The notes beneath the pieces were generated by a model. The model was not told where the DNA came from. It saw only the letters and a list, made by a program, of their open reading frames with translations, and did no database searches. Source: Sthenelais limicola (Eukaryota; Annelida; Polychaeta; Phyllodocida; Sigalionidae). From it: DNA of 64,000 bases. This document shows positions 1 through 64,000 of this stretch, piece after piece. Each line of letters begins with the position of its first letter. The first letter of the stretch is position 1. The translations under genes and the position numbers were made by a program. The stretch lies in NCBI GenBank assembly GCA_942159475.1, contig OW804098.1, positions 5,866,383-5,930,382 of the forward strand. Direction: 5' to 3'.

Positions 1-1115
1 AAATCCCAAATTTGTTGGAAAAATATTGAAATCATTCAATTTAACTGAAGGGAATGGCTTGTAAAACCTATAAATTGTATGGTTGATACTTATATTGGCA
101 CAAATAAGCATTTATTATTACTTTCAATCCAAAACTACTGCAGAATATATATATTTTGGCCACTTATATTGTGCCTAGGGGAGGAATTTCATGTGTGAAA
201 CACAATAATACATCAATTGAACAACCTTTATGGAATAAAAATACCTTCATTTGGCTTCAAATCATTACAAACGGAACCAAAATTAATTTCTAATTACTTT
301 AAACCTAAAGAGAAAGCCCAAGATTTATATTTTGGGCCACACTCTGTCATGATTATTGAAGGGATTTCATGCGTTACTATGTTGGAAAACACAATACTAA
401 TTTAGTTGAAGTGTCTTTCTGAAATAAGATTGGTATCAACTTGCTTTATATCATCTGAAATGGAATAACAACTAGTTTATAATGACTTTTACTTCAAAGA
501 AACAACTATAAATATATTTTTGGCCATCCTATATCAAGATCATTAATGGAATTTCATGCGTTATTCTATAAATCCACACAATATTAATTTAGTTGAACAA
601 CCTTTATGAAATAAAAAGTATCATCCCAGTGCTTTAAATAATTACTAATGGCATCATGATTAATGCATAATTCTTTTCAACCCAAAGAAAGAGCCCAAGA
701 TGTATATTTTGGGCCACACTCTGTCATGATTATTGAAGGGATTTCATGCGTTACTATGTTGGAAAACACAATACTAATTTAGTTGAACAAGCCTCATGAA
801 TTAAAAATAGCATCAACTTGTTTTAAATCATTTCAAATGGAATCGAAACTAATAGATAATGACTTTCAGTCCAATAAAACAGCTGAAAATATATATTAGG
901 CCAGCCTTTGTTGAATCATTGAAGGGATTTCATGCGTTACTGTTTAAATCAACACAATAATAATTCAGTTGAACAGCCTACATGTAAGTAAATTCCTCAT
1001 TACTTTGCTATAAATATTCGAAATGAGATCAAAATTAATACATTTTACATTTATCTTAAAGAGAGAGCCTAAGATATAAATTTTGGGCCACCCTATGTCA
1101 TGGTTATGGATGGGA
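1..1115. repeat. ~187-bp tandem array (about six units)
   Basis: The landmark ATTTCATG(C/T)GT recurs near 186, 364, 551, 741 and 927, with a related block near 1105, giving spacings of 178-190 bp. Each unit also carries a 'gggccac..tgtcat' block and a following 'cacaata.taattta.ttgaac' block. Units at 325-410 and 709-787 are almost identical and the others are diverged. The array runs off the left edge and stops abruptly where the retroelement reading frame begins (~1118). It could be a satellite, or the tandem 5' monomers of the retroelement downstream. The adjoining ORF1 lacks its N-terminus, which favours an unrelated satellite or a 5'-truncated copy landing in it. Confidence 0.8.
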
Positions 1116-1117
1116 TA

Positions 1118-1743
1118 CCGAAGAAGAGCAAGTTTATTTGTCGGAGGCACACACTATTGCCAATGCTGCTAGGACTGTTTATAAATTAAATGCACGACCT
1201 AAGGGATTTGCAGTAATCATTGACGGCGAAACATACAACCGTGACAATTTCGATAATCTGGGATTACGCGTGAGAATGCCTCCACGATTGAGACCACCGA
1301 TGGGGTGGTGTTCCAGGGCCACATGAGCCCATTCTCAAACATGTACGCATGTCAAATCGTTTTTGATGACATAATAGCCAACTCGGCAGAGCAGCTATAC
1401 CAAACTCGTAAAGCCCTTTTGTCAGGAGCGGACCAATCTCTAACTGACAGAATCAAATCGGTTAAAAACCCCTATGTAGCCAAGAGGCTCGCAAACCAGA
1501 TTCCAGAATCAGTGAACTGGACTGAAGATATTGCGCAGGAAACACTTCTAGATTGCATGCGGCTGAAGTTTAAACAAAACCCAAACCTAGCTACACTTCT
1601 GAAGAATTACACAACCGACGCGACCTTCTATGAGGCCACACTCGATCCCTACTACGGACGCGCCTGGCCTTAGCAAGGACCAAATAAAGGACTACAAAAA
1701 CATCGGTGGTAAATTACTCTCCAAGCTCAGATCTGAACTGTGA
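1118..1743 (+). pseudogene. retroelement ORF1 C-terminal part with NADAR domain, frameshifted
   Basis: Translation starts in a partial domain (…EAHTIANAARTVYKL…GETYNRDNFDN…) that aligns by eye with the region just before the NADAR domain of the ORF1 at 54799-56641. A frame change near 1295 leads into a NADAR domain (YbiA/DUF1768 superfamily): HMSPFSNMY, SAEQLYQTRKAL, then LKFKQNPNL, then FYEATLDPYYGRAW. These correspond to the family's 'LSNF', 'EHxxQxxKA', 'KFxQNP' and 'EA..D..WG' blocks. A second frame change near 1670 gives the last ~24 residues, ending at a stop at 1741-1743. NADAR proteins process ADP-ribose or ADP-ribosylated nucleobases (family knowledge). No coiled coil or start codon of ORF1 is left. 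The SGNH gene follows 32 bases later. Confidence 0.72.
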
Positions 1744-1775
1744 ATTCTCTAAATACCCAGTATTATTTTCTCATC

Positions 1776-2384
1776 ATGCCGCGCTTTGAAATTCTCTTAA
1801 TAGGGGACTCCAGAGTGCGAAACTGGGAAGTGCCTTTGCAAGCGCTTTTGAGAGAACACAAATGTTATGACATAAACCTAACATGCCTCCCACTCCCAGG
1901 CGCCCGGCTCAGGGACATTGCCACTGAAGCTTACAAAAGATTTTGGGTTCGCCAATATGATCTATGTTATGTTCAGGCAGGCATAAATGAGCTAACTGAA
2001 AAGCTAAAGGGAAGAAGGATTTATCCCAGATTCCCCAACCACCAATCAGCTATCTCTCACTTCATTAGTGAACTCTACTCACTAATACGCGTCTTTAATG
2101 TCATCTCTAGAGCCTTGGTCGTAATGGAAATACCAGGAATCTCCCTCGAAGCATACACAAATGGCTGGTTATCTTCTACCGAAGACCAAGACGAAATCCA
2201 TTCTACCATACTTGCAATAAATAACCAAATCAGAAAAATTAACAGAAGAGCGCAAGTCATCGGACCCCATTTGGAAGGCGTCATACACAAGAAGAGAAAG
2301 TCATACACATCCCATCGCTACATCACTAAAACTAAGGATGGCTTGCACTTCACAAAAGAGACAATCGCCAAACTGCTTACATGA
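1776..2384 (+). CDS. SGNH/GDSL-type hydrolase of a retroelement
   Basis: An intact 202-aa frame from the ATG at 1776; an in-frame GTG lies further up at 1740. Block I is LLIGDSR (Ser at residue 12), block III is QAGINEL (Gly69, Asn71) and block V is KDGLHF (Asp188, His191), so the Ser-Gly-Asn-His set that defines SGNH hydrolases is present. Such esterase-like domains are known from ORF1 of CR1/L2-type non-LTR elements and from some tyrosine-recombinase retroelements; here the domain is a separate frame right behind a NADAR domain. There is no signal peptide or transmembrane segment. The downstream sequence has retroelement 3' features and no RT. The substrate is unknown; ester bonds of lipid or carbohydrate are the usual guess. 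A domesticated host gene is possible but not favoured by context. Confidence 0.72.
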   Translation: MPRFEILLIGDSRVRNWEVPLQALLREHKCYDINLTCLPLPGARLRDIATEAYKRFWVRQYDLCYVQAGINELTEKLKGRRIYPRFPNHQSAISHFISELYSLIRVFNVISRALVVMEIPGISLEAYTNGWLSSTEDQDEIHSTILAINNQIRKINRRAQVIGPHLEGVIHKKRKSYTSHRYITKTKDGLHFTKETIAKLLT

Positions 2385-3190
2385 CATTTACTACGTTCTA
2401 TAGGAACATCAGGAAAACCTGCACCTAAAACCGCAAGTTTTTATAAACTGAACACTTAACTCTATGCCCACCTACCTATCCGTTCCTTTTTAATCAATAC
2501 TCAAATGCAACATGCCTAGTGCGTGGCAAGCATTTATGCATTTTTTAAAATAAAATAAAACCAACTCTCAATAACTATTAACCCATCTCACTTTACTTAT
2601 TATATTATGTATGTATGCTCATTGTCCCTAGACTACCATATTTAGATCTCAGATTTGCCTACTCAGTGCAACACGCCTAGTGTGTGGCAAGCACGGAGTA
2701 TTCATGACAATTACCTGTTGCATGCTGTGAAATGAACATTATTTGTGCGCTATGTATATATTAGTCTGGACTCTGGTCCCCTTATCTAAACTTACAAGGA
2801 AACCTCCTCTAGTTTATAAATGTGTATAGTTTATTTTTGGTGCAACATGCCTTGAGCGTGGCAAGCACTAATGATTTGGTTACATTTACTCTCTGTATAT
2901 ACCGGTATCGACTTGACGTCACCTTTACCTTTTGCATTTCCGCATTGCGTTTTCATGCACCTTATGTACTCACCTATGTCTATCTATGTTGCTCTAAACT
3001 CTTCACTCCTATTGCCATCAATTGGTTTTCAGTCCCAACATTTTGTGAAATGATAGGTTTCATAGGGGGTAGTGTGCATGTTTGAATTTAGATCATTTCA
3101 ATGGTAATTTTTCTCCAAATAAGGAAATATGCAAACTGATAAATTAATTAACCTATTATGATTGACCCTGTAATAACAAATAAATAAAAT
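2385..3190 (+). other. 3' region of the NADAR/SGNH element
   Basis: No protein-coding signal. It holds three hairpin repeats (annotated separately), and from 3150 an A/T-rich end with overlapping 'aaataaataaaatta' just before 3190, which looks like a polyadenylation region. Either the retroelement ends here, or its 3' region continues to the poly(A)-like tract at 4626. Confidence 0.5.
2503..2870 (+). repeat. three hairpin repeats, S1-AAC-S2-loop-S2'-GGCAA-S1'
   Basis: Hairpin 1 spans 2503-2535 (outer stem AAATGC/GCATTT), hairpin 2 spans 2666-2694 (GTGC/GCAC), hairpin 3 spans 2838-2870 (TGGTGC/GCACTA, one wobble). Each has AAC on the 5' side and GGCAA on the 3' side of an internal loop, a 3-bp inner stem (ATG/CGT or ACG/TGT, with one G·T pair) and a 7-base loop. 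Stem sequences change but stay complementary. Spacing is 160-172 bases. Probably an RNA structure in the 3' untranslated region; its function is inferred only. Confidence 0.7.
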
Positions 3191-3660
3191 TAGTGGTTCT
3201 TTTTGTCATGGAATTACTTGTCACATGTCTGCGAATGAGCACAGCCATTTCTGACCATTTCCAATCATTTTCAACCATTACAGAGACATCTTAAAACCCC
3301 ATTCCTAGACAATGTCTCTACGATGGCAAGTGTCTCTACAACGCATTTTGGGTTATTGATTGATTCATAGAGTTAAAATTGGTTTTTATTCCCGAAATGT
3401 TGTGAAATGGTTGACTGCATGTTGGATATCGTGCATGTTTGAAATTAGCTCATTTCAATGTTAATGTTTTTTTTGTTATGGTATCACTTCTCACATGTCT
3501 GAGAATGAGCACAACCATTTTGGACCATTTCCAAGCATTTGCATGGTTGTTAGAACTGTTTCATTTGACATGGTACCATTGCCTAGACATGTCTCTACAA
3601 CGCAGTGTCTCTACAACGCAGAATGTCTCTACAACGCATGCTGTGTCTCTACAACGCAAC
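3021..3660 (+). repeat. diverged tandem duplication plus (TG)TCTCTACAACGCA minirepeats
   Basis: The block beginning 'attggtttt' with 'gtgcatgtttgaa' at 3021-3110 recurs at 3378-3475. The block 'cacatgtctg.gaatgagcac' at 3232 recurs at 3492. The first copy holds about 97 extra bases (~3110-3190) containing the AATAAA-rich end. From 3575 to 3660 the motif GTCTCTACAACGCA is repeated four times, with one more copy near 3330. Confidence 0.65.
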
Positions 3661-3769
3661 ATTTTTATTTCTTTGATAATTCCTGTGTCAATTACCTTAT
3701 CACTACAATTTTTGGGGGATTGATAGACCATGGCCATACCTACACTTTAAAGGCAGAAACTTGATCATC

Positions 3770-4626
3770 AGCAATATTCGGATCTTGTTATTAAAAACAA
3801 ATCAAGGTCTAATTTGGAACAGAGAAAAATGAAAATGATGTGCAAAGTTCAATTGCTCCTAGTATTTTACCAAAAGTGTCTACATTCTTTATACTTGAGG
3901 ATCATGCAGGTATAAGTGTCCACCTTTCGAAAATATATAAGGATCTTTGGTTTATTTAAGTTGTCTGGGGTAATTAGGGGTAATTAAACTCCAAGGTAGG
4001 GTGGGCGTCGTAGAGACATATATTTTGATAAGTAAGTTTGGACAGCCATTACTCAGTGGTTTTTAATTCAAAGTCTTGCCAAATTGAGAATCAATAGGGC
4101 CAAACTATCTACTTTAGACCTGCAAAAGGAGAATTGATTCTGACAACTTTGGTCCGACGGTTTTGACAGCATGAAATGTAGTCCGTTCGCTGGCCCTGGT
4201 CATATGTATATTGAACTTCATATGCTACAACTGCATGTTGGTTTGTAAACAGCCAGCCTAAACTGGTTTAATGAGATCACTAACACTCTAGTCAGTGACA
4301 CAGTGACTTCTCCATGTTATCTTACCTGTTTTTAATTTATTCGCCACTCATATTACAAGACCAGATTAAATGTCTTCATGCATCAAAACCACAGTCTCAA
4401 TCACTACTAAAATTAACTTCTGAAGGGCACTAACACTCCGAGTAAGTGCAACCTCTAACTTCCATCGCTTTTACGACAATTTGTTATACTGTGTTAAATC
4501 ACTGCGACTATTAATGTAAACTGTCTGCATAATGTTTTAGCTGGGGCTTGTGAAAAACCCTATTTTGGGATTTTGCACACCCAGTATAAATAAAGATGTT
4601 AAAAAAAACAAAAAAAAACAAAAAAA
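3770..4626 (+). other. retroelement 3' end with A-rich tail
   Basis: Non-coding. It ends in a CCC/GGG mini-hairpin (4558-4569), then CACACCCAG, ATAAATAAA (4587-4595) and an A-rich tail to 4626. This order (CCC/GGG hairpin, GCAC..CCCA, ATAAATAAA, oligo-A) is also found at the 3' end of the minus-strand RT element near 18043-18080, so the two 3' ends look related. Confidence 0.5.
4277..4449 (+). repeat. two further hairpins of the 3'-region family
   Basis: Hairpin at 4277-4306: outer stem TCACT/AGTGA, 5' AAC, inner stem ACT/AGT, 3' side GACAC instead of GGCAA. Hairpin at 4427-4449: outer stem GCACT/AGTGC, AAC, inner ACT/AGT, with only one base left on the 3' side. They look like diverged members of the motif at 2503-2870 and 18160-18413. 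Confidence 0.5.
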
Positions 4627-5479
4627 CTTATGCAGAATCATATGGGAGTAATTAATTGCTATTTCTTGTAACAATTACCGTTTAATCTGGGGTGATGTAT
4701 GGCTTGTCTTATTTCTGCAATTGAGACCCAACAATTATTTAAAAGATTTGTTTTTTATTATCCATAAATGTATAAATTTATGTATTCACATTACTCAGTT
4801 GAACACATGCATTCCTTCACCTGCCAGCGGGCGGTATCTAGTAATAATATATGCTATGGAAGCAATCGTACATACAATTTGTATTATAGCTGCTACAGAT
4901 AAAATAGACTGATCAGGTCATCCTCTTAAAATTACCCTGCTGACTGATTATTGCTTCTACTTTTTGCCTCATGCCAAGTTGGGTGTGGTGGCCATGTGTT
5001 ATTTATTGGTACCTTCATGCCAAGCTGGTCATGCTGGTTCATTTCATTATGTTGTTATTGATGTGTTATTGGGTGCTGGGGGACAAACCTGTCCGTCGGC
5101 ACCATCCTGCACTTAGTCATGTTTGTGTTCTTTCAATTTCACTAAGAAGCCCTTCTTGAACCCCCAACACTTTAAAATCAAATTTCCACTCCATGTCATG
5201 TGTAGGCGGTTGGCTCTGAACCAGCAACTCTCTATGCATTTGGTCAGGAGGATTGGTGCTTTGGTACCCGTGATGCAGATAACTTCATCTGCAATCTGCT
5301 GGAGCCTGATGGACACAGAATCGTCCATCCACTGAAAATTCAGTGTCAGCCAGGCGCATTCAGGGCATCCTTCCTCTAATTTTTCTAATAAATAAATGGG
5401 CGGTAACACAGGCCGTCACTATCTAGTGTTGGTGTTTCCTTTCTCCTCATTATTATATCCACTTGAAATCATTTTCCGG

Positions 5480-5750
5480 ATCGTTCATGAGGAAAGAAGT
5501 CAAAGAGGTCTTTACAGCTCGAGTCTCAGGTTTATTGTGTGTAATCGTCAATAACAATGGCTTATATAGTACAACAATCGCCATTTGTTAATCGTTAATA
5601 ACCTTTTACCTTTCGCCTTTCGTCATAGCTACATTATATAAAGATAGACAGCTTGCCAAAAACAGGGGTGAATCGTCAGATGATTTACCTTCACTCAGCT
5701 AAAAGAGAGATTACAACGTAGAGAAACCCCTATGTTCTAGACTACAACAA
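5480..5750 (-). mobile_element. putative solo LTR
   Basis: Read on the minus strand, the block starts near TGTAGTCTAGAAC, has a TATA-like ACTATATAAG, then AATAAACCTGAGACTCGAG about 30 bases on, and a short tail ending by 5480. TATA box followed closely by AATAAA is the usual layout of an LTR. No second copy or flanking gag/pol is seen, so the ends are approximate. Confidence 0.35.
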
Positions 5751-6274
5751 TATATATGGTCAATTCTCACGAAATGGGGGAAGTCAGGGTTTCTTTATTC
5801 TGAGGATCACTGAGCTTACATTTTTATTTTTTTCGTTTATTTTTCATTCCCATCATTTAGATGCCACTTTGACCTTTCAAGCCATATATGATACATTAAT
5901 CAGAAAATGTGCAATTTGTACATAAAATGGTGAAATATAGGTGAAAATAGGCCTTTTTTAAAACCTGAAATAAATAAAATAGGAGCGTAGGCACTCAAAA
6001 TGATGAATTTATGTCGAAACTTTTACTTCACAAAAGCAGTCTAACCATCTACTAAATGTTTTTTTGTTAAATACTGGTAAGAATATGGGAGACATTTTTT
6101 CATTGCCATTTTTGGCCTAAAAATAATGGCTAAAGGTGCAGGGTGTCTATGATATGCATAGAAAAGGCAATAATATTCATGAAAGAGAAAAATAAAACTT
6201 GGGTGGCAGGCCCTTCAATTTTTATGATAGGCAAATTCTTTTGAAAAGATTTGAATTTGGCAAAACTCTGCATG

Positions 6275-6845
6275 TGCCTACGTCGAGGTACAATTTACTT
6301 AATCATTCCATTATTTATCATATTTCAAACTCCTAGTGCCTAGTCAGTAATGTGTATTATTAACAACTTCAAATTCTGAGCATATGAACAATATATGGGG
6401 AAAGCATTTGAAGAAATGCCAGAAAACCTTACCCCGACATAGGCAGCCACCTCCCAACGTAGGCACCCCCTGGCATAGGCCCCATCTTAATGTAGGCCCA
6501 TAGTAACAGCAAGTAGGCTTTACTCTAATTAGTCCTAACAAGATGCAAATGATTATCAGTGTGATGACTTCAAGATGTAGAGACAAATACCCAAATGTTT
6601 TCCGAGCATTTTTGTGAATGATTGGAATTGGTGCCTATTTTGGGGGTGGGGTGCTTATGTTAGGGTGGGGTGCCTACGTCAGGGCATTTTATCAAACCTC
6701 TACACATTACAGACCCACTCAAAACTCATTAAATATGTCATCCAATATGTTGGGAGGGTATAATGATAAAAGCCAATCTTTATTGGGCAGTAATTCCTCA
6801 CAGTTTTAGCTCATAATCAACAAAGCTTACCCCGACGTAGGCACC
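6275..6845. repeat. cluster of inverted CTACGTC(G)GGGTAAG-type motifs
   Basis: The motif 'gcctacgtcgaggta' occurs at ~6278, its reverse 'cttaccccgacataggca' at ~6427, then 'caacgtaggcacccc' and 'gcataggcccc', then 'gtgcctatt', 'gtgcttatgttaggg' and 'gtgcctacgtcaggg' at 6630-6685, and 'cttaccccgacgtaggcacc' at ~6827. The two orientations face each other around 6520-6620. This may be an old inverted-repeat transposon. Confidence 0.45.
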
Positions 6846-8288
6846 TAGGAAAAAATAATTTTAAAATTCAAATTGATGCAGAGAGAGAAATATTCCTCCA
6901 ATCCAGTAGTGATTTTCAGATTACATTCCCCAAATACCCAATTTTCCAATGCACAAATATTTCCTAATTCTGAGAAGTTTGAAAAAATCACTTCTAAAAT
7001 CACCCATTGCCCCCATTTCATGAGAATTGACAATATATTTTGGGGCAAAAAATGAATGCTGCCCCAAAAAATAATGGGCCGCCGAAAGAAATTAATGGGC
7101 TGCCACAATAAATTAATGGGTCGCCGTTGCTCTTCATGCTCTTTATGCTCTGATGAGATGAGAAAGTGAGAATCAGTAGGAGGAGGAAGAGGAAAGGAGC
7201 AAAGATAGAAAGGTGTTTTTCAGCAATGCAATCTTGCATATGCTACTTTATGTTAAGGTAATGATATATAAATTCAATTCAATTAATTCCTGTATAATAT
7301 TGTTTTCAATCAGGGATCGCTGTGAAAGCAATAGAAATTGTTAAGCTATTGCTGAATTTAACTCTGCGCAAAAAGGTGTCAAAGTATGTAGGGCACAGAA
7401 ATAAATCTTCCATGAAATGATTGCATTAATTTCATAATATTCTGAAACTAAAGAGGTATCACAGTTGTGAAATTTAATTTAGGAGAAATAGAAACAAATG
7501 ACGGCAAAAGAACTAGCACTGGTGAGCAATAATAAGTGAAATCACCAGAGCAAATGATTATGGTGGGTCACTGAAATATAAATTCTGACAAATATGAAGC
7601 CCTGCAGCCAAAAGAACAGGATGAAATGCTCTGAAAGATTTTGGTGAAACAACCGTTAGGTTGGTAGGAAAAGAACAGAACAGAAAGGAAAAAAATCAGT
7701 ATAGTCCAGAAGAGACAAACCAGTCCCTGAATCTTAGGGTCTAGGTGTTTCTCATTAAGTGGTGGTCGCCCCTTTTGGACAGCGATCTGCCTCCAGCGAG
7801 GCTGTCTATGGATGGAGTGTGAAGGCAACATTCATGTTTTTAGCAATTTTCATTTTCATTCCAACTTCTTGTCACAGTAAAAAAGATATGATGCTAACCT
7901 TTATTTTCAAATGCAATAAATCTTTACAAATACGCTAAGAATACATTTTTTTGTCTGCACCCTGGCTGAGGTAGTGAGCCCTACAAGGAGAAGGATGCAG
8001 GAGGGAATTGCGGTTAACCTTATTGTTGCAGGCGGTGAACTGAAATGCTAAAGAATGCGTCCTTCTAGACAAGACTTAATTATTCTTTTGATTGATTCAA
8101 TGCATGATCAAAAATACTTCCTGATGTGCTACAATGAAGTGCCATATCTCATATTAGAATGCACTTGAATAGTATTTCCCAATCTTATACATAACTTAGA
8201 AATGGATGTGAGAAATCTTGCCAAAACAGGTCATAAATTTAGTTGGTCATATGTCTCACATTAGATGTACAAAACACAAGTACATGAA

Positions 8289-11200
8289 TCACATTTTACA
8301 GCCATTCTTTTTTATGAAGAACAGGTCATGAGAATAATGCATAATCTTTCTATCTACAAAATCTATTTTCTTGTGAAAACTAAAACCTTTCTGCTTCATC
8401 ATTTTGATAATTTCTGCTGGTTTCTCCGGATCATGATTATACTCCATCGTAAGTGCACATATGTCTAATTTGTCGTACGATATGGCCTTGAGAATCTGAA
8501 AAATGAATATGTTTAGCAGATGAACTGCCAACCATTCCCCACAACAGAAAATGATGAAATCATTCCAAAAAGAAATAAAAGAGAACTACTTATAGCACGG
8601 AAATGTACTTCAGTAAAGTGCTACTTATTGTATTTACCATGAGAAGAGTATTGTGAAGTATGAATATAGGAAGTCATGTAGAAATACTGAGGGAGTCATT
8701 CTTCCTGCCTGCATTCTTTATTTAGTCCAAGGGCCAGGGGGGTCCTCAGTACCATAAAAGGGGACAGATTCTAACCTATGCCAAAATGTACTAGTGGGTA
8801 AAGGGCTATAAATTGTGCTATGATTCACATTTCAGATGAGCAGCTAAATGGCCGCTAGGGGGCGCTTAATTTCCATTTTTTTAATTTTTGCCAATAAGTC
8901 ATAGAAATTTTATCCGCAGAGCTTACTCACATTATGATTGCAAATGCCTATTTATTACACACTTTATATGGATGTTAAAAAGTAAAATTTAACCTTGTTT
9001 AATCTAAATCTTTACATGGTCGGGGACTACGCCAATTGTTTCAGGTTTGTAGGTCAGACCTATGCTGCTCCAATGAGATCTTTGGCTGAACTGTTCACTC
9101 AAAAAGTTCAGATCAACCAAACTGCACCCCTAAACTGCACCTTTCTAACTGCTAACATGTGTAATAAAACCAAATATTCTACCCAAAATGTCCTTTCGTT
9201 TGAAATACATGTCTGAACATCTAATAGCTGATCTGCCATGATTTTTCAAAAGTTGTGACAAAAAGAAAATATGCAAATTTATATATAGGTTTTTGTCATG
9301 AGCAATGGCAATTTTACCCATTAAGGTATCAATATACATCAAAGTGTATATTAAAGTACAAAAAGAGTAGGTTCTGAAGAATACCTTTGCTATTTGTCCG
9401 ATGTCAAATAAGTTCTAACAAAAGGTGCCTTTTTGTTAGGAGGTGCCAATTTCCGGGTTTCCGGGCCAATAATCATACAAAATAATATTTGTAGAGTTTA
9501 GGTCATGTTAGTAGGTCTATTTTTCAGTTCGGGACATACCTTGCCAGATGCCAGCATTCCATACTCGCTATCACCAGTCATATGACCAGCAGGTGCTCAG
9601 GACCAGCTGGTCCAACGGACTCAGCCATCCCATGACCTGTGCTATCCTGAGATAATCAGGCCTAGAAACTCAAAACAACTGTGGAGGGTGTGATTTTAAG
9701 GGTTAGGGCCTCCCCCAAAGTTGCACTTGTATAGTAAGTGACCCCAAACCTGGTGGACAAGCTACCCAATTGTGCCTATGGCCAGCACTCTCCCTGGGTT
9801 GGGGCAGCTGTGGTATAAATCCGTGCCAAGTATGGGATTCAAAAACACAACCAGCTGGGGTTGTGCACTCTACCACCTGAGCTACGGAGGCCAGTTTATA
9901 TTATGATATTGATATACCAAATGTTTTTCATACATTGCAGTCATCTATTTCACTTTGTTGACAATTGTTTAAGATAGTGAAGAAGAAACATGCATATTTT
10001 AAACTTGGTTCCAATCATCGTCAAGGTTCATTGTCACCTCTAACCAATTTTTTAATTTTTTTTATTCAGGATGTTTTTACTGCGAGGTCAAAGATATGAG
10101 TGATCAAGTAAGGAAATGCTAGAGATCATACAGTGATACAACATAATGACATGGGCTCACGGGGTTTACTCAGCTGGGAATAACCATGGTTTTCCGCCCA
10201 CTGCTGTGTCTAACTAAATCAACTGGCTAGGGTTTCTTAACACTAGAATGCAAGTTGACATGATGTAAACAATGACTGAGACCTCACTTTACAATAATTC
10301 TTAAGCAAGACATGTTGTTGAAATGTTGCCGATGTTCAAGAGGAATCAATTTCATGACATGAATCAATTATGTTATGTGTTATTTCAAAACTGAATAAAA
10401 TGAGCGTGTTGCTAGACTTACAAATGCACTGTCATGTGACTGGATGAGCAGAGGCCGTCCCAAAGAATTTGTTACATTTTCAATGAGTATTTACCTGTGT
10501 TTCTAAACCCTCCACATCTAGACTCAAGAAATCAATGGTATTTCTTTCCATGGCTGCCATTATTGTGTTAAGAGGGAAGGCGGGGACTTGCATATGGCCC
10601 TTTGGGCTCAACCTGCCACTTCCCCTGTCTGCTGCAAAATTGACCTGAAATGGGATGTGTTACAGAAAAATGAATTTTTGAAAAGATGAGATCATATTTG
10701 AAAAGATGAGATCAAGCAGATCCTAATGATAGTTAACATTAGGACATACATAATGAATTCGCCTATGTTTTCTATGCATGAAAATAATATTAGAGATATT
10801 TAGTGAGTAAATGTGATTTTTGGTTTGTTTTGTAGCCCTCAGTGAATAATCTTGTGTTAAACATTATTATGTCATTTATTAATTAACATTTCTATCACTT
10901 TTCACTATATTATATTATGGGAATCTTTCAAAAATAGTCAAAATCCAGGCAGTGATAATATTAGGTAACAATCAAATGTGATGTGTTACTGGAACATGAG
11001 TCACAAGTCACGCAACTTGGACTTGGCCCATTGGTGGTAAACAATAGGTCATCTAAGTATTTTTATATTTTAAGTTTGATATTTTTATTTCTATTAAAGA
11101 AAGAAGATATTGGTTGACAAATACTGAATAATAATAGTTAATGAGAAAACCACTATCATACGCATTGCTGTAGGCGTGAGATCAAGGACCTGTTGCATAA

Positions 11201-13849
11201 AAATTAAGGATTCACAATAATTTTCCAAAATTTGGCTTGAAAAAGAACATAGTTCTGAGATAACAAAAAGCAAAAAGAAATGGATCTTGTTCATTTTAGG
11301 GACCACAAAAATTTCCTATTTACGTATGTGGGGAAAATGAATATTTTCTCAGTTTTTCAAGATTTCAGACAGATGAATCATATTTTTCTGTTGAAAATCT
11401 TTCTACACATAGCTATCATACAGGTTTGCATGAAAAAAAAGGTATCAACATATTCAGAAAGATATTATTTAGCTTTGAAAATCTGCAATCTTCCTGTTTT
11501 TAACTGATCGGGATGCAAATTCAGTCGAATAACGTTTTTTAAAAAATTGATGACCCCCTTTTGGGGGGGGCTTGTAAGGGTAAACCAATATGTTAGTTAT
11601 GTATGTAGAAATGTTCAGGACAAACTTAATTTCCATTTTTGTCAGAATGAAAAAAAAGAAAAAATTATCCTTTTTGGATAGACTTCAATAGTGAACGACC
11701 ATAAATTCCAGGGCTCCCTAAAATGAAAACTAACATGGTGACATATTGTTTTTGTTGGCTTTTTGGATTCACTTGACCATGTTCTTTCACACGGCAAAGT
11801 TTAAAGTTATTTTTTGTTTGTTTTCCTACTGAACAGTAGTTTATCTCTTTAAGTAGCTAAATATACTCGATAGGATGACCTTTTAAGTACATTGATATAA
11901 TTAATACCTGTCTTGAAATTTGGTTCATGTATTAATGGGAACTCAAGAACTAATCATCCTAAATATATAAAATCATCCTAAGAATGAGGTGAATAAATGT
12001 CTTTGAAAAATATCAATTTTGCAACTTGAACACATCACAAATCAATGACTAACCAGGCTAGATTTGTTAGTGGGGGCAATGGCTGCATTAAGTTTCCAAG
12101 CCTTGCGGTTCTTGCCGAGAGACTGGAAGAAGTAGTGGGGATTAGCTTCTATAAGAAGACCCTGCCATCCTAACCGCTCCAGCGCTATGGTGTTAGAGGA
12201 ACGTTCCCCATCAAACCCTCCACACTCCACAAAGAAACTGTTTGGCTGAATAACAAATACATTGCATAATTGATTCATTAGGAAATGTATACACAATGGA
12301 CTGTTATCCATGTTATATGAGAGGAATCCTTGGATTTCTCTGAACAAATAAAATTAAATATTCCATTTTGATATAATATATGTTATGTGTTACAGACAGA
12401 TGAGTCACAAGTCGCAAAAATTGGATGTCGAGCTATCATCATACTTGAAGAAATGAGATTAAGCTGATTTAATGATAGTAAACAGTAGGAGATCTAATAA
12501 GAATTTGTATTATTTAAAGTCTTCTGGTGCCGGTCGGAGCCAGACTGGTCTTGACTCTGTCCAGCACTGCAGATCCAGGGTTCTGGATGCTCTCCTTTTG
12601 GGGACCAAGTCAGAACAGGAATGCCTTAAGTTAACTACTTAACTACAGTATTAACCATCATATTAATTAACAAACCCTGCATTTCATTTTATTTTTCATG
12701 TATTGATTCTTAATGCCTGATGCTCATCTGGAAACACCTTTTCTCATTGCAATATCATTGACTCTTATGTGTTACTGCTCCATCGTGTAAGGGTAGGCAT
12801 TTGCACATTGAGCTCCAACCACGGCTGGTGTATAGTTGTGTAATAAAGGACTTGGTTAGCGAGAACGATAAGAACATGGTGGTGTTGTTGTTTCTATCTA
12901 GTCCCATAGCCGCTACGATATGTACAAAATAACCAGACACTACACTCTGATATTAACTTCTCTAACTTCTTTATTTTTGAAAAACAAGTTTACAATATAT
13001 CTTGATTTCTATTTACAAATAGCTAAATATACTCTATAATTAGTAATGCATGAATATTTTTAATAATGTGATACTGAAATTTTGTACATATGTCAATTTT
13101 GCTACAAACAGCATCAAGCAACCCAAAATGAATCATTCTCATGAAAGAGATCTTGTTAATGAAACACTTTCAATAATATTTATTTTGCTATTTGTGACTC
13201 ATTTTCCTGTAAAAGATCACATTATGTCTTGACATTATTAACTCACAATGGACCTTTCCTAGTATTCATTTTTTAAGCAATTTGATCCAGTTGATCCATA
13301 ACATTAAACTATGAACATCATTTTTTGGTTGAGAAATATACTGAAATACACTGAATATTAATATGCAGACATAGGTCGATCCCATGAAATTGTTCTTATG
13401 GGTAAAGATTTATGTTTATTAAAGAAAATAATAAAATAATTTACCTTTTTGTTGAAATAATTAAGCGCAGTCCTTTCCTGTATGGTTGCTGGCATATCAA
13501 ATGAAAGTTTCATCTCTCTACCAGTGTCTGGAGGGAAGAGGTATTTCCTTATAATCTGCAGGAGTCGAGGGTCATTTTCCTTGACATGTTTTTCCAGAAG
13601 ATTTGAAAGTTCTTGAACAAAGCCCTTTCTCAAAATATCCCAACTCTTCATGAAATCCTCAGCTCCCATAGAAGTATAATTGTTTGTCTTTCTGGGTGCT
13701 GTTAGTACTTTGGGAAAGTCTGGTTTTGGAGTTTTGTCTTTCGCTACCACTGTACATTCAGAGTATTGACCTCCGTATAGGATTGTAGCTACCAAGATGC
13801 AACCAGCAAGGGATGACACTACCACCTTTAAGCTCATTTTTTTTCTCAT
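8289..13849 (-). CDS. FkbM-family methyltransferase, four exons
   Basis: Predicted 317-aa SAM-dependent methyltransferase of the FkbM / Star-like type. CDS exons (minus): 13849-13445, 12245-12054, 10644-10495, 8495-8289; sizes are 405, 192, 150 and 207 nt. All introns are phase 0 with GT..AG ends. Residues ~7-27 are a hydrophobic anchor after MRKKMSLK, so it is probably a type II membrane or secreted protein. The SAM-binding glycine-rich motif is FFVECGGFDGE (139-149), followed by LLIEANP (165-171); a second conserved block is FLSLDVEGLE (~239-247) and a third ALTMEYNHD (~263-271). Length fits the family. FkbM members O-methylate small molecules or glycans; the substrate here is unknown. Introns contain MITE and SINE copies, but the coding parts are unbroken. 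Confidence 0.88.
9700..9892 (-). repeat. tRNA-derived SINE
   Basis: Read on the minus strand, 9892-9820 looks like a tRNA: acceptor-like GCCTCCG, A box TAGCTCAGGTGG, an anticodon-arm-like inverted repeat, and B box GTTTTTGAATCCC. The anticodon loop and B box are off consensus, so it is not a working tRNA gene. A body containing GAGTGCTGGCCATAGGC follows and recurs at 47540-47660. It lies in the third FkbM intron. Confidence 0.6.
10655..10755 (+). repeat. fragment of a dispersed MITE-like family (GTGTT..CAGGAAAATGAG)
   Basis: Matches the family seen best at 43247-43665: 'gtgttacag.aaaatga', then a tandem 'atttgaaaagatgagatca', then 'aatgatagttaacattaggacat'. It lies in the second FkbM intron, next to the exon-3 acceptor. 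Related pieces are at 10981-11017, 12393-12492, 22665-22762 and 29244-29345. Confidence 0.55.
11265..11846 (-). repeat. MITE-like copy inverted relative to 50021-50763
   Basis: Reverse-complement similarity over ~580 bases with 50025-50650: shared blocks include GGATC..GTTCATTTTAGGGA-type text, AAGATTTCAGACAGA, TTCCTGTTTTTAACT, TTCACTTGACCATGTTCTTTCAC and a terminal TTTATCTCTTTAA. The terminal TTAA matches the other copy's end. The opposite end is unclear. It sits in intron 2 of the FkbM gene. Confidence 0.6.
12393..12492 (+). repeat. dispersed MITE-like fragment in FkbM intron 1
   Basis: 'gtgttacagacagatgagtcacaagtcgcaaaaattg' followed by '..atcatcatacttgaagaaatgagatt..' and 'aatgatagtaaacag.agga' matches the family at 43247-43665 and 29244-29345. 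Confidence 0.6.
12755..12955 (+). mobile_element. possible short solo LTR
   Basis: Block from TGTGTTACTGCTCC to CCAGACACTACA, with AATAAAGGACTTGG near 12842. The TG..CA ends and a single AATAAA followed by ~100 bases resemble a compact LTR. No duplication of target bases is clear. It is upstream of exon 2 inside FkbM intron 1. Confidence 0.3.
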
Positions 13850-14917
13850 GATGTCTTCTTGATATTACTTTTTGTTTAGATTTTGTATGCAGCCATCTTC
13901 CATATTCCCCTCATAGCGATATTGGAAGCAGATTGTAGAGGGTTGTCCACGAATATGCTCTATCATTTGTAACATAGAACAAAAGCTGTGATAATTTGAT
14001 AATGTTTATATCCACTGTTTATACCCAAAGTATATTAATTGTTGATTTGCGAGATTCAAGGAACTGCACAAAAGTATAACAGGTTTTTTACTGGCTGCAT
14101 GTACAGGGCCTTAACTTTCAAGATGGCATACATAGATCTCAAGTGATATTACCTGAATATGAGTTTCCCCAAAATATTCTTTTCAAGGAAGTGATAATGA
14201 AGATATTTCAATGCTATTCCAATCAAAAGACTACACATTCTCTGACCAATCTACTGTAGCTGGGCATTACTGGGCTCATGCAATGTCATGCCAGCTAGAG
14301 GTAGAGTGGGGAGGGAGTGGGTCGGAGAAGGTAGGAGTGGAAAAGAATGGGCGAAGGGATGGAGGAATTGCATAGAAACTACATGCTGTGTAGTACCCAT
14401 TTAAGATGGGGAACATAAAGTATTATATATTATTTTATGACGCACCTATGGGATATAAGTTAAGTTCAGCAACTATCATGTAACCATACCGCTCACTAGT
14501 GACTAGCAACACAACCCTCCTATTGATTTTGTGTTATCTTAAGTCAAATCATCAAATCTCCTCAGGAACACTTAATATACTGTGCATTAGAATAATATTA
14601 TTATAGTTTTGGATCAAAAGTTTTGATGATCGCAAAGTTGCCTCGGAAGACACCCTTTCATGGGCCGTAGAAAAAGTCTACACCTCCATCTTTGTGGGAT
14701 CCTGCAGTCGCTTAGCCCATAGGTCTCGGGCCACGCTATGGAACAAGAAGCTTCTGTTGTTCAAAATAAGCTCTTGCACTTCACTGTGTTTTAGGTCAAT
14801 AAACCTTGTCAAATGAATTTACCCTTGTTTGTTAATTCTGTTCTGAAACTTGTGACTCATGCCCATGAATCTGCGGTTCATATAATATACAGATATACGT
14901 AAATACATTTCCAAAGA

Positions 14918-15000
14918 GGAGAGAGAGAGAGTGATAGATAGAGGAGAGAGAGGAGAGAGAGGGAGAGACATAGAGAGAGAGATGGAGGGAGAAGGCGGGA
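14918..15000. repeat. GA-rich microsatellite
   Basis: Imperfect (GA)n/(GAGAGG)n with GATA interruptions. Confidence 0.85.
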
Positions 15001-15261
15001 ACATGCAACAAAACAAGTCCAACAAAGTTCATTTGCATATTGAAGTGGAAATGACCTCTGTCTTTTTAAAAGGTGATAGGCTGGAAAATTTTGTGTTTAC
15101 CCTATTTAAATAGTTTGTCATTGAAGTTTATTCTTGGTCAACGATGAAGGTTAGAACATTGACATTCTTTTTTACAGACTTTTCAAGATTTAGAAATATC
15201 TTGGATTGATGATTTGAATGGGACATAAAGGCCATGTGGCAGTGGCAGCTGTCTCTCCTGG

Positions 15262-15421
15262 ATTGCTTTTAATCACAATTAACCAATGTGAGATGATGAC
15301 GGTAAAGGCCTGATATGGTTTCATATATAACTGCAGTAACTGCGTCAGAATGAGGCACGGACACAGGACGTCACAAAAGTTCACACAAGCCTCGGGCCAG
15401 GAATCTTGCTTGTATCTGTTT
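15262..15421 (-). repeat. dispersed repeat, partner at 31265-31432
   Basis: On the minus strand, 'aaacagatacaagcaagattcc' through 'cctgtgtccgtgc', 'gcagtt', 'atgaaaccat' and 'ttaaaagcaatcc' aligns with 31265-31432 on the plus strand at roughly 70% by eye. The family is unknown, possibly a SINE or MITE. Confidence 0.55.
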
Positions 15422-15556
15422 GCTGTATCTGTTTAAACTGATATGAACGTCTATATAATACTTCCAATAAGGCAATTTTTGGTGCAGATTGAATACACAC
15501 TATATGCACATCCAGTAAGAGAGAGTAGACTTTACGGTACATCTTTGTTTACATCA

Positions 15557-15700
15557 TGATGTTCCCTCTGGCATTAATGATAGTCATCACAGAATGCGTA
15601 TGCATCATTGGGAATTGCGTAATGGCTGCCCTGGTCTGGCAGTCCAAAATAATTTTCAACAGGAAGATTCAGAAAATACACAAATATGGGTTCATATGAT
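15557..15700 (+). other. short frame resembling a receptor transmembrane segment, with a 37-bp inverted match
   Basis: From the ATG at 15557 a 48-codon frame reads as a hydrophobic helix with IIGNCVMAALVW, which resembles the GN motif of TM1 in rhodopsin-type receptors. It ends at a stop at about 15700. The 37 bases at 15628-15664 (within ALVWQSKI..FN) recur inverted at 22517-22553 with one mismatch. It may be a receptor exon fragment or part of a mobile element's end. Confidence 0.25.
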
Positions 15701-16212
15701 CAAACCATGAAAGCCATGCGTATTTGGGGTTTTATTGTACTCAATTACTAAAATTTTGCCCAAACTCTTATAAATTAGTTCTGTGATCGGTAAGTGCCAC
15801 TTAATTAATTGCAATTAAACTATGGAAAGTCAACTTATTTTTTATGAATTCAGCTGTACATTTAACTTCAACTAACTACCCTTTATTCCGACCAAATTGA
15901 TTATGTTAATCCATGTAACTATGAGTAACGGTGATATTAACATTATTAGGACTTTGATATATGGAGTTAGTAAACAAGATACACATGAAATCAATGAATA
16001 AGTTGTATTCAGTTGAATGCAGGTATAAAAATCGGAGCGGCAGTGACCTTAGAGACTTCACCTAGCAACTGAGGGACGACGTGATGTGGGGATGTACGGA
16101 CGTCAGCGTCCCTTCACAGTCAGTTTTCCGCACAACAGCAGCGGTGGACTTGCGGACTTGAGGGAAAAAAAAAATTTAGAAGAAAAGCTCTCAAGCTGGT
16201 AAAAGTTTGACC

Positions 16213-17159
16213 ATGGCAGAGATAAATTGCTCAGGCTGCGGGAAGATGCACAAACGGCCTCCATGTTCGGGGGATTCTTCGACGCCGAAGAAAACTCCTA
16301 CAACGATGCTTGACCTCGGGCAGGAACATGGCTTGTCAGCGCCTCTGACTAAAGGTACTAAGGCATATTAAGAATGGTTGGAGTCCCTACTGACAAAACA
16401 AAAGGAGAAACTGGAGGTTCTGATGCTAGAATCCAAGGCAACGGCGACCGAGGCAGTAATTCTCCAGCTGGAAAATTCATTTTCCGAGAGACCTTCGCAG
16501 AATAGACGCAAGTCCGCCATCTTTAATCTGAGTCTTTGTGGCTCAGGTGGGTCTCCGTCTGCACCAGGCATCAACGTCAGTCAAGTGTCAGATCTGGGTA
16601 AGCTACGTCCTGAACATTACATCATACCTGACAAAAAATTGATGATTTGTCAGTCAGAGAATTGCTATACGGATGTGTGTGTGTGCTCAACCATTTAGTC
16701 TTGTGTAATGTTGACCCCTACGGCTATGGCCTCCACCTGTCATATATCGCATCTAAGGCAAAGGGAAAAGAATATATAAAATCGGCTTTAATTTGGTATG
16801 AAAGGGCGGTGACCGACCTGGTCCTCGAAGGGAAACTTGGGGACTGGGTCCAGGTAGAACCGAATCTTTCCAGCCAGCATTTTTCTCCAGAAAACATAAA
16901 AGCTTTTAGGACCATGCAAAATTTGAAATTCGCCACCATGACCACGCGATCATCTTCCTTCAGGAAGATGGTCCAGGACGCGAACTATGACCCATTGTTT
17001 GATTTTGGGCGCTGGCCAAAAGATATTTGCTGGTTATTTAATAAGCCTTCTCATGCTAAGAAATGCTTCGGCTGTAAACGCCAACACATATGTGGATTGT
17101 GCACTGACCCAGGTCACCGGGCCGAGGTTTGCGAGTCGCGCACCTCCTCCTTTTCCTGA
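16213..17159 (+). pseudogene. gag-like ORF of a DIRS-like retroelement, broken
   Basis: The ATG at 16213 opens MAEINCSGCGKMHK, with a Cys/His start typical of gag proteins of tyrosine-recombinase retroelements. An in-frame TAA lies at 16369-16371. The frame resumes (EWLESLLTKQKEKLEV, a short coiled coil) to ~16698, then a frame change near 16690 leads to the region GLHLSYIASKAKGKEYIKSAL and a Cys/His cluster (KKCFGCKRQHICGLC...GHRAEVC, ~17060-17130). The family is assigned mainly from the RT and recombinase that follow. Confidence 0.6.
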
Positions 17160-17263
17160 GGAAAGCTCCCCGCTAGTGGAGACAGTAAAAATAGCTATCG
17201 ATTCAACAAGATGGCCGCCTATCGTCATGTTTATCATCCTCGAGGCCTTCAGACTCGGACGAT

Positions 17264-18040
17264 TTGGCTATTTCTGAACCAAACTTTGAACTTTTACACA
17301 ACTATATATGTTCTTTGCCTGAATTACATCACATTGGAGGCGTCAGATCCCAGCTAAGGCCAAAATGCTGGCTGGATTTCTTGCATTATGACTGTGAGTG
17401 GGACCGCGATAGCCATTTCATCTTAGACGGCATCACACATGGGTTTGCTCTGTTGAACCCTGACGCGTATATCGCCAGTTACGAGGTCTCTAACTATCGG
17501 TCTTGCTGGATAGGCCCACATAACGAAAAACTTACATCACTGCTTTTGAAAGAACTAAATGAAGGGAAGATCTCATTAACTCCTGAAAAGCCAACTTGTG
17601 TACATGCCATGGGAGTGATAGCAAAACCCGACGGGGACATTAGGCCCATCGTCGACTGCAGTAGGCCAGATAAATCTTCTGTTAATAACTTTACAAACAA
17701 GGTCATGTCTTCCTCCTTATTATTGTCAATCGACCTAGCTAGTGCCTACATATCACCTAGCTAGTGCCTACAGATCACTTCGAATTTTGCCCAAACAACG
17801 CCAGTTCTATCATGGGAACTTGAAAATGAACTAAAGTATTTTGTCGATAATTCAATATGTTTTGGTGTATGTGCTGCCCCATTTGTGTTTGAAAGGGTGG
17901 CCTCAGCGGTAACAAGAGGCCTAAACAGGAGGAGACATAATGTGTACAGCTACCTGGACGACCATATATATTGGGGGTCAACTCTACATGCGGCTCTGAA
18001 CACACAAATGACTATAACGCAATTCTTACGTCGACTGGGA
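17264..18040 (+). pseudogene. reverse transcriptase N-terminal part, DIRS-like, interrupted
   Basis: Carries the hallmark text of DIRS/Ngaro-type RT: ELNEGKISL, then HAMGVIAKPDGDIRPIVDC-S-RP (17600-17670), SIDLASAY (motif A, near 17730), a short duplicated 'atcac(t)..ctagctagtgccta' and frame break near 17750-17775, then a CFGVCAAPFVFERV-type region and SYLDDHIYWG (motif C, ~17950). The chain stops at RRLGF (18039), where a minus-strand retrotransposon is inserted, and resumes at ~20430. Confidence 0.8.
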
Positions 18041-18159
18041 TTTTTTTTTTTTAATGATTTTATTTATTCTTGGGTGCCGACTCCCCTTTCCGGGGTTAGT
18101 TCTGTCGGGCCAAGATGAACATCTGTGCTTATTTACAATATACAGGTGTGTACATGACA

Positions 18160-18413
18160 CTCACTATGCCACTTTGTATGTAGTGTTAGTGAGAGTGTCT
18201 GTGATTTTCATTTTGTAATAGAAGTAAAAATACATGTAACACATGGATAAAAAACTAGAATGATGTTTGTGATAACTTACATAATTCAGAGTCACTTTGG
18301 TTACGCTTTGCCACTTTTATACCTAGTGTTAGCGTATAGTTTTTCTGCTTGATAAAAAGACATGTACATCAGATTTTACTGTTCACTTTGCCACTTTTGT
18401 TGAGTGTTAGTGA
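18160..18413 (-). repeat. three hairpins S1-AAC-S2-loop-S2'-GGCAA-S1' in a 3' UTR
   Basis: In RNA order (minus): 18413-18383 (outer stem TCACT/AGTGA), 18336-18302 (TACGCT/AGCGTA), 18193-18160 (CTCACT/AGTGAG). All have AAC on the 5' side, GGCAA or GGCAT on the 3' side, an ACT/AGT inner stem and loops of 7-9 bases. The middle copy keeps pairing although its stem sequence differs. Same design as the hairpins at 2503-2870. Confidence 0.7.
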
Positions 18414-18523
18414 TAACCTTGCATGATCTGATAATTTTAATTACCTACAAGAGAAAATTTTGGAGTGTTGGTGCTAGTTTGGTATTTACTGGGAAAGCTA
18501 CTATTGTATATTTAATATTAATA

Positions 18524-20419
18524 TTATGTATAGAGTGTATTTATCCATTCTTTTTGATTAGATTTGAATGCTTCTATATTTCCTATGTTTCTTTGTCTGG
18601 GCGTTAACTCATTCCATGCGATGGCACATTTAACCTGCACAGTTCGTTCACCCAAGTTTGTTCTATATCTAGGCATTTTTAGAGATGGTCCATCAGCCTG
18701 TCTGGTTTCTCTATTTGGTATATTTGTATAGTTTGGGTCAGTTTTCCTTTTGAATGCAAGATGTCTTAAATGAATTGTCCTTCTATTTTGTAGTAGTGGG
18801 ATTTTAGCTGTATTGTGTAGTTGATTAATGTGTGTGTCATAAGGCATATTTAATATCAGGCGGAGTGCTCTGTTTTGTAATTTTTGTAGTTTGTTTAGGT
18901 GCGGTTTGTGTGTGTTGTGTATGATTACATCCCCATAGTCAAAAAATGGTAATATCTTTGTTTTGTATATTTTCTTTGCTGTGTCTGTATCTATGTATTT
19001 TCTTAATTTGTGTAGTTGGTAGATTTTGTGTGATATTGTTTTTATTGAGTGTTGTATTTGTGTTTGGTAGTTTAATTTGTTGTCTATTGTGAAGCCTAGA
19101 TATTTGTATGTGCTTGTGTGCTGTAATGGGTTACCTAGATAATTTATGTTTTTGTTTTTAATATTGGAGATTTTGTCTTTTGATCTGGATAGAAACATGA
19201 TGTTTGATTTGTTAACATTCACTAAGAATAGATTTGTTTTGCACCATTTCTGCAGATTATCGATTGCTGTCTGCATTTCTGAGAAAATTTTATCAACGTT
19301 TTTACCATGCAGGTACAATATGGTGTCATCCACGTACAAAGATAACTTACAGTTTGATACATATGATTTGAGGTCATTAATAAAAACAATAAACATAAGT
19401 GGGCCGAGTATGGAGCCCTGAGGCACTCCAGTCTTTGTAGACAGTTCTTGTGACGTTATGTTATTTACAGTCACTTTCTGTCTTCTTTCTTCTAGGTACG
19501 ATTTACACCAACACAAAAGATTTCCGTTTATACCAATATGTTTCAATTTATCAAGTAGTATTCTATGGTTAACTAAATCAAATGCTTTTCGGAAGTCAAT
19601 AAAGGATATTAATGTATCTAGGTTATTATCAAGCTGCCACGCAATATCATCAGTCACTTTTGTTAGTGCCTCGATTGTAGATTTACCTGCTCTAAAGCCA
19701 AATTGTTCTATATTTAGTATTTTATGCAATTCTAGGTATTCATTAATTCGTTTGTGAACTATTTTTTCAATTATCTTGCTGGGAGTTGGGAGGAGTGATA
19801 TGGGTCTATAGTTATTTATTAGGTTTTTATTTCCTCCTTTGAATAAGGGAATTACATTAGCTATTTTCCATTTCTCAGGAAAGTGATTTGTGCTAAATGA
19901 GAGGTTTATACAGTGGGTAAATTCTTTGTAGAGTATTATTAGGGCTATTTTCAGTATTTTGGTAGGATTGTTCTCTATTGAAGAGGCTTTATTTTGGTTT
20001 AGATCTCTTAATATTTTTAAGACTTCATTTTCATTCGTTCTTATATTACATAATGAATTTTGGGCTGGGGGGGTCGTTGGTTCCCATTTTGGTACCATAT
20101 TCTTTGTTAGATCTGTTGCGATATTGACAAAGTAGTTGTTTATGTAGCCTGGTAAATTCTCATTTTCTATTGCTTGATTTTCTGAGTCTGTTAGATGTAT
20201 TGTCATATTTTTGTTTTTGGTGGGGGATAGGGTGTTTACAACTTCCCAGAATTTTTTCTGGTCTTGTAAGTGCTCATCTAATTCTTGTAGGATAAATTCT
20301 CTTTTCGCATTTTTTAGGGCATAATTTGCTTCTTTTCTTGCGTTTTTTGCTGCACTCCAGTCCTCTTGATTTTTGGATTTGGAGGCTTTCTTTCTGAGGT
20401 TGTTTTTTCTTTCTTTCAT
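18524..20419 (-). CDS. reverse transcriptase ORF2 fragment (CR1/L2/Jockey-like)
   Basis: Uninterrupted 631-aa frame. RT blocks in order: VIPLFKGGNKNLINNYRPIS, FGFRAGKSTIEAL, SFIDFRKAFDLVNH (motif A), GVPQGSILGPL (motif B), SLYVDDTILYL (motif C, both Asp present), then YKYLGFTID and the C-terminal RALRLIL and AWNEL blocks. The upstream endonuclease is missing; the first ~60 residues are the Lys-rich linker that precedes RT. With no internal stop the copy is fairly young, but without EN and ORF1 it cannot be autonomous. Assignment to the CR1/L2/Jockey group rests on these motifs; the exact clade is uncertain. Confidence 0.88.
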   Translation of the reverse strand: MKERKNNLRKKASKSKNQEDWSAAKNARKEANYALKNAKREFILQELDEHLQDQKKFWEVVNTLSPTKNKNMTIHLTDSENQAIENENLPGYINNYFVNIATDLTKNMVPKWEPTTPPAQNSLCNIRTNENEVLKILRDLNQNKASSIENNPTKILKIALIILYKEFTHCINLSFSTNHFPEKWKIANVIPLFKGGNKNLINNYRPISLLPTPSKIIEKIVHKRINEYLELHKILNIEQFGFRAGKSTIEALTKVTDDIAWQLDNNLDTLISFIDFRKAFDLVNHRILLDKLKHIGINGNLLCWCKSYLEERRQKVTVNNITSQELSTKTGVPQGSILGPLMFIVFINDLKSYVSNCKLSLYVDDTILYLHGKNVDKIFSEMQTAIDNLQKWCKTNLFLVNVNKSNIMFLSRSKDKISNIKNKNINYLGNPLQHTSTYKYLGFTIDNKLNYQTQIQHSIKTISHKIYQLHKLRKYIDTDTAKKIYKTKILPFFDYGDVIIHNTHKPHLNKLQKLQNRALRLILNMPYDTHINQLHNTAKIPLLQNRRTIHLRHLAFKRKTDPNYTNIPNRETRQADGPSLKMPRYRTNLGERTVQVKCAIAWNELTPRQRNIGNIEAFKSNQKEWINTLYT

Positions 20420-20427
20420 CTCTCCTG

Positions 20428-20847
20428 GTCAAAAATCACTGCCCCAGCGACCATATGCAGGTTTTTAGGCATTATCATCGACTCTCATACCATGTCTCTT
20501 AGCTTACCCCAGGATAAGGTTGTGAAATTACAAAACAAGATGGATTTCTTTGCGGGCAAACGCAAAGCCACAAAAACGCAATTACAGAAACTCGGGGGTT
20601 TGCTCTCTCACTGTGGCAAGGTGGTGCCAGGGGGAGAGTTTACATAAACGGACTGTTTGATTTGCTAAGAGGCCTGGAGGATGGAAAATCAGTGAGATTA
20701 TTCCCCCTATTTGTAGAGGAGCTTATATGGTGGTCTTCATGTGTTATATCAAAAGTTGGTGTGGGCTTTATGGCACTTCCAGAAAATAATACCATTGACT
20801 ATGCACATTACATTTCTCAAGATCGTTTTGCTTCTAGCCTAGCCTAG
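20428..20847 (+). pseudogene. continuation of DIRS-like RT / RNase H region
   Basis: Picks up in TICRFLGIIID (the 'FLGF.ID' block downstream of motif C), then KRKATKTQLQKLGGLLSHC and, after a stop at ~20645, a frame with LFPLFVEELIWWSS. This is the normal order in DIRS-type pol. It shows that 18043-20429 is an insertion into this gene. Confidence 0.75.
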
Positions 20848-21134
20848 ATCCCCACCGTGGGTTACTTCTGCATGGTACCAGAGGCAGATTTCATCGGCTT
20901 CTCAAGGGGACCTACAGACTACTACATTATTGCCATGCCCCCATGCTGTTTCCAAAGTGTTTCGTCCAGGGAAGTAGCATCCCTAGCCTGTGCATTATGG
21001 CATGTGTGCCCCTCCAGAGCCTTGAACTTGGCGGGGATTCTGTGCATTTTAGTTACCAAACTAGCTGTGAATATCCTAAAGAAGGGACGTGCCTTGTGTA
21101 TCCATATGAATGACCTGCTACTTTTTATATATAC

Positions 21135-22015
21135 ATGCAGCCATCGACATGTGTTTACTCTGGTTCCTTCTCTCCTATCCTCCCTGTAGCCTCGTTGGAT
21201 AAAGAAGTATCTCGACTACAGATGGAGGCCCTAGCATCTTCATCTAGGAGGACCAGGCAAAGTCAGTGGAATAAATACTTCCAGTTCTGTGCATCGAGGG
21301 GCTTGACATCAGTTCCTGTGAATCTATCTACAGCGGGCCGGTTTCTCGCCTTCCTAGGCTCGGTGCAGAAGTTATCCTTAGTCTACAATAAATAACATGT
21401 TATCAGCAATCAACCATCTCTTGAGGCTCAATGGAGGGGAGGACCTTCGTCAGGACTTTGGGTTGTCTTTAGTCATTAGAGGGCTAAAAAGAGTTCTAGG
21501 CAACTCTTCCAAGCCACAGGAAACTCTCCTGCCTCCAGCAAGTAAATCTGGATTGTGAAAAAGAGTTCGCCACATGGGCTGGTATTGTGCTGTGCTTCAG
21601 GACCCTTCTACGGAAAGGTCATGTGTTTCCATTAAGTGACGACCTGCACCTGCTTCGCCATCGTTCGAGGGTGATTTTGTGTGCATAAAAATCAGCTCTT
21701 CGAAAACTGATCAAGGTGGGGCGAGGCCCTACAGAGCATTTGTTAAGAAGTGTAATTCAGACCTGTGTTTGTTTTAGGTCCTGAAAATTCTCTTTCGTCG
21801 TTGTGCTGCTCCACGTCTCTCTCCTTTGATTGCGACTAGTGGGGGAGTACCAGTGGACTATCCAACTGCCCTGTCTCAACTAAAGTCCTGGGCTTCAATG
21901 GCAGGCCTGCGGAAGGACCTAGGCCTGCACAGCCTCGCAGGGGCAGCGCTACCTTCCTCCATACCTGTGGCGTCAAATTGCAAGATATACGCATGCTAGG
22001 GGACTGGCAATGTAT
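21135..22015 (+). pseudogene. tyrosine recombinase of the DIRS-like element, decayed
   Basis: The frame to 21395 has a core-binding (SAM-like) domain: ALASSSRRTRQSQWNKYFQF and GRFLAFLG. After a stop it continues in other frames with SAINHLLRLNG and VIRGLKRVL (~21400-21500). Near 21930-22010 the catalytic block reads LGLHSL, then, after indels, FLHTCGVKLQDIRMLGDW, which matches the HxxR...LGD(H/W) end of tyrosine recombinases. Several stops and indels make it dead. In place of a DDE integrase, this enzyme would join a circular cDNA to the genome (family knowledge). Confidence 0.7.
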
Positions 22016-22516
22016 GGCAGTCCTCAGCTTTTTGTTCTGCCCATCAGACTATCGTCGGTCCGTGGAATCAAGAGTGGCTGACATGCTGTCTTCCATCTGA
22101 CCGCTTCCTTCCACTATCCTTCAAACTTTAAAATAATCTTAAAATATGCCCTAGGCCCAAGCCTTACTTCTTTTCAAGAAGACAGCCACACTCTATATAT
22201 CTTCTTATGATATTATCAAATATTTCTCTTCTGCAAACCATTGTTCAAACCTTGCATTTATACCTGTTGAATATTGTGGATCTTTGTATGATCCTTAGGT
22301 TTCGTTCACGTATTAATCTTTGCCTGAACATTTCCTGAACATTTTCTCCATGCGAGAATTATCATCTTATCAACTCAACATCCAAATGTGCTGCAAGATA
22401 CATAATAAACATTGTTCAGAATAGTTACTGTGTTGATCGATTTATACAGATTATTGCTTTCAATATTGGACAGGATTCTGTAGTATTGTCCACATCATGC
22501 AGGTCAGTAGTCAGTG

Positions 22517-22553
22517 TCCTGTTGAAAACTATTTTGGACTGCCAGACCAGGGC
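22517..22553 (-). repeat. 37-bp inverted match to 15628-15664
   Basis: 36 of 37 bases agree with the reverse complement of 15628-15664. The pair flanks the DIRS-like element asymmetrically. Confidence 0.7.
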
Positions 22554-22664
22554 TTGTGTAGGCCTAAGCTGAGGCCTAAGCTGAACAAATTGAACGGACG
22601 TTTAAATGGAAATACTTGCGTCCTTTAATGCTAAATACTTCTGCGATAGTTTTTCTCAAATGTG

Positions 22665-22762
22665 CTGTGTTTCAGGAAAATGAGTCATAAGTCGCAAAAA
22701 ATTGATTTTGAGATATTATTATATTTGAAAAGATGAGATGAAGCCGATTCCAATGATACTTG
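22665..22762 (+). repeat. MITE-like fragment that ends the Gypsy copy
   Basis: 'gtgctgtgtttcaggaaaatgagtcataagtcgcaaaaaattga' plus '..atatttgaaaagatgagatgaagccgattccaatgata' is the family of 43247-43665. Gypsy coding similarity stops exactly at its right edge (~22762). Confidence 0.65.
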
Positions 22763-23671
22763 TTTCACTGATTTTGGGGTTGGAAACGATCGCAAAGCGT
22801 CTAGTTTTGCTGGGTCAGGATGTATGCCATCCTTGTCGACAATGAATCCTAAAAAGGGGACTCTGGTGAGCCCAAAGGAACTCTTTTCCTTTTTAAATTT
22901 AATATTTGCCTTGTCAAAAGCTGTGAATACATTTTTGATATCCTGCACGTGAGAATCCCATGTAGGTGATGCGATCACCACATCATCTACGTAATAGAAT
23001 GCGTTTGGGACTGCTCTCAATACATGTTCTATTAGGGAATGAAATGCTTTTGGAGAAGTCTTAAGTCCCATTGGCATGACTTTATACCTATATACTCCTA
23101 GGGGCGTATTAAATGCTGTAATAAATCGATTTTCCTCCCTTAAACCCACCTGATGAAATCCAGCAAATGCATCTAAGCGAGAGAAAAATCGCCCCTGTGT
23201 CTGCCCAACAGCTTCAATTGTGTTGTCAGCACATGGAAAAGGCCTTATTTCGTCTTTTACAGAGCGATTTATTTGCCTATAGTCGATCACAAGACGCCAG
23301 GCTCTTTTACCCTCTGTTGTCATTGGTTTTTGTACCAAAAAACAAGGTGAACTAAATTCCACAGGATCCACACATTTTTCGATTAAATTTTGCTTTACCT
23401 GATCCTTTAGAATTCCAGCCATAACCTTGGTCATGACTGGGTTCATTCGGTATGGCTGTCTCATTGTGGGACTAAAATCTGGTTTTAAGTCAATGCCATG
23501 TTCGTACTCTGTAGTCAACCCTAGTTTTTTATCCTTACCAACAAAAGAATTTTCGTGATCATGCAATAGACTCAGTAGCTCCTTTTTCTGTTCAGGATTC
23601 AAGTCCTCGCCGATCTGAAAATCAACTACCTTATCATTGTTTTCACTCGATTGTGCAACCAATTCATTCAA
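22763..23671 (-). pseudogene. Gypsy-like reverse transcriptase, 3'-truncated
   Basis: Same frame as gag and protease. Motifs: RLVIDYRQINRS, FFSRLDAFAGFHQV (motif A), YKVMPMGLKTSPKAF (motif B), FYYVDDVVIAS (motif C), then FLGFIVDKDGIHPDPAK. This is a Gypsy/Ty3-type RT with all catalytic Asp residues. Text after SVKQ (to 22685) is MITE sequence read as protein. RNase H, integrase and the 3' LTR are missing. An in-frame TAG at 23681-23683 separates it from the upstream segment. Confidence 0.88.
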
Positions 23672-23680
23672 ATTTTCCTC

Positions 23681-23971
23681 CTATAAATAAAACTCATCCT
23701 CCTTAGCCAACGTATAAATACCCAGAATTGTTCCTCTCTCGATCGTTGTGGCTGCTTTAGAGGCATTAAAAATAGTTATAGGAACTTTATTTTCCCCAAA
23801 CGGTTTGACTAAAGCATGCTTAACAAGGAAAGAAACTGGCCTCTGTCGCTGCAAATTCTCAGTCACCCCTATTGAATTTAACACATCTTCATAAGAAGTG
23901 ATTGCCGCGACAGTGGTGTATTCAGTCCCTGGAGCTATCACAAACCTACATGAAGCTCTGATAGGGAACAC
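23681..23971 (-). pseudogene. Gypsy-like spacer between protease and RT
   Basis: Same frame; RFVIAPGTEYTTVAAIT and TIERGTILGIYTLAKED are the short conserved blocks usually found between protease and RT in Gypsy pol ('..I.RGTILG'). Bounded by an in-frame TGA at 24017-24019 and TAG at 23681-23683. Confidence 0.65.
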
Positions 23972-24016
23972 CTGTTGTTTTTGTCCCGATTTGAAGCTAA
24001 TCTTTGCTCTAAACTT

Positions 24017-24559
24017 TCATAAGAAATCAACTCCCAGTATCATGCTTCTGGTTAACGCAGGAAGAACGATAAATCTATGAGTGAATTGTTGGCCTTCTAT
24101 CATGAAATTTAACTCGATTTTCTTATAACAATGATGTGCTCCTCCATCTGCAACAAATATTTTAATATTACAGCGTAAAACCTTCCCATTGGGTATTTTA
24201 CTTCGGATTTTTCTGAAAAATGCAGAACTAACACAAGAAATAGTGGCACCTGTATCAACAAGAACTGGCATATTCAAATCTTTTACCTCGATTTCTGTGC
24301 AACCTTTATCAATTGGAGCAGTGACCGAAACTTTCTCACCTTTATTTTTGGCTTTCCTCAGCTTCAGCACTGCCTGGCAATTGTCGTCGTCCTTGTCTGT
24401 GTTGGTGGAAGAAATAATGTTTTTCTTTGTACCAGCGAACTTGCCTATTCTAATTCTGGATATTCTGTCTTTTTCTGTTACCGATTCACTAGGAGAAACA
24501 CATCCTTGTTCCTTGGAAATGTCCATGGGATTGCTTATTTCGTCAACAATTTCATTCAT
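24017..24559 (-). pseudogene. Gypsy-like aspartic protease
   Basis: MPVLVDTGATISCVS carries the catalytic D-T/S-G motif and RSMILGVDFL the second conserved block of retropepsins. It would cut the Gag-Pol polyprotein in the particle. The frame ends at a TGA right after VDFL. The stretch to the gag end (24560-24628) has further stops in this frame, so either a true frame change or decay occurs there. Confidence 0.85.
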
Positions 24560-24625
24560 GCTGTGTCGGTCGCCCTCCCAGACACAGCCTATTCGTTTAA
24601 AACATCACTCTCTTTAGAGGATGAT

Positions 24626-25807
24626 CTATGGGGGGGTGACATCTCTCCATTTTGCTTCACCTCCCTTTGGCGATTTAGATCTATGCTTTTTGTCCTTGTT
24701 AAAAGACACAGATTTATCCTTGCTATTGCTTCTGAAATTTTTCTTTTTGTCCTTCTTGTAGTATTTTTTCTCATCACCACTTTTCTCCCTGCTGGAGCTT
24801 CTGTTGCTAAAATTGCTGTGGCGACTGGATGACCTCTCTCTGCTACTGTCGTAGTAGTCAGAGCTATCATAACTCTTGTGCTTTGATCTGTATTTCTGAG
24901 GCTTTTCTCCCTTCTTTTCCTGATTTTTCCTAGCCTCTCTATACTTATCAGCTTGAGATCTGTGATACTGCTCTCTCTTACGATCACTATCCTCGCTATA
25001 CTTCTTTGTATAATTCTTTTCTTTCTTCGAATACATCATGTGTATTGCTTCTTCCATAGGCATATGGCTAGGGGCTCTGTCAGAGGCTATCATCCCCTCA
25101 TGTTTAGCTGCTATTTTTGAGGCTTGATCTAAAGTGGTGGGAAATTCAGAAGCCACTCTTCCAGCCAATTCTGGCCTCAGATTTGTGACATAAAATCTGA
25201 TCTGAACATGTAAGGGAACATTTGCCTTGGACAGCAAGGTTAACATATCGTTATCATAATCTATAACCTTCTCGTGCCTGCCCTGCTTCCTATGAGAATA
25301 ATCTCTCAACACCTCAGCCAAAGGAAGCTCGCTGAAATTGGCAATAAAATCGGTTTTAATGCGATTATATGGCAACGTATCGCCATATACACCAACTATT
25401 TGGTTGTAAAAGGTTTTAGCCCTCCCCGACAAATATTGGACCAAAGTGGTTACCATAAGCTGGTTATCTTCGCGAATAGGCACTGTAAATGCCTCAAATT
25501 CGTCGAAAAATTCATTCACAGGTCTCATAGCTGTGGGCTTGTCGAATACTAAGGGGGGCTTCCTGTATTGTTTCGACAATGCTGCTGTCGAAGTGAGGCC
25601 AGTAGCCTCTGCTTGCCTTCTTAGGGACACATCCAGAAAAGCAGTCTGATCTAATCTTTTCTGCTTTATTTCGTCTACCAGGTCATAGAGATGCTGACCA
25701 TAGGGTGGAGGTGGGGGTCTGTACATCCCTTGTTGTACATTTGGTAGGTGGAAATTCTGTTGTTGCCGAATTGGGGTTTGATTCCTAGGCTGATTTTGCC
25801 TAGGCAT
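24626..25807 (-). pseudogene. Gypsy-like Gag, capsid region and basic tail
   Basis: Retrotransposon gag domain: FFDEFEAFTVPIREDNQ, LVQYLSGRAKTFYNQI and FSELPLAEVLRDYSHRKQG (~residues 88-180). The last ~130 residues are Lys/Ser/Arg/Tyr-rich (RKREQYHRSQADKYRE, SSRERSSSRHSN); no CCHC zinc knuckle is seen, so nucleic-acid binding may depend on this basic tail. The N-terminus is continuous in frame with two more open segments upstream. The frame ends at TAG (24626-24628). Confidence 0.8.
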
Positions 25808-25849
25808 TTGTCTGTGGGGAGGGGTATTCCTTCCCCTTCCCTGTCTTTG

Positions 25850-26254
25850 TCATCCTCGTTGGTTCCCCTGATCAATGTTCCTTGGCTGGGGAGCTTGATA
25901 AACATTAATATTGGGATCTGGGACTTGGTTTTGCTGTGGCTGGTTCACAATATTCTGAGGCTGCTGTGGCACTGCATTTTGCGCCTGTTGCTGCACAAAA
26001 TTTTGTCCTTGTTGAACAACATTTTCACCATATTGTTGATATTGTCCTTGAGGTGGAACATACTGGTAGGGGGTATAAAATTGTTCGTGAATACCAGCAT
26101 TTCCATCGTCTTGCATGTTCCTTGGGGAAGGCAAACCTCCCTGTCTATTCGCCATATCCCACCAGTTTTGATATGGATCTTTTCTAAGTGGGATTTGTTG
26201 CTGTATGTGATGGGGGGTTATCACAGGGGGTCTAGGACCATTCACGTTAAACAC
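25850..26254 (-). pseudogene. Gypsy-like Gag, Gln/Pro-rich segment
   Basis: Same frame as the flanking gag pieces: QNWWDMANRQGG, then Gln/Asn-rich YVPPQGQYQQYG and QNIVNQPQQNQVPD. It ends at an in-frame TGA (25850-25852) and is joined upstream through an open stretch to a TAG at 26381-26383. Low-complexity linker of Gag. Confidence 0.6.
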
Positions 26255-26380
26255 TGGGGCCTGTGGGAAGTTCTTCAGTATAGGCCTCTGTGTTTGTTGG
26301 ATAAGTTGATTCAGAGTCGGTTTTGCAGGGGTTTGTAAGGGGGTTTGAAAGTTATCATTTAAACCAGGGGTCTCGAATGG

Positions 26381-27106
26381 CTAATAAGGCCCCTGATTAA
26401 TTTGATTGGCTTGATTAACCTGATTAGCTTGGTTAATCCTCGGAGAAGGAGGTGTTGGTTCTCTAGGTGTTAACAGTCTCTCTCTCTGATTATTTAAGTC
26501 CCTTTCGTCAATCTGGTTTTCCTCTACAGCAGTCCCCTCAATATTATTATCAACGTTTAAACCGACCTGTGGCTGATCTTCCTGCAAAGCCTGTGCTTGT
26601 TGATTCACAACTGGATTAACTGCTTCAACAGCTGGGTCAGGCTCCTGCCCTTCCTCTAGGTTAAGTTCAACTCGTTCTTGATGATCTTGATCGTCTTCAA
26701 CGAGCTGCTCCTCTTCGTCTGACACGTCCTCTATCTGTTGCTTGTGCCCAATATTGTTTCCAGCCAAGTGCTGTACGTTTCTGTTAATAATTTCGTCAAT
26801 TAAGTCCACATTAATATCGTTGTTCACTACCTCCTCCTGCTGATTATCACGAACTGGTGGTGGAGGTAATGGAATTGCTCCTGGGTTTAATCTTGCATTC
26901 ACATTTGGAACATTTTCCATGTCCTGAGGCACCTTGTAAGGGTCTTCAAAGTCCAATTGCCTCGGCTGCTGATTCAAGATTTTGCCTTGATTCTCTCGTC
27001 TTTGTCCTCTCGTGACTATTGCCTGCGGTAACGCTGCTAAACGCTCAACAGATCGTTTAATCTTGTTGAACAAGGCCAACTTAGGCGTATTCGCAGCCTC
27101 TTCCAT
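26381..27106 (-). pseudogene. Gypsy-like Gag, N-terminal acidic region
   Basis: The ATG at 27106 (MEEAANTPKLALFNKIK) is the likely start of the gag-pol frame, ~120 bases after the LTR-like region. A basic start (VTRGQRRENQGK) is followed by a long acidic, Asn/Gln-rich stretch (DVSDEEEQLVEDDQDHQE) and tandem NQANQVNQANQINQ at the end. In-frame TAG at 26381-26383. No known domain apart from its position. Confidence 0.65.
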
Positions 27107-27229
27107 AGCTCAAAAACATGCTTCAAATTGCAAATGAACTCGCTTTTTGTGAGAAAAAAAATCTCTATGTCCAAGATCGAGCAGGTTGTCCGCCCGTGTA
27201 ATGATCTAATGGAAGAAGACTAACAAACG

Positions 27230-27490
27230 TCTGGACTTCATGAGAAGAACAAAGCAACTGTTTAATGGTAATCTCGACTACAGGCTCCTCCAGGAGGTTA
27301 CATGCATAATCATGAGGGGGTGTAGCCCTTACGTAATATCCATGGCATAGCATGTATAAGTAGACTTGCACAGTCCTAGCTAGTTAAGTATAATTAGCGA
27401 TTTTAAGTTATGTGCTAATAGGTGATAATTAATAATAATATAAATATAATGAGGTTACACAATGTTACGTAATGTTACATAACATAATCA
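27230..27490 (-). mobile_element. 5' LTR (or its end) of the Gypsy-like element
   Basis: Upstream of gag on the minus strand and ~75% similar by eye to the isolated copy at 39463-39736: shared 'gtaacattgtgtaacc.cattata', 'aaaatcgctaattat', 'tgtgcaagtctactta', 'attacgtaagggct' and 'attaaacagttgctt'. No primer-binding site can be placed with confidence. Confidence 0.7.
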
Positions 27491-28500
27491 GAAACCTACC
27501 TCAAAAGGGGGTAATTAATTATCCTCACATCCCCATCACAACCTTATCATGTTTGTAGCCATGAGTATAATATCACACTTTCCCGATTTGATCAAATCCA
27601 GTGTAAATGTAGTATAATTGTAATCATTATTTCTCCAATAAAATACAGTGTAGGCCTACAGATTTATATTGGTCCCTCATCCCACATGTAAAAAATCTCA
27701 GAGCTGCGAATAAAGGTTGGACTGTCCACTCTCATATTCTCTTCAGGAATACCTGTTGTAATTGTAGACCATCCCCTTATAAGGTTAAGGTAGGAATGTG
27801 CGCCCACCATCATTAGTGTTCCTATATTCGCGCAGAATGAATAACAAAAATAGTTATAGCTTTTTAAGGTGTCAAAAAGATGCCAGTCCCCATACCCTGC
27901 CCCTCACCCCTTCCCACCCCTGCTCACTAGTTGCGCGAAAGTGTCAAGGAAGGTGTCAAATATACAACATAGCTATACTAATAAGTTAATACTGGATTCA
28001 CAGATTTTGCACAATAGAAGATTATCGCATGTTAAAATCCTAATAAAAAGGTGACTAACTTTTGACTATTTATATTGTATAATTATTGTCGACCGATAAG
28101 GACACATAATTATGTGGCAGTAAAAGGTTTCTTTTAACTTTACCTGCCTGAACCGATAAAAACTATGTTAAAATGTGTTGTTACTTTAATTGATAAAGGG
28201 TAGGTTCCTTGTTACCAGGTATATTTATATTAATGACATTTATATCATTATCATTGCAGAGCTCACAGTGTGGTATTACCCAGTACAGAGGCGGAATCAA
28301 TGCCAGGAGTCCAAGCAACATAGGAGAACAATAAAGAATGCTGAAAATAAAAAGATTAAAATCATAGGAGTTTCTTTTTCTGAAGTTTAGTTTTAATCTG
28401 GATTGTGTTAAGGGTTACTCCTTTTTGGTTGGTAAGAAAAGCATATTATTCTAAACAGCCATAAGATGCAGAGAAATAAAAGATACTGAGTCCCCATCCC
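27491..28500. other. no gene seen
   Basis: AT-rich unique-looking sequence with short frames only. Nothing to support a gene or a named element. Confidence 0.5.
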
Positions 28501-28547
28501 TAAATCTTAGTAAACTTAGCTATAAATACTCCCGCAAAGGATGACCC

Positions 28548-28708
28548 AAGGACGGCTGCATGTAGCGTCCAAGGATGGCTGCATGTAGCGTCCAAGGACG
28601 GCTGCATGTAGCGTCCAAGGACGGCTGCATGTAGCGTCCAAGGACGGCTGTATGTAGCGTCCAAGGACGGTTGCATGTAGCGTCCAAGGACGGCTGCATG
28701 TAGCGTCC
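28548..28708. repeat. 23-bp minisatellite, seven units
   Basis: Seven head-to-tail units of AAGGACGGCTGCATGTAGCG+TCC, nearly identical (single changes in units 2, 5 and 6), then a degenerate eighth. The period is not a multiple of 3, but 23 codons repeat every three units, which makes an artificial open frame on the minus strand. Confidence 0.95.
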
Positions 28709-28834
28709 TATGGACGGCTACAGTAACACACCTGTAGCTGCGCAAGTGGTTACCTTTGGCCATGGCGAAAGACGGCCGTGGGAAGCTCCAGTAAGCCTCC
28801 TTTGGTAGGCTATTGACTGGCTTGTGCACATAGG

Positions 28835-29205
28835 GAGTTTAGCTGTTGGTTGCTAAAGTAACAGCGACCAGGTCTAAGTCTTATTGTGTATTCTGTAAAG
28901 GCCATGATGAGCCATGCAGTTGTTATAGATTTACTTCTCTGATCGAATGTTTAGTGTTCATTGTGATTATGCATGTTGATCAGACACCCTTGGACAAGGG
29001 TTACCTGGCTGGCCAGGTAGCCCAAAATCCCTAGTCTGGACAGGTCTTATGCGAACTGATGCTCGGTTCTGACACCTCACTCTTGAATAAACCCAAGTGA
29101 ACAGGTAGCGCCTGCCTTTTGTTCCTTTTGTTTAATATAACTCTCATCAATAAGCTTCGGACGCGTCAAGGGAAACAAACCTGCTACAAGAAACCACTAC
29201 ATTAA
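28835..29205 (+). mobile_element. possible LTR-like block
   Basis: Starts near TGTTGGTTGC, contains GAATAAACCC at ~29083, and ends around CCTGCTACA, with a 'cggacgcgtcaaggg' stretch before it. AATAAA placed ~110 bases before a CA end suggests an LTR. No matching copy in the window. Confidence 0.3.
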
Positions 29206-29243
29206 CATATTTCTGATTTGGTCATGCTTTTTTAGCATTGTGA

Positions 29244-30020
29244 AGATGCCAAAGACAATTAAAATTGCAAAAGATGGATTTTGAGATGTAAACATATTTG
29301 AAAAGATGAGTTCTAAGACGTTCCAATGATGGTAAACACAAGGACATTTGTTAAGTACTTCCTACTAATATTCTTACCAGAAAAGACTTGCATTTCAGTG
29401 TTGGAAATCGAAAAAAGAAATAAAATTAAAGATGAAAGGAATGAATCAACTCAATTAAAAACACCTCACTGAAAATTCATTGTAGCATATTTGTTGTTTT
29501 GGCGACTCTTATGCGTTTCGTCAAGGGGTGTGGCTTCACCAGAGAGAATAAAATTAAGATGTTTGTGGATTATCTTCAGTACTACCATAATGTGGATTAT
29601 CTTCAGTACTACCATAATGATAATACAAGGGATCATTTTATATAATCATGAAAATAAATTGACATGAGGACAATTAATTCCCATATGTTCTATGAATGTA
29701 ACTAGATACTGAGCACATATCACCTAAATACTGCCATCGGGTATCCTGACATTGACTTGAAGAAAGAATGTTTAATCCCCACAAAAGCAATCACTATATT
29801 TTCCTTGGCTTAAGAGACACATTAAGATCACAGACACCATTTGCACCACTTTTCTGAGAATGGTCTTTTAATGCAAGAGAAAAAGCAGTATTTCCTAGGA
29901 TGCAATCACTAGTCAAGTAGTTTAAAATACTCTTTAGGATGACCTCAGATATATTAAGATACAGTCTTGAAGTCTGGTACATGTATTCATACTATTAACA
30001 GCAGTAATCACCCTACTAAT
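29244..30020 (+). repeat. sequence related to FkbM intron 1 (11880-12490)
   Basis: 29244-29345 is a copy of the 'gcaaaa.atggattttgagat...atttgaaaagatgag' family, and 29936-30015 resembles 11875-11960 ('aggatgacc....acatgtattca'). No FkbM exon is found between them. Either a shared set of repeats or a remnant of a duplicated gene. Confidence 0.4.
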
Positions 30021-30059
30021 GAGAACATTCCAACAAATAAAACACTTTGAAAAGTGAAA

Positions 30060-33000
30060 TTCATTGTCCTGTGACACATCACATAATATTATAGTTTTAA
30101 ATACAAAGCTATCTGTTTGAATCTATAGTGTTTTCATTTTAGTGGGTTCATTAGTGTGGTGCTAATCAATTGATGTATTTGGTGTGACTGTCTGTCAATA
30201 AGGTGTAAGAGTGAGATGGTGGGATAAATATAAAGATATGAGACATGTAAGTTAACATAAAGTGAATGCTTGTAACTTTAAAACCTTTATCAGCTTCTGA
30301 TTTCAAATTTGTATGCTAAAATATGTCTTCAAATTGAAATGAAAATATACATGTTGTTTTATTCAAAAATTACATATATTGTAGTTTGACTTTAATTAAC
30401 ATTATTCTTTTTGCTTAATATGATATAATGTGTTTCCTATGAGAGTACGTTTTTGGATTGTTTATATAATCCGCAACAATGCTTTGGCTTTTGATGAACA
30501 ATTGAAGTAAAGAGACAATGGTATAACTGTGTAGTATTGTAGGGTAACAACGGTCAAACTTAGAACTTGTCCCCCCCACTTCAAATTAGCTTCTGACGCC
30601 CCTGGTGTCTTCTTATTCCCTTGTTTCATGTCAGAAGCAGCCGAAACCACAGAATCACCGTCATCAAAATGCACTAACCCACACATTTTCCCAGTGGGAG
30701 GGTAATGTTGGGGGTTATGTTTAGTAGTAAATATATATAACTAAATCGTTTAACTTAATACATCAATATTTAATAAAGAATTGTGATCTACCATGTGTAG
30801 GCAGATATGCTATATAATCAATAAGTAAATAATCATACTTTTTATATTTTTCACCTGCTACAGACAACTGCTTGATGCAGCGTTCACTAACGTGACATTA
30901 CAACACTGTATATATGTGATCTGATTTATCAAAAAAAGTTATTTGTCAGCAAAATTGATTTTGAAGTTAGCTATTGGATGGGTAAGCACCAGGAAAAACT
31001 TTTGCAATGTTGTATAGAGCTTAATTTGAGGCCTATAAGGAATATTTCAAAGTAGAAAATATTCAAACTAGTGTTTAGAAATATATACCTGTAACTATTT
31101 CAAGATAACAAGCACAGCATGAAATAAATAAAGCAGTACTGCACCTCGCTAGATATTTATATAATGTGCATTCGCTCTGCACAAATCCTGTTGGATGCAT
31201 ACCTTAACAAAAAAGGCATATTGAAACTATTTCATGGATGTGAATATAGATTAAAAGGTAAACAACAAACAGATACAAGCAAGATTCCTTTTGTGAAAGT
31301 TGGCGCAAAGTTTTTTGTCATTCTGTGTCCATGCGTCATTGTGACCCAGTTCCTGCAGTTTCAAAATGAAACCATGTAAGGTTTTTGCCATGGTCATCAC
31401 GCATTAACTAATTCTAGTTAAAAGCAATCTTGAACAGACAGATATAGACATACAGAAGTCAGGTTCAGAAAGCCTGACATATTTTTAATCAAACTCTTGT
31501 TATATTTACCAAGTTCCAATCCCAACATTTATTCTCAGTGATCTTTAAGGTCGAATAAAGAATCGTCTTTTCATTTCTTATCTTATCTCATCCTATTATA
31601 AAACATTTATTTGAATCACTTTTTTGTGTTAATGCCCAAAGTATTGCAATGTGGAAAGCTTTGGACAGTAAATTTAGCTAAGATGGTAATAAACTTAATG
31701 TTTCACAAACGTTTGAAAATACAATGAACCCAATATTGATTCATGTATTCATGTATAATATGCAATCCATGTACATATTTTATTTCAAAATGCAAACTGA
31801 TAACTCAATCTTAATACAATCCACCAAGCATTGGAAAAGAAACTCATCAGTGCACGGTAACTTGGGAAACTCAAGAGTATGGCTGAAAATATTTGACATA
31901 TTTACCTGGTATGGGATCCCTGTACTTTCAAATATGAACAAATCCAACTTATATTACCCACATGTGCATGAAATAAGTGCAGCAAATGTATACTTGTCCA
32001 ATCTTTGCCTATATTTTCTGCCTGCTTGTGCATTCTCACTGGGAGATATAGCCAATTTCTGGTTGCAGTATTGCTATTGGCAGGAAACTATTTGCCTGCG
32101 GTAAACAGTAGTTTTCTGTTGCCATACATTGCCATGGCATTAGGTTGTACTGCCCAGTGGCAGTTGGCCATAGTGCACAATGGTATTTGGAACTAAAACA
32201 TCCACCTGTTATTCCTCCATTGTCATCCCCCAACAGGCGAGATTGTGGCAAGCTTGGCATGTGCATTATCACACGCAGTACAGTGGGTCACAAGTTTGTA
32301 TTGAGCAAGGAAACGCAATACTGGTTATGTCAAATTATTGTGGATAGTGTGAATATGACGTAAGATGTTTTATGAAGAGAGAAGTAGGACTAGTTAAAAC
32401 ATACTTTGCCCAATATCAATAAAACTTGTGTGCTTCAAAAGCATTTTCCTTCAAACTATTTCATTTGTCCTGAGGAAATATATGAATGCCTGGTCTGAAT
32501 AGAAGCAGGAAAGTCTGTTAGCGAAAATTTAGGGAATCCAAGTGTTTCTTTTTGTTTTCTGTGAAGAAAACATTTTCTAGCTGTTTTCTGAAATGCTGTT
32601 TTGATTGTATGGTGTGGTGCTGTGATTTTAGTAACTTAATGGCCATTTTTAATATGTTCCAGGCTGTATTCCAATGACGCACCTCATACTTTTACCTTAT
32701 TTGACCTTATTTGACAGTCTTTGACTGTTTCCAATATCTAACATCTGCAAATCTATGCAGCTTATAGACTGGTCTGTATGTTTTTGCTACGATCATATAA
32801 AAGGAAAGACCTATCTATAATATAATCAAGAACTCATACAACTCAGAACTCAGACAACAGAATTTGTAATACAATGTATCAAATACAATCTTTCATTATA
32901 AATATACACATCCATCTGCTATCATTAGGTAATATTGACATGTAAAGTCTATGTCTTTTTGAGAAGGACATTTACTGTATCTATGTTAATGTGCCAAGAG

Positions 33001-35060
33001 CGATAAGATTATTTTGTAATTCATTAATCGAATATTTTACAAAAAAATCCAGCTGTGCAATCCAGCTGTGCAATGTTAGAGTGTTGTATAAGCCCTTGAA
33101 TACCTAATATATATTGTTACTTAGGACTCATTGCTCTATACATATGTTTGTATTGGCTTTAATGAAATATATGTTTAGATCATAAGTTATGATGAATAAT
33201 TAATGAGAAAATATAATATCCAGTTTAAAATATCAGTAGTGAAATAACCAGAACCAACCTTGCGACAGAATCTGATATCTGATACCATACACCTCCTTCA
33301 GTGAATGTTAGTCTGTGTTCATGTTGGAATGTGTCCATGCAGTATGAGAACTCTTGGTGGAACCATATCTGGTTGGATCCACATTCCAAACCAAAGTTGG
33401 GTGGGGCCAAACTTGGATGTGTCATCAATTACTGGTACAGTAAACCTTGCTTTAATTAACCAAGGAGTTTTCATATGCATTTACATATTGAAATGCTAAT
33501 GTACACACTGCCAAATTTACTCATTGTTTGACCAACAGGTCTGAATTCGCCCTGGTACTTGTATATATAAATACAAATTCAAATATTTGAAGATGGCCGA
33601 ACCAAGACAAAACCCAATGCAAATGTAGGTTGGAGGATATATGTTGCTATATGGATGTTTCTAGGTCAGAACATAGAACTAGCTCACATAGAATGATGTC
33701 TTCTTGTACATCAATGCTATGTTCCTATCCTCCCCGGCCCGTCTTACTAGCTGACACTTGACTTCCGGCTACAGTGTGTACGCATACTCGGCCGTCATCA
33801 CCGTCCACTTTTTAAAGAGAAATATGGAATATGACACATCCAGAGTATTACAGCGAGATTAATTTGGGTGTGGTGTCTTAGGCTATGTACTTGTATTATA
33901 TAAATATGGAATCTTTTTCTCATTTTCAATGCTGCCCACCACCCCACCCCATGGCTCCCGCTTCCCTCCTACGCTTTTGTTTTGGTGTCTAATAATACAC
34001 ATGCCTGTGTGAGGCATGTGTACCGCCAGCAGTAGTGGCGCCGTAGCGGCCGTAGCGGCTTGTTTAGGAACTAAAATGCGGCAATGGCTGTCGATTCGAA
34101 TCATAACACACCAATCGAAAGTGGTAAATGGGCTTATATCTTCTTTTCTAGACAATATTGTTCCAGTAATCACTAGCTCAGAACGTTGCTTACTAAGATA
34201 CGGTAAGAGTGAGAAGAGAGAATAAGCTCAATAAGCATGTATTTGGTGGGCAGGGACAGCTATAAATGTTGATTCTTGTAGTGTTGCGTAAAACCGTGAT
34301 AGCAGGTGTGACGTCATTGTGGGTAGAGATCCTGCCGATGGGCAGCTTCTTTCAGAAAAGAAGCGGTAGTCACAAAGTGTCTAGACAAAAACTTGAATCG
34401 AGGGAAAGATTGCTGGACCCTTTTTCTAAAAGATGAGAACGTAGTAGAGCATACACAGTGTTGCACTGTTGTGCTCTTAAACATGGACATGTATGTACTC
34501 GGGACATATTTAGGCATATTGTGAAAAGTAAAACATTAGTGAAGACCCTGACATGTATGAAATAACTGGACAGATATATTATAATCACCCATGCTCAAGA
34601 TACAATGGGCATACACAACATAAACACCAACTTTCAATATGATAAAGCCAAAGCAGAAGTAGCCTGTCAGCTAGTAGGGGCAGGGGTGGTGCTTCATAAC
34701 ATACTTACATAGGCCCAAGTATTAGGGCCAATGAGTAAGCCTTCCATGTGAGCTAGTTCTATGGTCAGAACTATGGATACAGTGTCACTGAACAAACCCA
34801 CCATTTATTGTTCTAAAACAACTAAAACCTTAACTTTGTGCTGTTTTGCACTATTTACTGTAAATAGATACTATTTACTATTGTATACAACCATTTCTAT
34901 TCATCTGTGTTTTGATTTTCAGTTTAGATCCAACCTTTTCATTTTTTAGTAATTATTGATTTAATGCATTTAATCTGATGTGACTTCATTCCAAACCCAT
35001 TCTTAAAAAGAGGAATAGCATTCCATAGAGTTTGATTATGCATCATGAATTGTGATGGAG
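30060..35060. other. long non-coding stretch
   Basis: No gene is supported. Frames here are short and compositionally ordinary. It contains the partner of the 15.3-kb dispersed repeat (31265-31432), an imperfect palindrome around 32080-32125, and a CG-richer patch at 34020-34060. Confidence 0.45.
31265..31432 (+). repeat. dispersed repeat, partner of 15262-15421
   Basis: Same blocks in opposite orientation: 'aaacagatacaagcaagattcc', 'tctgtgtccatgcgtcatt', 'atgaaaccat' and 'gttaaaagcaatctt'. Confidence 0.55.
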
Positions 35061-35746
35061 TCCTTTCATCAATTGAATTGAATTGAATTGAAAAATCTTT
35101 TATTTGTCATAAATATCATAGCAGTTACATTATAAATAGAAAATTGACAAATTGGTCGACAGACTTCTGGGATAGTCCCAGTTCTTCCAGTCGTTACCAT
35201 TATTTTTGGAAGAATATAAAACATGAACTAAACTAGAGGTTATAAATGGCAAGTTTGCGTATAAGAACAGGAGTAAATATGTATTTTTGGTCCACGTTAA
35301 TTAAGTACATAATTAAGTGTGTTAACATTTAAAAGCTATACTAAGAGTAAAAATATACGATCTGCTATGTCTTTTCCATACGATACAGTAGGAATGAAGT
35401 ACATAGTATGGCAAATTGTTAGGTTATGATATAATACAATATCATATGTGAGTAATATTAAGATTTGACAGTTCGATGTATTTAATATTCATTGAAGTTA
35501 GTAGGTTATATTTACTTAACCAGTCAATGGACACAACCTCTATTGTAGCCTGTCGGATGTACTTTCCTGAGGCTTTACATCTCATTTGTTTTAGTCTTCT
35601 TACTACTGAAAACTGTAAATGACATAAGTATAGGGAATAAAGTAATAAAATACAAATACAAAATAATAATGCGACATGTAGTTAATTAATTGAGATTCTG
35701 GTCGATACATATTTCTTTTTCTGGGGGTTTCACACTCCTGGTCCCT

Positions 35747-38674
35747 TTACTCTTTATTCTTGTATATTATTTCGATTTGTTTTCTGAATTCTTTTTTAGA
35801 GTCAACTGACTGAACATTTGTTTCTAGTGAGTTCCAGGCTTGTTTTGCTCTATATGAAAAGCAGTTTTGATATAGAGTTGATTTTGGGTGATTTAGAATG
35901 AATTTTTTTCTGTTTTTGGCATGACTTCTAGTGGGTAATTTTCGACAATCTAAATTTGAGATATTTTGGGCTAGGTAATGGGCGCTTTCAAGAGTGTGGA
36001 TCTCCCTTCTCACTTCGTTCGACAATATATTCATATCTTTCATTTGCTGAGTGACATTTGTTCTTTTACTTAGGTTTAGAACAGATCTGATAGCAGAGTT
36101 TAAGAGAGAGTCTATTCTCTTTAGCAGCTGCTTGTTTGTAGAGTAATAAAATATATCTCCCTGATCTATATTGGGGATAATTAACATTTTTACAATATTT
36201 CTTTTTTCTTTTTTGGGTAACATGTACCTAGCATTAGATAACAATTTAACCTTCCACTTTAGCTTATCTATAAGCTTCTTAGTGTGTGACTTGAATGACA
36301 GTTGGTCGTCGATTGTGAGACCTAGGTATGTATATTCACATACTTGAGCCAATGTTTCAGTTCCCAGGGTAAGATTATTATTATTATTTTGGGTATTTTT
36401 GGAATTTCTTTCTTTCTTTTTGAAGGTGACATATTGAGTTTTCGATACGTTCATTGATATTTTATTTATTTTACACCAAGTGTCTATCCAGTCCAGATCT
36501 TGTTGTAGTTTTTCGAATATTTGTGATTCGTTTTTACTGCTATAAAAAAGAACAGTATCATTTGCATAGTGTTGTATTACTGAATTTTGTACCACTTGGT
36601 GTAAATCGTTGATATATATGGAGAATAGGATCGGGCCTAATATGGTTCCTTGAGGTACGCCGAATGAGAGGTAACCCTGGGGAGAGATGAAACCATTGGC
36701 TTTTACACACTGCTCATGATTTGACAAATAATTCTCGAACCATTTATTTTCATTCTCTTGTATTCCTAATTTATGTAATTTTTCTAGTAATTTTTTGTGA
36801 TGTACGGTATCAAAAGCTTTTTTGAAGTCTAAAAATACAGCAGTTGTTAACTTATTATCATTTAAATTATTATAAACTACTTCCAAAAGGTCAATATGGG
36901 CTTGGGAGACGGAATGTTCCTGTCTAAATCCATATTGTTTTTGGTAGTATAGATCGTTTTCCTCTAGGTAGGCTGAAAGTTGATTCTGAATAATCTTTTC
37001 TAATATTTTTGCTGGCATATTAATGCCAGAAATGGGTCGATAATTATTTGTATTACTCTTAGGACCTTTTTTGTGAAGGGGGGTCACTACTGATTTTTTG
37101 AATGCATTTGGTACTACTCCATCTCGCATAGATAGATTCATGATATGACTCAGTTGATTAACCAGTGCCTGTAAGCAAGGTTTAAGAATTTTGCCTGGAA
37201 TGAATTCTAGACCTGAATTTTTATGCGGATCAATTTTTGTGATTATTTTTAATAAATCTTTTGAGGTAACGGGCTTAAATTTAAAAGGTGTATCATAGGT
37301 TTGATTACCCTTTTTGGCTTGAAGTTCATGCATTAACTTGATGCTGTCCTCCGAGGGATCAGGGATTTTCCTTGCAAGAGAGGGTCCGACATCTAAAAAA
37401 TAATCGTTAAATGCATTTGGTACATTTTTTGACTCTATGTTGTTATCATCTGAGTCAGTGAGGCTTATTTTGGTTGATACTTTTTGCTTTTCTGGACATA
37501 CAACACTGTTTATTGTTTTCCATATAGCTCTGGGATTATTTCTATTCATATATATTTCGTGACGAAGTATGGAGGCCTTCTTATTTCTTGTCAAAGTATT
37601 AACTTGGTTTCTAAGTTGTTTTGCTTCTATTAATAAATCTTTGTTTGCTAGCTTCTTTGCTTTTCTAAATTTTCGATCTCGTTCATTAATGAGTGTTGTT
37701 ATCTCAGGGGTGATCCAATCTGGCTTTCTCCTGACTCTATGGAAATTTTTGATTGGGCACATTCTATCTAGGAAATGTGTTATTTTAAATATTAGCATCT
37801 CCCAGCATTTGTTGGGGTCTGCGCATTGATAGAAGGTAGTCCAATCTTGGTCCCTCAAGATTTCATTAAGAATTTTTTGATCTAAATTTTTTGTATTTCT
37901 TGCTTTGAATGTATTTGTTTTGTAAGTGTTCCTATTTTTTTTTAGAGTGATAAAGGTTGGAAAATGATCCGATGTACTATTCTCTATGATTCCAGATGAT
38001 AACACAATTTTTGAGTTTGTATATATGTGATCTAGAAGTGTATTTGAGGACATTGTTCTGGTCGGTTCTATTGTTCTGGTCGGTATATCAATGAATTGAG
38101 TCAGGCTATATTTGTCAAATATAGCTTGTAATTCCTGAACTCTACTTCCATTTTTCTGGTTCAATAGATCAATATTTAGATCACCTGTTACAATAATATC
38201 AAGTGAATTGTTAAGTTTAGACAATATGTCATCGATTTGTTTTAAAAAGGCATTTACCTGGCCTCCTGGGGGCCTATAGATATTTACCACAATATACGAT
38301 TTTGACTTATTTTTCTTCACTATGACAATCTGAGCTTCAAGATCTGAATTGGTGGTTGATAACAGATTATAGGTATCAGAGTCAACTTCAAACTCATTGT
38401 TAACATAAATACAGAGGCCACCTCCCCTTTTCTTACCTGGTCGATCTTGTCTGACCAATTCGTAGTTGTCTAGGCGGAACATGTTCGTATGCGTTTTTTC
38501 CTGTAACCAGGTTTCTGTGAGACAGACAATATTAAGTTTGTTCATTGACAGTTCGATACAATGTTGTAAATTACTAAAATTCTTTTGTAGGCTTCTAATA
38601 TTCCAGCCAACAAGGCTAAAACCCTTGCTGGTTGCAAAATTAGAGAAATTATCGAGTCTAACTCCTGATGACAT
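35747..38674 (-). CDS. ORF2: AP endonuclease + reverse transcriptase (CR1/Jockey-like)
   Basis: 975-aa frame without stops. The endonuclease/exonuclease/phosphatase fold comes first: LVGWNIRSLQ, LTETWL, VVNIYRPPGG, VTGDLNIDLL, NTLLDHIYTNS and STSDHFPTFI (residues ~20-245), with the expected Asn, Glu, Asp and His positions. RT follows: VVTPLHKKGP, NNYRPISG, AVFLDFKKAFDTVHH (motif A), GVPQGTILGPI (motif B), QHYANDTVLFY (motif C), YTYLGLTID. Motif C reads YAND instead of YADD, so a metal-binding Asp is Asn (codon aat), and this copy should be inactive in reverse transcription. It would nick target DNA and prime cDNA synthesis in an active copy. Antisense frames here are shadows. Confidence 0.93.
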   Translation of the reverse strand: MSSGVRLDNFSNFATSKGFSLVGWNIRSLQKNFSNLQHCIELSMNKLNIVCLTETWLQEKTHTNMFRLDNYELVRQDRPGKKRGGGLCIYVNNEFEVDSDTYNLLSTTNSDLEAQIVIVKKNKSKSYIVVNIYRPPGGQVNAFLKQIDDILSKLNNSLDIIVTGDLNIDLLNQKNGSRVQELQAIFDKYSLTQFIDIPTRTIEPTRTMSSNTLLDHIYTNSKIVLSSGIIENSTSDHFPTFITLKKNRNTYKTNTFKARNTKNLDQKILNEILRDQDWTTFYQCADPNKCWEMLIFKITHFLDRMCPIKNFHRVRRKPDWITPEITTLINERDRKFRKAKKLANKDLLIEAKQLRNQVNTLTRNKKASILRHEIYMNRNNPRAIWKTINSVVCPEKQKVSTKISLTDSDDNNIESKNVPNAFNDYFLDVGPSLARKIPDPSEDSIKLMHELQAKKGNQTYDTPFKFKPVTSKDLLKIITKIDPHKNSGLEFIPGKILKPCLQALVNQLSHIMNLSMRDGVVPNAFKKSVVTPLHKKGPKSNTNNYRPISGINMPAKILEKIIQNQLSAYLEENDLYYQKQYGFRQEHSVSQAHIDLLEVVYNNLNDNKLTTAVFLDFKKAFDTVHHKKLLEKLHKLGIQENENKWFENYLSNHEQCVKANGFISPQGYLSFGVPQGTILGPILFSIYINDLHQVVQNSVIQHYANDTVLFYSSKNESQIFEKLQQDLDWIDTWCKINKISMNVSKTQYVTFKKKERNSKNTQNNNNNLTLGTETLAQVCEYTYLGLTIDDQLSFKSHTKKLIDKLKWKVKLLSNARYMLPKKEKRNIVKMLIIPNIDQGDIFYYSTNKQLLKRIDSLLNSAIRSVLNLSKRTNVTQQMKDMNILSNEVRREIHTLESAHYLAQNISNLDCRKLPTRSHAKNRKKFILNHPKSTLYQNCFSYRAKQAWNSLETNVQSVDSKKEFRKQIEIIYKNKE

Positions 38675-38977
38675 TTAGATATTATGACGAGTACTGCGGT
38701 AATGACTGACATATAGTATAATTATAAACAGTTATAGAAGGATCTAATTCACATATTTGTAGAGGCTAGAGTTTATGTAAGAGGTCGGAATATATTGTCT
38801 TTGTTGATTTTGGTGGATTAGTCTATATACGGTATCATTGACGAATGTTCTGGTTGGTCTCTTTATAGTTCCGATTGGTACTGTCGTAACTTGTGACGAG
38901 TGATATTAGGGAATAGTTCAGTTTTTGGTTTAATTTCATACGATTTTCAAATAAATTGAAATGAATACTCTACTCCA

Positions 38978-39438
38978 TCATGCTGCTTCTTGTTTTTGTG
39001 GCGTTAGCTCGTTTTTGACATCTCTGACGAGGTTTCCTTGGACGTTCTGTCCTTTCAATCTTTGTGACGATAGCTTGTTTGGTTCCGTAAGCAAGTTTGG
39101 GAAGCGGAAGCCCGCACCCCACTTCCTGTTTAGGGTCATTTCGAAGAAATGTTCATATGGTTCAGCGATAATTTTTGCTTTCAAATTCAGATTTTGATCA
39201 AACTTGTTGTATATTAGATCGTGCAATAGTTGTGTTTCATTTTCTTGGAATTTTTTATCCGGTTCGATATCGCCTCCGAGGTACTTGGCTTTGTACGGTG
39301 ACGCCGTTCTCCGAATCTGCTCGGCAGTTCCGGTTTCTCCCGCGCTGTGGGCTTTTAGACATTGATATGCCTGTTCTACCGATTGGTACCTTACCTTGTC
39401 ATAGTCAAATGGTGCTCTATGATTTATTTTGAAAATTT
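38978..39438 (-). pseudogene. ORF1 C-terminal NADAR domain, 5'-truncated
   Basis: The open frame continues up to a stop at ~39437-39435 on the minus strand. Blocks: VRYQSVEQAYQCLKAH, SPYKAKYLGG, LIYNKFDQNLNL, HFFEMTLNRKWGAGFRFP, then RLKGQNVQGNL and a stop at 38978. These correspond to the EHxxQxxKA, KFxQNxxL and E..xDxxWGxG motifs of NADAR. The first block (LSNF) is lost at the truncation. The text is clearly alike to 56180-56641. No ATG; it is the end of a longer ORF1. ORF2 starts 303 bases downstream. Confidence 0.82.
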
Positions 39439-39462
39439 AGCCATACACTCTGTTGGATTGAC

Positions 39463-39736
39463 TGTTATGTGAGAAGAGCGAAGCAACTGTTTAATGAAGT
39501 AGCATCAGCTACATATCTTCCTCCAGGATGTGGGTAAAGGAGTAGGGAGCGGAGCCCTTACGTAATACCTTATGGCTTAGCATGAATAAGTAGACTTGCA
39601 CAGTACTGGGTAGCTAAGCATAATTAGCGATTTTAGTAATGAGGTAATATAATAAATGGGTGATAATTAATAATTAATATAAGTATAATGTGGTTACACA
39701 ATGTTACATACTGTTACACAACATGACACGATAACA
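39463..39736 (-). mobile_element. solo LTR of the Gypsy-like family
   Basis: Ends TGTTAT..ATAACA (inverted). The body aligns with 27230-27490. It lies at the 5' break of the NADAR element. No gag or pol on either side, so probably a solo LTR left by LTR-LTR recombination. Flanking 5-bp duplications are not apparent. Confidence 0.7.
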
Positions 39737-40157
39737 CAGGGTTCGGTCACTGACAATGTGTCTGAAATTCTAGACTTTTCTTCCCCCATAGAGAGACAGA
39801 AGACCTAGCCTTCCTCATGTATTGCATCTTTATAATATGGTCAATTCTATTTTATTTGCGTCCATGGGGCTGAAAAATAGTAATTTTTCAAATAGGTCTG
39901 ATTTAGACATGTTTGTTATAACACAAAACTAGATGTTTTCAAGGGTTTTCGTGCTTAAATTGGTAAGGTTATCTCTTGGTATTAGCTGAACTATAGGCAA
40001 TGGGTCAAGTGAAGGCCAATGTACATGTACCACCCTTGCCGCACCATTTCATTCCGCACTGTACTTACCGCGACAGCAACGCAACAGCTTACCTAACCGT
40101 GACTCACGCCCATGCTACTGGTGTGCGTCACCGCGCCCACTGAGAGCCCTTACCGCT

Positions 40158-40201
40158 CCCTACATTGCCCCGCCAACCTCCCTACATTGCCCCGCCAACC
40201 T
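40158..40201. repeat. 21-bp direct tandem duplication
   Basis: CTCCCTACATTGCCCCGCCAA occurs twice in a row inside a C-rich, comparatively GC-rich patch. Confidence 0.85.
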
Positions 40202-40279
40202 TGCCGTGAACCTTTCCCCTGAGCTCTTCCCCCAATAGTTGCTTCACAAACTGGCGACGTTATGAGATGACATCTCTAC

Positions 40280-41957
40280 ATGTATGGGTCCCAATTAGAA
40301 ATGTGTACACTTGGACTTTTTAACGTCTTGACTAGCTGGCGAAATGGCATAATTATAAAACATTTTTCCACAAACAGAAGTGTATTTGAATTTACAGAAC
40401 CAATTCTTAAAGGGATAGATAGCGGAAAAGTTTCGGTCGCCACCTATAACGACGTGGCCAAAGCGTTTAATTCTGTTGACCATATGATTTTGATGAGAAA
40501 ACTGGAATGCTATAAGATCAACCCATGTATTATAAAAATTATCAAAGAGTACCTAACTGATAGGATCCAATGCACTAAGCTCGGGAAACATTTATCCAAT
40601 GAAGTCTTAATTAATAAAGGGGTACCCCAAGGCAGCTTGGTGGGCCCCTTAATCTTTTTGATTTATGTAAGTGATCTTCCCCGATGTATTAGAGATGTAA
40701 GAGAAAATGTTGAAGTTTCGGTTGATATAAACATCACCATCTATGCTGATGATACCACTGTGACGGTAACCGGCACTAACATAAATGATTGTATTGCTGT
40801 CTCGCAACGCTCTACTAATTCCATCAGTAAGTGGATGCGTGATAACAAACTTATTTTAAATGCTGACAAATGTCAATTGCAATTACTTGGATCGAAACGC
40901 AAATTGAATCGCATTAACCTTGATAACATTGGTAAAAATTATGTCGATGGCAAAGCTATTAAGCTAGCTAAGAATGTAAGATACTTGGGATACGTTATAG
41001 ATCCCTTCTTATGTTTCGATTGTCACTTTATCAAAATGAGATTCACTCTTCAGGCAAAAGTAAATATATTAACGAGGTTAAGATCATGCCTTGACAAGAA
41101 GATTACATCACTAATTGTGAAAAGCCATGTCTATTCGCTAGCCGAATATGGGAACATTTTCTTTAATATGGCAACAGCTAGTAATGTAAAAAAAGTACAG
41201 AGTGTCCTGAATAGGGCGGTTCGTTTAGTATATTGGAATGAAGAGAGGAGTTTGGAAGATATGTGTGAAGACCTCAATGTCATCAGTTTCAAAAGAAGGG
41301 GGGAGATTGCAATTATGAACCTGATGTATAATTTCAAGGAAGATCAATCTAAAATTGTAGTAATGCCACGTGCCACACGACAGGCGGAAGGAATTAACTT
41401 AATCCAAACGAATCCGAGGTCCGAGAAATTCCTGAGGTCTCCACACACAAAGGGGCCAAGTGAATGGAACAAGCTTACACCTCGCTTGAAAATATTACCG
41501 TGGCCCAAACTAAAACAGCATTTGAAAAATGTGAGATAAATTGTAAAAACCGGGATGGAAGAGTTGAGTCTAGTAAAATTATACTGGACGGATAGTAAAA
41601 TTATGAGCTTAGAATGGCTGTATAACAGTCAAAAATCGGTGTAACAAATGAGTTTTTTGTTTTTATATTTGCGAAAACAAATCATGTTTTCTTCTGTTTT
41701 TATTTTCTTCGTTCTCGAGGCTAGAAATACAAAAAAATGTAGTAGTGATCTGTATAGGTAATGATGATTGAGAGAGTAATATTGGTGAAATGTCACTTAA
41801 TACCAGACGTTTTGAAGATATAATAGATATGTACTTAATGGATTAAACGGATAATGTTTTTTGTATTGATTATTAAATATCGTTTGTACTTGGAGATTAG
41901 ACGTATCACTGTTGTGAATATCTGCCAATAAAATTGTTTAAAAAAAAAAAAAAAAAA
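40280..41957 (+). mobile_element. 5'-truncated non-LTR retrotransposon with poly(A) tail
   Basis: Begins inside RT and ends with CCAATAAAATTGTTT and an A17-18 tract (41940-41957). A simple poly(A) tail, unlike the (CAATT)n tail of the 35-39 kb element, marks it as a different family. Genomic sequence resumes at 'ttaattatgcaac'. Confidence 0.85.
40370..41539 (+). pseudogene. reverse transcriptase fragment of ORF2
   Basis: One open frame, ending at 41539; recognisable RT starts at about 40370. Blocks: STNRSVFEFTEPI, VATYNDVAKAFNSVDHMILM (motif A), GVPQGSLVGPLIF (motif B), ITIYADDTTVTV (motif C intact), VRYLGYVIDPFL, then LNRAVRLVY and the C-terminal GPSEWNKLTP. The endonuclease and RT fingers are missing, so it is 5'-truncated. 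The Asn in AFN replaces the more usual Asp of AFD. Confidence 0.85.
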
Positions 41958-43246
41958 TTAATTATGCAACGCATAAAACCCAAGCCAGAACAATCGCCAT
42001 TACTCCTTCGGAGATACAATTGTACTGGACAACTTCCTCCATGATCGAGAAACCCCCTCTATTTCTCATTGTCCAACACCCAAAAGTTACATGAGTGCCT
42101 AAGTTAGAGCCTTAGGGAGAGATTGGACTAAGATTTTTTAGCTCTTACTGGTATAATTACGGCATAACAGACCTCTCGCGTTGACGCCTCTAGGGCTCTA
42201 TAGATCGGTGTTGCCATTGCTCCATGCTCGATCTGTCCCTATTGTGGTCGCACTTACACCTTGTGGCAATGTAGTAAACTAACAGAAAGTCAGAACTCGG
42301 AGAATGTTTTCTGACCCTCCCACCAGGTAACGCCACCAGCAGCGCCACCCAAACAGCTATAAACAGGGAATCCACATCGCCGTATCATGGGCATGATCGG
42401 CGATGGGGTCCACAGGATTAAAGCTAAAAAACAAAACAATTTGGATGCGTCGGCAGACGCCAAAGGAGGGAGGGAAGCAGGTAGGGTCTTGATAGTGTTA
42501 ATCAACAAAAACAATCTATATTTATGTAGTAAATAACCCAAGACTTCCCCGTCGTTCCCATCAAATTGTGTCGCCCAAATCACGTTGCGCCCCCAGCGCC
42601 CACCTGGTGCCATCATACCCTCTGGACAGAGTACCTTGAATATTTCTTATATTTCTAATAATAAGGGGGTATATAGTTTGGTAACTCTGTGTGTGTGTGT
42701 GTCTCTCTCTCTCTATCTCTTTGGGAATAGCCCATATGAGTAATTCTCCCAAACGAGAATTCATTGAATCTCTACAATTGTTAGTGTTCATATAGCAGGG
42801 CTGCGTTGCTTCTTTATTTTTATTAAACTTGGGTTTTAATGCGAGCTAACACAAAATTTATACAGATTGCAAAAAAAATTGGTGAATTACTACAATTTGA
42901 TTCCTGAGCTAAAAAATAGGCCTATAGAGATTGCTATTTCATTGGAGCAACACTTTTGTGGCAAATATTGCGATTGCTAAGGTCAGATTGAGAAGGCTGG
43001 GGGCAATATTTCGATTCCTACACCTATGATACCGCAATCATTAAATGCAATTTAATATTAATGTTTTGTCTTGGGATATTTCATTTTTTTTAAGCTAATA
43101 GTAGATGTAACGTGACAAAAATATTCCAAAATGATATGTGTAGATCAATTTAATTCAGATATTACATAAATAATGTGTTTTTTCATATGATAAACATGTG
43201 TGCATGTTTAGAAATCATCTTCTTCAGCAGAAAGAATATAATTGTG
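41958..43246. other. no gene seen; contains a GT/CT microsatellite
   Basis: Short frames only. (GT)n then (CT)n at 42689-42719. Confidence 0.55.
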
Positions 43247-43665
43247 ATGTGTTCCAGGAAAATGAGGCATAAGTCGCAAAAATTGATATTTTTCAAAGTG
43301 CTTTTTTCACAAGATTTCTTTATTGAAATGTTCTGATATTTAGATGGTTTAGCACACAGTTTACAGTCATATAAATCCAAGTAACAAATTTCAGGACATT
43401 GTATTAAATATATTCCTGCGTTTTGAAGACCTTCGTATGAAGTATATTTAGTCACTTTACTTACTTTAATTACCCATCTAGAAACATTGCAAACCTTTTT
43501 TTTCAAAAATAAAAATATCAAACTTAAAACATAGAAATACTTATTAGGTGTCCTAGTGTTTACTGTCATTGGAATAACCTTGATCTCCTCTTTTCAAATA
43601 ATATGGTGATATCTCAAAATGCATTTTTTGCGACTTATGACTTATTTTCCTAAAACGGATCACAT
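43247..43665. mobile_element. 419-bp MITE with inverted ends
   Basis: Left end ATGTGTTCCAGGAAAATGAG, then GCATAAGTCGCAAAAA; right end, reversed, ATGTGATCCGTTTTAGGAAA, then ATAAGTCATAAGTCGCAAAAAA. The terminal ~40 bases are thus imperfect inverted repeats. A minus-strand frame within (about 43300-43500) encodes Cys-rich text (ICYLDLYDCKLCAKPSKYQN) that I do not recognise. Single-end copies of the family occur at several other places in the window. Confidence 0.6.
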
Positions 43666-43678
43666 ATTTTCTAAATGT

Positions 43679-44118
43679 GCCTGTGTGTGGTGCTGAGTGT
43701 GGTGGTGCCGGGTCAGAGCGGGTCGCCTTGCTCTGTCCCGGCACTGCTAGCCAGTTACCCGGGCCTCCGGTCTAGTCACCCGGTTCTCCGGGTGCGGCCG
43801 GCTGGCTGGGCGCGATCTGATCATTTCTCCTGCTGCAGGGAGTTTTTAACACGAGATGTCGCTACGTGGTTTTGTATGTGATATTATTGTATTTTACTGC
43901 TAGCTATTATTTGTCTGGTTGCTTGTGTATTGTAACACCATATTTGCTTTTTATTTTCTTATTTATATGCCTCTCTCCTGTGGAGTTGAAGGTCCCTGAC
44001 TACGGAAGTGTGCTGTTCGGCGAATAAAAGCAACCATTGCTAGCAAGGACTCGGAGATCAGTGTTGCCTATTGTTGTATTTTCCAATGATCGCCGGGATA
44101 GTGAATGGCAGACATTAC
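43679..44118 (+). mobile_element. possible solo LTR, GC-rich
   Basis: Runs from TGTGCCTGTGTGTGG to GGCAGACATTACA. GC-rich first half, a T-rich middle, then CGGCGAATAAAAGCAACC (44020) and ~90 bases to the CA end. The layout suits an LTR. No partner copy is seen. Confidence 0.35.
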
Positions 44119-45061
44119 ATGTGTATTGTATTCAAATTCCATAATTATCACTTATTTCCTAGTCTAAAAAAACTTTTATTGCAATAGCGGTGGAGATTCT
44201 GACACAAGAACTTTGAAAGTAGGGTTCCTACGGCCTCATTTTTGCCAAGGAACTTGAATAAAATGGTTATAATCATGTGTGATAATCCCAATTACAGATT
44301 ATACTAAACGTGTACATCTGCCAATTGTACATTTGGGACTGAACTCCCCAAAACCAGGCGCTTCTTTTTTTTCCTTTTTTTTTTTACAAATTGTATTCAG
44401 TCTGTCAACAAATCCACCTGAACGGGTAACATCAAGAATACATCCTGTTCCTTTCTTCTCTCATCTTGGTACGCGTGTACTCTTTAAGAGGACCGCTCCC
44501 ATTTTTTTTGACTTAGGTCCTCTTGATTTTTGATTTTAAGTACCTAAATGAACCTGATACCATACCTTATAATAAATTATCCAGTGTATATAATAATTCC
44601 AGTATTATGGTAAAAAATGGGTATCAAGAGTATCATCTTGAAGAGTTTTGTTCTTCTTTCAGGGGAGCTTCTATAGTGCCCGATCTTAAGATTGAGGATG
44701 AATATCGCTCTAACTAATTTTAAAAAACAATAGTTGGCCCATTCTCACGAAAATGGTGCAGCCCATCCTAAATGAGTCAAAATTATATTTTGCTTGATTA
44801 ATCTGAGAGTTGGTAGGTTTGAAGGTAATATATAGGCAGTACTATATCTGAGTTTGCCATTAAATTAGACCATTATTTTTGTACAGGAGTTTTTTACTGA
44901 GATGTAACGCAATGAGTGGTATGTAGACCAAACGCAGGAGGGACCGACAGCCCAAACAATATGAAACAAGACTTTTAGGATTACCGAAAGGTAACAGAAT
45001 GGATTATGAATGTCCCTAGATCAACAATACGGACTTTAATAATTGGAACTAAATAGAATAT
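44119..45061. other. no gene seen
   Basis: AT-rich. Homopolymer T tracts near 44366-44385. Nothing coding is supported. Confidence 0.5.
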
Positions 45062-46678
45062 TAGTCAGGGAGCACAAGGCCCAAAATGGGGGTGTTGCTA
45101 AACATTTTGGTTAGAGCTTGACAACACATACCACCATATAGCATTCATACTGGCCTATAAGAAAACCATTGTTGGCATTCTGGCATTTTGTTTATTCCAT
45201 GGTTTCCATGGCAACAGAAGCCAAAAATTGAAATTCTGAGGTAAAATTACTTAAATGAACCTCAGTCAGAGATGAGTCGTGTGAATACTTTGATATTTTG
45301 GGAAAATATTGACATCCAAATTGCACATTCAGATTATTATGACATTTGACCTTTGATCAAGGTCAAGGTCACATTTATCAAGGTCAAACCCAGAAAAAGC
45401 CCACAAAATGCCATTTCCCCTCAAACATATTCACCCCTCAGTAGGTAATTTATTGATCTATCTTGATAATTTCATTCTAGGAAATTGCCAAAGCATCATT
45501 ACTAAGAGATTCGCTGACTTAAAGTTGCTAAGGTACAATACTGTTACCATAGCAACTAGAAAACTACGAAAAAAATGCATAGCTCTTGTTGCCATCCAGG
45601 ATGCCAGTAATATGAGTTGGCCAAATATGGATGTCCTTCCAAGAAAATATTTTTGGGGACAATGACCATTATCAGTGGGAATATGTTAAATATGAAGTAT
45701 ATTTCCAATTTCATTCCTAACATTCTAATTAAATATCTTTTTTTGTTGTTGCCATGGCAACGGTTCTGGAAATCAGGGAAGAAATAATGGGATAACAAAA
45801 AGCTGAATAATTCAAAAGATATTTTACTTAGAATTCTGGAATTTTGCTCATTTATAGAATACTTGATGGGACAACAAATATATTCTAGCAATTGACCTTT
45901 GATGAAAGGTCAAGGCCATTTTTCCAAGGTCAAACTAGGAAGAAACGGCATACTTTGTGTTGCCATAAAGAGGGTAAAAATAGGGGTATGCCAGTTATGG
46001 ATGCTCGTCCTCAGAAATATTTTTTATTGAGAGCCACTATTTACAGAGGATAAATGTTGAATATGAAGTATATTTTCATTTTTATTCCTAATATCCTTAT
46101 TAGATATCAAATTTTGGCTGTTGCCATGGCAACCGTTCTGGAAAATAGGGAAGAATTAATGGGATAACAAAAATTGTATAATTCAAAGGATATTTTACTT
46201 AGAATTCTGGAATTTTGTACATTTATAGAATACTTAATGGGACAACAAATATATTTATCAATTGACCTTTGATGAAAGGTCAAGGCCATTTTTCCAAGGT
46301 CAAACTAGGAAGAAATGGCATACTTTGTGTTGCCATAAAGAGGGCAAAAATAGGGGTATGCCTGTTATGGATGCTCGTCCTCAGAAATATTTTTTATTGA
46401 GAGCCACTATTTACAGAGGATAAATGTTGAATATGAGGTATTCTTTCATTTTTATTCCTAATATCTTCATTAGATGTCAATTTTTGGCTGTTGCCATGGC
46501 AACCGTTCTGGAAAATAGGGAAGAATTATTGGGGTAACAAAAATTGTATAATTCAAAGGATATTTTACTTAGAATTCTGGAAATTTGCACATTTATAGAA
46601 TATTTGATGGGACAACAAATATATTGATGCAATTGACCTGGATGAAAGGTCAAGGTCATTATTCCAAGGTCAATGTCA
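45062..46678 (+). repeat. left inverted arm with ~370-bp subrepeats
   Basis: The landmark 'attgacctttgatgaaaggtcaagg' recurs at 45891, 46261 and (variant) 46632, periods 370 and 371. An earlier, longer variant begins near 45347. Each unit holds 'tgttgccatggcaac' and 'agaattctggaa', both palindromic cores. Confidence 0.9.
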
Positions 46679-47539
46679 TATTTGTACTCAATGTAAATGA
46701 TGGGCCATCTAAGATGCTGTGTCCACTGAGGAGACATCAGACTAAACTCAGTTGCTGACACCCCCAATTCATGACTCAGTGCTAAAACTCAACAGATGCT
46801 TGACAGCTTGCTGGGTTCATTAGTGTGACTTATCTAGCTGTGAGGCTGCCAGTGTGGTGCGTCCTCAGTGGACACAGAATCTAAGGGTCCATTTCAGACC
46901 TGAAATGGGTGAGGTGTCTGTGCGAGAGTCTTCTGTAACACAGGCTTTTTAAAGAATACACATTCATCAATTGATAATGTGCAAGAAGTAAAAGGAGGAG
47001 GCCTCACACCATCACACATCCTCCCATTTCCCTGCCATGTCCGTGGGCCTGATTAACATTGAATTGAAGAATCACAATATGGGATTAGAAGAATTAATAC
47101 AGTTAAAGGAAGAGAATCAGAGAACAGAAATCTGAGAAAAAAATAAACATCTGGAAATGAGGGGTTGATTTTTACTTGTGGGAACGATTGGTGATTTTTA
47201 CAGAAGAACTGTGTCTGAGTGGCTTTGAAAATCAAAACAAACTTCTGACTGACTAGGTAATGTAGGTCTAGAGGATCTTTTGTTCATGGCTCATCTATAT
47301 TGATATAGTTTAGCAAAATAACATTTTTTAATGTCATTATACAGTAGACCTTTTCATTTTTAAGCTTTATATTGATTATTTCAAGAGAAATTAGGGTGAA
47401 CGATTGACGATTACATCCTCCAAATTGGTGTCACATTAATACACAATTTGACTTCCAGTGATCCTGCCAGACCTACTTGTTGTATGCACCTGGGAATGCA
47501 TAATTCTCATGTTATTGGGAAAGTGCTGGCCATAGGTCA

Positions 47540-47660
47540 GACAAGCAAAATGAGCCTATGGCCAGCACTCTTCCAAGGGAGGACCATGTAAATCATCCCT
47601 GCTCACAATGGGATTCAATGGGTTCCCAAGTTCTGTGAACTAGTGCCGCACTTTGCCACT
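47540..47660 (-). repeat. second SINE copy
   Basis: Shares 'cctatggccagcactct' and the 'tgggattcaa' B-box side with 9700-9892, in the same orientation. The tRNA-like 5' end is poorly preserved. Confidence 0.5.
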
Positions 47661-47900
47661 TTTACTACCCTTCTTGGTTGTATTTGTAAAATGTTTATAA
47701 AAATATGCACCAACTAGATCTCCTCCAGCTGCAGTGAGGTCAGGCTGTATTCCAGCATTGTATCTGACACTACTAGTTGGTTGTGTCGCTTGGGCCAACA
47801 GGCTTACCTGCCTGTGGGTGGTTACCTTTGGGTGCTGGGCATTCTGCTTAGCCAATTGATCTACTATTTCTTCAAACTCTAACAATTTTGGTTTTGGCAT
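47640..47900 (-). other. 86-aa open frame, unassigned
   Basis: Starts MPKPKLLEFEEIVDQLAKQN, with a helical acidic N-terminus, and ends in a Lys/Ser-rich tail. It looks protein-like but matches nothing I recognise, and overlaps the SINE end. Possibly an element fragment. Confidence 0.25.
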
Positions 47901-48289
47901 AGCATTATATCCAAATTATATCACCAATTCTGCTGAACCCAGTTAGCTAGATAGCATGCAAATTCAACACCAGTGGTGCTGTAGGCTGAAATATCTCCCA
48001 GTAGGCTGAGACAGAAGCTTCCACCGCCACTCTGTTAAGGTGTTCGTGCCGGTTGCCACCCAAAACAATTGTATTCCTTGCATGAGTCAGCCCTAACATT
48101 TGCCTGGATTCAGTGCCTTGGTTTAGTCAATCAATCTTGTTTAATGTTTCAATCAGGTTCTTTGGTATCATAGGGTTGGCAGGTTTAGTTGGCATTATCC
48201 TTCCTCATATTTGAGAAGTGAATAAGAATGTGAGTAAGAATGTGGTTGAGGGATTGGTTTGGTGGCTCTGCACTATATATTCTTGAGCA

Positions 48290-48660
48290 TATTGCTTAGA
48301 TATCTATAAGGTGGAGACCAGACACTGGATTTGTATTCAAGCAAGCCTGTCATACAGTTGCAACACATGGTTGGGTTCATGAGGTCCATGTCCTCCCTAG
48401 GACTAAAATCTGCTTAGCTTTCTAAGCACAGGTTGCAAAAGTTGAGCTCCACTGTGACCCCCAAGTATTTGCTGTCTCTGGCTCTTGATGTTCACCCTTC
48501 TCATACCCCATGGTGTGGCTGTACTATGGATTGTTGTGACCTAGATGTAGTAACTTGCACTTGTCAGGATGAAAGCACATCTGCATCTTGTATCATTTTT
48601 GGATGTTGTTGAGGTCCTGTTGTATGTTTGTTGTGTAGTCTATATAAGAGTACAACATAC
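48290..48660 (-). pseudogene. decayed CR1-like RT fragment
   Basis: On the minus strand, YKMQMCFHPDKCKLLHLGHN is the block after motif C of CR1-type RTs ('W.M.FNPDKC..L'); further on, TCA*KAKQILVLGRTWTS follows the thumb pattern in broken frames. Stops and indels throughout. Lies inside the foldback-like element. Confidence 0.5.
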
Positions 48661-50020
48661 AGTCCTAGTCTGCTGGATGTTTAAATGTCTTGCTGAGCGA
48701 AAGACCTCTTCACAGCTTGAAAGCTACCATGTAAGTTGTGTCACACCAACTTGACTGGCTTCTATTGCAATTGGTTCTCTCCAAGGTAACACTCGTTGTA
48801 TACATTGATGTATTCACTGATCTAAGTGAATTGTTTTTTTATTATCACTAAATGAAAAAGTAGGGGGCAGGAACCATTCATACCCTTGTGCTCGGTCAAG
48901 CTGCTCCATCGCACAGTTGTATGGATTGACCTTGGGAGTCAATTGTACATTGGGGTCAGTGTACATTGAGATTAGCATAAAACTGTAGGCTACAGGTAAT
49001 GTAAATCATTTATGAAGGATTCCATCTGATTTGCCCATATCTTACATTTCAGCAATATGATCTGTGTATATATTGGAGAAATATTTTTTCCTGTGGTGTC
49101 TTTGACTACCAGCATTATGTTTTTTAGCCTTGGTCAATTGATGTTTTATTGATGTTTCAAATTTTTGCCTTTTGTAGGGTCAGGAGTAGTATTTAAAGGG
49201 TAAGTCCCTGAAAGGGCAAGGAACACCTGAAGGGATTACCTGGGTGCAATCCCCTCATGTTAATTGGCCAGGTGGGTTGTGACCAATCAGGCTGCGGTAT
49301 TAATCATTCTCTCGCTAGCTGTTGGACAGGTAGGAGCTAGTACACATACATTAAAAATTACCGATGTGACACAATGAGCATGGCAAGTACATACTGGCCT
49401 TACATTTTAGGAGCAAAAAATATGATAGGTATGTGATGCGGGACAAAGCAAGCAGGTTTATATGTTTATTTTAGGCAGTAAGAGCAAATTTGCAAATGTA
49501 AGGAGGCCATTCTTAAAGAAAGGGGATATGGCATTGAGCTTTGGTTTTGCCTAGTGGTTTTCAACCAACACGGGACACCTTTTTGTCCAGGCAAGCTGAT
49601 AGGTCATCAACCTTCCTTAATGTTAGTTGAACCAAATTCCCCACAGGTATGGAACTGGTCGTCAGAGGATTTTAGAGCAGATTCTAACCCCTTCATGTAA
49701 TCATCCATGCTCATTCCATGATACCGAGTCATTGCTTTGAACTACAAAATAGAGGATCATGTTTGGATTGGCAGGCCAAACAGTTCTTAGCCATATGAAT
49801 TTAAATCAGAAAATCAAAAACACAACTGCTCATTGTGTTGAGCAAAGCATGAATGGTGGACAATGATCAAAACAGTCATCACTCAAGTACATAAATGACA
49901 TTTTATTTTGCACGGCTGTGATGATTTGAGTGGGTGATTTATGCTGTGTAGGACTGATAAGGAGTGGAAAATTTTAGAGGAAGGTGTCCATGATTTTTGG
50001 TCCCATAGGGGAACAACTTT
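48661..50020. other. no gene seen
   Basis: Central part of the inverted-repeat element. Nothing coding or clearly repetitive is supported. Confidence 0.45.
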
Positions 50021-50763
50021 TTAAAGAGATAAACCACAGTTCAACTGGGAAAAAAACTGAAAATAACATTTTGTTTAAACTTTGCCTCGTGAAAGAACAA
50101 GGTTATGTGAATTCAAAAAGCCAATAAAAACAATGTCACCGGGTTAGTTTTCATTTTAGGGAGCCTCAAAATTTATGATTGTTCACTATAGAAGTCTATG
50201 AGAAAAGGACAATTTTTTCGTTTTTTCAGTATAAAAAAAAAATTGAAAATAACTTTCTCCTAAAAATTTCTATAAACATAGCTAACATATTGCTTTACCC
50301 TTTCAAGTAATAAAAAATGGGGGTCACCGACCTTTTAAAAAAGTTATTCAACTGAATCTGCATGACGGTGAGTTAAAAACAGGAATATTGAAGATTTTCA
50401 ATGCTAAATAATATATTTCAAAATATGTTGATACCCTGTTCTTTCATACATGAGGGCAAACATCTATAGTGGTTATGTTTAGAAGACATTTCAATTGAAA
50501 AATGTTATTTGTCTGTCTGAAATCTTGGAAAAACTGAGAAAATATCCATTTTTCCCACATACTTCAATACTAAACTTTGCTGGTCTCTAGAAAGAAAAAA
50601 AATATGCTGAGATCCATTTTTTTTTGCTTTTTGTTATCCTCCAACCATGTACTTTCTCAAGACAAAGTTTGAAAAAATTACTGTCGATCCTTATTTTTCA
50701 TGCATTAGTTCCTTTAACTCCCGCCTGCAGCAGTGCGGAGAACAGTGGTTTATCTCTTTAACC
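50021..50763. mobile_element. ~740-bp MITE with TTAA borders
   Basis: Left border TTAAAGAGATAAACCACAGT and right border ..ACAGTGGTTTATCTCTTTAA form inverted ends with TTAA at both sides, as expected for piggyBac- or Kolobok-type target duplications. An inverted copy is at 11265-11846. There is no transposase. Confidence 0.65.
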
Positions 50764-50989
50764 AGTTGATCCATTTGTTTTTGAACTCTAAGCATCTTGC
50801 AAGAAGAGACATCCACATGGAACCTTATGAACTCTACACAGCAGATTCTTTGTCAGTGATGAATCTGTGTTGCTCCCATTCTTTGAGATGGGAATCAGGG
50901 TATTTACAGGTGGCACTACAATCAGTGGTGAGCGCTGAGGTGAGTCCCATTGCCACTAATGCAAAAATTCCCTGTTTTCAACCCCTTTG

Positions 50990-51400
50990 AAACATAATGG
51001 GTCAAAATGCTATGGATACACCAAGTATTGTTCATACATTGCAGTCGCTAGTTCAATTTTGCCGACAATTGTGTATAATTTAAGAAATACAAAAGTTGGA
51101 GATTTTAAGCTTGGTTGCTATGGTTATCAAGGGTCAGTGTCTCCCATGGCCCGGCCCACTGCCCAGCAGTTGGGTGAACTTAAGAAAGGGTGAAATCTCA
51201 GCATTACTGTAGATTTTAGGCAATAAATGTTGTGGAAATGTTGCTCATGTTCATGATGATTATATTTTATGATATGGACTTAATATTATATATGATTTAA
51301 ATGTTCAAAATCAGTTTGTTCCTAGATTTGTGGATGCACTGTCATGTGACCAGATAAGTGGAGGCCGTCGCAAAGAATGTTTGAAGAGTATTTTGTTTTG
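50990..51400 (+). repeat. copy of FkbM intron 3 sequence (9905-10490)
   Basis: Aligned landmarks: 'ttcatacattgcagtc', 'gacaattgt', 'tttaa.cttggt', 'gttgaaatgttgc', 'gatgcactgtcatgtgacc' and 'gaggccgtc.caaagaat'. Similarity stops just before the position of exon 3, which is absent here. Confidence 0.55.
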
Positions 51401-51729
51401 ACATGTACTATATAACTTCCAATAATAGCCAGGGGCAGCTATTTAGTCAAACCCCCTCTCACCACGGCATTTATTAGAGCCCCCAGCATTTATTAGAGCC
51501 CCTGGTGTCTACTAACAAGTGGCCTGAACACATATCCAGGATATCCTGTTTTATTACAGACATATAAGATTGACTTCCAAGCGTTTTACATTGAGCATAT
51601 TAATAATCCTCCAGCTCCAACTCCAATTGTGTACATTGGTCATTAGGCTAATACAAAAACAGTTCGGCCCAGTACATTAGACTTTTTAAACTCATTTATA
51701 TGATTCACATTTACCTCCCCTGATGTTGA

Positions 51730-52329
51730 ATGGGTTTATTTGTTGGGCCGAGATGCCCCCCTCCTCCGAGTGGTCCGACCAGTTGCCGCTACCTCAACCA
51801 CCACTACACCGGTCACTCTCACTCACACCACCATACTGGACACATGCAAAAAATTTTGTTCACTTCCAGCATGTTGGATATAGATAAATGGAGATTTTGC
51901 AGGTCGGGTTGTAAGATAAAACATGCTGGGCCCTGGGGGGCCAGGTGTGAGTTTGTTGTGGCTGCGAAGGCTAAGTCTGTGCAACTTGGAGGGCCTGAGG
52001 AGGATTATGGGAAACATTTGGATTTCTCCAACATTGAACTCCAACTGATTAACATTGATGACGACTTACCTCCTGACGATGATGAACCTCCTATTACCAA
52101 GGAGTCAGTGGACGCTCTCTTACTTGCTAATGCAGCTAGCAATGCCCTGATGAATGCTCTGGTTGCAAAGTTTGATTTATTGTTCGGTCAAGCTAGTGGT
52201 GGGGGTGGTGGTGCTAGGCCTAAGACAACTGGGCCTCCTCCATTGCTGTCACTGTCACTGTCAATGTCGGTCAGGCCGCACCACATGTGTATCAGCTGCC
52301 TATCAATGCCCCTACAGTCACCGCTTTGA
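51730..52329 (+). pseudogene. gag-like fragment with Cys/His motif
   Basis: A 199-aa frame. Its centre reads MLDIDKWRFCRSGCKIKHAG and continues PWGARCEF, matching the C..C....KH.G..G..C start of gag-like proteins in several invertebrate retroelements. An acidic stretch (LINIDDDLPPDDDEPP) and a helical region (LANAASNALMNALVAKFDLL) follow, then Gly-rich text. The first ~50 residues are low-complexity His/Thr. No pol nearby, so a fragment. DIRS or LTR origin is undecided. Confidence 0.4.
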
Positions 52330-52916
52330 CCACTGGTGTCACCGCTTCGACCACTGGTGTCACTCCTACTACCACTGTCATTTATATAAATATATATGCT
52401 TACAACTTAACCTAACTGCTATTCATAATGAATATTCAGAATAACTTTCTTATTCTTTCCCTAAATAGAGTACACTGAACTTCTAAGGAAAGTTAGAATT
52501 AAATAAACTGAAAACAATACAGTTGTTGGTCAGAACTATCAGATGTTTTACACCACAGTTGACACATGTCTCTATCACATCAATCTATATCAAAGTTCCC
52601 AGACCACTGTTCAATGGAAATGCACCAAGAGAACCCTGTCATCACAGGGAGTCAAATGACCATTCCCACCCCCAACCATCCCCACCCGGCAACTATTAGA
52701 ATCCCGGCTACTATTAACAAATATCACTGACACCCCGGCGGTAATTAGATCCTGGGCCATAATCGGAAACCTGGCTATTATTGGAGGTTATACAGTATAG
52801 TGATGTAGCAAACATCCCTTTCTAGTCTTTTGCATTATGATAGATGCTCTTGACTTTTGAAAACCAAGACTTAACTGTGAGCCCATATCTCAATGTTAAT
52901 GTCCTCAATTGATTCT

Positions 52917-54537
52917 TGACATTGACCTTGGAATAATGACCTTGACCTTTCATCCAGATCAATTGCATCAATGCATTTGTTGTCCCATCAAATATTTCAT
53001 AAATGTGCAAAATTCCAGAATTCTAAGTAAAATATCCTTTGAATTATACAATTTTTGTTATCCCATTAATTCTTCCCTATTTTCCAGAACGGTTGCCATG
53101 GAAACACCCAAAATTTGATATCTAATAAGGATATTAGGAATGAAAGTAAAAGTATACTTCATATTCAACATTTATCCTCTGTAAATAGTGGCTCTCAATA
53201 AAAAATATTTCTGAGGACGAGCATCCATAACTGGCATACCCCTATTTTTGCCCTCTTTATGGCAACACAAAGTATGCCATTTCTTCCTAGTTTGACCTTG
53301 GAAAAATGACCTTGACCTTTCATCAAAGGTCAATTGCTATAATATATTCATTGTCCCATTAAGTATTCTATAAATGTGCAAAATTCCAGAATTCTAAGTA
53401 AAATATGCTTTGAATTATACAATTTTTTGTTATCCCATTAATTCTTCCCTATTTTCCAGAACGGTTGCCATGGCAACAGCCAAAATTTGATATCTAATAA
53501 GGATATTAGGAATAAAAATGAAAATATACTTCATATTCAACATTTATCCTCTGTAAATAGTGGCTCTCAATAAAAAATATTTCTGAGGACGAGCATCCAT
53601 AACTGGCATACCCCTATTTTTGCCCTCTTTATGGCAACACAAAGTATGCCATTTCTTCCTATTTTGACCTTGGAAAAATGGCCTTGACCTTTCATCAAAG
53701 GTCAATTGCTAGAATATATTTGTTGTCCCATTAAGTATTCTATAAGTGAGCAAAATTCCAGAATTCTAAGTAAAATATGCTTTGAACTATTCAACCTTTT
53801 GTTATCCCATGAATTTTTACCTGATTTCCAGAACTGTTGCCATGGCAACAATAAAAAAAAAGATATTTAATTAGAATATTAGGAATGAAATTGGAAATAT
53901 ACTTCATATTCAACATATACCCACTGATGATGGTCATTCTCCCCAAAAATATTTTCTTGGAAGGGCATCCGTATTTGGCCAACTCATATTACTGGCATCC
54001 TGGATGGCAACAGGAGCTATGCATTTTTTTCATAGTTTTCTAGTTGCTATGGTAACAGTATTGTACCTTAGCAACTTTAAGTCAGCAAATCTCTTACTAA
54101 TGATGCTTTGGCAATTTCCTATAATCAAATTATCAAGATAGATCAATAAATTACCTACTGAGGGGTGAATATGTTTGAGGAGAAATGGCATTTTGTGGGC
54201 TTTTTCTGGGTTTGACCTTGATAAATGTGACCTTGACCTTGATCAAAGGTCAAATGTCATAATAATTTGAATGCCCAATTTGGATGTCAATATTTTCCCA
54301 AAATATCAAAGTATTCACACGACTCATCTCTGACTGAGGTTCATTTAAGTAATTTTACCTCAGAATTTCAATTTTTGGCTTCTGTTGCCATGGAAACCAT
54401 TGAATAAACAAAATGCCAGAATGCCAACAATGGTTTTCTTATAGGCCAGTATGAATGCTATATGGTGGTATGTGTTGTCAAGCTCTAACCAAAATGTTTA
54501 GCAACACCCCCATTTTGGGCCTTGTGCTCCCTGACTA
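52917..54537 (-). repeat. right inverted arm with ~370-bp subrepeats
   Basis: Reverse complement of 45062-46678, with the same unit order. The inner boundary is at the TGACATTGACC text, the outer one at CTCCCTGACTA. Confidence 0.9.
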
Positions 54538-54798
54538 TATTAGCTGATCGCGCTAATTTAAAGATCGACAATTTGAATGGGACTAACACGCCGCCTTTTT
54601 CTACTTCCGGAGGTGGATTAACCTATATTATCGATCACTCACCGAGGATTATCGGGTGACTTTGGATTATCGCTGAAAGTCTATGGGAACTTTAAATCAA
54701 GCTAATTGTACAAATCGGAACTTTATCCAGACCCAAACAAGTGGATTATAATGTTCAAAATACTATAATAGACTGAATAATAATATAATCATGTGCCG

Positions 54799-56641
54799 AT
54801 GGATTATCCCACCTCCTCGCCCATGCCCGGCCATGTTGCTTCACTAGCCGACAATAGACCACCGCTATCACCGATCCGCACAAGTAGCCGTTCGTCAAGT
54901 GAAACCTCCATATACCAATCTGCATTAGAGGACTTACAGGAAGAAAATATAAGTAAAAGCAACATGACTGACCATCCAGGACATTACCAACAACCTCATC
55001 ATCCATTTGGTCAGCCAATGCAGATGTTCCCACATTATCCACCGATGTATGGTCACTATAATCCTATGGCCATGCCTTACCATCCTTCACAGATGCCAAC
55101 CTACAACCAACCTCAAGTGAGTCAGACTAGACAGTCAAACCAATCCAATGATGATTCCTTGGTCAAAAGCATGAAGGATCAGATGGAAAAACAAAATGAA
55201 ACTCTAACAAAACAAAATGATCTTATTGCAAAAATGACAAATAGTCTAGATGCACATACAAAAGCCATAAATAAATCTCTAGATCATCTAAAAGCAGATA
55301 ATGCTGATATGAGATCTGAATTAACATCTCACCGAAACCAGGTAGAAAAAGAATTATCATCTCTATCCACCAAAATTGGCAATCTAGACGAAAACCAAAA
55401 TGCTTTTCTTGAGGTATTAAGGCCAGAAATAGACATTAATGTCCACAAATATCTCAGGAGTACAACCAGAGATATTGAAGACAAACAACGAGAAATTTCT
55501 GCATCTATGGATTCTCTACGTGAGAGTCTAAAAAATGTCAAAGGCACAGATAACGTCAAACAAAACTCTCTGACCAATGACCAGCAGACCAATGACCAGC
55601 AGAAAATTCCTCAGAAAATTCCTCAGAAATTATCAAATCGAAAGGATACAAAAACTGAAAAAAAACCTGAAAAAAAGAAACAGGATTATAATAATAGAAT
55701 CATTGTGCTAGAAGATTTCGAAGAATATCAAGATGAGAACATAACTCACGAAATACTATCCCTTCTGCAAGTCATCAGGCCTCTTACCAAGAAGGAAGAC
55801 ATTGAAGAGGTATACAGAATGGGATTTGATGAAAACAGTAATAACAGACCAATATTCATCAAGGTAAAAAGTCCTGAAATCAGGAAAACACTTGTTGAAA
55901 ATATGTTAACTCTAAATAACTCTGCAAGAGACTACCAGTATTTTAGGATTAACAACAAAGGGTTACAGATTTTTCAACATCAAAAATCAATGCTTATGAA
56001 CTGCCTGGCATTGCTCAGAAAAAATGGACATATAGCATCGATTTGCTACAACCACATTAGGATGGGAGATAAGTCCTATACGGTTGATGACCTGTACGAT
56101 CTGCCAGCAATGTGCACACCAGTGGAAGCTTCTAGGATCCCCATTGATCAAGGCAAGGGCTTAGGCTACTACGGTGAACATTCATATCTTTCAAACTTCT
56201 TTATTACACCTGTGGAATATGATAGTGTGGAATACAGTAGTGTCGAACATGCATTTCAAACGTTGAAAGCTCTTAGCGCGCGAAATGCCGAAGCCGCTTG
56301 TTGGATTCAGGCTACAAAAATCTGCTTACGAGGCAAAACTCATCGCGAAAGAACAAGAATTGGAACCGACCAAAGATTTCTTGGAAAATGAAGAAAAGCT
56401 ACTAGAAGAATTAATTAACATCAAATTCCAAACAAATAAAGATCTGGCGCAACAACTATCAGAAGAAAAACAGGATAATTTCTTCGAGGTAACCATGAAC
56501 CGGAAGTGGGGAGTCGGCATTCGATTCCCGGACTTGCTAACACAACAACATGCTCTAACTTCGAAGCGATTTTCTGGCCAAAATAAACAAGGAGATATGA
56601 TCACAAGAATCAAAAAGGAACTCATGAAGAAACAGGGTTAG
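54799..56641 (+). pseudogene. retrotransposon ORF1: coiled coil, RNA-binding region, NADAR domain; one frameshift
   Basis: The ATG at 54799 gives MDYPTSSPMPG. Order of parts (numbering from this Met): Pro/His/Met-rich head (FPHYPPMYGHYNPMAMPYHP, ~75-95); long coiled coil with KDQMEKQNETLTKQNDLIAK and ELSSLSTKIGNLDENQN (~115-250); basic linker (TEKKPEKKK); RRM/C-terminal-domain-like region (RIIVLEDFEEYQDENI, VYRMGFD, NRPIFIKVK, ~295-420), as in L1-type ORF1; then NADAR, starting GYYGEHSYLSNFF (~448), VEHAFQTLKAL, and continuing in the +2-shifted frame with LINIKFQTNKDL and NFFEVTMNRKWGVGIRFP. The frame change lies in an A5 run near 56316-56320. ORF1p would coat the element RNA; NADAR could remove ADP-ribose from nucleic acid (inference). 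Confidence 0.85.
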
Positions 56642-56919
56642 AATATAATCATAAATCATCATGTTAACTTTATACGACTGAAAAATATCTAAAAATACCA
56701 TCTGTGCCCTATTATCGCTCAGTCGTTCTCTCGATCGATCGATCGGACATCTTGCCTATATGCTGATCGTAATATGAATACTCAGCTCTATTTTATATTA
56801 TTGTGTTGATACCAATGATCTATCTTCTCTTACACAATGAATTATATGTTCAATCTATTGTAATTATATTTTTGCTAAAATACCTGCTGTCGGTAACCCT
56901 ATTAGCATGCCTAGTCACA

Positions 56920-57365
56920 ATGTCGAATACAAAAACATTGCCATCATTCAAGCCCATGGCAGATATGAAAGGCTTAGTCATTGTCAATTGGAACATAAGA
57001 AGTGTACCAAAAATTTTTAACAATATTCAGCAATCTCTAGAGATTACTCAAAACAATATAGATGTTATTTGTCTTACCGAATCATGGCTAAACAATAATA
57101 ATAACTCTAATACCTTTGCCATCAACAACTATACGTTGGTTAGACATGACAGAAAGTTGAAAAAGAAAGGGGGTGGACTATGTACCTATGTCAATAAGAA
57201 ATACAACCTTGATAGTGACATGTATTCTCATCTTGCTGTAAGTAATAAAGATATTGAACTTATGGCTATTGTATTGAATATCAAATGTACTACCCCGCAT
57301 GTTATTGTGTCTGTCTACAGACCCCCTGGAGGAACAATTGAACCATTTCTGGAACAACTAGAGGG
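56920..57365 (+). pseudogene. ORF2 N-terminus: endonuclease domain, truncated
   Basis: From ATG 56920 (an in-frame start also exists at 56803): VIVNWNIRSV, VICLTESWL, GGGLCTYVN, VIVSVYRPPGG, then breaks after EPFLEQL. These are the first blocks of the AP-like endonuclease, closely similar to residues 1-150 of the 35747-38674 protein. The remainder, with the GDxN, DHI and SDH blocks and all of RT, is missing. Confidence 0.85.
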
Positions 57366-57371
57366 ATGTCT

Positions 57372-58190
57372 GTGAGATAACCTTTTTAGAAGCATTATAT
57401 TTTTCTAGTTGGCAAAAGAATTTGGTAGGTTTCTCTCCATTTATTGCCCATCTTGCTTTAGAGCGAAGAAGGGCACCTTCGGCTTTTTTGAGCTCGAAAT
57501 CTTTTAGTTCTGACAAAATCATTTCTGTCTTCTCTTTCATTTCCGCTAAGGTTTTTTTTAGCATCAAGTATAACCAGTTTTTCATTTAAGACACCTACTC
57601 TACATCTTCTGGCCTTAGCTTTGTTGGTGCTGATTTCAATGGCAAGTTCCCTGGTCTTTCGTTTAAAAAACTCCCATTTCAGTTTATCATTTAAACACAG
57701 TTCACTGACGTTCTCTGGGATATTTTCAACACCACTAAGGAAGGCATCCTCCGAAAGGAGTTGACTATTGAATTTCCAATAACCATATCCCCTCAAAGGA
57801 AGACCTAGGCACAGTTTAATACATATTTCTTTATGGTCCGTTAAGGGCTTGCTATATACCTTATGGCTAACAATTCTTGACACTAAATTACCAGAAGTAA
57901 AAATGTAATCAATTCTCGAGGTCAACTCGGCTCTAAACCAAGTCGTTTGACGTTCATTCCCTGCTGCTTTGTCTCTTGTAGCCACAATGTCGCAGACGTC
58001 CAACGCAGCAATAATATTTGCCAGTATGCGACTTGACTTCAAGGTGGGTTTATTAAGCATGTCTGCGTTATTTAAAGTCTCCAGCTAGCACCAGATTATC
58101 AATGTCAATTTGATTTGCTGTGTTGATCACTGTCTTCAAAAGAGCTTTCTGAACCAGGCGCTTCTTGATTGTTGAACATTCCTAGTTATC
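57372..58190 (-). pseudogene. L1/Tx1-like ORF2 fragment (EN end and EN-RT linker)
   Basis: On the minus strand: DNLVLAGDF (EN GDFN block, ~58085) with a one-base frame change, then TTWFRAELTSRIDYIFTSGN (DYIF block), PLTDHKEICIKL (SDH block), the linker ELCLNDKLKWEFFKRKTREL, and, after another frame change near 57555, ALLRSKARWAINGEKPTKFF - the 'RS+A+W...GEKPT+FF..LE+' signature of L1/Tx1 elements just before RT. Truncated before RT proper. Its left end abuts the endonuclease fragment. Confidence 0.78.
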
Positions 58191-60840
58191 TTAATATTCA
58201 AGAAGAGGTCGGTTTTAGCTTTACAATGATGTTTGGATCTTGAGTCTATGTTTATTAGTGTTCACAAGTTATGACCAGAAATGTCAGAAGCTGTCACAGG
58301 TACCGAAACTGAGAAAAATGACTCAAAGAATTTCCTTCATAATCGCAATGTTACATCTATAATCTCCTTAGCTACGGGCATTTATATTGAGGGTACAGCT
58401 ATGAAATTTGGCATACTTATAACTGAGTATGGGTTAAATGAGCACAGAATGCTGTTGGAGTGAAACTTAGTATCTTATGAGGTGAAAATGTTTCTGAAAA
58501 TCCAAGACATGGATTTCGCAGCTAGTTATATGACCCTGTGTGACAAAGTCTCTAATTCTATATAGATGATTGGGTTAATTAATTAAATAATTAATTAATC
58601 ATCCTAATGTCAATACTTCTCGTTGTGTTTTGTCCTTCGGAGACTTGTCACAGATATAGAAATGAAGGAGTCAAGATGGAGTAGTTGAATATAATATATT
58701 GTAGCTTGAAGTATGGTAAGTATGGTAAAATCAGATACAGGTGAAGAAATACAAAGTCAGAAATACAAAGTCAGTAGAACTAACTGTAAATTGTCCAGTT
58801 AGCCCACCTCCACAGAGTAAAATCCCAACTCTCCTGAGAATCTGATTTGAGTCCTCTCAAATCTCCTGAATTCTCGATTCTGCCTGAAATCTGGACTGCA
58901 CAGGTTTTTTACTGGGGCAATTACCCTTGTGCGCATGCCTGGGTTTGACACTGGGCATGCACCGAACACAGGGGAGCAGTGGGGGTTAGAGGGGGAGGGG
59001 GAAAGGTGGATGGCTAAGATCCAGTTTTAACCAGCCGAGTCGTGACAGCACTGATAGGGGTTTAATTTTTGGGGTTGGGGAACAGGTGGGTTGTAGTCTA
59101 CCTTCCTGTGCAAGACCATGATTTCAGTGTGGGGATGTGTGTAATATTTAATTCAATTGCATTATTGCTCCATAACTCATGAACCAATAAAGGTATGTTT
59201 TACCCAGACATATCATATTTCATAGAAAAATAGTGGCCTTCCAAATCACTTAAAATATCACTTATCAGACAATTATTTAATTTGTTAATAAATAATTGAC
59301 TTCATGAATAATGCCTGTAGAAGATCTAATCCAAGGGGGTAGATAGTTCTTTTCATAATAGCAATTTCATAAATAACATAGAATAGTATATAAAAGAGAT
59401 TATAATAGTTTGCTAGATAGTTGCGTTTAAAGTTAGACGTTCTAACTTTAGGGCTTGTATATTTGTCATCTCTCTATAATTTGGTACATAGGTTTCAATG
59501 ACTCAATAAACCTGATTTGTGGTGTTTCCATAGTTATGAAAATAATATTTCTATTTAATATGTGAGTTTAAAGAATGATAACCAAGGGATATGAGAACAT
59601 CCAAAGGTGAATTTAAGAATAACACCAAAAGGCAAAAGAACTCCAAGGGTGGGAGAGAAAGAAATTACTGGTCATAAAATTGCAATTTTAACATAAAAGG
59701 GGCAATTTTCACCAGGTGAGTACTGGATACTTTACCGGAAAGACCAGAAGGTAACTGCTCCTAATATCCCAACCCAAGGATATGAATACTGAAATTACAC
59801 TGACATTACCCTGGAATTGCTCTGTTCATAAGGTTGTTGACAAACTGAGACCAATTGAATTAGATCGAAAATACTGAAATTACTGAAATAACCCTGTTCA
59901 TAAGGGTCCCTGTTCCAAGGGTTTTAACAAGTGGTTACACACCTACATCACATTAAAAGTCTACATGCCTTGCTCGCTCCAACGTAAACACTTATGGCTA
60001 CTGCAATCGCCACTCATTGACTCACAAATACTAAAACTTCATTATCTGGTTAAAACAATATTACCAACATTTCTGCCGATTCAGAATTTTTATTTATTTC
60101 CTTTTTTAATTCCCTAGACACACTAATACGGCTGGAACATGGCATTCGTAGTGTGTTGCATCAGTTTTGGTGGCGCCGACTGGCGTATTATAAAGGAACT
60201 AAAACCCAGAAGCATGTTGGTTTGGTTTGGTTTGTAAGTACATCTAAAACGTTTTTTAAAGGGTCTAATATTTGTTAATATGTTTTTAAACAGTAGTATT
60301 GAATCCAAAAATCAGCTACTATAGGGATTAATTCCCTTGGTTTGTTGTCTTCGGCTGCTGTTAAAAACTAAACCAAACATTTTCCCAATATTTTCCAACA
60401 ACAGCCTCAGACACCAAATCTCGGGACATGAATCCCATAATAGTCCCCTGGCCTGAAAATGGACCCCTTTTCTTGTTGATGTAGGCTTAATTTGTTTGCT
60501 TACACTGATGAGGTAAACACGTGCTGGTGGTATATGGGCCAGGTAATAAGTAGGTGTGAATTAGCCAATTAATTTGATAGTGATCAGTGGGGAACCTGCT
60601 GACATAGGACTAACTTGTTAGCTTACAGTAATGAGGTAAACACATGATTGGTGGTATATGGCTGAGTAATGAAGAATTAAAATCATGGCACTAATGATTG
60701 GGCATATGGTACTGTAGTATGAATGAATGAGTAAGAAAAAATGTTGGCACCAGTTAAATGTTGTATATAGACAGAGTGGGAGTATGTATTGGCTGCTGAA
60801 AGTGTAGGTTTTAAAACAAGATCGATAGCAGCAGCAACAG
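58191..60840. other. no gene seen
   Basis: Non-coding; contains the AT palindrome ATTAATTAAATAATTAATT near 58580 and duplicated short texts ('aagtatggtaag', 'aatacaaagtcag') at 58710-58770. Pieces at 60490-60540 and 60605-60665 are related ('..gtaaacac.tg.tggtggtatatggc'). Confidence 0.5.
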
Positions 60841-60876
60841 TTGAAAATTAGAAGGGGGAGATTGACACTTGCGGCA

Positions 60877-61783
60877 ATGGATTTTCATACAGAACCTGTT
60901 ATTATTGAAGTGGAGGATTATGATATGTGGCAAAATTTGTCAGAAATGTTTAAAGACGATGTGGTTGAACTAAGGGACGGCAACAAGGAAGAGAAATTAC
61001 AAGATGAATCGCTAACAGTGAAGGACCAAGGGTTTATGGATCCTCGAAACGCATCTAATTTGACAGTAGATGAGAAAGCTATGGATCGAAGTGCAGAGAA
61101 TTCGGAACAAGGTAAGAAAACATAACAAAACAACGTTTTACAAACTGATTATGTTTATTATAATCTTTTGAACATAATAATGCAGGTATAGGGTGTAGAG
61201 TATAGCACTTAATATATATGGACAACATAATACAACAAATTAACCTTTAGGGTTAAAAAAATACCCCTTATGAGGGTGCCAACAAAATTACTATGAGTAT
61301 TTAGAACAACAAATATACATTTTTTACATGTTTTATGAAAACACAACGTAAGAAAATTATGAACAATGCAAAATTAACCTTTAGGCTTAAAAAAAAGTAA
61401 ACTATGGGCATACCTTATGAGTGTCAACAAAACCACTATGAGTATATAGGAGAATTAGCATATGTTATATCGAGTATATTTTTACATGTTTTATGAAGAC
61501 ACCATGTAACTAAACTACCGAGTATACAGGATAATGAACTTGTTTATGCTATAGAGTATATTTTCTACGAACATGTTTTAAAGATACCATAATGCTAAAG
61601 TATGACAACAACATGCCTAAACTAACTAATACATTTTGTTTTCAGGTGTTTCAAGGAGCGATACACGTTTAGAGCAAGCAAACATGTGAAAAGCCAAGCG
61701 CCTTGGCAGACATCAATAGTGAATTTGACAAGGAAACAGATGATATTTTAGGAACCATTGATATGACCGTATATGAGAGTTAA
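60877..61783 (+). CDS. small two-exon candidate gene, acidic protein of unknown function
   Basis: Exon 1 (60877-61111) starts MDFHTEPVIIEVEDYDMW and encodes an acidic peptide with MFKDDVVEL and NASNLTVDEKAMDRS. It ends in a consensus donor CAAG|GTAAGA. A 534-base intron ends in TTTTGTTTTCAG at 61645. Exon 2 continues in frame (GVSRSDTRLEQANM) to TGA at 61687-61689, giving 92 aa. In a neighbouring frame exon 2 goes on with CEKPSALADINSEFDKETDD and ends TVYES at 61781-61783, so a one-base indel, an alternative splice or a base error may hide a ~120-aa product. AATAAAT follows at ~61990. No known domain; host gene or element gene undecided. Confidence 0.5.
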
Positions 61784-61789
61784 TATATA

Positions 61790-62337
61790 CTTGTATATAT
61801 GATTATATTATGATGGACTATATACTGTTGCTGGACACCTGAATGGACTGGTTGCTAGGGCGACTCCCGCCAGTGCAACAGACGCTCACTCTAATGCTGA
61901 CCTACGCAGTGGACAGTTGTGTTTCTGCCTGAGATTTTTTTTATTTTTAAACGTCTTTGGGCGGATTATCACTTCTAAGATCGAGCCAATAAATAATTAC
62001 AAACTACCTGCTTGCCTTCTTCCTGATATTGATATAATATTTAAAACAACTTTGAACTATGGAGAATGATACCAACAAATGAATTTAAGGTGCAACAACT
62101 ATTGGATGTGTGAAAAACTTAAAACTTAAGAAAATAAACAAATATGAAACAAATATCAGACTATTAATTTTTTTAGAATTTTTACAATATCAGATCTGAT
62201 ATCAGATGGATATCATCCTGATATCAATTTCTGATGAAAATGAAAGTATTTGCAGATGCTTTGATTATCCTCTTATGTACCTAATTCAAGCTCTCCTTAA
62301 ATATATTTCCCAAAATTCTTTGAATTTTTGATCAGCC
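61790..62337. other. no gene seen
   Basis: Probable 3' flank of the small gene; AT-rich. Confidence 0.45.
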
Positions 62338-62513
62338 CTATATCAGTTCTGATATTGAGCCGATATCGTACCGATAATATTTCTGATATTAGTTTCTGAT
62401 ATTGAGCCGATATCATACTGATACTATTTCTGATATCAGTTTCTGATATTGAGCCGATATCGTACCGATACTATTTCTGATATCAGTTTCTGATATTGAG
62501 CCGATATCATAAC
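62338..62513. repeat. 47-bp tandem repeat rich in GATATC
   Basis: 'gatattgagccgatatc' recurs at 62351, 62398, 62445 and 62492, exact 47-base steps; about 3.7 units. Diverged pieces lie just upstream (62189-62235). Units carry several palindromes (GATATC, CCGATATCG). Confidence 0.93.
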
Positions 62514-64000
62514 GATAGAATAGAATAGAATAGAATAGAAAAATCTTTTATTCATCAGAGCTTTTACAATTATGTTGACGAATAGGTCGACAGGCCTCTA
62601 GGTACCGTTTAGGATTTATACCTAGTTCTTCCGGCCGTTCCCTTTATATCTATGAAATAAGCTAATGTATTTTAGGCACAAGTAAGTTTAGTAATACAGA
62701 TCTATGACATATAACAACATTTCTAATATAGGTATCCAGTACAGGATTTAACGGGGTAAGTTAGTATCGTCTAACTTTCCATATAAAACAAAACTCAATA
62801 GTTCCTCCTATAATAATAGGATTCGACTTATAGTGAGAATAAAATATAATATAATACGATTTAAAGTCAAGTTTTAAGTCTGCCCTCTGGGGAGAGAGGG
62901 GCCATCTTACTGTTCGTCCTATTTTTCTAACGTATTTTCTATTGCTTTTCTGAAGTGTTTCCTTGATTCTATAGCCTGTTTCTCACTCGGTAGTGAGTTC
63001 CAGGCTAATATACTCGATTCTCGGCTTTCTTGAATATTAGCATCTTGGTCGGCAGCATGTGCGTTTAATTGTTCCAAGATGATGGCAGGCATGAGGTTTC
63101 TTAATGCTTCCTCCATGTCTGCAAGTTGTCTAATTCCTCTAGGTCTAGGAATATATGGCCTCACAGGTACAGCTCTCTGCCTTAGTACTATTTGTCTATC
63201 CAGCTTTCCGAGGGATATTTTGGTTCTTCACCATGTAATATACTCGATTCTCGGCGTATATGGTAGAGCTATAGCATATCGGCTGGTTACCGATATGAAT
63301 AATAAGAAGCTGGGAGCGTTATGTAATGTTTCAGAGTAATCTGAGAAGTAATCATTTATTTCTGAACATGGGCTTATATAAGAACAATTCCAGATGTGTC
63401 TATATGAATGACCAATGAGAAGGGGAGAATACATTAACCAATAAGAGTAATTAATACAAATGTATATAATTTATGCATAGCCAATCAATGCCGGTCACAT
63501 GGTCACAGGTAGGGGTGAGCCAGCGTGGTGGTCACATGACCAACCTCTAATTAATGCGATTGTAATCAGTAGACAGCTTGGCTAGCTCATTAAGCCTTGC
63601 CAGCTGTTCTAGCTTTAATGTTAATCTAATAAGATAATATATGTAGACACACCTGGAAACATGTAAGGATTAGGTAATTGTGACGTCTGGTATATGAACC
63701 TGTAACGGTTATTACTCAGCCTGAATATTTGTGATATTCGATATATAATATATTCACAATATTTCTATATAATAAATTCATATTTAATAATACCTTACGT
63801 CATGTTATGTAACCTTATATAATCATAGAAAAGCATTAGATCATATAATTATGAGTATGACAAGGCCATCTTAGCTTTATATAAAAAGCTGTTTTGGTAT
63901 AACGATGTTTTGGGCCGACTAATTTTCAGGTTTTTTCTGTTTTTCGCATGGCTCCTGGTTGGAATATCTCTTTTGTCCAATTTCGAATCTATTTGTGCTA
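62513..64000 (-). mobile_element. 3' part of another non-LTR element of the 35-39 kb family
   Basis: The 3' tail is (TTCTA)n-like (62513-62543 on the plus strand as GATAGAATAGAAT..), followed on the minus strand's upstream side by 'gtcgacctattcgtc' and 'ggccggaagaactagg', matching 35090-35190. RT C-terminus: AWNSLPSEKQAIESRKHFRK (62919-63005) and, beyond an insertion, PTRSHAKNRKNL and SLYQNSFLYKAK (63870-64000), aligned with the end of the 975-aa ORF2. Continues past the window. Confidence 0.8.
63006..63869 (-). mobile_element. internally deleted LTR retrotransposon inside the RT element
   Basis: Interrupts the RT reading frame exactly between YKAK and AWNSL. On the minus strand, an LTR of ~635 bases (63868-63234, TG..CA) ends ..GAGTATATTACA and is followed at once by TGGTGAAGAACC, a primer-binding-site-like sequence. 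A short gag start follows (63164-63026: RGIRQLADMEEALRNLMPA, ILEQLNAHAADQD). The frame then runs into the last ~20 bases of the LTR (GCCGAGAATCGAGTATATTA), repeated at 63025-63006. So almost everything between gag and the 3' LTR end has been deleted. Confidence 0.7.

Follow-up and report, generated by a model that had tools for sequence, protein, structure and literature searches.

The ORF1 protein of human L1 has, to our knowledge, no NADAR domain, and Tx1 elements are LINEs of the L1 type. NADAR in the ORF1s of Tx1 LINEs from the oyster Crassostrea gigas, as held in Repbase, is mentioned in one sentence of a paper in Genome Biol (2025; PMC12477816), and in the open-access literature, preprints set aside, this is the one relevant report of NADAR in retroelements, as far as the accessible passages go. 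The elements described here resemble the oyster ones in that NADAR is found in an invertebrate LINE ORF1. The combination as a kind is thus already known from the 2025 mention, and the original prediction, to which NADAR was unfamiliar as an ORF1 module, has to be corrected on this point. What is new here is the presence of ORF2s which are not of the L1 type, variants with an SGNH-like ORF, the evidence for selection, the structural match and the constancy of the domain within one ORF1 lineage. The same paper describes a Gypsy element of Ectocarpus with NADAR in Pol, for which its authors obtained almost only bacterial blastp matches. Like the present LINEs it is a retroelement that recruited NADAR, but it is an LTR element, the domain is part of Pol and the host is a brown alga.

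RNA viruses of animals (nidoviruses, hepe-like viruses and picornaviruses of annelids and bivalves) likewise have NADAR domains within their polyproteins, which a review proposes, in its passages on viruses, to counter host ADP-ribosylation (PMC9503650). The viral domains are, as in the LINE ORF1, joined to the RNA-handling machinery of a genomic parasite, but they belong to a polyprotein and not to an ORF1 protein; the likeness is one of description and not of compared sequences. The DarT1-NADAR toxin-antitoxin system shares with the LINE domain the predicted reaction, removal of guanine-linked ADP-ribose, but no toxin partner is seen in the LINE element, and the LINE NADAR has the YbiA-type glutamate and not the BC4488-type aspartate. 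NADAR has now been reported in an LTR element, oyster LINEs, RNA viruses and phages, to which the further LINE families presented here are added. That genomic parasites have taken it up repeatedly suggests that, in eukaryotes, they profit from removing ADP-ribose.

The window, that is the whole stretch of 64 kb which was analysed, contains three broken or truncated LINE copies (A, B and C) with an ORF1-NADAR. The ORF1 of copy C starts with an open frame of 530 aa (54799..56391, plus strand) coding for a low-complexity N-terminus and a helical or coiled-coil stretch, followed by an RRM-CTD-like part and the initial third of the NADAR domain, of which the remainder is in a different frame (56267-56641). 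The NADAR domain as a whole (56158..56638, plus strand) is split by this frameshift, which is why its two pieces, both matched by PF08719, score 14.8 bits (residues 460-506) and 32.5 bits (E 1.3e-7), each below the Pfam cut-off of 35.1 bits. The blocks VEHAFQTLKA and FFEVTMNRKWG with the catalytic motifs are present. This ORF1 is 37-41% identical to those of three elements elsewhere in the genome (L144, L146 and L147) and 23% identical to the homologue P0003 over residues 226-500. Only the beginning of ORF2 is kept, an apurinic-type endonuclease (56920..57372, plus strand) with 42% identity to the copy B ORF2 (residues 1-151 of the latter), and it is interrupted shortly after.

Copy B is a 5'-truncated insertion with its break within ORF1; homology to an intact relative ends near 39416 (742 bp, 99.5%). 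Its NADAR (38978..39436, minus strand) is a single open frame scoring 63.8 bits, and its ORF2 (35747..38674, minus strand) is an intact endonuclease and reverse transcriptase of 975 aa (RVT_1 E 2e-36, Exo_endo_phos), of which the genome holds 12 full-length copies at 99-100% identity when that of the window is counted. One twin, 100% identical, is found about 114 kb away (contig C5 of G000, 5785559-5788483) and perhaps reflects a local duplication and not a second insertion. In copy A the NADAR (1257..1673, plus strand) scores 43.0 bits and its frame is broken near the end. The claim that two further copies in the window carry the domain is thus borne out, the scores of A and B both being above the cut-off.

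All three window copies have a broken or truncated ORF1, which would fit a piece of NADAR that is a functionless passenger or a chance similarity. This reading, to which we assign a negligible probability, is ruled out by intact frames genome-wide, Pfam scores above the cut-off, purifying selection and the structural match. A profile search of the 1.13-Gb genome with NADAR gave 5561 first-look candidates, and the best 150 of these were scored: all 150 were above the cut-off, as is to be expected of a list limited to the top matches, and the open frame reached 500 aa in 110 of them and 600 aa in 86. The ORF1-NADAR fusion is genuine and extends beyond the window. Elsewhere in the genome, many families have an intact ORF1 in which coiled coil, RRM, CTD and NADAR are encoded without interruption in a single frame. 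The one in L144 is 653 aa long and has NADAR at its extreme end; it is a relative of copy B (98.6% identity over 145 aa of NADAR) and, as it has all modules in a single frame, chance similarity is excluded. L146, which belongs to the window family, has an ORF1 of 667 aa, again with NADAR at the extreme end, and the NADARs of L144-L147 are all above the cut-off. Among aligned ORF1s the match was obtained in 16 of 16 (E <= 0.001, the first at 114.5 bits, some of the 16 being partial). The original prediction that coiled coil, RRM/CTD and NADAR are joined in one ORF1 therefore holds for the intact relatives but not for copy C, where NADAR is divided between two frames. Neither of the two outcomes that it named as refuting was observed: the PF08719 search gave significant matches, and other copies with the domain in one frame with ORF1, such as L144, were found.

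Two layouts were found for the intact examples among twenty loci of 10 kb. In the first (e.g. L023, L028, L030 and L033) ORF1-NADAR is followed by ORF2; in the second (e.g. L037, L039 and L040) the two are separated by a further ORF, SGNH-like and about 215 aa long. Such an SGNH-hydrolase-like ORF following ORF1-NADAR is seen in copy A, where it is separate and downstream of NADAR (1737..2384, plus strand, 215 aa), and in L024, L026, L029, L032, L037, L039 and L040. It should be noted that the label is weak and leans also on motifs: a Pfam E of 0.0086, below the cut-off, was obtained for one of eight of these ORFs, and the one in copy A has a weak match to Lipase_GDSL (E 0.029, below the cut-off) and aligns with the middle ORFs of other elements, with common DSR and DGxH motifs. 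Judged from these sequences, a part of the elements may have two additional hydrolases.

The constancy of NADAR was analysed by searching the genome with RRM-CTD alone, scoring 150 of 875 candidates and fetching the downstream stretch for matches outside the NADAR list. NADAR sequence was immediately downstream in 28 of 28 loci found in this way. The 20 loci with a long frame (488-690 aa) all had NADAR in frame (168-213 bits). Since selecting long frames favours extra domains, eight loci with a short frame (228-370 aa) were added; NADAR sequence was present in all eight, mostly broken by stops or frame changes. The 28 loci share RRM-CTD ancestry with the query, and the count covers that ORF1 lineage and not other ORF1 types.

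Homologues P0001-P0003 were retrieved with the full ORF1 as query, and P0004 was added from the alignment; NADAR alone as a protein query gave no match, perhaps an effect of the word prefilter. For one homologue a confident predicted model was obtained, which fits human LINE-1 ORF1p as well as the ADP-ribose-bound NADAR crystal structure 8bau. In the model of P0003 a helix (37-127) is followed by a match to the trimer of L1 ORF1p (model residues 83-276), at a sequence identity to human ORF1p (2yko, 2ykp and 2ykq) of about 20%. P0003 thus has, on the predicted model, the anatomy of an L1-type (type II) ORF1 in the order coiled coil, RRM, CTD, and the NADAR part of the model has the YbiA/NADAR fold. 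The NADAR of P. nicotianae (8bau) and YbiA of E. coli (2b3w) share with it the fold and the catalytic Glu/Lys/Glu arrangement, but these were solved as stand-alone proteins.

The catalytic residues of P. nicotianae NADAR are given as E43, K50 and E125 in the passages on its active site (PMC11543638). Our count of these positions covers 38 LINE rows of 58 aligned, the other rows being 9 minus-strand loci of L001-L020 without letters and 11 further ones of L001-L020 whose families are in the count already. Both glutamates were present in 38 of 38 rows; the lysine position was K in 29, R in 8 and M in 1, the latter being P0004. The glutamate of the last strand, not aspartate or histidine, which marks the YbiA subfamily, was found in all 38, and the loop between the second glutamate and the tryptophan was one residue shorter than in 8bau in 37. 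A single copy outside these rows, L145, carries K in place of the second glutamate. For E. coli C7 NADAR the same source states that E88A (the E43 equivalent) had no more than a minor effect in vitro, and that K95R hydrolysed in vitro and failed to rescue cells from DarT1 (PMC11543638); because of this failure, the LINE rows with R may have a weaker enzyme. The domain of the LINEs is, from its residues, likely to be an active hydrolase.

The replacements of the lysine, together with the position of NADAR on a protein of the ribonucleoprotein, would also be expected if NADAR were a non-catalytic module which binds ADP-ribose or nucleic acid and aids ORF1 localisation or RNA packaging. We consider this improbable, as both glutamates are kept in all 38 rows in spite of a mutual identity of only 18-28% between the ORF1 groups, and as dN/dS in close pairs is as low as for the reverse transcriptase. 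These ratios were calculated by the Nei-Gojobori method, the NADAR dS being saturated in 6 of 11 pairs (5 of 8 and 1 of 3). The NADAR dN/dS was 0.039 for L023/L028, 0.056 for L037/L040, 0.028 for L025/L039 and, with dS near saturation, 0.046 for L144/L146; for the diverged pair L146/L147 it was 0.198. In the first three pairs the ORF1 C-terminal tail had 0.21-0.31, and endonuclease plus reverse transcriptase, from two of these pairs, had 0.06-0.08. The constraint on NADAR is therefore, from the close pairs, about as strict as that on the polymerase. Near-identical element copies (98.4-99.4% over 4.8-7.2 kb) show that the elements have spread recently.

The claim of the original prediction that the domain erases ADP-ribosyl-guanine has, as a prediction, good support from the conserved catalytic residues, the purifying selection (0.03-0.06 in four pairs, 0.198 in one), the fit of the predicted model to 8bau and the activity of published NADARs on guanine-ADPr in both DNA and RNA. 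We regard it as about an even chance that the LINE ORF1, an L1-type coiled coil, RRM and CTD with NADAR, clears ADP-ribose from guanine in element RNA or cDNA. The ORF1 protein would trimerise via its coiled coil and coat the element RNA like L1 ORF1p, which would place NADAR on the ribonucleoprotein. There it would hydrolyse guanine-ADP-ribose on element RNA or cDNA, and the template would stay readable for translation and reverse transcription; the mark would be deposited by a putative host ADP-ribosyltransferase as a defence, in which hypothetical case NADAR would be the counter-defence of the original prediction. The full form of this model, in which a de-ADP-ribosylase tethered to the ribonucleoprotein implies an unrecognised invertebrate immunity that ADP-ribosylates guanine of retroelements, is put forward tentatively. 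Should RNA or cDNA prove to be a substrate of the LINE NADAR, the domain would offer a direct approach to a question which has been difficult to test, namely whether ADP-ribosylation of nucleic acid is used by animals against mobile elements and which enzyme is its writer.

A search of the genome with a DarT profile gave no match, the control matching in one of 14 genomes, and a Scabin-like search likewise gave none, which is no proof of absence as the control genomes gave none either; that no guanine writer was found in these searches counts against the model. PARP catalytic domains had 23 exon-level matches in the genome, while no control genome matched. CARP-1 is of shellfish origin. The literature passages seen describe pierisin of the cabbage butterfly as a guanine ADP-ribosyltransferase encoded by an invertebrate, and name CARP-1 alongside. 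Also against the model, the base marked by human PARP10, a writer on RNA bases, is uracil, and U-ADPr is not reversed by bacterial NADARs according to the relevant passages of PMC13036486. Those of PMC11833690 support it from the chemistry: of the hydrolase families, NADARs alone were found to remove the mark of guanosine-ADPr from RNA, and they are inactive on phosphate-end ADPr.

A different substrate has been considered in two forms. NADAR might act on small molecules of the host response (ADP-ribose derivatives, NAD-derived signals or riboflavin-type N-glycosides) and not on nucleic acid of the element. TIGR02464, the riboflavin intermediate N-glycosidase family, scored above its cut-off for three of the five scanned proteins, NADARs cleave riboflavin intermediates too, and the review cited above argues in its section on phages that their NADARs prefer low-molecular-weight ADPr derivatives or signals (PMC9503650). 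The same text, however, favours macromolecular targets for the NADARs of eukaryotic RNA viruses, and the sampled ORF1s fuse the domain to an RNA-binding module which a scavenger of soluble signals would not need, so that we find this unlikely. We also observed a weak similarity of P0001, P0003 and P0004, far below the cut-off, to NCBIfam NF053876, 'NADAR family anti-phage protein'. The other form is that NADAR strips ADP-ribose from proteins or from the ends of DNA at the target site, the nick of target-primed reverse transcription being what activates PARPs there. The PARP domains of the genome speak for it, as does the fact that in L1 ORF1p-type proteins go with the integration complex. It is quite unlikely, given that the tested NADARs have guanine bases as their substrate and leave phosphate-end ADPr untouched (PMC11833690) and that the literature passages on NADAR name no protein target.

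The aligned ORF2s, two of which are window fragments of reverse transcriptase with no ORF1 seen, had RVT_1 in 14 of 14 and Exo_endo_phos in 10. The motif GVPQG[ST] was present in 13 and GVAQGS in one. The ORF2s of the 12 NADAR-bearing elements were 905-1081 aa from stop to stop, with WNxLP near the end in 10. Human L1 ORF2p, the sole comparison made, has RQGCPLSP (GTRQGCPLSP) and 1275 aa, and on motif and length an L1-type ORF2 is ruled out. We take the GVPQG[ST] and WNxLP motifs to be marks of a CR1/Jockey-type group. The oyster elements are called Tx1 (PMC12477816), whereas the present ones have a GVPQGS-LGP-type reverse transcriptase in ORF2s of that length; the two are set apart by description and not by comparison with the Repbase sequences, and from the non-L1 motifs they may differ in clade. 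If so, NADAR ORF1s may occur in two LINE groups. The elements end 3' with poly(A) or short repeats, and six copies examined for target-site duplications had no clear one, the longest shared word being 8 bp.

The NADAR and reverse transcriptase trees have the same two main groups, L023/L028/L030/L033 and L029/L037/L039/L040, which is consistent with co-inheritance of the two domains; L030-L033 and L029-L039 are pairs in the reverse transcriptase tree and in neither case in the NADAR tree, and the deep branches of both are without resolution. The 18 LINE rows were not all grouped together in the NADAR tree (3 label changes), and the AU test is compatible with a single LINE clade (p-AU 0.20 when P0004 is included and 0.33 when it is not), so that the LINE NADARs may have one origin or several. 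P0004, the ORF1-NADAR without the catalytic lysine, groups on a long branch with 8bau and viral NADARs and is possibly a second, independent fusion.

Three of the best 150 matches (L121, L122 and L123, contig C1 of G000) are stand-alone NADAR ORFs of 162 aa, found in at least three places with different long ORFs alongside. The neighbour of L121 had no Pfam match; it has a motif of the nuclease region that lies beside the protein-primed DNA polymerases of Maverick-like elements. NADAR may be carried in this genome by mobile elements of a second class. The window has further LINE reverse transcriptase fragments (18524-20428 and 40271-41539), with no NADAR ORF1 seen at either, and an apparent Gypsy-type element with gag-pol-like open frames on the minus strand (22685-27109).
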